Shown in pieces: positions 1 to 64,000 of a DNA stretch of 64,000 bases (within the stretch, counting starts at the first letter, position 1; each line of letters begins with the position of its first letter). The position numbers were made by a program, and so were the translations under genes. This DNA comes from Earliella scabrosa (lineage: Eukaryota; Basidiomycota; Agaricomycetes; Polyporales; Polyporaceae). Where the stretch lies: positions 2,931,971 through 2,995,970 of the forward strand of contig JABYQQ010000005.1 of assembly GCA_022605405.1 (NCBI GenBank), given 5' to 3'. The notes beneath the pieces are model-generated. The model was not told the DNA's origin, searched no databases, and saw nothing but the letters and a program-made list of their open reading frames with translations.

Positions 1-2465
1 GATGTTATGTGTCGGATGGGATCCCTGTGCAATGCCGCCCCGCGGCGTCCTATTAACACACTATATATACGACGATACGAGCAGAGAGAGCTGACAGTGG
101 CTGGGTCATCATCATAGATGGCACGCTCAATGAGCTTGATTTGCTCGAGCCTCCCGTCTGGGGCCCACGTTACCGACTTCCTGGGCTTTCCCGCCTTGTT
201 CAGCCCCAACGACGCTGGCGCAGACAGGCTGGTAGCGGCGGACTGCCCGGCACCAGACGAGCTTGGGAGCAGACCAGGAGGCGGTGTCGACGTCGATGCT
301 GTTACCGAAGAGCCAGCAGGGGACCCGTACGACTTGAGCAGCTCCTCGAACGGATTGATCGACGACGGCTGCGCAACGTTCGGATCGGGCTCTTTCTTCA
401 CAGGCGCGGGGGGTGCTGGTGTAATCTTCTTGAAGCTGGGCATCTCCTTCTTGGTCGGTTTCGGCTTCGAGAAGAAGGACGAGTCCGACTTCGCGTCCTT
501 GACCACCGGTTTCGCCTCCTTCTTGACCGCGACGGCCTTGGGCGTAGTCGCGCTGGGACCAGGAACGGCCGCTTTCTTGACCGGGGGCGCGCCCTTGACC
601 GACGTTGGCTCTGCTCTGCGCTTCTTGCCTTTCGGGTCTGGTATTGGTAGGTTCGCCGTCAATACGCGGGAGCCGTCAGAGCGCGGACTGGCATGACTCA
701 CCCTCGGCATTTTCGGTGTCCATTTTCTCGGACACCTCGCTGTTGAGCATTTTCCGCCACTTTCGTTCGAGGTTCGATGCCATGTCCTTGATCGCTGATT
801 GTTTTTTGGGTTTTCGGAGCACATGCAAAAAGCAGTAGTTAGATACATGTAGTATAACGACGACGACGGGCACGAGCACGAGCACGGATCGCTTTCTACG
901 GGTTCAATGGGTATATGCGTCAAGTTCTTGCGTGGTTTGCTCTCTTGGCAGCACTCATTTCGCCCGTAGGACCGGCACGGGCCGTTTCTCGACATCATAA
1001 ACTTCAACTCACCCGGAGTAGGAGGGTCCTTCATCAGCCGCATGATCAACTTCCCCAGCTTCGATGCCTTCAACTTGTCGATGTTCAGTGGTAGGCGGTC
1101 GATGATCTGAACCCCATCGTCATCGTCAACGTCCCGCCTCTCGCACGACATCTGTACGCATCCAGTCAACTCACGTGAAGTATGGGCATGATCGTCTCGA
1201 CCAGCTGCGACTCGTTTCTTCCAACAAACGCCAACTTCAGCCACTCGCGGGTGATATCCATGGCTATCGGGTTGTCGACCCATGCGCGGAAGTAGTGATT
1301 GCCGGCATTGTCCCTAATCTTGGTCAGTACCTCGAGCCGAGTGGAGGTCTCAACATCGGCGATGCCATAATCCTCAAGGAGATTGACGAGCTGCGAAACT
1401 GCGCCAGCACCGGTGAACGACGTTGGCTGGATGAGCGGCTTGACGTCTCGATTGAGCTCTACTCTTCTCTGTTCGGCCGAGACCTTTGGCGTGGGCGCAG
1501 GGGCCGGAGACGGTGCAGGCGGCGTCGTTGAGGATGTCGACTGTGGTGGAGATGATTGGGATAGTGAAGAAGGGCCTGCCTGCTGTGCGGGCACGCCGTA
1601 GAACGACGACGGTGGGATGCCGGTGTAGAAAGGGCTTGTGGAGAAGTGAAGAACGGAAGGGGATAATGTACCTTGATGCTGCTGCTGCTGTTGTTGTGGA
1701 GGGGAATGTGAGTGATGCCGGGGAAGTGAGATGGAATGCTGCTGATGAGATTGCTGGAAATGCGTGGGACTGTGGACGTATGAGGGGTTGATAGATAATG
1801 CGGGTGAATGCGACTGTTGCTGGTATGGATACTGCATGCGAGACTGGGGTTGTGATGATAGGAAGGCTTGTTGGTACTGAGGTGGGGGGCTTGAGGCGGA
1901 ACCGTTCATCGTCGTCAGCGCGGGACTAGCGATCTGGTAAGTGGCTTATGGGCATGCGACAACGGACTACGCACTCGATGACCATGGCATTCGACGACTG
2001 TGACTGCGACTGCGAGGGGGCGGAGGTGCTGGTGGCTCCATTGAGGGAAGAGTAGCTGGAGAGGGGCAGCTGCTGGGTGGATGTTGACGGCCAGCTGTAC
2101 TGGAGGGTGTTGAAGGGCGCAGCGGCGGCCGCGAGGTAGAGTTGGGGCGGAATGTAGAAGGTGGTCGCGGGGGAGTTCGTGGACGGCGTGGGCGTGCTGG
2201 AGACTGGGGGACGGGGACGGGGAGAGGGATGAGCGTGGGCTTGGGATTGGGCAAACGCGTCGCCAGTGGCGGGCGTCTGTTGGAGGAGAGTGTTGTGCTC
2301 ACCCTGAATGTCTCCGAGCCCGAGCAGGTCGTTTAGCTGCGCGGCGGCGCTGGCAGTCTCCTTCCAGTCGTCCGCTGTGGCCGACGACCTCTCGTCGTGG
2401 ACGGACTGCATTTCCGGGATTACTTGTGGCTGCTGTGACCACGCTGCTGCATTCGAGTATTCCAT
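1..2465 (-). CDS. PNUTS/Ppn1-like protein with TFIIS N-terminal domain (3' part outside window)
   Basis: Multi-exon minus-strand gene running off the left edge. The chosen ATG at 2465 begins MEYSNAAAWSQQPQ; it is followed by a long Gln/Ser/Pro-rich region (about 2460-1480). A helical TFIIS N-terminal (LW) type domain is spread over 1480-700, with pieces such as VNLLEDYGI, IDRLPLNIDKLKASKLGKL and LERKWRKML. A basic linker follows, then an RVxF-type PP1-docking motif KSVTW with the adjoining LEQIKLIERAIYDDDP near 100-190. That order (TFIIS-N, then KSVTW) matches PNUTS and fission-yeast Ppn1, which anchor phosphatase PP1 to the cleavage/polyadenylation machinery and regulate transcription termination. 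Introns with clear borders lie near 1910-1965, 1011-1165 and 703-800. Function is inferred from domain order. Upstream non-ATG extension of the frame was not used. Confidence 0.7.
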
Positions 2466-3234
2466 CCGCAACCGCGACGACTCTTTTTGCACAGGACGCT
2501 CTTAGGCGATTACTGCAAAACTACGGGCTTATTTCTGTGCACAGCGAGACGGAAGGGAGGACAGGAGAGCTGCAGTCGACCGCCAAATCGTCGATGTCAC
2601 CTTGCCAGGACTTTCAAGGCGATGTTCGCCGTTCGTGATGATGGTCAGAGGTTGGGCTGAGAGGCCGCCTTTCGCTCTCCGCTTTCAACTCCTCCCCGGG
2701 CCAAACAGGGCATGCATTCCCACGGCTTTGGGCCCAGACAATATTTGCACCGCCCGGTCCGCGCGGTTAATTGCACCCTACGCGCTGCCCTCCTGCATGT
2801 GTTCCCCTTCAGACTACGTACTTATCCGTCGACCTTAGCATCGCATCGCATCTGGGAGTCTGAGCTGAGTCTGATTGCAGGTGCTCATATATGGGACCGG
2901 AGAAACTCGATTATCGGATTTGAAAAGGGCGCGATACTAGTCCCGGAAAAGGGCGATAATGACAGATGGCCACATGGGAAAACAATAAGCGGATGATAGG
3001 CACGATTAGAGCCGGTTTCTAATGGGGTTTGTAGCCGAACAAACAGTCAATTGAACCAAACAAGAACAACGCCTAGCCCTATCACTACTTCATCAACAAA
3101 GTTTTCAACGTCGCCTTACCCCCTTTCAACCCTCTTCTTACTCCCGCAGTATACGAGGCGCGTCGCGTCGCGTGTACAAAGGCCATATCCCCCGGTTCTT
3201 CGTCCCCCCTGCTTGCCCCCTGCGGCCAACAAAC
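2466..3234. other. Intergenic region between divergent genes
   Basis: About 770 bases between the starts of the PNUTS-like gene (-) and the HMG-box gene (+). It must hold both promoters. Pyrimidine-rich stretches lie just before the HMG-box start. No further gene is visible. Confidence 0.5.
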
Positions 3235-4168
3235 ATGACTCCGGAAAGCTATGCGCAGTTTGAGTATCACAAGATGCAGGTTCGTCGTCGACGTCGCGCG
3301 CTGTTCCCGTTCTCACCATGGCCCCTGTAGCTCATTGGCACACTCGGCCAAGTCGCGACCACTATGAGGGAGTGCGCTAGCGTCGCCGAACAATTCGCTC
3401 AAATCGTTGGCAACTTCTCCTTCAATGGCAACCCTCCCCCTTTCCCCGCCCTCGCGAATGGGCAGTACCCCATGCCCATCCCGCCCTCCCTTCCCGCTGC
3501 GGAGGAGACGGGGAAGAAGCGCAAGTCGCGCGGCGGTGATGATGCGGACGGCAAACGCAAGAAGAAGCTGAAGGATCCCAACGCACCGAAACGCCCTCCC
3601 TCCTCGTATCTCCTCTTCCAGAACGACGTCCGCAACGAGCTAAAGGCGAAGAACCCGGGCATGCCCAATAACGAACTATTGGGCGTCATCTCCAAGCTGT
3701 GGGCGGAGATGCCGCAAGAACAGAAAGACGTATGTCCTCTGTGTTGTCGTTATATGCGTCGCTTGACTCCTTGTTTGAAGGCATACGAGGCACGCAACCG
3801 GGCTGCTAAGGAGGAGTGGCTTTCCAAGAAAGCGGTTTATGAGTCCGGCAAGGGTGTAATAGCACCACCTGTACCGGTAAGCTGCTGTTCCGCAGGTTCA
3901 GAAGGTCTTCGAACTCACCTTGTGCGTCCAGAACGTCCTCCCTCCTGTTGCCGTTGCCCCAATTCCTGCCAAGCCTCCCGTCGTCGCTCCCGTCGCCGAG
4001 ACATCATCGTCAGAGGAATCCACCGTCGAGGAAGATGACACCGAAGAGTCCAGCTCCGATGACGACGCGACAGCCGCTCCTCCTCCGAAGAAGTCGAAGA
4101 AGGAGGCTGCCGCGACCGCGAAGGATGAGGTGAAGAAGGAAAAGAAGCATAAGAAGGCTAAGGCTTGA
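3235..4168 (+). CDS. HMG-box DNA-binding protein with acidic/lysine-rich tail
   Basis: Start MTPESYAQFEYHKMQ at 3235, followed by an intron. The central part is a canonical HMG box: KDPNAPKRPPSSYLLFQ, then NELLGVISKLWAEMPQEQKD, an intron at about 3730-3780, and AYEARNRAAKEEW. The box is preceded by a basic Lys/Arg cluster. The C-terminus (4000-4168) has a Ser/Glu/Asp-rich stretch followed by Lys-rich KKSKKEAAATAKDEVKKEKKHKKAKA. HMG boxes bend DNA and act in chromatin; the single box with basic flanks and an acidic stretch recalls Nhp6/Hmo1-type architectural proteins. The exact ortholog is not assigned. The last exon begins after an intron near 3875-3935. Confidence 0.8.
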
Positions 4169-4928
4169 AAGTTGCTTGGACCTTGACCGTGTATGTATGA
4201 ACTCCATGACTTATGCTTGTTGCTTCTTGTCTGCGTGTTCTGGGGCGGGGTGACCATGGGCCTCGAAAGTAGGATAGTATTGCGGTATGCGTGTAATTTG
4301 TGATGATACCTCGATGCACGATCTCGTTCTTGATCCCGAGTCCCGCCCTTCAGCGCGCCGCCCAGTCTGCTCGCAATCTGAACTCAGGAAAGGCGATGGG
4401 GCTGCGATTGTGGGCGAGCATGGGAAGCCATGAAGATGGGTGTTGGAGAGAACGTGAGATGGCGCCCGCGCGGTGGAGGAGAGCCCGCGCTCGCGAGGCT
4501 GTTCCTATCCGGCCACCACACGTTCCTGATATCCCGCGAGAACCAGCGAAGTGCGAGTTCCCGTAGCAGCCAGTTGCTCTCGGTATTTGGACTCGCGCGT
4601 GCTCGGCCGTTCCACGTACGCCTGCGCAGCGGGCCAAAACAGCTGCGCCCTGTGCCTGCGCCCCGCACCGCCCCGTGCCAGGCTGCTGCTGTCTGCTGCC
4701 CGCTCGATTGTCCTCGAGGGCAGTAGTCGTTGGCAGACGTAACGACCACATAAGCGTGTGCAGTCAGTTGAGCAGTGCACCTGTCCGAATGCAGTGGGCA
4801 ATGGCGATTGCTTACCCCTGCCGGACGTGTCCCGGCCCACGGCCAGCCAAGTGCCGAGCCTATATATAAGGAGTCAGCGACCCCCCATCGCTGTTCCTAC
4901 CCCTACGCTTTATCGCAGTCCGCCATCG
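4169..4928. other. Intergenic region, HMG-box gene to WW-domain gene
   Basis: GC-rich spacer with overlapping open frames on both strands that show no recognisable domain and look like composition artefacts. Its distal end holds the promoter of the WW-domain gene. Confidence 0.4.
4861..4870 (+). promoter_or_regulatory. TATA box of WW-domain gene
   Basis: TATATATAAG lies 59 bases before the ATG at 4929, a normal spacing for a fungal core promoter with a short leader. Confidence 0.6.
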
Positions 4929-5893
4929 ATGTCTCACCCGCCGCCCTACACACCCAACAGCAACTACCCGCCCAACCCCGACAAACGGCCCCTCCCCCAC
5001 GGCTGGGTCGAGCGGTACGATGAGAAGTGCGTCTTGCCCCTCGGTCGCGTGCGATGCGAGTCAGATACTGACGGATCGCTTATCCGCCCACAGCTACCGG
5101 ACTTGGTGCGTTCATGCTCATCGGATGGGGAACTGCGGAGGGTAGTGTGCTCATGCAGGATGTGGGATGGATAGGTTCTACGTGAATACGCTCGAAAACC
5201 CTCCCCGTTCATCATGGGCGCACCCACTCGGACCCCCGCCTCCCGCTGGGCCTCCAAGCGGCTACGCGCCTCCGTCTGGTCCGCCCCCGCCCAATCACTC
5301 CTATAGCCCCTCCCCGTACCCGCAAGGCGGGTACACGCAGGGCTACGGCCAGCCCCCGCCCCAGCACTGGGGTCCCTCTCCCCCTCCTCCCGGTCCTGGC
5401 TACTACGGTGGGTCCCCGCCCCCGCCGGGCGGCTACGGAGGCTATGGGCAGCCACCTCCCGACAACCGGGGTAAGTGCGCTGATGTATCATGGAAACCTG
5501 GGAAGGGAAGGCGCTGACAGATGGGGTTCGGGATGCTCTTTAGGCTGGTTCGGATCGAATAGTCCACAGCCAGTTGTCGTCCAACAGGCAGCGCCCAAGA
5601 AGTCGGGGCCTGGCATGGGAACCGCCCTTCTAGCTGGTGCGTGGTCTGATACGATGCGACCGCAATGGGTGCGATCCTGACCTGAAACGTGCGACCAGGT
5701 GGTGCTGGCTTGGTGGGAGGCGCCTTGCTCATGGATGCTATCAACGACTCGCAGGAAGATGCCTACCGTGAAGGTGCGTGGTCGCGCTTGTGGGTCCGCT
5801 GACCTTTTGCTGACTGGCAACGTGTGTGTAGGTTACGAGCAGGGCTACGACAACGGCTTCGATAATGGCGAAGACTTCGGTGGCGATTTCTAA
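4929..5893 (+). CDS. WW-domain, proline/glycine-rich protein
   Basis: Starts MSHPPPYTPNSNYPP. A WW domain follows: LPHGWVERYDEK, an intron near 5030-5090, then the second strand ending FYVNTLENPPRSSWAHP. The domain is therefore at about residues 20-50. It binds proline-rich peptides. After it comes a long Pro/Gly/Tyr-rich region (PPPPAGPPSGYAPPSG, GGYGGYGQPPP), then a short glycine-rich hydrophobic segment (GAGLVGGALLMDAI), and a C-terminus YEQGYDNGFDNGEDFGGDF. The protein could bind its own PPxY-like tail or partners. Introns near 5472-5544, 5637-5698 and 5775-5831 have GT..AG borders. Specific role unknown. Confidence 0.8.
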
Positions 5894-6066
5894 TCCTTCT
5901 CGGTCCCATTCGGACAACTCTAATATCCTTCATGGGATGGTGCCCGTTCAATCTTGCTCGTTCTTCCGTGGTCTGGTCAGGTTCTTCGTGCGTCTCATTC
6001 GCGCCGTTCATGCTCCGATGTACATTAGTTCCTATCCCTTTTGTACCTCACTCCGGCGATATACCT

Positions 6067-7942
6067 TTACCCAACGTGTAGCATAAACCTGCGTGTACGT
6101 GACGGAGTGAATGGCAAGGTTCTCGGCCCGAACTGTCTGCATTGCGAAGGCTCGCACGGGCGATAAGTAGACGGTAAGACTACAAATTCAATCTGTTCGC
6201 CTGGTCTTATGATACATGGAGGCATTTGACGTACACGTCGTCTTGTCAGCTCTACGTAAGTCTGTTGGACGATAAGCTCACCGTGCACAACCCGAACTTT
6301 ATGCGAGCGGTTCGGGGTGCCCTCTGACCTTGAGTACCTCTGCAGAGCGATGATGCCGGGCTGCATGCAAGCCTTGTGGTGAAACGTTGCGAGGGTCGGG
6401 AACGGTGTGGCACTTGCGGCATCGCCAGGCGATGGATTCGAGGGTGGGCCGCTCGACATCACGGCGAACTGCATGGTGTTGTTCGTGATGTGCATGGACG
6501 TGTTGAGGTGCGAGACATCGACGCCAAGGATGGTGCACTTGTGGACTTCCTGGACGTTGATGAGGAAGCGGGTTATGAGGATTGAAGTGGCCCTAGAGGG
6601 ATCATCATGGCATTGGTGCTGTGGGAGGTGTGCAGTGATCATGGACGCACCCTTCGGTGAAGAGCATTACGTAGCAGATTGGGTCGATGTTATTGGACTC
6701 GATCTGGATGGGTATAGCGTGAGTTGAATCGTTGCATGCGCAGCGATAGGGTGTGCCACTCACTGCACGTATCCCGAACAGTAAATGCAGGATATTGAGC
6801 ATGAAAAGCGTGCTGTCGATTTATGCTAGTCAGTGCTTATGTTGCAGCCTCGACGTGCGATCGCACAACGTACCAGAAATGTATAGTGCCTATGCCAACC
6901 ATGCAAAGCGTCAGTTTGAGAGGTGTATGCGGCGCAGGACTTGCTCACTGACCATCGCGCAACAACGTTTTCCAGAACGAGGGGCGCATCCAGTCTGCCG
7001 TCCGCCGCAGAACGCCCATCCGGTATGTCTTGTACCACGTCAAGACGATGACCAGCACGTCGGCGGTCATCACTGTCGCCTGCCCGGCAATCGTCACTAT
7101 GTATAGGCGCAGTCAGCATCTTGTCCTGTGTAGCGATGAGTGCATACTTCGCATCGCGAGTGGAATTGGCAGCGTTGACCCACTCGTACATCCGAACGTG
7201 GGATGGACGCTCGCGTCGAGCCAAAGATGCTGCGCCTAATGCATACGTGATTAGCCCTCTTGGGCAAGCAACGCAGTTTGGCTGCGGAGTCTCACCCAAT
7301 GGATGGTGATGGGTATGAGGCAGAGCGTGAAGACAAATGCCGTCAGGGCCTTGTTTCGGTCACTCATTGCCCATGCTCGCAAGGCCGCAAACGCTGCAAG
7401 CGCACTGCCAGTGAGTTTCGGTCCAATTTGCACAAATGGTGTTGTGCAAGACGTACATGCGCACGAGAGGTACACCAGCGGTTGTATGATCTGTAGTACT
7501 CCGACAAGCGAGCGGCAGCTGTCGGGACCGGCCGTGAGTTGGTGACGGCACGGGGAGCTTGAGAAGATGATTATGACGCGTACCTCTGGATTTGTAAGAT
7601 GTTTGTGGGAGGTTGAGTTAGCCGTGTATGCGCAGCGGTCGAACCGCACGGGGAACGTACCCCTTCTGACATGGGGGCAAAGCCGCACAGATCCATGAGC
7701 TTGACGGATATGGGGAAGTACCTGTTGAAGAAGAAGAACACAGATCCGCTGTTCGCCTTACGCCTCCAGAAGTATGCGACCTCCTTGTCGAAGGTGATCA
7801 TGTAGTCATAGCACAGGAGTGCTGCAGAGGTTCCGGGGGTTTGAGCCGGAACTATAAACTGAGTGGAGTCGAGCTCTACCAAAAGAAGCGGTTGAACATA
7901 GGGCTTGCGCGCAGCTATGAGGAACACGGTGGTAAGCAACAA
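6067..7942 (-). CDS. DUF6533-type seven-helix membrane protein (limits approximate)
   Basis: Minus-strand exons read in order show the DUF6533 signature ALLCYDYMITFDKEVAYFWRRK followed by FFFFNRYFP (about 7820-7700). A helix near 7440-7350 reads ALAAFAALRAWAMSDRNKAL. Near 7110-6980 is a cytoplasmic segment with VLVIVLTWYKTYRMG. Then come a helix, FMLNILHLLFGIR (about 6800-6760), and SRFLINVQEV (about 6560). This is the order of the basidiomycete DUF6533 family, proteins of unknown function with a receptor-like topology. The first exon and the final codons are not certain: the exon carrying ALLCYDY begins at 7821 after a ctctgcag acceptor, and no convincing upstream ATG exon was found. Both limits are guesses. 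Confidence 0.6.
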
Positions 7943-7949
7943 GCCGCAA

Positions 7950-9486
7950 TATTAGCGACGAGGCAATTGCGTGCTTACAAGGATTTGTACAGCACCGAAA
8001 TTGGCGTACTGTCAACGTTGACATCATCATGTATGGTGAACATAGTCGGCGATGCCAGGAGTGACAATCGGAGGACCAGCAAGCAGTCCGGTGAGACCGA
8101 GTAGGAGAACATGTGGCCCAAAAGCGTTCCTGTGAAGTTATATGAGTTCAATCCCATCACTCTCTAAGTACACGATGTCATAGAGACATTACCAAATCTT
8201 CGCCGCGAAGCGAACAGTGTTGAGCCCCGGCGTCGGCTTCCTCCACCGAGCACCTCGGTGGGCGGCACATGCGGTGCAGGCAAACTGCACCTACGGCGTG
8301 TTACCGTAGTTTCGCGGTGCCAATCTGTGTGATTATAATAAAGGCGCACTCACTAGTGGCTCGGCGGGCTACCGTAGGTAAATCCGAGCGCGCTCGGAAT
8401 AACGAGAGGAGAAGATCAGTAGACAGTTCGCGGTGCACTCGATGCGCAGTCCTGCGCCAACAATCACACCGGGTGCGTACTTCGCGACTTCGGTGTTCAG
8501 ACAGGTCTGCTTCTACGTCGGCTTTCCAGCAGCTTTGGATTCCAGCGGTAACCTGTTCGCGATTCAGCGCTCAACTACAGGCAGTACAGGTGGTGATTCG
8601 TGAACTGCAACACTTCGTACTCACATGGAGCTCCGGTCAAGGTGCCAGGCGCGATAATGCGGGGAGCATGTGGGCGGGTGGGATGCCAGCATTTCAAGGG
8701 AGTTCTGAGCCAATGGCTTATGATTTACAACTCACTGTGACTCAATGACTCGGACTATCGCAGTGACGACCGCCCTTGTGCTTTCTTGACATATACATGA
8801 GTTTCCGGAGAGTTTGGCAAGTGTCAAGCTGGTCCGCCTACTACGGTACAGCGAAATTCTTGTAGTCAGCGCTAGTCAGTGACTGGTCTTGTGCGAGCGA
8901 GCGCCTGCGAGCGCTTGCTTACCGGCATCTTCCGAGCCATGTTATATGTTGTATCGCGACCTTTGGCTCTACGACACTGTACAGGACGGCCGGAATACCA
9001 CTTGTCGGCTGCTCTGACGACGCATCTTCGAATGAACATCACAAGCGCAACGGATGATATGCACATGGGTACGGGCAACAGTGTCTTGTCAAGTACGTCG
9101 CTGCGCATGTAGCAGACGACTTGGCGTCAGTATTTGAGCGGCCCCCTCAAGAGCTCCTCACAACGAGTTTTACACTCCGGTTTCGCACCGGTCTGGATTC
9201 TCCGCGGTATGAGCTTGTCTCCAGCCGAAGCTTGCAATTGATATCTGCGTCACCGCCAGTGTACTTGGTGGCATACGCCAATGACACCCCCACCGTGACG
9301 TCACTCGTCCAAATGACGTTGGCCCCCACACCCACTCGCATATAACCACGCACTCACCGTGCGTTGGCCCCAGCCTCTACCACCAACTCATCAGCTTCAC
9401 GCCTCTTCTCCCTCTTGTTAACGACAACCACCGACCGTTTCGCGACACCCTCAACGACACCCTCATATCAACCTTCGACCCTCAAC
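7950..9486. other. Unresolved stretch plus promoter of the 9.5-kb gene
   Basis: No complete gene is recognised. The minus strand has hydrophobic fragments (near 9070-9020 and 8150-8040) bordered by possible splice sites. These could be the missing first exons of the DUF6533 gene or a decayed relative, but no frame-consistent model was found. TATAA at 9341 is a candidate promoter element for the plus-strand gene starting at 9487. Confidence 0.3.
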
Positions 9487-11555
9487 ATGTCCGGACTTCC
9501 TCCGCAACTCACCACCGAACCCGGCACCCCTGCCCGGGAGTGGGCCCGTTCCACAACCACCGCAGCCTTTGCGCGCACCGAACCCGCTCCCGCCATCTCC
9601 AACCCCGGCCACGTCGATCCCGCCGGCGGCTCCATCTCATCCGCCAACGATGCACAGAAGGGTGCATTCGATCCCAGCTTCGCCGATGCTGACGTTCCCG
9701 GTGCATACCCCGTCACTCCTGGCGACTACGACCCTACCCGCCAGGCATCCCTTCAGGAGACCGCACAGGCCGCAGCCGGCCAGGCTTCGTCCTTCGTCCA
9801 GACGGCAGCGACTACCGCTGCCCAATACCTGCCCAAAGGCGTCATCGACACCGTCTCATCCTACATTCGTGAGCAATCCTGCCAGCTGTCCCACTGATCC
9901 CCGACTTACTGACGTACGTGCAGCGACGACGTCGGCCACCGCGACCATGTCCAGCGCGCGCGCCTCTGAGCACGATCACGAGCACACGACCTCCTTCCCC
10001 ACCAAGGAGCTCTCTGGCGCGTCCACCAGTGAGCGTGTAGGCGGCGTCGGTTCTCTCCCCGGGCCCGTCAAGGAGTCGGGCGTGACAAAGCTACCCGACG
10101 AGCGTGCCGACGAAGAGCGGTATGCTACCATGGCTGGCGCTGCTGCCGCCGTCGCCGGCGGCGCATACGCCCTCAAGGACCGCATCATCGGCTCTGTACC
10201 CTCGCAGGACCAGGCCAACCAGACTGCGCAGAATGCTGTTCAGGCCGCCAAGCAAACCGTACAGTCGACGGCGCAGACGGCGAAACAAGCAGGTGAGCAT
10301 TTCCAGTGTGGCTCTCGTGTGAGCACTAAATTGAACTTATGCCAATTATCCGTGTTCATGCAGTCCCCGGCGTCCAGTCGAACTCCACCGCTGTAACCGC
10401 CTCCACCCTCCCCGCGCACGAGCCGTTCGGCGCCCAGCCAGGCGATCGTTCGCTGGGGGTTGGGGCGCTCCCAGGGAACCAGAGCGAGTCGCACGTCGCC
10501 TTGCTCCCCGAGGAGTCGGCGCACCCGCAGTACGACTCGGGTCCCATCGGGACCGCCGCCCAGGTCGCGCTCAAGCCGTCCGAAGAGGAACGGGGCAATG
10601 AGGCCGCTACGGGCCAGATGCGCAATGTCGCGGGCGTGGGCGCACTCGTTGGTGGGAGGAGCGAGGAGGGCGTCGCACGGCTCCCTGACGAGCGTTCGAC
10701 AACGAACACGGGCTCACAGCAAGGCGTCGGGGCTGTCGTTGGCTCCAGGGACGAGCAGGGCAAACAGACTGTGAACGCTGTCACGGGCACCTCGAAGCCG
10801 CCTGCTCCACCCGCGAAGGACGAGAGCGCGACGAAGATGGAGGTGGGCGTGGGCGGGCACAAGGGCCAACCTAACCAGGTGAGTGCACTTTCTGGTTCAT
10901 TCGAGGGCGACCGTCTTTGAACGGACAGCGGGATGGGCACAAGCTTGCCGGGGACCCTGGGACGGGGCGGTATGCGTCCGAGGCTGCCGGTACGCAGACA
11001 GACCTGCTCCACGCGAACCTCGCGCCCCGCGTGCACGCGCTGGGGGGAGACCGTGCACGGTGGGGCAGCGTCCCTCTGGACGGCGCGCACGCGCGTGCAG
11101 AGCGCGATGAGGACGTGAGTGTCGCTGCACTACCACGGCAGGCCCGTGCACCTCGCAGCGCAGAGGTCTTCCCTTCCCTCCATACTAATGCTCGCACCCT
11201 CAACGCTGAACACCTTGACTGACCTCGATGCGCATAGGGTCCTGGATATGACACGGACTACCACCCCGCGAAGCTCCACCCGCCCACGTCGACGTCGGGC
11301 GCGGCGGATCTCACACAGCATGCGAGCGAGGGCGAGAAGAGCCTCGGCGCGACGCAGGCGGACGCAAACCGGCCGCCCGAGGCGCAGCGGCGGCCGCACT
11401 CGGGCAACTCGCCGTCGCCGTCGCAGAAGGAGCGCAAGGCGACGTTCATGGAGAAGATGAAGGGCGAGGCCAAGGTGCTGATGGGCAAGATTGAGGGCAA
11501 GCACGACAAGGTTGAGCAGGGCCAGCGCATCAAGAGGGGTGAGGCCACGGCGTGA
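9487..11555 (+). CDS. Low-complexity protein with repeated GVGxLPG...LPDER modules
   Basis: Starts MSGLPPQLTTEPGTPAREW. Exons at about 9487-9868, 9924-10291, 10364-10878, 10929-11113 and 11238-11555 join into a hydrophilic, Ala/Gly/Thr-rich protein. A module recurs at least four times: VGGVGSLPG..GVTKLPDERA, LGVGALPG..HVALLPEESA, VAGVGALVG..GVARLPDERS, QGVGAVVGSRDEQGKQT. An amphipathic Ala/Gln-rich stretch (QTAQNAVQAAKQTVQSTAQ) resembles LEA-protein helices. The C-terminus MEKMKGEAKVLMGKIEGKHDKVEQG is basic and helical and looks like the tails of fungal stress-induced proteins. A protective or stress role is an inference from composition only; no enzyme domain is visible. Confidence 0.65.
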
Positions 11556-12084
11556 GCGTGTACTGGAGTAACGAGCGTGGACGATTGTGCACCTTCGACG
11601 GACAGCAGTTGTTGATTTGTGTACGAGTACACGTGTATCCAATTGGGACTCCTTCAGGCTTCAAGTATTGTAAAAGACAGTATAATGGGCATGTTGTTTG
11701 CTCGGAATTGCAGCATTCCCACCAAGTACCGCTGATGCCATCGGTGTAGTTACATAAAACATGAGCGTGGTTTAAACTGTGACTCTCAGATGTGTGCAAA
11801 CCCTCGAAGGCTACCACCGCCAATCAAGAAGGGGACCATTGGTACATGGTAGTAGCAACTCCCGGTTTCGATCCAGGGATTTCAGGGTATCAGCAAGTAT
11901 GAACCCTGCACGCTTCCACTGCGTCGAGTAGCCGCCATACGACGAGCTCAACAACACCCAGGAACAGTATACTGCACTCACACTCGGTCAAAGCAAGGCC
12001 ACTAGAAATACAGCTTGTGTACATGGCCACTGAGACAGACGACGGAGGAGTCGAGAGAGCGTGCGATCGGTGCGACAGCAGAGG
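11556..12084. other. Intergenic region containing a tRNA gene
   Basis: Between the convergent 3' ends of the low-complexity gene (+) and SPC25 (-). Apart from the initiator tRNA at 11853-11933, nothing is recognised. Confidence 0.5.
11853..11933 (-). tRNA. Initiator tRNA-Met(CAT) with 9-nt intron
   Basis: On the minus strand, the A-box region reads ACGCAGTGGAAGCGTG. The anticodon stem CAGGG/CCCTG encloses TTCATA, a 9-nt intron (11889-11897) one base 3' of the anticodon, then A. The T-arm reads CCTGG-ATCGAAA-CCGGG. The A54 and A60 of the ATCGAAA loop, in place of TTC.., are diagnostic of eukaryotic initiator tRNA. The mature product is 72 nt before CCA addition. The acceptor stem pairs in 6 of 7 positions, with a T-T mismatch at 4-69 and a G-T pair at 1-72 instead of the usual A-U. 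A slightly degenerate copy is possible. Confidence 0.75.
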
Positions 12085-13257
12085 TCACCGGCCCTGCACG
12101 GCGAGCTCGCGGAAGGCTTGGCGGACATGACGGATGAAGGCGTAGATGTCGCGCGACGCGTTGAGCTGGTCGAGTAGGATGGGGAGGATGGGCAGGTACG
12201 GTGTCGTCGTCGGGACTGTGGACGTCCATACGTGCGGGCGAGCGGTCAGTCAGGTGGGGTGCGAAAGGACGAGAGAGCGGGAGAGAAGGCGGAAGGAGAG
12301 TAGAGAAGCGTGGAGGGAAGGGGTAAGGGAAAGACGAGGACGAGGACGAGAACGAGAACAAAGAGGAGGTCAAGGAGAAGGGAATGGAAGGGAAGGGGGA
12401 GGAGGGAACGCACCCTTGTACGCGCGGCTGGAGACGTCGAGAACGAGGCTGAACTCGCGCGCGAGGTCGTCCGGGTCGAGGTGCGTGAAGCGGACAAGGA
12501 GCTTGTCCCTGTCGATGCCCTCGATCGTGCACTTGAGACGGTCCTCGCATGCGGAGAGCTCGGGCTGTGTGCGGGAGGCGTGGGTGGAGAGGATGGACTC
12601 CTCGCGCTTGCGTTCTGGGGGCGGGGCCGTCAGTGGGTCGGGTTAGGGAGGGGGGAGGGAGAGGGGGAGTCTTGCGAGACACAGGCGATAGAGCACGCTG
12701 CACGCCTTGCCTAGTGCGTGGTCCGCAAGCCACTCGAGACTCTCTTGCAGCGACGAGCGAGCGGGGGACGTACCTCGCATGAGGTTCGCGACGTTCCTCC
12801 GGTGCAATTCGATCTCGGCGTCGAGCGACGCGCATTTCTCCTTGATGGACGCGAGCTGCCGGCGGAAGGCAGCAACACTGGCCTCGCTCTCCTTCTTCTC
12901 CTCTGCTTCCTTGTCGAGCACTGCAGGGAGGTACGTGCGCACGGTCAGCAAAAACGGGACAAGCGAACGAGTGGCGGGGGGAGGCGCACCGGCGACGAGC
13001 TCGATCTCCCTGAGCTTGCACTGGTTCGTCTCGGTCTCGATGGCCTGGGTGCGCTCGGCAATCTTCTTCTTCTCGCTCGCAAAGTGGTTCTTGCGGTTCG
13101 TGATTTCGGAGACGGCGCGCTGGGTGTAGTTTGAGACGGCGGCGAGGAAGTTGCGGGTGGAGGCGTCGTAGGCGTCGAGGCGGAGGTCGATCTGCGGGTT
13201 TTGCTGGGCGAGGACGGCAGGCAGGTCAAGCTTGGGCACGCGGAGGACGTGGGCCAT
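12085..13257 (-). CDS. SPC25: Kinetochore protein Spc25 (Ndc80 complex)
   Basis: Starts MAHVLRVPKLDLPAVL. The first exons encode an N-terminal helix and a coiled coil: SNYTQRAVSEITNRKNHF, then KEAEEKKESEASVAAFRRQ and LDAEIELHRRNVANLMR. The C-terminal globular domain reads LLVRFTHLDPDDLAREFSL, then VPTTTPYLPILPILLDQLN and YAFIRHVRQAFRELAVQGR before the stop at 12085. Coiled coil plus the FTHLDPxDxxREFSF-type RWD-like domain is the Spc25 signature. With Spc24 it tethers the Ndc80 complex to the inner kinetochore, coupling chromosomes to microtubules. The introns near 12210-12410, 12617-12770 and 12920-12990 are longer than most in this window and purine-rich on the plus strand. Confidence 0.85.
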
Positions 13258-13523
13258 AATGTTTGTCGTTCAGCCGCTTGATTTCAAGTTTAGCTCTAGG
13301 ATGGATGAGGGAGCGGCGGTAGGAGAGGAGAGGTCAAGGCGTAGGATCGCGTCGCGTCCGCGCGACGCGGTTGACATCATCAGGAGTGCACGTGGGATTG
13401 CACACATGTGGGAAGAGGTTACGTAACTGAATTTTTATCCGACAAAAGGTTGAGATCGATCTGTACGTCTGCTTCTCGTGCCTCCTCACACCCAGACTTC
13501 TCAGTTCTCTCCCGACATACCAC

Positions 13524-16054
13524 ATGACAATGGCCGCGCAAAACGAGGCTACGAACCATCCCGCCAATCCGCCCGATTCCGAACGCGCCTCTGTCGAAAT
13601 TCTCGACGAAGACGAGCTCAAGCTGGTGATTACCTGCCGAGGAGACACGAGGGAATAACTGTGCAGGACTGGGTCATGCTGAGACTTACCTCCGGTAACG
13701 TCATCTTCTAGTTGTGGACTGGTGTGGCTACGGGTATCCTTGGCTGGAAATCCCTCGCTCGCGGTTTGCTGGTGGGTCGGGGATGACTATCGGCACCAGA
13801 GCGGCGGATGAACAGACATGGGTTGAGATTACACCGTTCGAACCTGATCAGCGCTCAGACCTGCGTAGGGAAGCCCCCAGTGTCGCTTTTATTAGCCCCC
13901 ATAAACCAAGGGGGCTCCAGCAGAAGTACTGACCTTATCTTTGCTTTCATACTTCGTAGCGCAAACTGGGTTACAAGCAGGTAAGGCACATCGCTCTCAT
14001 AGCTCCAGCCTTGTGCACACCTAGCTAACAATCGGACCAGCAATTGCATAGAAGTTGGCATTTCTTAGAAAGCTTTGCAGCCGCATTCGTAGCCATGAAT
14101 TTCATCGGCGGTGTTCGGTAGATGATACCGAATTGTTCCATTCAGGGTTAACGTTCTAACGCGCATCTTCCTAGCGCCGGATTCTTCCTTGGACTACTCG
14201 CTGGTGGCCCGGCAGCTATATGGTTAGCACAACTTATGTTTGCGAGGCACGTCTACATACTGACCCGCTACATAGGTCATCGTACATCATCTCGATGATC
14301 TTCATGTTCATCACGGCAGCGGTCATGGCCGAGATTTGCTCTGCTCTCCCGTTGAGCGGTTCCATCTACATCTGGTCCGCCGAAAGCGCGGGGCCAAAGT
14401 ATGCCAGATTTTTCGGCTTCGTCGTCGCCTGGTGGTCATGCACCGCATGGATGACGTTCGCTGCTGGCAACTGTCAGGTACGCGCCTTTATCGACATCTT
14501 GTACTTCACGAGTCTGATCATATATAGACAACCGCGAACTACATCGTTTCGCAATTAGCGGTCTGGGAAGTCGACTTTCCTGGTGGTATCGGCAACCACA
14601 ACGTCAAATGGCGCGCGCTCATTTGGGCCGTGTCTGAAGGCATCTTTCTTCTGGCCATTGCTATCAACTACCTACCGCCGAAGGTTTATGGCTTTGTGTT
14701 CCGTTTTGCCATGTTCCTCTACGCCGTCGATTTCTTGCTCTGTGTCATCTGGCTTCCGATCGGCGTCTCCAAAACATACGGATTCCGTTCTGCCAAAGAC
14801 GTGTTTACCATGACTTGTGAGTCTTTTGCATCGCCATCAACCTTCCTACCCGTACTGAGAAGAATTTAGACAACGGCACGGGCGCGCCCCCTGCGTGGAA
14901 CTGGATACTGTCCTTGTGAGTTGATTGCCATATTCATGACATGTCAATTCTCATGTCCTGCAGCTTGTTCACTGCCGGTTCCATGATCGGCTTTGACGCT
15001 TCGGGTCATATTGCCGAAGAAACGAAGAACGCCAGGTAGGCATCAACCGCATTCCTGCGTGATATGCTCTGAGTCCGTCTTCAGTGTTGTTGCAGGCCGC
15101 GCAATCATATCTAGCGTTGTGGCCACGGGCGTGTTGAGCTTCGTGACAGTCATTCTCTTCCTCTTCTGCACCCCCGACCTCGACACATTATTCTCTCTGG
15201 AAGCGCCTCAGCCGTTCGTTCAAATTTACGCGCTCGCGCTTGGGAAAGAAGGCAGTATCGTCATGACTGTCATCGCTTCTCTCGGCTTGCTCCTCGTAAG
15301 TTTGGTCGTGTTGAGGATGCGCTATGCATGCTGATGTAACGTTGCTCCAACAGAGTACTAGTGTTGCGATCGTCGCCGCCTCTCGACTTGTGTTCGCGGT
15401 CGCTCGTGACGGTGTCCTTCCGTTGTCGTCGTGGATTGGCCAGGTCGACGCCGCTAAGCAGCCTCGCAATGCTGTCACCGTGATGTTTGTGTTCGGCGCG
15501 GCGTTGTTGTGCACCATTCTGCCTAGTCAAGTCGCATTCACCTCCCTCGTATCTGCGGGCGGCATTCCGACCACTGCTGCCTACGGGTTGATCGCCTTGC
15601 TCCGGCTTACCATGACGCCGGATGAATTCAAAGGGTCTCATTTCTACCTCGGTCGCTGGCGGAAGCCCTTCTATATCGCAACGGTCCTGTTCAATGGTCT
15701 GGTCTTTTCGGTACGTTCCCTTGTAAGTTCTCCAATGCAGCCCACTGATTCAAAACTTGTAGGTTCAAGTCTCGCCGTTCGTCTACCCTACTACTGCCGA
15801 AACGTTCAACTTCGTGAGATCCCACCTGCCGTCGTACATGTCGAGTTGCCCTCATCTTATTACTGTTGTAGGCTTGTGTCATCCTCGGAACCGTTACGAT
15901 CTTCGGTATCCTCAGCTGGTACTTTATCCCAGAGGATCAATGGCTTCGCCGCGAGCAAGTCATTCAGCAACTGCAGGCCGCCAATGAGCCCATCAACGGC
16001 GCGGACTCATACGACTCTGCCTCTGTTATCAAGCCTCAGGCGTCGACCTCCTAA
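13524..16054 (+). CDS. APC-superfamily transporter, probable thiamine transporter (Thi9-like)
   Basis: Exon 1 (13524-13625) starts MTMAAQNEATNHPA and is in phase 0 with a tiny exon RKLGYKQ (13960-13980) and with QLHRSWHFLESFAAAFVAMNF. Helices of an amino-acid/GABA-permease-like carrier follow: SSYIISMIFMFITAAVMAEI, SGSIYIWSAESAGPKYARFF, GSMIGFDASGHIAEETKNA, TSVAIVAASRLVFAVARDG, and a short Asp/Glu-containing C-terminal tail. The family (Uga4/Hnm1/Thi9) moves amino acids, choline or thiamine into the cell by proton symport. The 334-nt first intron carries a TPP riboswitch, so regulation by thiamine pyrophosphate, and hence thiamine or a precursor as substrate, is the best inference; fission-yeast Thi9 is a thiamine carrier of this superfamily. 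About ten short introns. Confidence 0.85.
13722..13880 (+). promoter_or_regulatory. TPP riboswitch aptamer in the first intron of the transporter
   Basis: The conserved 3' half of the TPP aptamer is plain. TTGAGA (13823-13828) is followed at standard spacing by GAACCTGATC (13840-13849) and GCGTAGGGAA (13863-13872), the pyrimidine- and pyrophosphate-binding segments. A candidate 5' half is GGCT (13726-13729, P1 with AGCC 13872-13875) and CGGGTATCC (13731-13739, P2/P3). The large P3 arm of about 80 nt between the halves is typical of fungal copies. The P5 loop departs from consensus. In fungi these aptamers sit in 5' introns and control splice-site use when TPP binds. Confidence 0.85.
13872..13916 (+). 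promoter_or_regulatory. Putative expression platform: two AGCCCCC copies competing for GGGGGCT
   Basis: AGCCCCC occurs at 13872-13878 (overlapping the 3' strand of aptamer P1) and again at 13894-13900. One GGGGGCT at 13910-13916 can pair perfectly with either. Ligand-stabilised P1 would leave the second copy to pair; without ligand the first copy could be captured. The element lies about 45 nt before the 3' splice site at 13959, where pairing could affect the branch point or acceptor. Mechanism inferred from complementarity only. Confidence 0.5.
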
Positions 16055-16308
16055 GTCCGTGCCGTAGATTCGCCATATGCACCATCATGGGAAGGCGCAA
16101 TCGTTCAAACATATGCCCTATGTACCGTTCTTCTCCTGATTACAGCGTACCTCCTGGATCTGTGTTGCGTATATCCTAGCTGCACACGATAGAGTTTAGA
16201 ATCGCAATACTGTTGGTCATTCAACGTAATGTTCGGACCAGGCGGGCCGGAGACCCTGGTTATGTCAGAAACCCCAAATGGCCCTAACCCTAGATTCGGT
16301 TTCGGTCC

Positions 16309-18438
16309 ATGTTTGCTCGCTCACTGTCAACTCGTCGGCGAGCTGTGGTCAAGGCAGCTTCTGCCACGAGACTTCGTCCCGCACCTTCACCTATTCTATG
16401 CCTAGCTTGTCGCTGTTATGCATCTGCTGTGACTGTCAAGGGCTCTCGGCAACTTAAACCGACGAAATATGGCCAGCCTCTAGCTTCCTCGCACGCTCAC
16501 CTAATCCGCAAAGAAGAGACGACGCCCGGGATACCGCAGAAGGAATATGATAGGCGGCGGAGGGAGCTAATGGAGCGCTTGCCAGATGGCAGCATTGCTG
16601 TATGCGTGGCGGGACAAGTGAAGTACATGAGTGGACGTGAGTTCCCAGCTACATCTGGCCGTCTTTGCTGAATCGACAACTCTCATATCTGCTCGTAGAG
16701 ATATTGTACGTGAACTTTGCGACGCACGTTTTGCAGCAGTCTCGCTGACGGGTGAGTCGCTCAGCTACAAATTCCGGCAGTCGTCCGACTTCTGGTACCT
16801 CACCGGCTTCGACGAGCCAGACGCGGTGGTCATCATCGAGAAGCGGCCATCGTGCCCCCGCGGGTACTACATGCGCATGTTCTCCGCCGGCACGGACACC
16901 GCGAAGGAGAAGTGGGACGGCGCGCGCACGTCACCGGAAGATGTCGTGCGGCACTTTGGTGCGGACGAAGCGGAGCCTATCTCCGCGTTTCCTGCTGCAC
17001 TCAAGAACTTGGCCGCATGCGCGTCGTACGTGTACCTGGATGTTCCGAACCACTCAAAACGCTCGCGTGCCGTGGGTCCAAGGTCTCTGCTGAAGGTGTG
17101 TGCTTCGTCTGAAAGGGTCTGGTCCCAGCACTAACGTCAATGAACGTCTGATAGTGCTTGTCTCCCTCGGAAGGCATGTCGCGCACAGAGTTTGACACCC
17201 TATTGGACTCGCTCAAAAGCTCGAAGCGCAAGCCGCTTGCTCCTGAAGTCGGCCACCTTCGTGCCATCAAGAGCAAATATGAGCAGAAAGTCATGCAGCA
17301 GGGGGCCGATATCAGCGCCCGAGCGCATAACAAGGTATGCCACCGTCTTCTGCGCTGCGTGCTTGTCAAATCATCCGCGCTCTCATCTGGCAGACAATGC
17401 GGTTCACGGAGCCAGGGATGTCAGAACACGTGGTCGCGGCTCATTTCGAGTATCTATGCGCTCGTGAAGGGTCTCAGCGACCTGCATATGTGCCTGTCGT
17501 TGCTTCAGGGTACGTGTATGCTCGTGTGTACTCCCAACGCGTGACCTGAAACGTTCTCCGCAGACCGAACGGACTAATCATACATTATACATCTAATAAT
17601 CAGTTAATCGCCGACGGCGAGATGGTCTTAATCGACGCGGGGTGCGAATACAAGTACGTGGACTCTCCACGTCGTTAGAAACACTCATGGAAATCAATGA
17701 CGCAGCGGTTACGCGTCAGACATCAGTGAGTCCCAATGGTGCTGAGGGGTTGGACCTGTGTCTGAGACATCATGCAGCTCGTACTTTCCCCGCTAATGGC
17801 ACCTTCACTTCTGAGCAAGCGACTCTATATAACGCTGTGTTGACAGTGCAGAAGCGCCTTGTTGCGCTATGCACAGAGGCGTCCGGAATGTCCATCATGC
17901 AGCTTCACTGGGAGTCTTGCACCCTCATGAGGAAGGAACTGGAGCGTATCGGCTTCAACTTCCCCCTCGGTGCTGGGACCCTTGACGTTCTATATCCCCA
18001 CCTTATCGGACATCCTGTAGGCATTGGTGAGTCACGTACTACCACTCTACGCATAGCTCCATACTTATAGTCGTTCGCGCTAGATCTGCACGAGTCGAGC
18101 CAAGTGGACAGAAACGGTCCTATTAAGGAAGGCATGGTCATCACCATCGAGCCAGGTATGTGTGCTCTTCCCAGGAGGAGCTATTTCGTCAACCAATTGA
18201 ACAGGTGTCTACGTGCCCTCTTTCTCCGAGTTCCCCCGCGCATTCCACAACATCGGAATTAGGATAGAGGACGAAGTTATCGTTGGGAAGAAGCATCCAA
18301 TTGTACTAAGCGTCAATGCACCGAAGGAGGTAGTTCTGTTATTTTGTGAGGGTTACATGTTCCAATCTAACTGGGTGTTCACAGATCGCTGACATCGAAG
18401 GCTCATGTCAAGGGTTGCTAGGACTGACGCCCCTTTAG
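16309..18438 (+). CDS. ICP55: Mitochondrial Xaa-Pro aminopeptidase (Icp55/XPNPEP3-like, M24B)
   Basis: Starts [18 protein letters not shown], an Arg/Ser/Ala-rich likely mitochondrial presequence. Next is the aminopeptidase-P N-terminal domain: [53 protein letters not shown]. The C-terminal pita-bread M24 domain carries all five metal ligands: Asp in VLIDAGCEY, Asp in GYASDITRTFP, His in LIGHPVGI, Glu in ITIEPGVYV and Glu in GIRIEDEV. Yeast Icp55 removes one residue from imported proteins after MPP cleavage, stabilising them. Introns are short; the exon joining EY to GYASDI is in phase. Ends LLGLTPL at 18438. Nearest paralog alternative: cytosolic-type Xaa-Pro aminopeptidase, less likely given the presequence. 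Confidence 0.88.
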
Positions 18439-19569
18439 TAGATTACCTTACCGATGTCATATACTTGCTAACGCAACCTTTGGTCTCCTCTCGACTCCTC
18501 TACTCGTGGTTCTGAAGCAGTCGTACCCGACGTCGCTGGCATTTACCTGAAGCTAGAGCTCGGGCTGTTTATCCCTCCTTTGGCCTCAACAAGAGGTATC
18601 ATGGCGGCGGCGGCCACTCCATAGCTGCTGTCCCAGTGAGGTGAGTTCGGTGGCTACGATGACGCGGATGTCAAACAGTGCACATGTGGCGGGTTGTAAC
18701 GATGCGCTGCGTGGCGCTTAGGACTGCCTCTGGTACTAGTGACGCCTTCTCTTCTCGAGTATGAAGACCTGTTCACCATCCACTGCCATTGATATTGTCT
18801 GGCGGCCGCCCGCATCAGATCGCCGATTGAAATTGCGTGTCCCCAGCGCGCATATCGGACGCAATCTGTCCTGAACCGTAACAGATGAACGGGTGTAATC
18901 TTTCTGCCGGCGGCGGGCGCGGAGCAACCGCTGTCCCAAATGCAATGATTAGACTTGTGACCTGCTCTCCGAAAATGGCGGAGAGCGCACACCTCTCGAC
19001 CCATGAATAAGTATCCTAGGTCAGCTTCACAACATGCGAAGGACGCAAAACAAACAAACTCACGAGGTCTTCCGATTATAGTTTTCATCGAGCGCTCGTC
19101 GGCCATGCGCAATGGCCCGGCACAAGTGGTCAGCTCTCAGACTCTCTCATCCATTCATAGCCCAACGGATTTCCATTCATCTACCGTCTTCCGGCTCCGT
19201 GGTGGGCTGCGCCACGCCGGCGGTAGCTGTGGGTGACCGTGTCAACGCACTCATCTCCTTGTCATGGCACGGCGTCAACGGACGCCGTATTTTGTTTAGG
19301 GTCCGGAACTTTGATCTCCACTACATGTCGTGCGCCACCTTCTCACCGTTCTTCGCGTGCTTGCGATCTAGAATGTGGTGTGTGCCCATTAATAATATTG
19401 GGGCTTTGTTCCCCGCGACCGGACGTCGAAAAGGTCGCTGTCTCCGCAACGACAGCTATATGAAGGTTCCTCCTACTTGGGTTACCCCTTTTTAGTCCTT
19501 CTTCCCCCACTCGACTATCACTCACTTCGCTGCAGGATCGCCTTACTGACGTCGCGCGATTGCTTCACT
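18439..19569. other. Intergenic region of 1.1 kb
   Basis: No gene recognised on either strand; the open frames present are short and lack domains. It includes the promoter of the DUF6534 gene. Confidence 0.4.
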
Positions 19570-21571
19570 ATGAAGAACCCGGCCGAAGATTTCTTTGGAG
19601 GGTTGCTGGTGGAGATCTTCCTCGCGTGCATGTACGTCTTCGTCCCTCCTGAATGTCATCCTCTCCTTGACTGCTCCCCCTTCAGCCTGTACGGCATGAC
19701 TGTGCTTCAGACTTTCATCTACTTCCAGAGGTATAGGAATGACCTCCCGTTAGTGAAGACTCTGGTACGTTCCCCCATGATTCGGTCCTGCAAGCCAACC
19801 CTCACCTCAACATGGTCATCATAGGTCGCCTTTATATGGTGGGTGTAGAGGATTGCCCTGCCCCCAAACATCCTCTCATACATCGAATAGCGTGCTGGAG
19901 ACTGCGCACACCGCGTTCTGTATTCAATTCATCTATGAGTACCTCATCAGGCACTTCGCAGACTTCCAGTTCATGGCCGGGATCAACTGGTACGTCTCCT
20001 GCCGCGCGTCTAGAACAATGCCCTCAACGATCCGAGAATTTGTAGGGGCGTGGGTGTACGTGTTTTTGCACGGGTTGAGGAGTCTTTCACCCGTGCTGAT
20101 GTGACTTGTTCCACAGGTCACAGTGCTGACAGAGGCATGCTCTCGTCTCTCCTCCATGTCGCGCATGTTACTGAACGCTACATCAGGTCGTGTTGGCCGT
20201 ATTTGTACAAGCGTAAGTGTCGACGCCCTGTCCTGGGGAGGCCCCATACTAAATGTATGCTGTAGCTTCTATGTGCGGCGCGTATGGATCAGTAAGCTCC
20301 CATTTTCTTGCTTTCTACATGTCCCACCTGAGCTGAATACCTGTGTCTTAGTGAGCGACAAGTCTATATGGCTCGCTCTGTCGATCGTGCGTCTAGCTCT
20401 TCTTGCTTTCTGTCGTCAGGGGCTGACTCTGTCTAGAGCTTGATCCTGGCAGCCAAGCTGGGTATGTCGCAAGATGTTCGGATGGGTGCAAGGTGCACTT
20501 CTTTGACGTCCCCTTCTATGATTCAGGCTTTGGCATCGCGTCGGCAGTCCTTAGGTCCGTTCCCTGTCGACTGTGGCCTACTACCATACCACTGACGTAT
20601 CGATCACAGCTACAAGTTCCCCTTCTGGATTCCGTACCGGGACCAGACCACCTCTCTGGTACACCGCCATATCCTGGCACGTCGCGTCTATTGCTTACAT
20701 GTGCCACTACCAGGTAACGGTCAGCGGCGGGCTAGGAGCCGCGGCCCTCGCCGACATAACCGTGGCGCTCGCGCTCACATACTATCTGCTCAAGGGCCGT
20801 AACAAGTGGCACAAGTGGGTACTATGCTTGGACACACTCGATGGGCTGGCCGCGCTGACAGAACGCCGTGCAGGGAGTCGAACAGCAGGATCAACAAGAT
20901 CATCGTATATGCTGTCAACACTGGTGCGATCACTGGGTACGTGGTTCATTTGGTGGTGGTGCGGTGGTTCCCTTCCAACGTGGTAACGCAGCGCGGCCTC
21001 GGTGATCGCGGTCATCCTGTATGCGACCATGCCAAGTAGCCTGGTGTTCCTCGGACTAGTGGAGATACAGGGCAAACGTAAGTCCCGCGTCAGCCCCCCT
21101 CTCTCGCACCTATTGTTGACCGCAGCCCTTTGTAGTGTACGCGAACTCGTTGCTCGGCAGGTGCGTTGACGAGCCGCCTTTGAAGACTTCTCAGAAGTTC
21201 GTGCGACGTCCGCTGACCTTGCGTCTGTCAGCCTGAACGCACGAGCGGCCATACAGCGATCGGGCACTAACCCAGCGCAGTACCCGTCGCTAGAGTCGTA
21301 CAGCAATCACTTCCCTTCCAATGGCCCTCCAGTGGTGCGTGCCAATTCTCTTCACCGCGCCCCAAGCCTTTTCTCTGAAGCGTGTCCGGGTCCTCAGCCA
21401 AAAGTCGAAGTGTACCGCCATACGGTCGTGACAAAAGACATGAGCATGCACGATCCGACAGAGAACGTGAGCATGAGTACAACGCCTGGGTGTGGCGCCG
21501 TGTGCTGACGGCGCTCTGCGCACTCACAGGAATTCCCGTTGAAGAGACTCAAGGGCGGAGAGCTCGTGTAA
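19570..21571 (+). CDS. DUF6534-type seven-helix membrane protein
   Basis: Starts MKNPAEDFFGGLLVEIFLAC. Across short introns it continues LYGMTVLQTFIYFQRYRND, WVLETAHTAFCIQFIYEYL, FYVRRVWI, LSDKSIWLALSI and GFGIASAVL. The DUF6534 domain follows: GLGAAALADITVALALTYYLL, then SRINKIIVYAVNTGAITG, a helix with SSLVFLGLVEIQGK, LYANSLLGSLNAR and a hydrophilic tail ending LKRLKGGELV. The first join (ACI to LYGM) is in phase. The family is expanded in Agaricomycetes; function unknown, receptor-like topology. It is not closely related to the DUF6533 gene at 6-8 kb beyond general architecture. Confidence 0.8.
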
Positions 21572-21884
21572 CGTTCCCGATTTTGACCGATACATCATCC
21601 TCCTATGTTGCGCCCGTTGTTGGGAAAGGCCGCCCCGCAACTGTCATTGTACTTATACGAGGGGCATAATAGTAGGCACATGGCTCCTACCTACGACACT
21701 GCTGCCGCGATGGCACCGAGTCCGTGTCCTATGGGTCTACGAGGTAAGCATTAGCTACGCGCGTGCGTATGTGTCTAGATGTAAGCAGCGCGATAACGAG
21801 GGGATGTCCGTGCGGCGACAGATCAGCGGGCGGGCCGCGGGCGAGTCCGAATGATGATACATGTACAAGCGTCCGTCCGTCCGA
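21572..21884. other. Short convergent intergenic region
   Basis: About 310 bases between the 3' ends of the DUF6534 gene and the HET-domain gene. Nothing recognised. Confidence 0.4.
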
Positions 21885-24085
21885 TCAGACGAGAATAATG
21901 TCCTGCGTCTGTTCCCCCACCATCCAGATGAGCCCTACCAGCGCGTCCTCGGGCGAGTGGAAGTACCCCACGCGGCGGTACCGCCCGGGCTCGTCCGCGC
22001 GGGTGACGATGAGCCCCGCGGCGTACTGCGCGGTCGTGTTCCACAGCACGGGGACCGCCCAGATGTCCTGCACGTCCTCCTTGCAATCGGGGTACGCACT
22101 CCCGATGTGGACGGGCTCTGTCGGTGAGTCCGATGTGGACGGCGTCGACGTCAGGACGTAGATGTCAGGCGTCGAGGAGTCGGGGTTCCAGACGGCCTCG
22201 ACCATGGCGGCGCGGAGGTGGAGCGTGCCTGAGGACACGGCGCCGAAAGGAACGGCTGGGGTGGCCTCCACCACCTCGCAGCCAACGATCTCGCAGGTTT
22301 CCGTCTCTTCAGAATTGGGATCTAACCTATCATCCACGGAGGAGGCGAGGACACGGCCGTCGATCGACGCCCAGGACCAGGACGGCGCTCGGTACGCCTG
22401 GGGCCGGGGATGACGCCTGTCGAGCTTCTTGTACCAGAGGAGATCTTCGACGAGGGTACTACGCCAGAGTCCTGCGAGGTACTCTGACTTCCAGAACCGG
22501 TGGAAAAGCTCAGCGATGGCAGCGAACGCGACGAGCTTGTCCCCGGGCACGGATATGCTGCGCTGGCTGTACTCTCCGACTGCTTCGGCCCACGAATACC
22601 GGAGCGTCTTCATGTCGTTAGCAGAGAGCGAGGGGGGCATGTCTGCGTCGGCACGGAAGAGGAGGTCTGGCAGGCGCTGCCCAACGATCGCTCCACACAC
22701 CGCGTTGCCCACATTGACGGTCGCCGTTCGGCACTGGTACTGCAGCGTATGCGAGGCGTACACGAGGGCGCGTGGAGAGAGCAGCCGTTCCTCGAAGCAC
22801 CATCCGCGTTGGATGATTGGCTCTGCGGATCCGTCATACTGGCGCCAGACGGGAGACAGCGACATCGTACCCAACTGGCCGTCAGGACAGCGGAAAGGAA
22901 GGAGCGTGTCGGCGGGGGCGGGTGGAGGACGATCGTGGAGGAAGCCCTCGCTGGCGTCTTGTGCGCTCGCCGCAACGATGGTGAAGTAGGCGTCACGGAA
23001 GATCGCTCCCATGTGCGCAATCTCGCGAGCCCTGTCTTCCTCCGAATCTTGCAGGATGCACAGCGAATCGACCCAAAGGTAGCGCACGCCATACGCGTGT
23101 GCGGTCTCGATCGCGTCTCGGATTGTCCGCGGTAGCTGGGCTGTGTCGATGCCGGCAAGATGTGCGCTTAGGTTATCTGTAGTTGTCGTGAGCGACTGGG
23201 TCTTGCCCCTGACGTAGCTGAGAGCGAGGTAGGGCGCCTTGTCACCCTCGCCGATGTGAAGTTTCGGCTTCTTGGGGTCCAAGCAGTCAATCACCCGAGT
23301 GGGAAGGTTCGCGCTGTGAGGGGGAGGACAGCGTTGGTGGTTGCGGATGCAGTCCATGATGCAGTTGTTGGCCATGGAACATGCGGAAGGCGAGTTGAGC
23401 TGCAATAATCGGGTTTTGGCCACAATGACCCCGGCAGCTGCATCGTCTAGGTTGTGCGACGCGTCATGAGCGACCATGCTCTCGAACATGGAGGAGAAGA
23501 CGCACCAGGATCAGTTGAGACGTAGTAGGTTGAATGTGGCGTGTCTCCGAGTAGAAGCCTCAACGTCTGCACGCCTTTGGGCGTGGCGACGTTGTCTCCA
23601 GCGCTCAGGCGGAAACCCACAGAGATCTGTATGGTCTCTTGGGGCATGCCTTCGTTCCACGCCGCAAGAAGGAGCTTGCACCAGTGGCATCCCTCGTCAG
23701 ACGACGTCCGAATTTGCGTCCACGTGGTGGTGTAGGAGAAACCTGTATATGACAGCTGCGCAGACCACGCCTCTTGGAAGGGACCGGGTGCGAATAGACC
23801 TTTGTCCCAGCAGAAGCCACAGACGAGCGATCTTGAAGACCTATCTTCGAGTTGGCGACTGCCGCGCACCGAGCGAAAGGAGCAGAACACTCACGAGCTC
23901 TCCAGCCCAGCGTGATGCTCTTCTGACTTCTTCGGTTCTCCAAGTGGTGGCAGCTCCGTCGTCGACGAGTGGGCCTTCGACTCGGTGGTGTTTACTACAG
24001 CGCCGGGGGCGGCTTCTTTACCCCTTCTGAAGAGACCGCGTACATACCGACGGACGGGGAGGTTGAGGGGAGGAAAACAAGGCAT
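21885..24085 (-). CDS. HET-domain (heterokaryon incompatibility) protein
   Basis: Starts MPCFPPLNLPVRRYVRGLF at 24085. A small intron near 23860-23896 joins in phase to SRQLEDRSSRSLVCGFCWD. A second intron (about 23425-23477) leads into the long last exon. The HET domain is clear: KAPYLALSYVRG, LPRTIRDAIETAHAYGVRYL, WVDSLCILQDSEEDR, EIAHMGAIFRDAYFTIVAAS, then RGWCFEERLLSPRALVY further on. The C-terminal third (APSWSWASIDGR and beyond) is a beta-rich region typical of the family. HET proteins trigger regulated cell death after non-self fusion; many paralogs have unknown partners. The usual SYVWG core reads SYVRG here. Ends QTQDIILV at 21885. Confidence 0.88.
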
Positions 24086-24665
24086 GGTGCCACCGCCAGC
24101 AAGACTGTGGCGGAGGTGTTGGTTCAGAGGCGGACGTTTGAGGGGGTCATATAATGTTGGGCCACATGGGAGCCTCGCTTGTCACCGCAACCCCAGCATT
24201 CACCGCTTCGCGCTGCTGCCGAGGCGTTCCGTGGACGTGAAGGTCGGAGAGTGGTCGGAGAGCGAAGGGCGGGCATGATGAAGAGCACATCGTCGTCGCC
24301 GTCAAGAACCAAGATGCACAGAGCCTCAGTGTCCGCATTCGGCCAGCTGCCTCTCCCACCGCGTCCGGTCCGAGCTCCGATGTGCTCCTGTGGGCGCCAT
24401 TGATCCATGCACCAAGTTGCAACACATGATACATAGTCATTCATCAGGATACAGCACATTACTAGGCGTACAAGACACAGCTAGTTAGTAGTCCGTGCCA
24501 TACAGTAACGTGTCAGTCCGCGAGTCCGTGTCCGTGCCAAATGTGAAATGTCCGTGAAGGCCATGGCCAGAGCTCGTCCTCCGCCGTGAAATGATATCTG
24601 TGAGACGAACACTACCAACCAGTCAGCACGCTTTCACTACCCACTCAACATATTCAGCACAAACC
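24086..24665. other. Intergenic: HET promoter and 3' side of cerato-platanin gene
   Basis: About 580 bases. Contains the HET gene promoter and the cerato-platanin 3' flank. Open frames here are shadows; no domain seen. Confidence 0.4.
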
Positions 24666-25103
24666 TCACAGACCGCACTCCCACGGGCCGACCAACGTGG
24701 CCTCCGCTTCGACATGTCCGAGCTCGACCGCGCGGCCGTCGGTGAGCGCGTCGAGGGCCGCCTGTGCGACGTTGAAGCCCTGTGCGGCGTAGTCGACGGC
24801 GAGGACGTGGACGTGCCGGCCCTCGTACGATAGCTTCCAGCACGAGCCGCAGCTCTCCGAGTCCCAGTGCTCGACCGCCGCGGCGCCGCCGATGTACGGG
24901 AAGGGCGGCAGCGACTGGAAGTCGGTGAAGCCCTTGGTGAGCAGCCCGTTGTCCCCGTTCGAGCACGCGACGTTGAAGAGGCTGCCCGTCGGGTTGTCGT
25001 ACGTGTTGTCGTACGTGACAGGGACGCTGGCAGGAGTGGGGGTGGAGAGGGCGCTAGGGACGAGGAGTGCGAGGGCGGCGAGAGTGATGGCCTTGAACTG
25101 CAT
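24666..25103 (-). CDS. Cerato-platanin family secreted protein
   Basis: A single open frame of 145 residues. Residues 1-20 (MQFKAITLAALALLVPSALS) form a signal peptide. The mature part has VPVTYDNTYDN, the CSNGDNGLLTKGF and FPYIGG segments, and four cysteines at about 47, 85, 88 and 143 in the cerato-platanin spacing (ESCGSCWKLSYEGR and GPWECGL). These small double-psi beta-barrel proteins are secreted, bind chitin oligomers, loosen polysaccharides and can elicit plant defences. No intron is needed, although family members often have some. A TATA sequence lies about 105 bases upstream. Confidence 0.92.
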   Translation of the reverse strand: MQFKAITLAALALLVPSALSTPTPASVPVTYDNTYDNPTGSLFNVACSNGDNGLLTKGFTDFQSLPPFPYIGGAAAVEHWDSESCGSCWKLSYEGRHVHVLAVDYAAQGFNVAQAALDALTDGRAVELGHVEAEATLVGPWECGL

Positions 25104-25207
25104 ATTGGATTAGGAAGAAAGAATAGAAGGAGTTGAAGCTGTTGGGCTGTAAGGTAGAAGGCGTGGAACGATGGTCGTGTACTGACCTCTGAGGCTGTCG
25201 ACGACGT

Positions 25208-25217
25208 CCTTATATAC
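25208..25217 (-). promoter_or_regulatory. TATA box of cerato-platanin gene
   Basis: On the minus strand the sequence reads GGTATATAAGG, about 105 bases before the ATG at 25103. Spacing allows a leader of roughly 70 nt. Confidence 0.5.
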
Positions 25218-25269
25218 CCAGGTTTGAACGGGTTCTATGGACCGTCGAAACACGGGCTTCGGCATGGCT

Positions 25270-25996
25270 AGGATCGCGCAGTGAGGACGAGCACCGATAC
25301 CGTGCAGAGCTGATAACTAACGAGGCCATGGGGCCACAACTGCGGAGGCGACATGCCCGCTCAATGTCAGCGTTGTGCATTGCAATGGGATGCGGGCGAA
25401 GTCTAAGACTACATACCTGTGTCAGCGTTCCGTCTGAGCAGACCCATTTGAGAAACATACACGGACCTACAACCCCGTGACAATAGTAACTTCTGGGCGA
25501 GGCCGGCCCTGCTTGACTCCGAGAAGCTCGAGGAGGTTTCGGTGGCTCAAACCAGTCGCGCGAATTCGTTTTACAGCTGAGTCGGAAAGTAATGAGACGT
25601 CCAACTTTTTTTTCCACGCCCATCGACACGTCAGGAATCTTCCGACGCACCTTCCGAGCCATCTTCCACGCCATAAGCGCCCGACCCTCCGGCCATGTTG
25701 TGCGTGTTTTGCTTCATTCTCTGCATAGAACCAATTTTTTTGTTCTCGTACTGTGCATATGATGAATTTATAGCATGATTTTCCACCTTTCATGCGGAAG
25801 TGGGCAAGGAGTACGCGCCGCTTTGCGAGGAGGCGGGCGCCTAACTCCGGAAGATCGGCCGGAAGATACGTCGGAAGATGTCTGACGTGCCCCAGACGTG
25901 CGTCACAAAAAATTCTTGTGTCTCATTACTTTCCGACTCAGCTGTAAGGTGAATGCCAGCGGTCGAGTGTTCTCCGATGGCTTCCACCGTGCTCAG
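25270..25996. repeat. Dispersed repeat, copy 1 (interrupted by a MITE)
   Basis: Shares collinear blocks with 36230-36545: GGAGGCGACATGCCCGCTC, ACCTGTGTCAGCG, and near the 3' end GTTCTCCGATGGC followed by CACCGTGC/CGCCGTGC. The two copies are clearly diverged. The MITE at 25574-25944 separates the blocks in this copy but not in the other. No coding potential recognised. Confidence 0.7.
25574..25944. mobile_element. MITE with 25-bp terminal inverted repeats and TA target duplication
   Basis: The 371-bp element begins CAGCTGAGTCGGAAAG and ends with its exact complement CTTTCCGACTCAGCTG. The perfect inverted repeat is 25 bp on each end, flanked by TA at 25572-25573 and 25945-25946. TA duplication and this terminal type indicate a non-autonomous Tc1/mariner-like element. 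It has no transposase. The uninterrupted copy of the surrounding repeat at about 36.49 kb represents the empty site. Confidence 0.85.
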
Positions 25997-26093
25997 GGGG
26001 ACGACAAAGGACGACAAGCGCTGCCATGTGGGCGACGGCCCGCGGCTGATACGGCCCGCGCCGGGTGGGCAAAAAACCCCGCCAGGCTAGGGG

Positions 26094-26250
26094 TACATAT
26101 GTAGTAGGCTCGTCCCCAGCCTGTTCGGTGATGGGAGTGATGGGAATTCAAGCTCCGTCGTAAACTCCTGCGCGATCACCGAACAGGCTGGGCACATTGG
26201 CGCGCCTTTGGGTGGGTCGGGACCGTGAGAATACGGACTTGTGAATTTCG
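26094..26250 (+). repeat. Left terminal inverted repeat with internal hairpin
   Basis: Outer TACATATGTAG, then a perfect 18-bp hairpin arm pair at 26115-26132 and 26175-26192 around a 42-nt loop, then CACATTGGCG and the GGGTGGGTC..CCGTGAGAATACGG block. It matches the inverted complement of 33190-33346. Confidence 0.8.
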
Positions 26251-26339
26251 CGAAAAGCTCTCCAGGGTAATGTGACGAAGTGAGCGCGGTCGTCGTACAT
26301 GTACTTAAGCTAATCAACCAGTATGCATGCCTTATGCCC
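26251..26339. other. Spacer between left TIR and DUF6589 stop
   Basis: About 90 bases; the 3' flank of the DUF6589 gene. Nothing further seen. Confidence 0.4.
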
Positions 26340-29300
26340 TCACAATGTACTCAGATCATCCATATCAAGAGCAACGTCTGCCGCGCTATCCAGCGAGAAC
26401 AAAGAGCCATCGCGCTCTGCCATGGCCCAGTCGATATCAGTCTCTCCGTCCCAGTACTCATGGTCCGAGTCCATGTCATCTGCGGGAACATCGAAGGGGC
26501 CGCGCGTTTGATGTAGAGCGTTCCCACCTGCATGTAGTATGTCAGATTGAGCAGTAATGGAAGGTGTCATATACGTACTCGGCACCGTATGCGAGTCGAC
26601 GGCGGTGGCAGCCGGCTCGACAGCGCCGGCACGGGCAGCGGATATAGGGACGGTTGCTTGGTGAAGATATGGCTGGCCAACAACGGGACGCATACTGCAG
26701 CGCTTCTGAAGGCGACGGAGCTGCTGATTGAAGTCTGCGAGGGGCCCGGCAAGCTGGGTCCACCCCAGTCCGACCATGTTGGGGACAGCCCCCTTGAGGC
26801 CGTCGATGGTGCGTCCCGGTCGTGTGGTGTAGACACCGTCCATAGCGAGCGCATCGATGAGCTCATTGATGTCGCGCTCAAGATCCGGGCTGGTGTGCTT
26901 TGCTCCCTGTCGGGACCCAAGGGTGCCGTTAATCTGAGCAGATAGACGACGCAAGATGTCTATGGCTGGGGAGACTTTGGCGAGCCACTCCCAAGATGCA
27001 TTGCTCCCATGAGCCTTGTAGATATTCTGCGATGAGAAGAGTTAGCAATCTGGATCCACGCAGCTTTGAACCACCAACCTTCGTCCAGAAGTTGATATGT
27101 TCCTGCATGAGATCGACCTCGACCCATGAGTCGGGTTTGCCCGTCGGGTTAACCAGCCAGTTTTGCATGACTATCTTCCTGTTGCGTTCGTGCAGTTAGT
27201 AGGTATGACGCCGACTGACCCCGTGTGTACATACATACCTGAGAGGTTCGGGCCAGACGTGGGTCAGGTTGTGGATGAGATGGAGCATCTCGTGGGCATA
27301 CTTGGTGCGTCCACTTCCACGAAAGCTGGACGTCCAGAGCTTAAGTACCGTGAGCACACGCCCGGAGTCACCGCTCTTGACTGCGTCATTGTATTCGCGT
27401 AGGACGAGGGCATCTCGGAGGAACAGGACTGCGTTCTCGAATACCATATCGCCGCTGTGCGTTGTGGCCGTGTCCTCAGCGGGAGGGGTGGTCTCGGAGT
27501 CATCGTCAAGTCCGTCGATGTCGCTCTCTCTTTCCCGGAGTTCAGCCTCTCGCTGGCTGCGGAGCTTCTGCGCGACTTGGGCGTTGGCATACCTTGCCAC
27601 AATGAGCTTTGCGTGCGCCCGAAGTTCTTCTATTGAGACATTCTTGGCGTAGTCTTCGGGGCTGGCGCATTCGGACACGAGGGATAGACAGTGGAGTACG
27701 CAGGCGTAAAGAGAGACGAAGATGAGATCTCGACAGGTTCGGAATGGGGGTAGGGAGCTCAGCACGATGGGTTTACGGTCGAGGCGGGTGTTGTTGAACC
27801 AGAGACTTCCAGGGGTGGTCATGGAGGAGCCCCAGTGGTGTTCGATGATTCCATGAGTGGCGGCCATCTTGTAGTGAAAGAGTCCAGGCATGCAGACGGC
27901 CCACAGGAATGAGTGAGCGAAACTGTCATGCCCGGCGCGATTGGCTAGAAGAGATCGGATGCGAGATATGGAGAGTTGATCGCCGCACAGGATCTTGACT
28001 GTGCGCGTGAACTCGGGGGTGGACATGTCTTGTCCGAGGGCTGAGAAGATCTCCGTCAGGACGTCGGCGTTGCCGGTGGTGCTAGACTCGTCAATATTCA
28101 TGGCGGGTAACGGCATCGGTTCCGTTTGGTGGAGAGGGATCTTGTCGGCTGTGGAGGGAGTGGTGTCGAGAATGTCTTTGCGGAAACGCGCAAAGCCTTC
28201 GCCACCGTGGTTTACAATGATTCGAAGGACGGTATGTTCGAGGCGTTCTGTGAGAGCGGTGTTCTCCTCGGGAGTAAGGAGTATGTCCTCGATCTTGAGT
28301 TCGGGGGCATGCGCGAAGGAGTCGACAAGTTCAGAGGTCTGCATGTCGTCCGGAGCCGCATTGAAAAGCTCAAAGACTGTAGCACACGTGCCGTTCTGTT
28401 GGGAGTCCTTACGACCTATCACTTGCTCTGCAACCTTGAAGAGAAAGTTGACGTTGTCCCAGACATGCGCGAGGACAGAGTTACGCGCGCGCTCACGTGC
28501 CTCGCGCATGCAAGCGTCCGCCAGAAGCTTGAGAAGCCCCGCACTACGTCCGCTGCCAGCAGGGGGCACGCTGGCTTGGTCGTCTCTCGCCTTCATGTCG
28601 CCCTGCGGTGTGTTCTCCGTCTCATTTCCTGTGGTCGGTCCCTCACCTCCGGATGCTGGAATTGGCGCGAGCGGTGCGGTCGTGGGGTCGAGAGTCGGCG
28701 GCTGTGCGACGGCGGGCTCGCGGGTGGCCGTCACGACACGGATGTCTTCGTGTTCATCCTCGTTCTCTTCGGTCTCGCTCTCAGTCTCGCTTGGAGTCGG
28801 TGATACGGGAATGGGGCCTCTCGGGCCATCGGCGCGGTATTGTTTGGGAGTGGACGGGCCGACGGAGGGTGGGACACTGTCGGGCATGGTCGAGTCAGGT
28901 AAGCTCTCTGTCCCACTACTATCCTCAGACCTCAGGCGTCCGGTAAGTGCAGGATAGCTGCTCGTTATTCCCAAATGAGAGAGGACACTGATGACTTGGC
29001 GATGCGCGCCCTCAGCGTATGCGTACAGTCCGAGGACGTGCCGCGCAAAGCTATTCTTCTGGCTGCGTGCACCGAGACCAATGAGGGCCTGTGTCGTGAT
29101 GAACTGTAGGGCAGATTAAGTTTGAACCTCGCGCGAGAGGGAGCTCAAAGGCACTGACATTCTCTTTGCGCTTGATTGCGGATGCACTGTCGGAGGACAG
29201 TTGCTTGTGAGTGCTGCTGAAGGCAGTGAACAGAGCCATCGCGGTCGGACACAGTTCCAGCAGTTTAGCATGGAACTTCTCGAGGGTAAAGCCCAGGGCG

Positions 29301-29959
29301 AATTCGCGACTGATCTCCATCTTTTCGGCTTGCAGGAACTTCGACCGCGTGGCTGCACTCCCTTCGGCACGCACAACCGTTGCGGCGTACTCAACCGCCC
29401 AGGTATGTACGCTTGTTCTCCCAGTGGTACTGTTTCTTGACGAGGTCCACCAATCCAGAACTTGTTCCACCCTCCCTTGGACTGAGAAGAAGCCCCAATA
29501 GCGACGAGAGCCCTGCCAGTTCTCGGGGTTGGACACATACACCACAAGGTCACCGAATGTGAGTTCGTGTGCCTCGAGCCACTCGAGCGCAGCTGCCAGA
29601 TGCGCGTTACGTTGCTGACGTTGTTCTTCCTCCAGGGCTGCTTGACGTGCTCTTTCGAGCTCCTGAGCCTCTGCACGGGCTCTCTCGCGCTTCTTCACAC
29701 CCTTGCGGATGGCGTCGGCCTTTGAGCGCACGGGGGACGACGCGTTCACGCCAGGATCACTGTCCGGCGGCGGCAGGCTCTCTTGTGGGACATCCTGAGT
29801 CTTTCGTGCGACGGGAGTCGGGGACGATGGGGGAGAAATTTCGGGACTAATCGTGTAGAGCTCTGCGGCGTGTGCAAAGAGGGCGGGGAGTGGCGGCAGG
29901 CTGGCCGCCCTTCGGATCCGTGCCCGTCGCGGTGTTGTTGGTGAGTCTGGCAGAGCCAT
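26340..29959 (-). CDS. DUF6589-domain protein, candidate transposase of the element
   Basis: Starts MALPDSPTTPRRARIRRAA, then a Glu/Arg coiled-coil stretch. An N-terminal conserved part has HTWAVEYAATVVRAE, ALGLGARSQKN-like text across an intron near 29105-29160, and AEGAHRQVISVLSHLGITSSY. A Ser/Thr/Pro-rich linker follows. The DUF6589 core then reads KILCGDQLSISRIRSLL, FLWAVCMPGLFHYKMAATHG and IEHHWG, then SLWFNNTRLDRKPIVLSSLPP. Further on are YAHEMLHLIHNLTHVWP and, across an intron, NPTGKPDSWVEVDLMQEHI. The acidic tail ends DVALDMDDLSTL at 26340. DUF6589 is multi-copy in Agaricomycetes with no known activity. Its conserved Asp/His residues (GDQL, GLFHYKMA) could form a catalytic site, but this is inference. 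No stop interrupts the model. Confidence 0.8.
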
Positions 29960-30156
29960 GCGCAAACTGGATTGTCTTCTGAGCTGGGCTTCCGTCTCGT
30001 ACAGCTTGCTGGTGTATGTAGAGAGAAGGAGAATAATGATCGAGCCTGCGCGCGCACGGACTACCACCCACCCAAACCGATCACTTCCGCCGCGCTCCAC
30101 TCCTGTTTCGACAGTCTCTCGGTTTGGCCTCTCTCACTCACTTCTCTGTCCTTCTC
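29960..30156. promoter_or_regulatory. Divergent promoter region of the DUF6589/RecQ pair
   Basis: The 197 bases between the two ATGs must contain both promoters, implying co-expression of the two element genes. No TATA box is evident. Confidence 0.5.
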
Positions 30157-33066
30157 ATGGCTCGCCATCCGCCTCCCACATCCAAGCCTCGATGGACGCG
30201 CAAGAAACTCCTTCCGCCACCCTCTCCGAGGCCCAAACTGACTCCGAGCGATGTGGACAGACTTAAGACGCTGATGAAGGAGCGTTTCAAATGGGCGGAA
30301 GAACCGCGTTTTTTCCAACTTGAAGGCACTCGGGCTCAACTCGAAGGGTGCGACATGATCATACAAGCACCAACTGGGTCCGGCAAGACAGCGGTAGCAG
30401 CTGGCCCGCATGTATGGCCCACAAGTGCCGGCAAGACGACCCTCATGGTCTGCCCCTTGCTCTCGCTGGAAACCGAAATGGTGAGTCTATCTCACCCACA
30501 CATATCCATCTCTCTCTTGAATGCAATCCCAGGTCGACACGTTCCGAGACGATTTTGGGTTGAAAGCCGTCGCCATCAATAGCGCAGGAGGGAAATTGAC
30601 CACCACGCTCGTCAAGGTCAGTCCCGCACGAGTCGTCGAATATATCACGCACTCATACTGATAGACCACTACTGTGTAGGAGCTCCTGAACGGCACTTAT
30701 CAGATTGTTCTCATCTCTCCGGAGATGCTCCAGTCTCCCGCGTTTGTCACCCGAGTACTCCGACGACGTGAATTCTCGCAACGCGTCCTCTCCGTGGTCG
30801 TGGATGAAGCTCACTGTGTGTCACACTGGGGTGCGGACTTCCGCAAGAAGTACGGTAGCCTCGGTACGATACGAGCGTTCCTCCCGCGTGGCACGCCCGT
30901 CATTGCTGTCACTGCTACACTCACCGCCAGAGTACGTCGCGATCTCCACCGCGTACTCCATTTCAGCCCTGGAACAAGTCGTTTCCTCAACCTCGGCAAC
31001 GACCGCCCGAACGTCACCATAGCGGTGAGAGCCTGTCAGCACGCCCAGAACTCGTACGCCGACCTGGATTTCATCCTACCTGCCTCGATTTCCCGAGCGC
31101 TCGATATTCCCAAAACATATCTATATGTCGACGACATACGCGTTGGCTCGGAGATCATCGACCACCTCAATGACCTCCTTGCTTTGCGCGCCCCGAGTCT
31201 TGCCTCCGCCGGTCTCATCCGTCCTTACAACGCAACACTCTCCCATGAATATCGCCAAGCTGCGATGGCCGCCTTCCGCGCCTCTCCGCATGATCTACCC
31301 AGCCTCAATCCTGAGCCCGTTGAGGCCTCGCCGTGCATACGGATACTCGTATGCACCGATGCTGCGGGGATGGTGCGTGACTCAGTCTCGGCGTGCTGAC
31401 ACCATGACACAAGGTTTCACAGGGATGCAATGTCCCGGATGTCGACCTCGTTGTCCAGTGGAAACTCCCCAAAACCCTTTCAAGTTTCGTACAACGGGCT
31501 GGTCGTGCGGCACGCTCAAAAAATCGCACCGGCCTTGCCGTACTGCTCGTCGAGCGCGCTGCATACTCTGTCGACCTCCGCGAGGCTCCCCCGGACGACA
31601 CATCCACCAAATCCACTGCCAGGCGACAGAAGAAAACCAAAACCAGACAAAATCCAAAGGTCGCTAATCGAGCAGCTCCTAAAGGGTACGCCCAGGAACA
31701 CGGTGTCGATCGTGGAGGGCCGAAGAAGCAGGATTCCGTCTGTCGCACGGCCGATCCACCAAATGTCAACCACGATGCTGATGACGAAGGACTCCTCGCC
31801 TTCGTGCAAGCGATCACTTGTCGCCGCAAGATCTGGGCTGATATCTTTGACAGCCAACGTGCTGGTACGTTACTTGGAAGCCACCACGCCGAGGAACTTG
31901 CTCACGGTCTGCTTACAGAACCAGTACCTGGCGTGGCATGTTGCGACATCTGTGACCCCACCGTTTTTGATCGTTGCCGCGCCCGCTCGCAGACGAAGCC
32001 CAGGAAGACGAGGACAGCGGACCGAGGATATCCAGACAGGGAAGCCATCTCACGCCTTGAGGAATGGCGTGAGGCCATATTTGCGCGGGACCTGTCCCTC
32101 TCCCAGCTTGACGCAGCTGCTGTCCTTGACAATGCGACGATCAAGACTCTCGCCTCCATCGGACCTCTCACTGCCGTCCAAGTAGCTGACATCCTACAGC
32201 ATTCGTGGATATGGTGGAAGAAGTACGGCGAAGAACTCACACGGTTTCTTCTCACCCTACAGATCAAGTACCGACCTCTCCCGAAGAAGACTACCTCGAA
32301 GCGCGCAGCTGCTATCCCAACGCAAACAGCCCAACCTCCCTCTCGAGATGAGATCGCCCCTGCAACCCGTATCCAAACCCTCGCGACCGGTAAGAGACGG
32401 ACGCCGCCGCCTGTAGAAGAGACTGCAGAGTCCGCTACACCTGTACCAGCCTCCAAACGATCTCGCACCGAGCCTCAGCGCGACGTACTCAGCCTGTCGA
32501 CGCCTGGCTCATACCCCCTGAGTCACCTCCCTCCTACATCAAGTTCGCGTTCTGCCGCTGCTCAACCGTCATACGCTGTTCCTGTCATGCCCTCCTCCAC
32601 ACCCAACCCGTACCGGATACACTCCACAGGCTCGTACACTCCAGCTTCCTACAGCATGTACACATCGCCACACACGCCTCCGACTCATGCTCATGTTCCA
32701 ACAGCAGTACATCCAACGCCCCCTTTTCCCTTCGCGCCCAGGCTACATCCGGGTTCATACATTTCACCCTCTGCAGCCGTTCCCCCTCCTCACATGTATT
32801 CTCCTGTACCATCATATCCGTCGGCTCCCCACCCGCATACATTCCATGCTTTCCCTAATACATCTCATTTCCCGGTAGCTACACACTCCCCACACCCCGC
32901 GACTGGCATCTATACATCTGCAGTGTCGTCAAATACACTTAATCCTCATCACTTACCCTCTACTCCGTACCCATCAGCCACCGGTAGCCCACCACAGTCG
33001 AACGGTTTGCATACGTCCTACCCTTATTCTTACCCACAGAACCCCCATTTCCCGTCCACCCGTTGA
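30157..33066 (+). CDS. RecQ-like DEAH-box DNA helicase
   Basis: Starts MARHPPPTSKPRWTRKKL. All helicase motifs are present and in frame after removing three short introns (near 30481, 30618 and 31372): Q-like FQLEGTRAQLEG, Walker A APTGSGKT, MVCPLLSLETEM, motif II VVVDEAHCVSHWG with the RecQ-type DFRKKY, motif III VTATLT, motif IV TYLYVDDIRVG, motif V ILVCTDAAGMGCNVPDV and motif VI QRAGRAARSKNR. A region with CCDICDPTVFDRC may replace the zinc-binding subdomain. The last 300 residues are Pro/Ser/Tyr/His-rich and disordered (PPHMYSPVPSYPSAPH). RecQ enzymes unwind 3'-5'. Within the element it may process transposition intermediates. Ends FPSTR at 33066. Confidence 0.85.
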
Positions 33067-33189
33067 TAGTGTAGTCTTCGCTCATCCATAACGGGGCAGT
33101 TCAACACAAATAGCAGTATTTACATCATCTCGGTTGCTAGAGCGGGCGGGAAGGCTACCAATGCACCTGCACGAGAGAGCACAACAGCA

Positions 33190-33346
33190 CGAAAAACACA
33201 AGTCCGTATTCTCACGGTCGGGACCCACCTAAGGGGCCTCCAATTTGCCCAGTCGGTATAGCGTGTCGTCCTGGCTTCAAACTCCGCTGATCCCTGCCCG
33301 ATTTGGACGGCACGCTTACCGACTGGCTTGCGAGTCTACATATGTA
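33190..33346 (-). repeat. Right terminal inverted repeat with internal hairpin
   Basis: Mirror of the left end. Hairpin arms CCAGTCGGTA..GCGTG (from 33249) and CACGC..TACCGACTGG (to about 33328) are followed by CTCG and the outer palindrome TACATATGTA at 33337-33346. The hairpin arm sequence differs from the left one, yet base pairing is kept at both ends. Confidence 0.8.
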
Positions 33347-33730
33347 GCAGCGTCAGCGAAGCATCGAGTGCGGTTCACTAAGCACTTGAACTTGGCTAGT
33401 TTCCACCTTCGACTCGGTAGCCCCCGTGCCAGTGGTGGCCGCAGTGTTGTCGGGGCGACAAACCCGCCATGCTTGATGTACAACGTTTGGAACGCGGATG
33501 GACAGGATGAGAGTAGCAATATTGGCATAAACAACTTAAGGCGTAAGTAAATCAGGAACTCCTACACTTAGATCGAGTCAGAGTACTTACTTTGATCGGG
33601 ACGTCGCGTAATTCCCACAACACCGATCCGTCACGCCCTCCCGTTCCTTAACTTCCGACCAAACATCCAGGGCGCGCGGTGCACAACTAGGGGCGTGTAG
33701 ACTGGGAGGGCGTCCTCAGCATCGTCAATC
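33347..33730. other. Intergenic, promoter of deaminase-like gene
   Basis: About 380 bases outside the right TIR. Nothing recognised other than the upstream region of the next gene. Confidence 0.4.
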
Positions 33731-35846
33731 ATGGCGAGCCCAGTGCCTGATGCCACTGCGGCCATGATGGGGACCACCTTGGATAGTAGCTTCGAGGACG
33801 TTTCTCGAGATATATTCACACTCACCTCTCTCATGGCCGGCTGTTGCGACCCATTCTACTGTCGACAATCGATGGCCGAACCCAAGGTCGACAAGCAGCT
33901 CGCTCCGTGGAACGCCCTTGCATTCATTCTGGACACCGGCCACCCCAGTATGGACCTTAATCGAGACGGCGGCGTTGCCGTCACCGGACATTTCGACGGC
34001 GCGAGTATCAAGGTGTCCGCCTTTGTAACGAGAAACCCCTCCCTCACCACCCACTCTACCTCGTCCTCCTCGACCGTGAACATATCGGTCCAGTCCGTAC
34101 AACCTACCAGAACACTCCGGAATGTGGATGTGCTCCTGAAGGAGGACGCTGCGTACCCGTGCGTGCCACCTCGAGCAGAGACAGCCTCCCCCGATGCCTG
34201 ACACAGTAGTATCTCATAGGGACTTTGTGACTCACGTCGAAGATGTTCTCATGCTCGTTCGTTGGTGCATCAAGGAGGGACGCGACATGGCCAGTCAATT
34301 TCATAGTTCCATCATCGTCCTAGCCTTCATTATTCGCCGCAACTTTCCCAAGCTGTATTCCAGACTGTCGGCCGGGCAAACCATCTGGGGCGAGCATCCG
34401 ATTCAGATCATTCACAAGTGGTATCAGTCGGACGATGCCCTCCGCTACCTGTATCCCAGGACATTCAAGCTGCCCAGCGACGTTGCGTCTGACCTGTCTC
34501 CATACGGTTTGTGCCCCACGTCGACCGACTACGAGGTGTCACCAGCGAATGCCAAGCAGTGGTGCGACTTCCTCCTCCATCAATGCTACCTCCCCTTCGT
34601 GGAAGCCTTCCAGCCAGTAGAAAGGCAGGGTAACTCAGAGCCGACTCCTCCCACCAAATCTCGTCAGGCCGCATCCAAATTGATGCTAGCAATGGGCCTT
34701 CTCAACGCTGTCCTCGTCGCAGGCGTAGTAGATCACCTTATCACGGCCGTGCTGGCAGATCATTTTGATGTGCGCTATACGGAGCACAGGTCCACATCGT
34801 CGACGTCAGCGAGTATGTGCATCCTGAGTATCCCTGGGGCTGCACAGACAGATCGGATTTGTAACTCACGCTCGATAGATTCCGCAAATGGCGCCGGTGA
34901 GCCTGAAGTCGGCAAGTCAGCTCCGGCAGAGGAGTTAGACCTAGGTGCGCCTCATCATGCGAGACGTCGGTCGGAAGCCCAACTAATCAGAGTCTACAGA
35001 GGACATCAGGGACCCCTCCGAGTCCCCTCGGGCGCACGTCATCCGCTACCTGCTCACGGTGGTCACTCCGTACCATTCATCCCGTCATATGGCCACCTTG
35101 CCGAGTCGATTCGGCACCTCGGTGGATGTTCAGATGGATTTGGTCACTGTGAACCCCGAGATGTCCCCAGTCACGCCGCGGTCTGTGCAAGAGCTCGAGG
35201 ACAGCCTGTCAGTCGGTGTGCTCGCTCGGCAGCGGGAACGAGTCCGGCAGGCGGTCTTGGAGTCGTTCGCAGAGTTCCGGCAGGCCTTGGAGGACGATCA
35301 GGAGCGTGTCCACGCAAAAGCGACGGTGCATGCAGAGGCTGCACTTATGGGCGTCGTGTGCGGGTTTCTGTCTGGCAACGTGGTTGGCATGAACTTGGCT
35401 CTCGACGACGGGGTATGTGCTGACTGGAACCGCATATATGCCGCTCTGACTGTTGACTTGGATTCATCGCTCTCTTGCAGGCTGGACCATTTCCTATCGG
35501 GATTGGCACGGCGATCTGCTGCCGGGCCTGTGCCTTGCTGCATGAAGTGCTCGAAGCCTGGCGGGAACGGCGCTATCCGAGGTTCGTGTCGCCGGAACCA
35601 CATGTGTCATTTCGCCCTTGGGTTCCCCCGCCTGGCCTCCCGCTCGACATCCTGGAGAAGATGAGGGCGCTGCTGTCGTCCAGCCTGGTCGCTGTTGTGC
35701 GAGAGCGTCGCAGGTTGAACTTGTACCATCTTAGTACCCCGGGCTGGCGTATACCGGTGGGACCGGGTAGAGAAATCACTAGCGCAAATTTTGGGGCCCG
35801 GGAGGCTTTAATCCAGACGATGCCAATATGTAGCATGTCGATTTAG
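33731..35846 (+). CDS. OTT_1508-like deaminase-fold protein
   Basis: Starts MASPVPDATAAMMGTTLD. A 61-nt intron (34159-34219) joins the first exon in phase to DFVTHVEDVLMLVRWCIKEGR. The N-terminal half is alpha-helical with unknown role. After introns near 34790-34990, the C-terminal part carries the zinc-deaminase signature. First comes HAE within ATVHAEAALMGVVCGFL, then, after an intron at about 35413-35480, PFPIGIGTAICCRACALL supplying the two cysteines (CxxC). This spacing matches the fungal OTT_1508-like branch of the cytidine-deaminase superfamily, some relatives of which are predicted toxins or nucleic-acid modifiers. Substrate unknown. It lies just outside the transposon-like element. 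Ends at 35846; the last 25 residues are poorly conserved-looking. Confidence 0.65.
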
Positions 35847-36679
35847 CGATGAATCGACGCGGCGGACCGGAAGAGACGATAGTAGCGACTTCTATCCTTC
35901 AGTCCCCTGTATCTTCGACGGTTGCCTACATCTCTGCTACGTGTACTGTATCAACGTGCTTGTACAGTGATACATCTTAATGCTAACGGTCGTCCACATC
36001 GATGCAACCAAATAACTAGCGACGATATCCATCTTCGTACACGCCCGTGAACCAAGCTTTGGTCGGTGACTGACTGCTGAACAGCGTTCAGGAGGCTGTC
36101 TTTCCGGTCAGCGATCGCTGCTGAGGCGGCAGGCTGTTGTGCGTTGGCCTATGACGACGACGCGCCGTGCGCCGAAATTGTCTCGTGCTCCCAACTGTAA
36201 AGCCGGGATGTTCTCGCGCTGTCGTTCATGTCTTAGTGAGCGCATCGTAGAGCTGACGGTCACCTGGCCCACGAAACCACAGGTGGGGAGGCGACATGCC
36301 CGCTCGATGCCTGCAAAGTTGTGCGTTGCGATGGAATGCGGGCAAAGATTCAGTCTACGAACCTGTGTCAGCGGTCTGTCTGAGCAGGCTCCTTCGGGAA
36401 ACATGCGCGCAGCCACAAACCCGCGAATAGAGCGACTGAGCCTCCTTGAGGCACTGCCGGTGGATCAAACCTGTCGTGTGGGTTCGGTGAATCGCACAAA
36501 CCGGTCGAGCGTTCTCCGATGGCCTCCGCCGTGCCCAGGTTCTAAGCGTCCGGGACTTCGGGACTTCCAAGGCGGCAGCCATCCGCGCAGTAACCGTCTT
36601 GTGACATGCTAGTATTGTGAGACGTAGTATGTGTACAAATGGCGAGAACACTCGTAAGCAAAGGCGTCAACTTAACCTC
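35847..36679. other. Intergenic containing dispersed repeat copy 2
   Basis: No gene recognised. The stretch 36230-36545 is the second copy of the repeat found at 25.3-26.0 kb. Confidence 0.5.
36230..36545. repeat. Dispersed repeat, copy 2 (without MITE)
   Basis: Same orientation as copy 1. Shared blocks: GGAGGCGACATGCCCGCTC at about 36285, ACCTGTGTCAGCG at about 36361, GTTCTCCGATGGC at about 36510. The copies are diverged and uninterrupted here, which dates the MITE insertion in copy 1 after their separation. Confidence 0.7.
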
Positions 36680-38311
36680 GCTATGAGTATTGCTTCTGGA
36701 TCATCTTCGCAATTGTCTGTAGCTGGATATTCGACGTCCCCTCGTAGATCGCACCCTAGCGACACGTCAGCCTCGTGGACGCATGTGCGGAAACATCAAG
36801 GGGTTGACTCACGATCTTGGAGTCTCGCCAGTACTTCTCGATCCCGGTCTCTCGCGTGAAGCCGAGACCGCCACACCACTCAATCGCCGACCCAGACACC
36901 CGCTGGGCGACCTGGCTCGCGTAGTACTTGGCCATAGCCGCCTCCCGCACAAAGTCGAGCCCCTCCTCCTTCCGCCGCGCGGCGTTGTACGTCAGCAGCC
37001 GCGCGGCCTCGATGTCGATGGCGGCCTCGGCCTGCTGGAACTGCATGCCCTGGAACGTGCCGATGGGCTTGCCAAACTGCGTGCGCTGGAAGGTGTAGGG
37101 CACCGCCTTGTCGAACGCGCCTTGCGCGAGACCGAGCATCTGGCCGGCGATGCCGATGCGGCCCTCGTTGAGGATCTCGATGGCGATCTTGTAGCCTTTG
37201 CCCTCGCCGCCGATGACGTTCTCTGCGGGCACCCGGAGGTCGTCGAAGGCGAGCGAGCACGTCGAGGACGCGCGGATACCGAGCTTCTGCTCCTTCTTCG
37301 CGATCTTGACGCCCATGTCTTTCGTCGCGATGAAGCAGGTGATGCCCTTGTAGCCTTTGCTGGGGTCAATCTGAAAGATTCGGTCAGCAGACATTCGAAC
37401 CGGCTCCGACAAGCGTGGAGGTGCGCACGTTGGCGAAGATGAGGAAGAAGTCCGCTTCATAGGAGTTCGTGATCCACATCTTGGTGCCGTTGATGACCCA
37501 CTCGTTTCCGTCCTTGACAGCGCGTGTCTGGAGTGCGAATGCGTCGGAACCTGATGCAGGCTCTGACAAACAGAACGAACCGAGCTATGGGTGAAGTTTT
37601 GCGTTGGTTCGGCGACCGGAAGCTACTGGAGAGGATATGCGCACCATAGACTCTGAAAGGAGCGGCAGCCACTTGTCCTGCTGCTCCTTGGTTCCATACT
37701 TGCGGACGATCGTGCACACGAGGGTGTTGTGCACATCACACAGAACAGAGACGGAGGGGTCGATCCGGGCAAGCTCTTCAATCGCGATGATGGCAGACGT
37801 GAATGACGACTCTGCGCCGCCATGGTCCGCGCTGGTCTCGATCGCCATGAGCTGGAAGGGTTCGGGTTTCAAGTGAGTACAGGAGGATACGGTAGAGAGC
37901 TATGACGCACCCCTTGCTCAAACAGCCCCTTTATGACAGACTTGTCCATCATCTCGCTCTCGTCCATCTCGCGCACCTTAGGCGCCACGACGTCCTCCGC
38001 AAACTTCCGCACTATACAGGGTGATTGGTTGGGGACAAGTGGGCATTGGCGAAGACGCAGAGACGACATACCGGACTCGCGGAGCATCAGTTCCTCCTCC
38101 GTGAAGGTGTCCAGAGATGTTGGCCTAGCATCTGAGCAAGCCACATGAGAACGCGAGAAGTTCCTGCGTGGACGAAGATTCTTTGTTAGAGACCGAACCT
38201 GAGGGCGTAGTATACGAGATCGTCGCACCTTACGGCGGCGCTCTGCAACGGTATGTTCTGGCGTAAAGAAGAAGTTCCGGGCTTCAGAACACGGGTAGCA
38301 GAGCGCAGCAT
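36680..38311 (-). CDS. Mitochondrial acyl-CoA dehydrogenase, short/branched-chain type
   Basis: The ATG at 38311 opens MLRSATRVLKPGTSSLRQN, an Arg/Ser-rich mitochondrial presequence. An intron then joins in phase (AG|G) to NFSRSHVACSDARP. Conserved parts in order: FTEEELMLRES, VRKFAEDVVAPKVREMD, IETSADHGGAESSF, IEELARIDPSVSVLCDVHN, CLSEPASGSDAFAL, INGTKMWITNSYEADFF, GIRASSTCSLAFDDLRVP, GRIGIAGQMLGLAQGAFD, RTQFGKPIGTFQGMQFQ and GAIYEGTSNIQLQTIAK. The Glu in IYEGT is the catalytic base of this subgroup. The flavoenzyme oxidises acyl-CoA in valine/isoleucine breakdown or short-chain beta-oxidation, passing electrons to ETF. Most similar in motifs to ACADSB. Stop at 36680. Confidence 0.9.
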
Positions 38312-38629
38312 AGCGGCCAACGAGTAGTAGGGTGAGTAGAGGGGAGTCCTGCAGCTGGATGGTCACCTCCAAGTTCACGGCGGTCGGACCCAAGCCGGAC
38401 CTTGATGTCACCCGAGCGCTTCAGCCAATCGCCTGTTGCGGGGAATATCACATGTCCTTCCTCCCCGCACTCGGCCATATCGGCTGCGGGGCTCTCCGGG
38501 GATATCCGCAGGACTCCGCACGACAAACCTCGAGGCTCGAGCGACGAGTTCGGTGAAGATGAAGCTTCATGTGTGTGTGCAAGTATGTTCATATCATCCT
38601 ATTTATTTGGGTACGTATTGCAAGAAGTA
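38312..38629. other. Promoter side of acyl-CoA dehydrogenase
   Basis: About 320 bases upstream of the minus-strand ATG. No other feature seen. Confidence 0.4.
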
Positions 38630-38830
38630 TGCCATTTCCGACTCCAAGAGAAAAACGGGACACTCGGTGCAAAGGTCTAGCAAATCGGCGGTTCCTCAGG
38701 CCTCAGGCGTCGTCGCTGTTGCTCGTCCTGGAGGCCGTGGCAAGCCAGCGGAGACGCATCCACCCCTATCCACCCCCTGCGAGCCCGCCGTGAGCTGCGC
38801 GGATGTCACGTCCATGGTGAGCCGAAGGTT
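38630..38830 (-). pseudogene. Degenerate fragment of the 3' end of the 47-kb phosphoesterase gene
   Basis: Two blocks match the last exon and 3' flank of the gene at 47154-49460. CGACTCCAAGAG at 38636 matches 46749. GCTCGTCCTGGAG at 38717 is followed by a collinear stretch with GCGAGCCCGCCG(T/C)GAGCT that matches 47201-47290. The blocks are about 450 bp apart in the intact locus but only about 80 bp here, so a deletion has occurred, and the Gly/Arg-rich frame is broken. Confidence 0.55.
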
Positions 38831-39189
38831 CATATGACTCGGATACATGTGTTCCGCCCCCTTCAGGCCCGAAATTGGTTGTATCCTACTCGGTAACCGC
38901 ACGTCTCGGGCGCGGAGTTGGTCGCGGATGTCGGCCTACAGGCCTCAGTCCTGATCCCAATGTCAATGTTATAAGAGCCCACCCCGCGCGCATGCTAGCC
39001 CCATCTGCTCTTGACCTTCGACGACGACTGGCATCCCCGAGGACACGCGCGCTCAAGACCCCGGCTGGCCGAGGTGGACCCCCAGATCCCTGGGGTTATG
39101 GTACGCCCTGCTGTCTCGTGCGCTAAAGCCGGGCAGTGGGGGTTCAGTCGTGCTTCCTCCTTGATGTTGCATATGTTGACCGCCGTCGA
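38831..39189. other. Spacer before tandem array
   Basis: No gene recognised. Confidence 0.3.
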
Positions 39190-41960
39190 GGATCTGCTGG
39201 CAGACTCCGAGTTCGTGTTACGCAGGTTATACAGCTGCCCTGGGCCCGGGCGAAGACGTCGTTTCTCGTGCGCGCGCGTTCAAGACCAAGGCCGTGGACT
39301 TCGAGTTGGTGTGGAATGGGGTCGGCTGTAGGGGTATACGTGGGGTTGCAATTCATGTCGTTCCGCTTGGCGGTGTCTCCTGTTGTTCCTGTTGCTTGTC
39401 TCTTCTCTCTGTCAGCGCCGGTCGTTGTTGTACTTGTTCCCGTCTCGGTTCCGGTTCCGGTCCTGGTCATCCTCGTCAGTCATTCTGAAGGCGACTGATC
39501 TCCTTTTGCCCCCATCCAGCCGACTCTTCACAGCACGTCCCAGGCGCCATTCGAAAACCTCGACTAGAAGACTCGCGTTACACCGAAGACTACCCTCTTC
39601 CGCGAGGCAGGCGGCGTAGAAGGAGGTTCGTCGTTACTCTCTTCGTGACTGTTCCTTCGCTTACCCGTGTTTACGTAGGCATGGTTAGGGTCCTCTCTAG
39701 GGGTCTACATTGTTTGGGTCCCATGTCGCTGTCGTTCTGCTTGGCGGTGTCTCCTGTTGTTCCTGTTGCTCGTCTCTTCTCTCTGTCAGCGCCGGTCGTT
39801 GTTGTACTTGTTCCAGTCTCCGTTCCGGTTCCGGTCCTGGTCATCCTCGTCAGTCATCCTGAAGGCGACTGACCCCTCTTTGCCCCCTCTAGCTGATCCT
39901 CGACACTACGCCACAAGCGGCATCCGAACGCCTCGACACTGCCAGGACGACTCGTCTCCTGTCTCTTCTCTCTGTCAGCGCCGGTCGTTGTTGCACTTGT
40001 TCCCGTTTCGGTTCCGTTTCCGGTCCCGGTCATCCTCGTCAGTCATCCCGAAGGCGACTGATCCCCCTTTGCCCTCCTAGCCGATTCTCGACAGCACGAC
40101 CCAGGCGCCGTCCGAACACTTCGACCCGGCAGTACGACCCTTCGCTATCTCGGGAGCCCAAGAGAAGACCCTATCGTTAGGCCAAAGACTACCCTCTTCC
40201 GCGAGGCAAGCTGCGTCATCCTTGCTCTCTTCGTGACTGTTTGCTCGTTGACCCCATCTGCCGGCAGACTCCGAGTTTGTGGTTACGCAGGTGATACGTT
40301 TGCCCAGGGCCCGGGTGAAGACGTCGTTTTTCGTGCGCGCGCATTCAAGACCAAGGCCATGGACGGTGTGGAATGGGGTCGGCTGTAGGGGGATACGTGG
40401 GGTTCCATGTCGCTGTTGCAATTCATGTCGTTATGTTTGGGGGTGTCTCCTGTTGTCTCCTGTTGTCTCCTGTTGTCTCCTGTTGTCCCCTGTTGCCTGT
40501 CTCTTCTCTCCCTCAGCGCCGGTCGTTGTTGTATTTGCTCCCGTCCCGGTTCCGGTTCTCGTCCTGGTTATCCTCGTCAGTCATCCCGAAGGCGACTGAT
40601 CCCCCTTTGCCCCATCTAGCCGACTCTCCACAGGACCCAGGCGCCGTCCGGACACCTCGATACGACCCTTCGACATCCTCCGCGGCCCAAAAGAAGATAC
40701 TCTCGTTAGGTTCGTCGCTACTCTCTTCGTGACTGACAACTGTTCCGTCGTTGACCCGTGTTTATGCAGTCATGGTCCTCGAGTTGGGGTCGGCTCCCGG
40801 GGTCTACGTTTTTCGGGTCCCATGTCGCTGTCGCTGTTATTGTCGTCATGTTTGGTGGTGTCTCGTGTTGTCTCCTGTCTCCTGTCTCTTCTCTCTGTCA
40901 GCGCCGGTCGTTGTTGCACTTGTTCCCGTTTCGGTTCCGTTTCCGGTCCCGGTCATCCTCGTCAGTCATCCCGAAGGCGACTGATCCCCCTTTGCCCTCC
41001 TAGCCGATTCTCGACAGCACGACCCAGGCGCCGTCCGAACACTTCGACCCGGCAGTACGACCCTTCGCTATCTCGGGAGCCCAAGAGAAGACTCAATCGT
41101 TAGGCCAAAGACTACCCTCTTCCGCGAGGCAAGCTGCGTCATCCTTGCTCTCTTCGTGACTGTTTGTTCGTTGACCCCATCTTCCGGCAGACTCCGAGTT
41201 TGTGGTTACACAGGTGATACGTTTGCCCAGGGCCCGGGTGAAGACGTCGTTTCTCGTGCGCGCGCGTTCAAGACCAAGGCCGTGGACCTCGAGTCGGTGT
41301 GGAATTGTGTGGGCTGTAGGGGGATACGTGGGGTCGCTGTCGTAATTCATGTCGTTATGTTTGGCCGTGTCTCCTGGTGTCTGTTGTTGCCTTTCTCTTC
41401 TCTCTGACAGCGCCGGCCGTTGTTGTACTTGTTCCCGTCTCGGTTCCGGTTCCGGTTGTCGTCCTGGTCATCCTCTTCAGTCATCCCGAAGGCGACTGAT
41501 CCCCGTTTGCCCCATCTAGCCGACTCTCCACAGCACGACTCAGGCGCCGCCCGGACACCTCGATACGACCCCTCGACATCCTTCGCCGCCCATTCGGAAG
41601 ACACACTCGTTAGGTTCGTCGCCGCCCTCTTCATGACTGGTCCCTCGCTGACCCGTGTTTACGCAGTCATGGAGGTCGGCTCTCGGGGATACGTTGTTTG
41701 GTCCCATGTTGCTGTCGCTTTTGTTGTCGTCGTGTTTGGCGGTGTCTCGTGTTGTCTCGTGTTGCCCGTCTTTTCTCTCTGTCAGCGCCGGTCGTTGTTG
41801 CACCTGTTCCAGTTTCGGTTCCGTTTCCGGTTTCGGTCATCCTCGTCCATCCCGAAGGCGACTGATCTCCTTTTGCCCCCATCTAGCCGACCCTCGACAT
41901 CACAACTCAAGCGGCGCCCGAACACATCAAGCCCTCGACAGGACGACCCTTCGACAACGC
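39190..41960. repeat. Degenerate long tandem array, seven copies of a conserved core
   Basis: A core containing CAGCGCCGGTCGTTGTTG, a run of GGTTCCGGTT-like repeats and CATCCTCGTCAGTCATCC recurs near 39398, 39773, 39961, 40499, 40885, 41393 and 41769. A longer unit with GCAGACTCCGAGTT..GGCCCGGG and AAGACGTCGTTT starts near 39200, 40265 and 41185, giving a higher-order period of about 0.9-1.06 kb. The stretch 39950-40185 is almost identical to 40875-41095. Every core keeps a short plus-strand frame APVVVVLVPVSVPVPVLVILV, but no larger gene is apparent. Confidence 0.75.
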
Positions 41961-42708
41961 CGCGGGCCATTGCCAGAGGGCCTGGAAAATTCTCTGTGGC
42001 ATGAGGAGGTAGGGGTGAGCGGAAGGAAGAGCCCTCCGACTGCCATCCCTCCTCCTCTCTGCCACTCCGTGCGGGTACGCGGAGGCTACACTTAACCCCT
42101 CCTTCGCCGGAGGGGACCTGCTCTGCGTTGGGCGCGCGGAGGATAAACACCGCGCTCTTCCTTCGGGAGGAGCCTTTTAGAATATCTTCCTTTGGGAAGG
42201 AATTTTTGGAACACCACATTCTTCCTTCGGGAAGAACCTTTTTTCTTTTCCGTGCCGTCTTCCACCTTCGGTTGCGAAGTTGGGAGGCGACACGGAAAAG
42301 TAAAAAGGTCCTCAATGCTTCTGTCGTTTGGTGTACGTACCGTGACCGGTCCATGTAGGAGTCATAATCCCCATGGCGTGCTCGATCTCCGGATTGTAGA
42401 CAGACTCCCCATACCCAGGCCAGTCCGCGCTTCCCGTATCTCGTAGCTGATCGTCTTCTTCGTTCAACGAGTGCCCGTGCGTAATCCCAAGCGCCTACGG
42501 CGTCACCTCGTAAGCCGGCCCGTCGACGCAGAATAATGAATGTGCCCAACAACCCCATCCAACCAGTGCCCACGCGCACAAGATAAGTAGTGCTGGTAGT
42601 GATGGATGATACAGACTGGAGCAGCCGACGACCTCCCTTCCCGGCGTATGACAAAGTGCGAATGGCATTCTATTCAGATCAATGTATGTCTCTATACTTT
42701 CATGATTC
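41961..42708. other. Spacer between array and kinase-like gene
   Basis: Contains several CTTCCTTCGGGA-type direct repeats at 42160-42235. A minus-strand open frame to 42654 crosses into the array but has no recognisable domain and is not called. Confidence 0.4.
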
Positions 42709-45700
42709 CTAGTCGAACTCTACTTCAAGGGCGTTGAAATCTTCCTCACGAGCGGCTTCTTCCCGTGTAAGCAACGCTCGGCCAAAGTCGATGATGGTAA
42801 GCGAATCGTCCTTGTTCACAAGGACGTTTCGGGGCGCAAGATCTAGGTGGCACACACCGCGCGCGTGCAGCGCTTCGACAGCTTCCCTCAGGTTGGACCT
42901 GCGCATTCAATGCTCAGTTAAAACTTCGGCATGTGGCAGAAGATCTTACATACCGTTGGCTCTCGCTCTGTACTTCACTGGTACATTCCCCTCTCTCCAG
43001 TGACATGACGAGCGCGAGCATCGGGAAGAACGTGTCTGGATCCGCATCCTCCGGCGGCGTCTCACGGAAGAGCCCATAGCACCGTGGAATGTTGACGCGC
43101 TGGGTCAACGCAGGACCCGCCCGGGAGAGATGGGCGTAGATCTTCATCTCGTGTTGGAGCTCATCATGACCACGTGGAGTGAGTGCCATCTTCACGGCGA
43201 GGAACTCAATGCCATGAGTAATGCCATCGTGTGCGGCGGCGATTGCGCCCCAGACATGGTGCGTGTCGTTCCCGCCAAGGGGCGTCCGCGCGTCGACACA
43301 GAGCACTCCTGCTTCGCAAGGAGACGAATGGGGAGAAGCCCCGGCGTCGCGGGTGGCCGCGATCGAACCGTGGCCGTCATTCTTGTCGTCTACAGGAGAT
43401 CCTCGTGCTGACGGGGGCGCCGTAGAGCCGGTCGACAAGCCACTCTTTCCACTGGACGTTGAAGTGTTCGATGAGACCATGTCGGACACGGATGGGGTCA
43501 TACCCATGCCACGATCATCAGCCTGGGCCAGTGACTCTAGGGTCGCGGATGTACTGGCGAGGCACGTCGTTGGAAGTTCGCCGAGCTCTGACCCCGGTAA
43601 CATCACCGGTTGTACCTGCTGCTCGAGTGGGTCTATGAGGCATTCATCAATCTACACTTGTATGATTCTGGCTAAGCAACGCACCGGGAGGCATTTCAAT
43701 GGGTTCGAAAAGGGCGGGCTCCGGCGAGGCGAGTAGACCGCCATCGTGGATCGTGAAGGCCATGCCGGAGAAAGCGGAATGCCTGCATGCTACTTCGCGT
43801 AGTCGACGGGCAAGCTGCAAGGCAAGTCCCCGCTTGAGTTTCATCTCAGCATACAATATGATCAGGACTCACCTCTGTTGACTCGCCAATCCTCAGCTGA
43901 ATACCGTTAGGTACATATGCACACCCATCCAGAGTAGGCCCACGTCCTCGACTAGTACTGTCTTGGTTCGCCGAGACTTCATCATCCACATTGTTATCTT
44001 TCCGGCCACGCTCGTCGTCCGGAAACCTCTTCTTGTCGCCATCAGAACCAGGATCACCCGGGCCGGCGCCCTCGCATGCCAGTGGAGGCCCTACACTGGC
44101 AAGATCACTTTCGGTGGGAGATTCACCGAAACGCTTCACAACATCGTCGTAGATCTTGAAAAACATCGTGTGGCTGTTCACGACATCTTGATTCTGTCTC
44201 CGGGAGACGAGACGAGTAAGCCTATTCTCGTGAGCGGTCAGCGTCGTCAACTCGTCGTCTTCAGAAGACAATTGATGCTTCTCGAAGGCTCTTCGGAGGC
44301 GTTGCATATCGGCCTCGAAGCTGCGATCCGGTTCGCCTTGGTCATTCTCGCAAGTGGGAGGAGGCACCTTTGGCGGCTGTGCGGGTTCATTGACAGGCGA
44401 TACCTGAGGGTCGCAGTGGGGTTCTGTGAGAGGATAGCGCAGTTCGCAAGTGATCAGCCGGTGCTGCATGGCTTCGTACACAACCGCAGCGATGACTTCA
44501 AACATAGAGGCAGAGTCCTCGTCCGTGCAAGGCAGGTATGCCTCTGTCGGCAGTTTGTCATGGTTGTCGACCAACCACTCGGACAACTCCAGTGGCTCAC
44601 ATGCGCTGATGATGCCCTTCGAGGGAACGTTGACGGGGAGTCTCCCCAGCTGGGGGAGATAGTTGGATGAAAGATACATGATCTGAGTCGAGGGGTCGCG
44701 CATCCCAATTCGGAATTCCGATATCCAATTGGTGAACATGCATGACAGAGTGCCTGATGCGACCATCCCTCGCCACATCTAGGATAGATATGAAAGTCAG
44801 CGACAGCCACCCAGCATTGGCGTCGCTTACCTCTTGAAGACGGCATTGGACCGTTGATCTAGGGTTCAAGCCTGAGGATCTCGCGACGCGCTCATGGAGC
44901 GATGGCAAGGGTTGTGATGGAGAGGGGACATTGGACGACAGGGCAGTGGGGAGGTGGTTAGACTGGTCCGCCATGCCACGCAACTTCATCACCGCATGAA
45001 CGAGGCGGTCGTCCAGGTCAACCACACTCTCGTTGATGAACAGTAAGCCTAACTGCTCGAGTGTGTTGTACATCCGCCCGGGCCATGGGTCGTTCTTGAT
45101 TTCATCTTCCATGCTGCCGGACTCGCGTAGCCGATCCGACTCTGCATTTCGCCATCGGGACATGGCCTCGTCTTGATGATGCATCGCACCCATACAGGGA
45201 TCTCTCCTATGCAGTGGCAGATAGCTAGCGTTTTCCGACGGCTCAGGGACAGAGACAGAGCGAGGGCTTGGTGTCGACTTGAAGTCAGGACGCCAGCGAG
45301 CCACCGACGAGTGGGGTCTTGTTCCAAGGACTTGTGGTCGGACAGCACAGAAGCTCTGACCTAGGTCGACACCGATGCCGACCTCGCCCAGATCTTCCTC
45401 AGGCGGCTTGACTTCTATCGCGGCAAGAACACGCAATCTTGGATCGCAAAGGTTTGGATGGATGGATACGATGGCCTTGGGGGTGCTGGTCGGCATCCCA
45501 GGACGCGATGATGTGAAGAAGGCTACACCACGAGACGCGTCGGCTTCGAAAGCAGATAAGAGAACAGCGACGTCGGCGATGGGGTGCTGTCGCGAGTCCA
45601 CAGGGAGTCGATAGTCATGCGCATAGTTGGTTGCGGCCGCTCGATTCCCGGGTTGGCATATAGAGACAATCGCGGCATTTAGTTCAGTACCCCGAGGGTT

Positions 45701-46530
45701 GACAGAGACGCCTTCAACGGCAGCAGCGAGGATGATGCGGGCGATGACAGTGAAGACAGGCTCCAGAAACTTGACAGTTCGAGCTTGCAACTGGAGGTCG
45801 TCTGTGGGGGTCGTCTGTGAGATTTTGTACCACTCGCCGATGATATCCGGGAAGTTGACGGGGCATTCGTTCAGTCCGCTCGCACGGACTACGTCCACAA
45901 GCATCTTCCAGCGTCTGATTAGCGTGTCCATCATAATCTTCGGCATAGGGGCAACCATCCGCAGACGTAGGTTGTGGGGCATATGCTGATCATACGAGGT
46001 ACTACCCGTAGCGGTCTGTTTGGGACTAGTGGCCGCGCATAGATGGTGGTTGGCAGTGGTCTTCATGAGGCGATGCACGGAAGGGGAGACAAGGAGCGTC
46101 GGACGCAATAAAGCGTCGAACGAGGGAGGCCGACAAGTTCGCAGACATCTAGAGTTGCCGTGCATACCGACTATGACAGTATTTTCCGGGGTTGGGGGTA
46201 TGCAGGATAGCGCGAGCGTTTGATCCCACAATGCGACGACATCTGGCGAGAGATTGCATGGGTTGATATTCTTGTTCGCGAGGTCTATGGTCAGAAACTC
46301 GTGCTTCTTCAGATCCGACGCCTTCGACTTGTATGGCTCTATGATCTGGATAACTGTTTTGAGAATCTACAATAAACCAGGAAGGTCAGACACCCACCAG
46401 ATCTAGTCGAGATCGCTTGGGAACTTTGAGCATAGGAAGGAGTAAGCACACTGTTTGTACCTAGAATTAGTGACTGGAACGCACCAGGTCCAAGTTGTTC
46501 GGCCGACGAGCGCGGTCTCTTCTGAGCCAT
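42709..46530 (-). CDS. Large protein-kinase-like gene with truncated C-lobe
   Basis: Starts MAQKRPRSSAEQLGPGAF at 46530. Exons give a long N-terminal region (about 46530-43650) with no named domain, e.g. RRWKMLVDVVRASGLNECP and RLTRLVSRRQNQDVV. The kinase part follows: FLAVKMAL (candidate ATP-site Lys), HDELQHEMKIYAHLS (candidate helix-C Glu), FPMLALVMSLERGE (hinge). After an intron come ALHARGVCHLDLAPRNVLVNKD (catalytic loop with Asp and Asn) and LTIIDFGRALLTREEA (DFG). Only about 18 residues follow DFG before the stop at 42709, so the activation segment and C-lobe are missing. Such short kinase-like proteins are common in Agaricomycetes. It may be a pseudokinase or a distinct fungal subfamily. 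Confidence 0.7.
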
Positions 46531-47153
46531 CGCTGTTCTGCAGGAAAAGGAGAGGAGTCTGAGGAGAGAAGGTGGCAGTGGTCAACATAGGGGAGATTTA
46601 GACGGTTGATGTCACACGAGCGCTTCATTCATTCTGCTTGATCAGCTGGATGAATGAGAGTCGCAGGTGTATGTTGACGATGATATAGTCCTATGCATGA
46701 CTTGAATTCGGGATACGAAGGCAAAGGGTATCAACGGCGTGCCATTTTCGACTCCAAGAGCAAAAAAGGGACAGACATCACATGCGGAGGTCTAGCTAGC
46801 ATTACTACGACCGCATGTAGCGCGACGAACAGTAGCGTAAAATCGTGAGAAAGCCTCCCCGGGCATTCGCTACTGACGACGCGACGAAGCTCGAGAACCA
46901 AATCAAGGGCAAGGTGCGAAGAGCGCAACGGAGGCAGGAGGCGAACTCCAAAGTCGTGAGGGGAAGGAGAGAGGATAGCGCCGGATGGTCTACGACTAGG
47001 ATATTACGTAGGATCGAAGGAGGATGCATGCAGCAGATCGACAAGACAGAGATGGATACCATACCGATGACATGTGTGCCATAACTTTAGGATGCTTCGC
47101 CTAGCCCGCCCTTGACGAAATTCCCGCAGCTATACGGTTAGACCGTAGATCGC
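46531..47153. other. Intergenic; 3' flank of phosphoesterase gene and promoter of kinase-like gene
   Basis: Includes the parental sequence (near 46745-46800) of the degenerate copy at 38.63 kb. No further gene seen. Confidence 0.4.
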
Positions 47154-49460
47154 TCAGGAGTCCGAAGGCTTGGGATCGTCCGATGGTCCGTCACCATTCG
47201 CTCGTCCTGGAGCTCCGCCCCGAGTCAGGCCAACGGAGGCGAATCCACGCGCTGCGAACCCGCCGCGAGCTCCGCGCCCGCCACGTCCAGTGAACGAGCC
47301 TCTGTGGCCGTTCTCGCCTGTGCGCGACTCCTTATCTGTCGCTTGCTTCAGGTCGGGGATGCTGTCGTCCTTGAGTTTCTGCAAGATGGGTCAGCATCAG
47401 GTATATGCGAAGAGCCATCGAAGAACTGACTTCGCCATTCTTCGCCAGGCCGGCCTTCATCGCTTCCTCATCACCGAACTCGACATAGCACATCTTCTGG
47501 TTGCGACCGGCGAAATTCGCAGGGTAGTTGATACGAGTGATCTGCAGAGGTAGCGGTTAGCGAGCGCATCTAAGGATAAGCATGTCCCTCCAACGTACCC
47601 CGACCTTCGCATCGCCGAAGAAGTCCCTAACGTCGGCCTCGGAAGTAGGATTGGGCATGCGCATGAAGATTGTCCAAGGGTTCCGCGCTGGTCGCTTGGT
47701 CGTGGGTGTCCTAGCGCCGGTACTCTCCGTCGCAGGAGACATCATCCCATCCTCTCCTTTTGATTCGGCATTCAAAGGAGCAGATGTAGATACCTCAGGC
47801 GTTGCCTTGCCTGACTTGGAGGGTGGGCTGCTAAGGTCCACCTCTGGCCTCGCTCCGGGCGCGGGCGACGTTGCGCCCTCCTTCGCAGAGGCAGCAGCAG
47901 CCTCACGCTCAGCCCTCTCCTGTTGCTTGCGCTCCTTCTTGCGCTCGCGCTTCGCCCGCTCCTTCTCCGCCTTGTCTGCTGCGGCTTGGGTTTGTGCTCC
48001 GCCATTCAGCTTGGGCGTCTCCCGGCCCGTTGTAGGTGGCGGGGTCGAAGGTTTTGACTTGGAACCGGTGAGATGGGGAGGGAGTGGCTTCTCGGCTGCA
48101 ACGGGTGTTGCTGCGGTGCCGGTACCAGTGCCCTTCGGCGTGGCAGCAGTGCCCGGTCCCGTAGGCTGCCCAGAGTTGGCAGACAGGGGTGTGGCGGCAA
48201 TGGTAGACGGCGTCACGGTGCGACGGTAGGCGTAGTTGAATCCCTGGCTCTTCAGCTCTGCGCTGACGCGGCCGTCCTTGATGTCGAGAGTGAGTGCGCC
48301 ATAGGCCGCGTCGCAGAGGTTCCAGTTCCAGCAGTTCTTCCATGCAGGGTCTTCCCCGTGTGGTTGACCAGTAGGACCGGGCTGGTTTGGCGGGGGCGGA
48401 ATGCGTTCGACAACAGAGAGCGCCTTGTCGAGCAGCACGCGTTGGTGGTCGTCGATGACTGCATCCACCTGCGACTTGACGCTATCCCAAACCTTGTCAA
48501 AAGCTTCCTTGCCGGCAACGAGCTTGTGCCGCAGCCCTTCGAAGTCGGACTGGACACTGAACTCGTTGTATGATGAGGCGTATCGGAAGTGAAGACCAGC
48601 AGAAACCGTCAGGTCTGCTTTGAGAACGAGGGAGAGTTGATTGATGATCCCCTCCCGACCGGGACTCGCGTGAGTAACGAGCAGACGCGTCTCGGTCGGG
48701 TCAAAGACGCGCTGAGCCGTGTCGACGAGCTCACCAATCTGGAGCGCCGTCGTCCACATCGTGCCCTGGCCACCCGCGATAGTCGCGTTGCCGTCTCCGT
48801 TGTCGAACATCTTGTGCGGCACGAGCGCGCCGCCGAGGCCCAGCAGCCGCAGCTTGACGCCGCCAATGTCCAGACACCGCGTCGTGGCCTCGTCGAGAAC
48901 ATGCAGATTTTCGATGTCGTACTGGCCCGCGCGGAACTTCTCGAGCACGATCACGTCCTCGCACGCGCCCCAGACGGTGTACACGGGGATTTGTAGCTTG
49001 ATCTGACCGGAAAGGAGGAGCGGGAATTCGGACAGGAGGGAGATGGTCACCGTCGAACGAATGATTGATGGAGGGTTTTCCGGCGCGAGAAGATGGTTCC
49101 GCTGAGCGGTGGGGATGAGGGGCGAATACATGGTGAGGTGGCGGAGGGTGCGGTCATTGATCCTCTCCAGACTCGACGCCTCTGCCGCAGTGTCAGCATT
49201 CTATATATGTTCGACCGGCCTCACCACGTACCAAAGAACCCAAAATCTCCAGTATGAATGATAGCGGCTGCATTTGCCTCTCGCGCGAGGTCGTTGAGTG
49301 CAGAGAGGCGGCCACGAATGTCGGCTATGCAGAGGATCCTTCCATGGGCGGTGTCAAAGACTTTTGTCTGCGTGTTCACTTGGTACTGCGGCCGTGGGTT
49401 CGGAGAGGTTGCCTGGCGTGTTGAGGTCGATGCTGGGCGAGAAAGGGACTGTGACTGCAT
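47154..49460 (-). CDS. Calcineurin-like phosphoesterase / DUF2433 protein with RRM-like and RGG tail
   Basis: Starts MQSQSLSRPASTSTRQ. The metallophosphoesterase motifs are RILCIADIRGRLSALNDL and IIHTGDFGFF in the first exon. After an intron come IPVYTVWGACEDVIVLEKF, LDIGGVKLRLLGLGGA and ETRLLVTHASPGREG. The DUF2433 part includes FRYASSYNEFSVQSDFEG and CWNWNLCDAAYGALTLD. A charged Ala/Lys linker follows, then an RRM-like segment (NPWTIFMRMPNPTSEADVRDFFGD, ITRINYPANFAGRNQ, CYVEFGDEEAMKAGL) split by introns, and an RGG/Gly-rich C-terminus (GRGGRGARGGFAARG). The classical GDxHG motif is IADIRG here, so activity may be altered. An RNA-linked role is inferred from RRM and RGG parts. Confidence 0.8.
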
Positions 49461-49889
49461 TTTGGCGGAGGATGTGGTGGACGTCGAGGTGCAAGCCTGG
49501 GTGGTTCATCAAAATGAGGTGGACATGTCCAAATTAGGGGTTAACTGAGAATCCTACCAAAATAATCAGAGCCCTCAACACCCAAAGATCACTTCTGCAC
49601 TTCCTCGCTGCAGTGGAAATGTTGCAGATATACAGGAAAGCTTTCCCGAGCACAAGCAAGAATGCTGCGCTGTTTCTAGGTAGCGATAAGGCAGGGACAT
49701 TGACGGAGGCGGCAGGCAGCGAAGGTCTCCCCGAACCCCGCGGGCGCGGCCCACTAAGTCCGAACGCCCTTTGTCTTCGTACCACGATGTTCTAGGGACA
49801 CCTCAACTGCTGCTCTTGCGTTTGCTCAGCGTTGAGCCCGGCAATACCACTACAACGCGCCCAGAGGCCCATGTTCACATTCCTCCGGC
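49461..49889. other. Divergent promoter region
   Basis: About 430 bases between the phosphoesterase gene (-) and MED13 (+). No other gene recognised. Confidence 0.4.
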
Positions 49890-52800
49890 ATGGCCACGAA
49901 GACTCAACAGATTCCTCAGGACAACACAGGCTCTTCCGTTCTCTCACAACTTCCCCCATCCATCTCCCCAACAACATCTGTGCTTGCATCCATAATCCCG
50001 CTTCCACAACACCCTTTGATTGCGTACTCGACCTTCACTTGCGTATCCGCCACCCTTGACCAGCTTGAAGTGGCCCGGAGGAGTGTCTTGCTCAGGAACC
50101 GGGGAAAATCTCTTACGGACTCCTTGCTTCCATGCGTCAACATTGGTAAAGAGTCATCGGTGTTGTACGTATTCGCTCTCGGCTCTACGCAACACCTCTG
50201 CGATGCATACCAGTTGCTCTCCAAACTTGAATTGGAGGGTTTGACCTGTGAGTGCGTTCCATTAGTCACACGATCCCGTCCGGAACAGCTCGCAGCTTCG
50301 AGCGGATGTCTCAAACCACTCCTTCTCCTTGTTGTTATTGGTATGGTCATGCAATTGCTGACTAGATATTACAGCAACGGAATTCTCTTCATTTACACCC
50401 GCTTCCATCTATCCCTGTTCAGCCTCTTGCTCGACTCGAGCTACTCCGTGCGAGAACTGCTTGAACCCCGCCGTAACAACTCAAGCTCCCAATTCAATAC
50501 AGTCTCTACCTCGGGCCTCGTTGCGTTTACCGTTGACGTTGTTCCTCCAAGCTGTTCGCGATCGGTTAGTGGACGACATCGCAGAAGCCTCAGGATCACG
50601 GTCTCATGGTCGTTCTGTAACTCGGCTGAAAGGCGGTTTCCTTTTGGGACCCGTGCCATTCTCTTCTGAGTGGGGTTCAGGGTGGGAGAACCACACGCAG
50701 AGTCGACCTCTGATCTACTGCAACCTGCACGTCCACATATCCTTCTCGACTCAGACGCCCTCGATCGCCCGACTTGTGGTTCATCCAGTCATGCACCCGA
50801 CCTACTATCTCCCCCTACGCTGTACACTTCCCGCCCCGGCTGGCACACCGATTGTCCTACTTCCTCATGGCGTCCCGGCTTATTATCTCAGCACATATCA
50901 CGGTCCATCGGTCGCTTTGACGGCCCAATTTGAAGAAGCCCTTGTTGGTTTCGGTGCAGGAGATTGGAAACGCCCTATCAACGTTCAGTCACCCACAAGT
51001 TCTACCAATCAGGCATCTCCAGGATATGTCGTCGTTTGGCTGGCGGTACAGAATAAGCAAGGCGAAGATAAGGGGATGCCTGTGATTTGGCCCGCCACCC
51101 TTTGTGTGTCGTACCACGCGACCTCACCATCCGCGCACGCGCGTTCTTCTCTACCATACATTCCCGAGCTTCCCGCACAGTTGCAGGCGTCTCCTCCCCC
51201 TCCCATCGCAACAGTGCCGACAACTCTCTCATTTACGATGGCCGCTTCCTCTCCCGTTGATATCCCAGCAAGCTCAACGGCTTCTACGTTGAACTCAGCC
51301 CTTCCCTCTGCCGACCGGGAGCAACTTTCTTCCTCGTTCCAGAGACGTCCTACTCTTCTGCGGTCTTCCCCCACGAGCGATTCTCTGCGCGCCTTCCGCG
51401 GCCTTTCGCTCTATAAGCGGCCCTACTACAGGGACGTCAGGAAGGTCGCAACAGACGTCAGCAGTTACGTGGACTCCGTAGTCAAGGAGCGGGAGCGGGA
51501 ACGAGAGAGAATCCGGAAAGAACGACAGGAGCAAGAAATCGCTGCTGCACGGGCCAAATTAGCCAGCGCAAATCCTCCTGCGGACTCTCCCGCCCCACCG
51601 TCTGTAAACCCAGAGCCGCCCACTTCGAAACAGGAGGAAGTCAGTCAATCTGTCTCCGAGGTGCCATCGGTATCCGCTGCGGTCGAGCTGGATGAGCCCG
51701 AATCCCACCCTTCGGTTGAATCTGACCACTCAGTCGATTCCCTTTTCTCCCCTCCGGATGCTACCATCGACCTCCCATCCAATGAGGAAGAGGCCCAGGT
51801 CGCACAGGAGGAGCCGGTAGAAGATGTACCTTCAGACACTGTGCGTACCGCTGCCGGTCCAGTTGCTGATGCGGAATCTGCGCCGGAAGCCGAGGCAACT
51901 GTGCCATACGATCCCTTCAGCTGGGGCCAACAGTCCGGCTATATGAACATCGATCTTTTCGACATGAACATTGATTCCCTTGGCGGTGCTCGCATGGGCG
52001 GTGCAGGGGCTGGCAGCTTCGACATGGACGACGGTGAACCAATCACGGAGGACGACTTTGCGTTCTTCAACAGTGCACCATCCCTCCCTCCTGGAGCTTC
52101 CGTCCTTCCAGCCGGTGTGGGGCTGAATGGTGCCCTTGGCACGGCGACTGGTCTTCCGTCGTTGGGCATGGCACCTCTGATCACGATGGACGGCACGTTA
52201 TCTGGCCCGGGTCCTCCCTCGGCCAGCGCGATGTTTCCTTCTGCTTGGCCCGGCCATCTCGGCGAGGCCTTCACACCCCGGACTAGCGTCGACATACATT
52301 CATTCATGGAGGGCATTGCTCCTCCCGAACTTCTTCCTCCGTCGCCAACGAAGACACCCTCCTCGTATTCCGCGCCGGCGACCCCCTCTGTCCATTTGGA
52401 TGAAGTGTACCAAGGGCTAGATGGACGCAAGAACAGCGCACTCATGCCTGGGCCTACCATATTTGACCCCATCCCGTTCTCAGCGAGCCATCGCGAAACA
52501 GACGGCAAATACGCCGTCGGCAAGTTTGCACTGCCCTCTCCACCCGCTGACATCGACCGTCTCGAGCCCCCGATCATGACCCAGAAACAGACCGCAGCGC
52601 TTCTTCCAGGCTGGAAGTACAAGTACAGCGCAGTTACAGACCCCAGGATCGGTGTCGTCAAGAAGCTAATCGGAGTCAAGCGCAAGAGCCGCGAACAGGG
52701 TGTGCGCGCGGAGCGGCGGGCGCCATTATGGTCTTCCTACCGCGAGCCAGAGGAGTGGCAGAGTAGTTCCCCGCCTCCGGTCGACATCGAATCCGACGAG

Positions 52801-55224
52801 TCTGAAGAAGAGTTTGTGATGGAAGACGATGACACGGCCCCTGCGGTGATTGCCCCTCGACCGTCGACGCCGCCCCCATCTTACCTACCCCTGGGCCCGA
52901 CTCTCCTCCGGACGCATTTTCATCATGCTCACCTTCTACCCCTCTGCACACCCTTACGGCCTCCCGGCATGGCTGTGAACAACACACCGGGGAATGTCGC
53001 ACCTATGTCAGTGCCTACCCCGGTCTCTCCTGCAGCTGTGCTTGGCGCTGCATCGGAGAAGTCTAAGTCTTTGGAAGCTGCAGCACAGGTCCTGGTCAAG
53101 GAAGTCGTGGAGAACCCTGTATGGTCCGATGCGTGGAGGGCGAATGCGTCGCTTTCGTTGACCCCTCCTGTTCTTCCTGGAAAGATCTGGCAAGCCGACG
53201 CCCGACATATCAAGGAGATGCTTGGGGGCGAACCGTCCGTGGATCTCCAGACAATCTTCAGCGAACGTACGTTTGTCGAACACAGTGCTAGCATGTTGCC
53301 GACTCGTCTGACTCCGAGGGTTAGGGTCGTCCAATGTGCAGTCCGCTATGGCGCTGCGAACGCTGGAATCTCCCACACTAGTTGTTGGTAAGGGCGATTC
53401 GGTCATCCAGCTTTCGCCTACGTCACTACGGTTCTGGGAGAAGCTTGGTCTATCTCCCAGGGCTGGTCAGAAGGACGTCACGGCCTTCGTGTTCTACGAG
53501 GGCGCGGACGAGGAACGCGAGGACGAAATTGTGCATTGGCTCAACAGGGTGTCCTCTGCATACACGGTTAGATCTATGTCCACCTTGTCACCAGATGGTC
53601 GCTCACTCCGTTGTAGGCGAAGAACTTCGGCGTTCATGTCAGCGGGATGTCCAGTAACCATCGCAAGCCAGGTCTTGTGCCTACACGATTCGATACCCTC
53701 CGCAAGACCCTTAGTGAGTGTTTCTGAACATGAACCAGCTACTCATGCTCATGGAAACCGGCGTGGTGGGACAGTGAGTTTCGTCTCCACAATTCCAACG
53801 CGCAATCCCCACCTCGTCTTCTACATCGCAACGCCGTCCCATATCATCTCGTCTACATCAACTACCCTACGTCAAATCCTTTCGGCCGTCAGACGCTTTT
53901 GCAAGGCCCATCCGGATGGCGATGTTTCGGTCCACTTCGTCCCGGAGTCACTGATTCTCGGTACTCATACTCATCCCGCTTCCACTCTGGGAGGTCTGGA
54001 CACATTTGTTTGCAGTGTCTACGACCGTCTCTTGCAGCCAGTCAGTCGAGCGATGTCCCGCAAGTTCTTCAACTTGAGCGCGCCCGCTATTGGGTACTTC
54101 GAGGCGCCCGCATACGCGCTTTGCTCCGCCCCCAGTGGCCGGTCGGCGTCTCACCCAAAGGTTACATACTCCTTGGAGTCCACCGTGTCGTCTTTGGATG
54201 TCACACATCGGCATATGCTGCTCCACGTGGGCTACGAAGTGTCCGCTTGCGGCCGTTGGGTCCTTGCGGCATGCATCGACGCCGAGGGAGAAGCCCATGA
54301 TCTGAAGGCATGGCTCACACCGGATGATCGTGTCGAGGAGTTTGTGGCGTCGCAAGTTTGGGCATTCGTGTATGGGTTCTCAAGGCGCGCCAATATCGAA
54401 TGGCGGATCGTCATATCCAAGCTAGGCTTGATGGCGCATCTGGAGCTTGATGGTGGGTGGCAGTCTATATGCTTTGCAACGAGGGGCTAATGTAGCCCAA
54501 AGCTTGGGTATCCCATTTGGACGCTACCGTGTCCATGTCCTCGGAAGTCCCTCCTATGCATGTCACACTACTGGCCATCGACAACGACAATCCCTGGACG
54601 TTCCTCCTGCCTCAAGAAGGGAATTCTTTCAACATCCTTAAACGCGCCTCCATACCTGCTCCCCAGAACATCGCCCCGAAGGCCTCGCGACACACGCACA
54701 CTACCTTCTCCGATGCCACATGCGTTACCTACTCTCTGCAGCCTTCCCCTGACATGACGCTGTATCCAGCCTATTCCGTGGATCGTTCCATGAAAGGTGC
54801 TTCGATTCAGCACGTACCCGGCACCTCGGAGTGCCTCTTCGTCCCAGATCCCGAAGACGAAGAGCTCTCCAACATATCCATTCAGCCTCCAACGACAGAA
54901 CCGGTCCGCGTGCTTGGGTGGTCCACAGTCGTGTGCGCACCCTCCACCGCCGACTACGCGTCCCTTTCGTCGCTTCGTATCTTCCAGCTCCATGTGGTCA
55001 ACTCGCTGCGTTCGACGTACGGAATATCCAGAGGCAATTCGACGGCACAACAGGATGCGCAGGGCTCGACCGAGTTGATGAACGACATTGTGCGCAACTT
55101 TCACGAGCTCGCCGTCTTGTCGCGCGCCAGGTGGAAGCTGCGTGCCGACCCTGCGCTGCCGTTCCACTTGGCCGCGTTGGAGGTCATGCGGGCGGCACTC
55201 AGCGGAGGGGCCGTTGATCCCTAG
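49890..55224 (+). CDS. MED13: Mediator complex subunit 13 (Med13/Ssn2)
   Basis: Starts MATKTQQIPQDNTGSSV. The N-terminal exon has HPLIAYSTFTCVSATLDQLEVAR. Two introns (about 50250-50374) lead in phase to TEFSSFTPASIYPCSASC and PCENCLNPAV. The N-terminal Med13 domain includes VSVALTAQFEEALVGFG-like text and VIWPATLCVSY. A long Ser/Pro/acidic middle contains a Glu/Arg coiled coil (KERERERERIRKERQEQE). The C-terminal MID/PIWI-like half shows PTLVVGKGDSVIQLSP, LRFWEKLGL, HLVFYIATPSHII, LLQPVSRAMSRKFFN, GRWVLAACIDAEGE, MHVTLLAIDNDNPWTFL and LAVLSRARWK. Med13 joins the CDK8 kinase module to core Mediator and mediates repression. Short introns near 53570, 53710 and 54455. Ends SGGAVDP at 55224. Confidence 0.87.
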
Positions 55225-55749
55225 GCCACAAGTCTGGGTTATGGTGCCGTCTATTTTCTTTGGACACTTGGTTTGTATGTTCTTTACCTTATCCTCTAGG
55301 CTGCGGGCATGGATTGCTTCTGGCTCGTGTTTGTACAATGAGACAGTCTCCGGTCTCATCCAGCATGCTCTCGGACACGGTGCATCGGCTTCGGGATTCG
55401 TTTATGACCTACTCGTATTAATCTCGCGCTCTCGTGGAATGCGTATGGCATATACTCTCGCATGTACTAGACCTGTATCCTACACCTAATAGATTGTGTA
55501 TCATATTCTGGTGTCACCAAGTCGGGGAGAATCGGGAGACACACAAAGGCGGGCCGGAGATTCCGTATGTCAGGAACTTTTGATGACCTCACCCGGACGC
55601 CTACTGGAATTGCATCCGCCTTTCCGCTGAACGAACCTGTTCTGTTCTCACTCTTGTGCTCATCCATACTCTGGTGGTTTCCTCCACATCTGTGATACTT
55701 GTGGTCTACTTCTGGGAGGTTTTGGAGGGTTGAAAGTAGGGTGGAATAT
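55225..55749. other. Intergenic, MED13 to HEM25
   Basis: About 525 bases between two plus-strand genes; nothing recognised beyond terminator and promoter territory. Confidence 0.4.
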
Positions 55750-56975
55750 ATGAACAATGTTAGCCAGCACCTTCTTTCAGGTATGTCATATTTTCTGTCG
55801 GGTTCGAGCGACCTTCAACACATGTTTTCCGCAGGTGCCCTGTCTGGGCTTGCTTCAACGATAGTACTCCAGCCTTGTGAGTACTGTATATTATGACATA
55901 GCTATGACTGCTCAGACTCTGGCGTTCAACAGTTGACTTGCTGAAGACGCGTATTCAACAACCGGAACATCTCCGCAAGCTCCCGCACTCTCCCCTCTCC
56001 CCTCAGTCTACGCTCATATTTCGTACGGCGAGGGATATCATCCAATCCGATGGGCTTCTTGGCCTTTGGCGCGGAACAGCACCTTCACTCCTCCGGAACG
56101 TACCCGGGGTTGCGCTGTACTTTACGGGCCTCACCCAGTTCCGCGCCTTCCTTGCCACGTCCCCGTACTTTGCTCCTCTGCGAGCCCCGTCATCCTCGTA
56201 CTCGACTTCGACTCTCCCCAAGTTGACGGCCCAAGGGAACCTCATTGCGGGCGCGTTCACTCGGGTCACGGTTGGCCTTTTATTGAATCCGGTATCGGTC
56301 ATCAAGGCTCGTTACGAGGTGCGTCGGATTTGGTCCCCACTCCGCTCGTCATTCATACGTGCGCATCTTAGAGCTCATACTACTCGTACGGCTCGCTCCC
56401 GCAAGCCTTCATCGGGCTCATACGCTCTGGACCGTCCGAGATCTTCCGAGGTGCTATAGCGTCTTCATTGCGAGACGCCCCGTACGCTGGCATTTTCGTC
56501 GTATTCTATGAACAAATCAAGTCCACAATGTGTATGTCCTGCCTCGCTATTTCGCAGACTTGTTCGCTTACTGGTGAACATCAGCGTCTGCCGTGTCGTC
56601 TGCCCCGAACTCTCCCGTGGTCGCTGCAGTGCCCTTCTCCGTGTCAGCAGCAGTGAACTCCGCGTCGGCCGCAACAGCGGGCGCTCTTGCGACGCTCGCG
56701 ACACAACCTTTTGACGTTCTGAAGACGAAGATGCAAGTGCGATCCGAAACCAAGTACCGCGGTGTACTGAGCACCATTCGAGCGGTGTGGCAGGTGTGCA
56801 TCGTCCATACTACCCGTGTTGAAGCCTCGCTGATATTGAAATTTTGTAGCAAAGTGGAGTGGCCGGCTTTTTTGTCGGTTCGACATTGCGCATGTCTCGG
56901 AAGGTCTTCAGCTCTGCTATTGGCTGGGCTGTGTATGAAGGGTTGCTCATCACCTTGAGGGCTCCTACGCAATAA
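55750..56975 (+). CDS. HEM25: Mitochondrial glycine carrier Hem25 (SLC25A38 family)
   Basis: Starts MNNVSQHLLSG; a first intron joins to ALSGLASTIVLQP. The three carrier repeats are visible by their signatures: P-DLLKTRIQ (first), NPVSVIKARYE (second) and QPFDVLKTKMQ (third). Each is followed by a matrix-helix segment: GLLGLWRGTAPSLLRNVPG, GPSEIFRGAIASSLRDAP and GVAGFFVGSTLRMSRK. The LLRNVPGVALYFTGL text is typical of SLC25A38/Hem25. The carrier imports glycine into mitochondria for the first step of heme synthesis. Short introns lie near 55878-55932, 56320-56375, 56523-56655 and 56792-56850. Ends LRAPTQ at 56975. Confidence 0.88.
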
Positions 56976-57155
56976 AACTAGGTCGCCTTGTTCGTATGGG
57001 TATCATGCCATCTGGAGGTGTTCAAACCAATCATTTCACCACTCTCTGCAGTGTGGGTACGCCGAGACATCAAGCACGCGTGACGTTCGATGTAAGTGGT
57101 ACATGAGTACGCGGCTTCAAGACGTTCAGACGCGCGTGTACCTCCGAGTCTTACT

Positions 57156-57535
57156 ATGAGTCCTACTGTCTCCGCGGGCCCTGCTGTCGCGCCTCAAGCT
57201 GGGAATGTTTGCCTTCAGACCAGTCAGGGCGTGTTCAATACTACTGCCAAGCAGGTGAATTCGTGTTTAGTTCGATCGGTGAAGCTAATGTACATCTCGG
57301 GTGAGACTTATCAATATCATAGGCTACCAAAAGCGAAACTACTGTCCATTGTCACGAGGCTAGAAAACCGTTGGTACAATCACAGGAAACTCGAAAGAAC
57401 GCCTTCGTTAAGCTACAAGCTCACGTCCGTTCGTTTGATATCGGACTTGAGAACATCGCGGCACATCTTATGCATGGCGGCGCAGCAGCCCAATCTCGGG
57501 CTGGATACTCCCGCGAGATACATGCCGAACCTTGA
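57156..57535 (+). CDS. Small spliced hypothetical protein
   Basis: ATG at 57156 opens MSPTVSAGPAVAPQAGN. A 68-nt intron (57255-57322, gtgaat..atcatag) joins two exons in phase 0. Exon 2 reads ATKSETTVHCHEARK, then LENIAAHLMHGGAAAQSR, and stops at 57535, giving 103 residues. No domain is recognised. Support is the matching phase and open reading only. The protein could be longer if the last exon is spliced to the open stretch at 57.8-58.1 kb, but I found no phase-consistent continuation. Confidence 0.35.
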
Positions 57536-59738
57536 CGAGAACAAGGTCTGCGGATGAGACCTCCCGTTCCAAGAGACGCAAAGGTGTGCCGTATTGTTTC
57601 TCCTTGTCCTGTCCGAACGTTAAATGCTGACGTACTCTCCATTGCCTACCCTACTCACTATGAACCGAACAATCTCCTTCGCGACTAGCGTCGCGAGCTC
57701 TCCTCGAGTGAGAGACCTCCGGGTCCTCTTGATGCGACCAACATTGATTTGACGGGTGTATGGCCGGTGTCCGTCAAACTAAGTCAGAGTGGGGTAAGTA
57801 TATGAGAGGTCATCAATGCCAGCCTCCCACGTATTGGCCCACAGGTGTCGATCCACCTCAAACAGAGGACGACGGCAGTACCCACCTGGAGTCGAACAGA
57901 CATCTTCTGTCCAATCTGGATATCTGGAGAAAATGCTGGACGTCCTCGGTCTGGATAATCATCGAGACGCGTCTGGGTTGCATCGAGAAGACTCATGTGG
58001 CCAAATTCGATGGGCCCGGACAGAGTCGTCGTTCTCCGAGTGCAATGCTCCTGATACGGATCCTGAGGCAGAAGCTGGAGTACTGGTAAGTGAATAGGCG
58101 AGTGCTAGGTTGCATCAGATGGACTCACCGTGATGGTTGGACTCAAGCCATTCGCCGCCGGCGGTTGTCTCCAACACTCGCTGACAAAGGAAGGAGGAGC
58201 CTGGCGTGTAAGGGAGACGGCCCGTCAAGAATATATCCAACTTCGTCTGATAGCATTGCACACTTGGATGGGAAGGAACGCACTGTAGATATAGCCGGTG
58301 GTGACGTTTCATCCTGTCCTACACCCCCCAAAGTGGAGCCGCAGGCAGGTTCCACAGTACTAGTGTCGTTCGCGTCGGGCTAAACATTGTGTCCGTAGTC
58401 AACTTGGTATAGCGAGTGTATTGATTCGGTGAGTGTGACACAGACCTTGGCTTGGACACAAATGCTATCACATGGGAGCCTCGTAATACTATCTCCCGCG
58501 TGGAATGATGGATCATCAAGTCCACATATGAGCGCGTGGGTGTTAGTAGCGAGCTTTTTATGCCATGAGGACGATCAGCTTAGAGTAACTGGCACGCTGA
58601 ATAGACTCACAGGCGTTAAAGACAACCGCTCGGCACTATGCCAGTCACACACACCAGGGTAAAAGTAACGGCACGGAAGACAACATGAAGGCATGTCAGG
58701 AGGTGATGCGTCAGTCATGGCAAAGTGCTGAACAGACAGAGGAACGTTGCATCGGGGTCATGGGGCTTTATAGACTCACAAACAATGGATAGACACACAA
58801 GCACCATGCCATACCGTCAACAACCCTTGGGTTGAGACCCGGCCCCGTTTCCTCTCAGTGCGACGATCGCCGTGGCGGGTTCGGGACTTCTGGAAAATTT
58901 TCAGAGGAGATAGTGCGTGAACTTAATGTGGTCAACTTACCAAGCGTCCACTACGGGTCCGACTGCGACTCGGAGCATGCCGGACGCGCAGCAATTTTCA
59001 GTGCCTGGGATACCCGTGAAGTATACTATAGTAATTTCGCTCCGATGTGAGTACCTCGGTCCACAAGCCTCAAGGCTCATGGACACTCTGACAGCGTCTA
59101 AGCGACATGAAAAGTTTTCAGCGCGCTACGATCGTGGCCACGAGCAGACTGACACTGACTGACCTCAATATCTACAGCTGAAGTTCCGGTATTAACCCCG
59201 CCAGTTGGGCTGGCATGGGGTCCACCATGATTATCAGTTATTAACCACAGAGTCGCCAGCAAGTCGTTATGTAGTGGCATGTGAACTTTTTGTATATGTC
59301 TTTGTCAGCTTTCTTGAACAAAACAATTTTACGTGACGATTGTCTGAGCCGCGTCTTGCAGGTCGCGGCCCAGAAGGAATATTCAGACTCGCTTGTAGAG
59401 CTCAGCCCAGCGTTCAGAGGTGTTCAGCTTAGTCTATCCTCATCTGGCGCCTGCTTGAAAATAGATGCACATGACAATGCACATGATATCTGCATCGGCA
59501 GCCGTCCAAGATATCCCAGGTTCCCATATGTGGTCTGAGCGCCACTTGGATCCGACGTGGGCGGTGTTGTAAAGTTGCATCTGATGAAGTTTTCAAGAAT
59601 GGTACAATTCACACGAGGACAACTTGTAAGTATGCTCACTGGTTGACCCGGTGCGCGCTCGGCGATGATAGACTCATGATCCCTGCCGGCCTTGAACATG
59701 ACCAGTTCACCCAAGAGACACGAACTTAGTGCACACTA
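57536..59738. other. Gene-poor stretch
   Basis: Contains several open frames of 70-110 codons (for instance 57.76-58.09 kb and 58.1-58.3 kb) and many gtgagt/actcac-like splice motifs. No frame-consistent gene and no known domain. May be a decayed gene or element. Confidence 0.3.
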
Positions 59739-60004
59739 CTGTACTGTTCAATCCAAAGCGGCGCGTCACATGTCACAGAGCCTCCATCCGCGCCGTTCTG
59801 AGGTGCCAGTCACAAGTCACAGGACGTCGGGCCACTTGGGAGCTCGGCTTTCAGGCGTCAGTCCTGCCAAATATGGCAAATTTTCGGGCGCCGACGGCGC
59901 CCAAAGCCCTCGGTCACACCGTTTTGGGGGTCGCGCCGCGCCGCTTTGACAACTCCCGGTGGTCACAGGTCACACCCGGCGCCGCTTTGGATTGAACAGT
60001 ACAG
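59739..60004. mobile_element. Second MITE, TA-flanked, with about 26-bp inverted ends
   Basis: Begins CTGTACTGTTCAATCC and ends with GGATTGAACAGTACAG. Inverted identity continues through AAAGCGGCGC on both sides. TA flanks at 59737-59738 and 60005-60006. The 266-bp GC-rich interior has no transposase. Different family from the MITE at 25.6 kb by end sequence, same TA preference. Confidence 0.8.
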
Positions 60005-60352
60005 TATGTATAGCAGGGCCCTCCGGGCAGTCCTGGACTACAGAAAATTGAGTGGCGGTAGCACATTTAACATAGATGAGTCATTAATGATAATTTAATA
60101 TTAATATTAATGATTGATCGTCCGTGCGCCACACTAGTACTGGCACACTCAAGAGACAGACCTTGTACAATTATAGAATATGCACTACAGCGGGTTCGAG
60201 TACAGATACAGTGTTCCGACAAATACACAATGACGCGAGCAACAGAAACGACCACGCACCTTCAGCAAGCAGATTATAGTACAGTATGTATTGTATATTT
60301 GTAATGCTACAAAGACGGAGAGGACATCACCTTCGCGCGCGCACTCGTCTGT
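60005..60352. other. AT-rich intergenic stretch
   Basis: Holds a short AT-rich palindromic run (60083-60114, TTAATATTAA-type) and the 3' flank of the first HicA-like gene. No gene recognised. Confidence 0.4.
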
Positions 60353-61206
60353 TCACGGATGAAGGCGAACATTGGTTCGCCGAGCCTTCTTTTTCTTCTT
60401 GGGACGGTCCTGACGAAGACCGTTGTCGTTCTCACCTCCGCGACGCTCGCCGGCGTCGTTCTCACCTCCGCGACGCTCGCCGGCGTCGTTCTCACCGCCA
60501 CGACGCTGTTCCGCGTCGCGAGGACCATTGCGCCGGCGTTCGGGCGGCGCGACGTCATCAACTTGAGCCCTACCAGCATTCGGGTCGACTACGATGTCCT
60601 CAGCGGCGGCCTCGCCTCGGAGGACGAATGTCGAGGAAGTCCAACCGTAAGCCTTGCGGACGTTCCGGTGCAAGCTACAGAAGGTTAGTTGTCGGTTCAA
60701 TACCTGACTCAAGGACTCACCCGTTCAGTGTGGCCGTTGAGACCTTGGCCTCGTGCTGGGAGAGGATCAACGCACATACGCGCGTGACGACAGTGTCCAC
60801 ACGTACCGCCGAGAGTGTGATGGACCGATTGCCCCACTTACGCTTTGCTTCGTCCGTTCCCGGCGTAAGTTTCCAGTGCGAGCCCCCGTTGGGTTGCGTG
60901 ATCGCGAAACCGATGGCCCCAAAGGCCTGCAGAGACCGGTCAACTACCTATGCACGGTCGGATCAGAATACTTACATGATAAACCGCCTCCCTGTGGAGA
61001 GGGAAGCGTTCATGTCGATCCGTCTTCATGATCGTGTCGAAGATCTATAGAAAAAGTCAGTATGCGCGCGAATGGAACGTATCCGCAGCACTCAAGATGA
61101 GAGCACGCAAGTACGAGACCATTCGGACGCGAAGGGGGTGGAGTGGAGAATTAATAACGTAGCTACTCACCTCTTTCACGTCCGCGGCAACCTCTGTCTG
61201 GGCCAT
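60353..61206 (-). CDS. HicA-like domain protein A with RGG-type repeat and basic tail
   Basis: Five exons (61171-61206, 60976-61044, 60807-60926, 60721-60755, 60353-60674) give 193 residues with consistent phases. MAQTEVAADVKE is followed by a helix. Next is a compact domain with GFAITQPNGGSHWKLTPG and, after the fourth exon, TATLNG plus VRKAYGW. Order (GF.., GSHW.., strand ending VTL/ITL, HG/HE, T-L-N-G, VRKAYGW) resembles the HicA double-stranded-RNA-binding RNase fold, where the His after GS is catalytic. The C-terminal third is hydrophilic with three RRGGENDAGE-type decapeptides and ends PKKKKKARRTNVRLHP, a likely nuclear signal. The paralog next door has identical exon lengths. RNA binding is inferred; toxicity is not implied. 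Confidence 0.65.
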
Positions 61207-61611
61207 GGCGGTCGTCGGTACGAGCAGGTGAGAGGTAGTGGTGGTGGTGGTAATGGTGGAGGCCGCGGGATAAGCGCTCGACCGACTCTGGCATAGTCGG
61301 TTATCCAAAAGGGGTGTGTCGCGCGCGATATCGGCCGCGACATAGAGAGTGTAAGGGGCGCACGAGGGGGTAACACAACGAGTGGCGTGCGATGGTGGGA
61401 CGGAGCGAGGCTGCAGGTATGCAACCGCAGATGGTGTCGGTCGCGAGCGGGAGGTATGGGGGGGGGGGGGCAAAAGGGAAGGTGCGGCTGAGGATTGGCA
61501 GCGAGTGATGACGGACGCCGCACACTGAATGAGTGTAGAAGTACGGGCGCGGGGGGGGGGGGGGGCAGGAAGGGAGGGCGGTAGTGCCCTGAGACCTGCG
61601 CGGGACAAACT

Positions 61612-61767
61612 CGGGAGCGCGCCTTGGAGGGAGCTCGCGTGCTACAATCCCGGGAGCGCGCCTTGGAGGGAGCTCGCGTGCTACAATCCCGGGAGCGCGC
61701 CTCGGAGTGAGCTCGCGTGCTACAATCCCGGGAGCGCGCCTCGGAGTGAGGTCGCGCGCGGGCGAGC
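61612..61767. repeat. 39-bp tandem repeat, four copies
   Basis: Units start with CGGGAGCGCGCC at 61612, 61651, 61690 and 61729, an exact 39-bp period; copies 1-2 have TTGGAGGGAG and copies 3-4 TCGGAGTGAG. It sits about 400 bp upstream of the first HicA-like gene. A single related CGGGAGCGC unit lies at the same place upstream of the second gene (about 63971). Confidence 0.85.
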
Positions 61768-61931
61768 AACTCGCGACGCGCACGGACAATTAAATCCGGC
61801 GTAAGAGGGGGTAGGATGCGGTGGCGGGGTAACGGGCTCGGGCGAGAGTGAGTAGCAAGTGAGAATGCGCGTGCGCGACAGTATAAACGCGAAGTTTCGA
61901 ATACGGGCGTGAACGCGAGCGCGGGGATGGT

Positions 61932-62052
61932 GCGGGATTGCGGGACGGCGGGACGGCGGGACGGAGGATGGCGGGATGGCGGGATGACGGGACGGCAGGA
62001 TGGCGGGACGGAGGATGGCGGGATGGCGGGACGACGGGACGGCAGGATGGCG
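61932..62052. repeat. GGGACGGC/GGGATGGC minisatellite
   Basis: Runs of 8-10-bp units (GGGACGGC, GGATGGCG) with a higher-order repeat of about 60 bp (GGACGGAGGATGGCGGGATG occurs twice). Confidence 0.8.
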
Positions 62053-62389
62053 ATGTTGAAGGCGCCAGCGGCATTGGGCAGCGGAAGCACTGGATTCCAG
62101 TTTGCGTTGATTCTGTAGCGAACGGTGGCGAACGAGAGAGCAGGAAGACGAACGTTGGTGCGCACACACGAGAGACGGCGTGTTGGCTCTGAGTAATTAG
62201 TCGGAAGTCCCTCTTGCGGCGCCTTTACCGCCTCGTCCACGAAACGCTTCCTAGTTGCAGAGGGACGCGAACAACACAAACGACGCACCTTCATCGCGAA
62301 AACCATAAGTACAGTGAGGATGAATCATATAGATCTACTAGTACAGTTACAAAGAATGGGACATCACCTTCGCGCGCGCACTCATCTGC

Positions 62390-63568
62390 TCATGGGTGAA
62401 GCCGGACATTTTTTCGCGGAGCCTTCTTCTTTTTCTTGGAGCGCTGGGGCTCGTCATCGTTGGCACCATCCCGACGCTGTCCGGCGCCGTTCGCACCATC
62501 CCGACGCTGTCCAGCGCCGTTCGCACCGTCCTGACGCTGTCCAGCGTCGTTCGCACCATCCCGACGCTGTCCGGCGTCGTTCGCACCGTCCCGACGCTGT
62601 CCGGCGCCGTTCGCACCGTCACGACGCTGTCCGGCGCCGTTCGCACCATCCCGACGCTGTCCAGCGCCGTTCGCACCGTCCTGACGCTGTCCAGCGTCGT
62701 TCGCACCGTCACGACGCTGTCCGGCGCCGTTCGCACCACCCCGACGCTGTCCAGCGCCGTTCGCACCGTCCTGACGCTGTCCAGCGTCGTTCGCACCGTC
62801 CCGACGCTGTCCAGCGCCGTTCTCACCGCCACGACGCTGTATGGCAACATTCTCACCTCCGCGACGCTGTCTAGCGTCGTTCTCACCGTCGCGATTGCCG
62901 TTACCGCGCCGTGCAGCGGGCCGCGCGCCATTGTCGGCCGCACCGACGCCCTCAATATCGTCCAGAGGAGCGGGAGCGGGAGCGTCGTTACGGAGGACGA
63001 AGGTAGTCTCGTCCCATCCGTAGGCCTTGCGCACCGAGCGATTCAGGCTGTAGGATGTTAGCAGACCGTATAGTCACCCACTCGAGCCCACTTACCCGTT
63101 GAGGGTGGCCGTTGGTACTTCCGCTCCGTGCTGTGCGAAGATCAGCGGCCATGCATTCGCGAAGGACGCAAACGTACCGCGGCGAGTGTGACAGCCTGAG
63201 TCCCCCACTTCCGCTTTGCTTCGTCCGTCAGAGGTTCGAATTTGTGATGCGAACCCCGACTTCCCGACACATAGTCGAAGCCGATGGCTTTGAAGGCCTG
63301 CAAAGACCGGTGAACTATCTACGCATGCTCAGTCCACAGTACTCACATCACGGACGGTGTCCTTTTTCAACGGGAAGCGAGCGTGCCCGTTTGTCTTCAT
63401 GATAGTGTCGAATATCTGTAAAGCAAGTCAGGATTGCGCGCAGATGAAACATATCCGCAGCACCCGAAACGACAGTGCGCGAATACATGATAATCTAACC
63501 TGAAGTATAGATCTAAACAAATCGGCACTCACCTCTTTGACATCTGCAGAAACTTCTTCTTGAGGCAT
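62390..63568 (-). CDS. HicA-like domain protein B with long RRDGANGAGQ repeat
   Basis: Five exons (63533-63568, 63347-63415, 63178-63297, 63096-63130, 62390-63047). The first four are exactly as long as in gene A (36, 69, 120, 35 nt) with the same phases, and the product has 305 residues. MPQEEVSADVKE and a helical segment precede the domain, which shows GFDYVSGSRGSHHKFEP, VTLAAHGAE, TATLNG and VRKAYGWDETTF. GSHH-F followed by HG and T-L-N-G is close to the bacterial HicA pattern, including the catalytic His. The tail has about 14 decapeptides of the type RRDGANGAGQ, then SKKKKKAPRKNVRLHP. The read-through of intron 3 contains a stop, confirming splicing. Possible RNA-binding nuclear protein. 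Confidence 0.7.
62463..62880 (-). repeat. 30-bp in-frame coding repeat, about 14 copies
   Basis: Units such as CGACGCTGTCCGGCGCCGTT on the plus strand, period 30 bp, encode RR/RQ-DGAN-G/D-AGQ on the minus strand. The period being a multiple of three keeps the frame; gene A has only about three related units. Confidence 0.9.
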
Positions 63569-64000
63569 GGCGGCAGTCGCGACGAGGATGAGGGAAGTGA
63601 TAGCGTTGGTAGCGTTGGTGGTAGAGTCAGTGGAGGATAAGCGCGCGCCCGACGCCCGCGAGGTATGTTGCCCAAAAGGGGCGTGTCGGGCGCGACAGCG
63701 ACGGCGACGGCGAGTGCGTATTTGGGGCGGGATGGGGGCACGCGACCAAGAACGCGCGATTGTGGGACGGTACGAGGCTGCAGGTACACAACGGCGGCCG
63801 CGTATTGTCGACAGCAACAGCGAGCGGGTGTGGGGGGCGCGGCGAAGGTGCGGGCATAGCCTGGGAGCAAGTGATGGCTGTGGTCGCGCACTCGACTGGG
63901 GGAGTGTACAATGACGGAAGGGCAAAGAGGGGAGGTCGGGAGTGCCCTGAGACCCTCGCGGTACACTCTCGGGAGCGCAGAGGGGGAGCGCGCGCGAACG
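63569..64000. other. Upstream region of HicA-like gene B
   Basis: Matches the upstream region of gene A in places (GGGAGTGCCCTGAGACC.., CTCGGGAGCGC near 63935-63980 versus 61580-61620), showing that the duplicated unit includes promoter DNA. No other gene recognised up to the window edge. Confidence 0.5.

Follow-up and report, generated by a model that had tools for sequence, protein, structure and literature searches.

A probable AcademH-type transposon with a DUF6589 protein and a RecQ-family helicase in Earliella scabrosa

A 7,234-bp segment of the window, the 64,000-nucleotide stretch of Earliella scabrosa DNA analysed here, is very likely a complete AcademH-type DNA transposon of low copy number, in which a DUF6589 protein would act as the DDE (RNase H-like) transposase and a RecQ helicase would aid it. 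At the level of the DNA sequence, the boundaries of the element, its target duplications, its two intact genes and the repeated co-occurrence of those genes are established; AcademH membership at the level of the transposase sequence is inferred. Under this reading the element belongs to a named superfamily, and DUF6589, a Pfam family without a known function, acquires a probable role as a transposase.

Boundaries and gene content of the element

The element occupies positions 26105 to 33338, between two perfect copies of the 9-bp duplication CATATGTAG (26096–26104 and 33339–33347) that are of the same length as the duplications around sibling copies. The left terminus (26105–26112, plus strand, TAGGCTCG) and the right terminus (33331–33338, minus strand, reading inward TAGACTCG) fit the sibling ends TAGTCTCG with their TAGNCT tips, and it was because sibling elements in the same genome showed termini and duplications that the boundaries in the window could be placed. 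Seven of the outermost eight bases match between the two ends, and further inward a second inverted repeat block (26183–26250, plus strand, and 33190–33257, minus strand) is identical at 56 of 68 positions. Between the tips and these blocks the sequence differs from left to right, each side being complementary to itself. The earlier note had described matching inverted ends of about 157 bp around exactly two divergent genes; the ends and the genes are seen in the sequence where they had been placed, and the tips and inner blocks do match, but the ends do not form one continuous repeat. The palindrome TACATATGTA, with which the ends had been said to start, falls outside the element. Since CATATGTAG at both flanks is the target duplication, the element runs from 26105 to 33338 and TACATATGTA is target DNA, composed of the duplication and chance neighbours. 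The pre-insertion site implied by these boundaries is ...GGGGTACATATGTAGCAGC... with one CATATGTAG, and a search of the genome for an empty copy of it matched only the element's own two flanks.

Separate from the transposon, a fold-back element some 377 bp in length lies at 25571–25947 of the window. It has long inverted ends (CAGCTGAGTCGG...), is apparently flanked by TA and has copies or pieces at C31, C4, C16 and C20; it resembles a mariner-type MITE.

The element is filled by its DUF6589 and helicase genes. The DUF6589 gene (26340–29959, minus strand) comprises four exons (29959–29159, 29103–27239, 27178–27079 and 27026–26340) encoding 1,150 aa, and the removal of its GT-AG introns of 55, 60 and 52 nt leaves an unbroken frame. 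The RecQ-family helicase gene (30157–33066, plus strand) also has four exons (30157–30480, 30533–30616, 30680–31372 and 31423–33066), encodes 914 aa and has an intact frame across GT-AG introns of 52, 63 and 50 nt. Both frames had been called uninterrupted, which is borne out once these short introns are removed. Over residues 1–656 of the helicase, Pfam returned DEAD (E 1.7e-22) and Helicase_C (E 8e-13), and the protein carries the helicase motifs APTGSGKT, DEAHCVSHWG, VTATLT, VCTDAAGMGCNVPD and QRAGRAAR. The solved structures nearest to it are RecQ, RECQ1 and WRN, with RecQ 4tmu the best match to residues 1–423 (E 3.5e-28).

The 563-aa main frame of the other gene was assigned to DUF6589 by Pfam (E 7.7e-111), and a six-frame comparison with the profile gave 428 bits over profile positions 3–366. 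Three acidic residues of the full protein are candidates for catalysis: D483 in the motif WDNVN (28456–28458, minus strand; DN in nine of nine alignment rows, the residue being missing from the decayed C10 and C11 copies), D642 in GDQLS (27979–27981, minus strand; GD invariant in nine of nine rows) and E915 in DLMQEH (27100–27102, minus strand), the glutamate being present, as EH or EY, in each of the 10 copies for which the final exon of the domain was read. The D, D and E residues are kept in the intact DUF6589 copies, and catalysis would be carried out by D483, D642 and E915. Low-confidence fold models of the DUF6589 core lean weakly towards the P-element and Hermes transposases; in the Foldseek results all rows below the first three are noise, and families missing from them carry no information. 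Between the DUF6589 copies at C1:445200 and C6, dS is 0.26 and dN 0.013 over 335 codons, and the ratio of 0.05 indicates that the protein is under strong purifying selection.

Sibling loci and evidence for mobility

A search for further copies, put forward in the earlier note as a check, found at least 12 DUF6589 loci in the genome, including one (C11) below the Pfam cut-off, and relatives of the window helicase at 11 places, 10 of which adjoin DUF6589 (the helicase counts do not derive from a search with the DEAD domain, in which 36 of 91 candidates were scored). At the one unpaired place, C2:1154528–1154875, a RecQ piece of this kind has no DUF6589 match nearby. The paired genes are arranged tail to tail in eight loci and head to head in the window and at C10. 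Seven of the 12 DUF6589 loci have both TAGNCT ends and perfect duplications, which are 10 bp long in one case and 9 bp in the other six, and T1, A2, G3, C5 and T6 are invariant in all 12 ends of the six elements compared. The sibling at C1:445200 has two perfectly matching 126-bp ends that start with TAGTCTCG and are flanked by the 10-bp repeat GAGGTGCGAA, and the ends of the sibling at C1:1635400, also TAGTCTCG, are flanked by GGGCAAGGT.

In a scan of 14 stretches, six elements, among them the one in the window, combined TAGNCT ends with a perfect duplication; the remaining matches (at C4, C2, C11 and in the window) have one mismatch and other termini. The 9-bp rule at TAG-type ends was passed by five of 12 true pairs and by none of 132 mismatched left/right pairs, in a test that took 12 of the 14 stretches and omitted C1:1612300 and C18, which consist of end pieces only. 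Beyond these five 9-bp cases, the sixth element has a 10-bp repeat and the seventh (C6) was located via the end pattern.

The trees of the two proteins cover 10 of the 12 loci and the two alignments nine and 10; all use short gene pieces, some with stops or with introns read through. Both trees resolve the same four groups: the window with C10; C4, C8 and C1:4037500; C14, C1:1635400, C6 and C1:445200; and C30 alone. The DUF6589 tree and the helicase tree disagree on the branching inside the second and third groups, and they do not settle in which order the groups diverged. The sibling at C6:1406701–1431399 is 24.7 kb long and has a perfect 9-bp duplication (GTATAAGAC). It is longer by about 18.7 kb than the related element at C1:445200, and the two share 91% identity over 5.5 kb. 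The first 146 bases of the left ends of these two elements are identical, though their transposases have diverged to the dS given above, and by sequence their ends look more conserved than their genes.

Paired loci without inverted ends, an outcome that the earlier note had set against its own reading, were encountered only in part: neither ends nor a duplication were found at C1:4037500 and C10, both of them paired. A deeply diverged DUF6589–RecQ element at C30:108350 has 359-bp ends that are 95% identical, with a terminus near CAGGCTCC; a target duplication and a hairpin were sought there and none was found. The DUF6589 loci at C2 and C11 are fragments. A genome search with the ends of the window element found it to be a single copy, the other matches being relics and short pieces (C11, C18 and C1:1612300); C11 is a decayed relative of its DUF6589 side. 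End repeats standing alone, the other outcome set against the reading, are limited to C18 and C1:1612300, where there are short pieces of both window ends with no recognisable boundaries, and we read these isolated pieces as likely relics.

Non-autonomous copies provide a further view of mobility in a sibling family. The pattern TAGNCTCGTNNCCAGNC has 41 matches in the genome and its reversed control two. The 41 matches resolve into 16 inverted pairs and nine singles; two of the pairs are the C1:445200 and C1:1635400 elements, and the other 14 comprise 11 short and two longer copies, plus the C6 element already counted among the DUF6589 loci. Perfect 9-bp duplications flank 12 of these 14 pairs, one pair (C25) has a single mismatch and one (C7:2093321) has no duplication. 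All eight of the copies of about 600 bp match the C1:1635400 element at 98–100% over 118 bases at one end and about 130 at the other, and such small derivatives suggest that terminal DNA of these lengths, about 118 and 130 bp, is sufficient for mobility in that family. At C20:354450–355686 one non-autonomous copy is nested in another, each with its own 9-bp duplication, and deleting the nested copy along with one GAATTTCGT restores 60 bases that are identical in seven of eight other copies, with one mismatch to the eighth and five to the C1:1635400 element. At the sequence level the nested pair directly attests insertion accompanied by a 9-bp duplication, for a sibling family and not for the window element. 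Empty sites had also been proposed as a check; an exact one thus exists in the sibling family and none was found for the window element itself.

The claim that the segment is a class II element with DUF6589 as its transposase is backed by the paired loci, the sets of ends and duplications, the non-autonomous copies, the D, D and E residues and the weak lean of the fold models, and DUF6589 is very probably the transposase of the window element. The DUF6589 protein would bind both ends of the element, cut it at TAG...CTA and insert it at a staggered cut in the target, giving rise to the 9-bp (sometimes 10-bp) duplication, a binding, cutting and joining role that is proposed because of the target duplications, the shared ends and the conserved acids. 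The RecQ helicase would most likely open the subterminal hairpin of each end, or unwind an excision or insertion intermediate, and so let the transposase act.

Subterminal hairpins

Each end of the window element contains a predicted hairpin. On the left (26112–26195; arms 26112–26132 and 26175–26195) the 21-nt arms are 95% complementary (z -4.1 versus shuffles), and on the right (33249–33326; arms 33305–33326 and 33249–33271) the stem is unlike the left one in sequence (z -4.4 versus shuffles). Across six elements from three groups, 10 of the 12 ends have a stem whose start lies 8–13 bases in from the tip, with arm scores of 24–41, nine of them above 27; in a background of 2,100 random stretches from the same loci, element ends included, 95% corresponds to a score of 21 and 99% to 27, and the highest score is 57. 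The hairpin is absent from the right end of C4 and the left end of C8, as well as from both C30 ends, and the stems at the right end of C14 (z -1.5) and the left end of C4 (z -1.6) are weak against shuffles.

The stems are largely private to their ends. Among 11 distinct ends of the six elements (the right end of C1:445200 being the same as its left, and the C30 ends and a C6 end being left out), the outer part scored a mean of 29.3 against the inner part of its own end and 13.2 against the inner part of any other. Cross-end scores reach 25 at the highest, with one of 110 at 24 or more, and an end's own inner part ranks first in nine of the 11, its partner end included in the comparison. In the window element the self-scores of the two ends are 37 and 34, compared with 11 and 15 when each is matched to its partner. 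An earlier version of this comparison gave 33 versus 10.5 (nine of 12 ends) with arms pre-chosen for self-match, which favours the within-end score.

These scores suggest that structure rather than sequence is kept in the end hairpins. A private stem at each such end is expected from selection for structure and could also be left by the repair of palindromes through template switching. Template-switch 'quasipalindrome correction' can perfect palindromes by mutation, and the private palindromes, though not the rest of the element, could be by-products of this process during replication with no role in transposition, a possibility that we take seriously without favouring it. Such a process would perfect each palindrome independently, which matches the observation, and the ends from which the hairpin is missing (two of 12 and both at C30) also count towards it; against it stand the constant starting position of the hairpin in 10 of 12 ends across three groups and the identity of the C1:445200 and C6 left ends, which takes in both arms despite the divergence of the transposases. 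It is also conceivable, though we hold it to be rather unlikely, that AcademH-type elements are structure-guided DDE transposons, whose end hairpins would be conserved in shape but not in sequence and would be extruded or resolved by RecQ as a required step of excision. If true, structure guidance would supply the helicase with a role and account for the fact that the sequences of an element's two ends may differ. The private hairpins amount to a testable proposal for why the lineage carries a helicase. The hairpins are possibly new, and no claim is made that they are unpublished.

Placement among known transposons

Terminal inverted repeats are a defining feature of AcademH and are present in the window element and its siblings, including the 126-bp perfect pair at C1:445200. 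The nuclease of AcademX is XPG, and no AcademX-type nuclease domain was found by Pfam in the scanned parts of both genes (five frames covering much of both, and helicase residues 1–656 of 914). The window element further has a RecQ/SF2 helicase and a duplication of 9 bp, where AcademH has 9 or 10 bp. The AcademH lineage of Academ DNA transposons is reportedly due to Kojima in 2020. The earlier note had known of no named superfamily with this pairing; in the excerpts available, however, 'RecQ Helicase in Academ' already appears (PMC3627910), as does AcademH with a helicase and 9–10-bp duplications (PMC10045372). Since RecQ and 9–10-bp duplications match AcademH, the pairing is not unnamed. According to the parts of the papers that were available, AcademH occurs at low copy in Basidiomycota, Ascomycota and Mucoromycota (PMC10799480), and putative non-autonomous Academ copies have been noticed in Marasmius oreades (PMC8290104).

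By its helicase class, duplication length and fungal low-copy occurrence, the window element is a probable new member of AcademH, and the agreement in all three, as far as the available excerpts describe the lineage, speaks against a helicase-carrying DDE superfamily of its own, whose AcademH-like helicase and duplication length would be purely convergent. We consider such a superfamily unlikely; on its side, the term 'DUF6589' was not found in the literature searched (which took in few subscription journals and not the first description of AcademH), and we make no claim that the link is unpublished. MULEs have duplications of about 9 bp and long inverted ends, in both of which the window element resembles them, and a MuDR-type element that had captured a host helicase might look alike. 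It is very improbable here: the Pfam scan of the main DUF6589 frame, taken up to E 1, returned DUF6589 only and thus no MULE domain, on which ground a MULE was rejected, and the helicase adjoins DUF6589 in 10 of 12 loci and in all four tree groups, which argues against a one-off capture. Helitrons make no target duplication and encode an HUH endonuclease; a Helitron was rejected given the target duplications and the lack of an HUH endonuclease domain in the Pfam-scanned frames and helicase residues 1–656. Subtelomeric RecQ genes exist in fungi and the window reaches the end of contig C5, but a host telomere-linked RecQ gene beside an unrelated repeat near a chromosome end is scarcely credible and was rejected, being refuted by siblings in contig interiors that share the gene pair, the ends and the duplications. 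Kolobok elements duplicate TTAA, whereas the duplications of the window family are 9–10 bp of mixed sequence, and KolobokH, a lineage of Kolobok elements in fungi that carries RecQ, was rejected for this reason, given the boundaries above, as exceedingly improbable. In the excerpt available, KolobokH does encode a RecQ helicase and has been reported from fungi alone, and one Kolobok from a red alga has RecQ on the other strand (PMC9587614).

Among known systems, the P element and Hermes (hAT) provide the best, but weak, fold matches to the DUF6589 core, in alignments that mostly begin a few residues from the first conserved Asp; identity in these alignments is 4–13%, and neither has a helicase. 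Both duplicate 8 bp of target. KolobokH, as described in the text available, is like the window element a fungal DNA transposon with a RecQ helicase but differs in duplication and gene layout. AcademX belongs to the same superfamily as AcademH and, in the excerpt available, has 3–4-bp duplications and a nuclease (PMC10045372), compared with 9–10 bp and RecQ in the window family. The closest likeness is to AcademH itself, which, as portrayed in the available parts of papers that cite its description, combines a transposase and a helicase (RecQ in Academ) with 9–10-bp duplications and low copy number in Basidiomycota.
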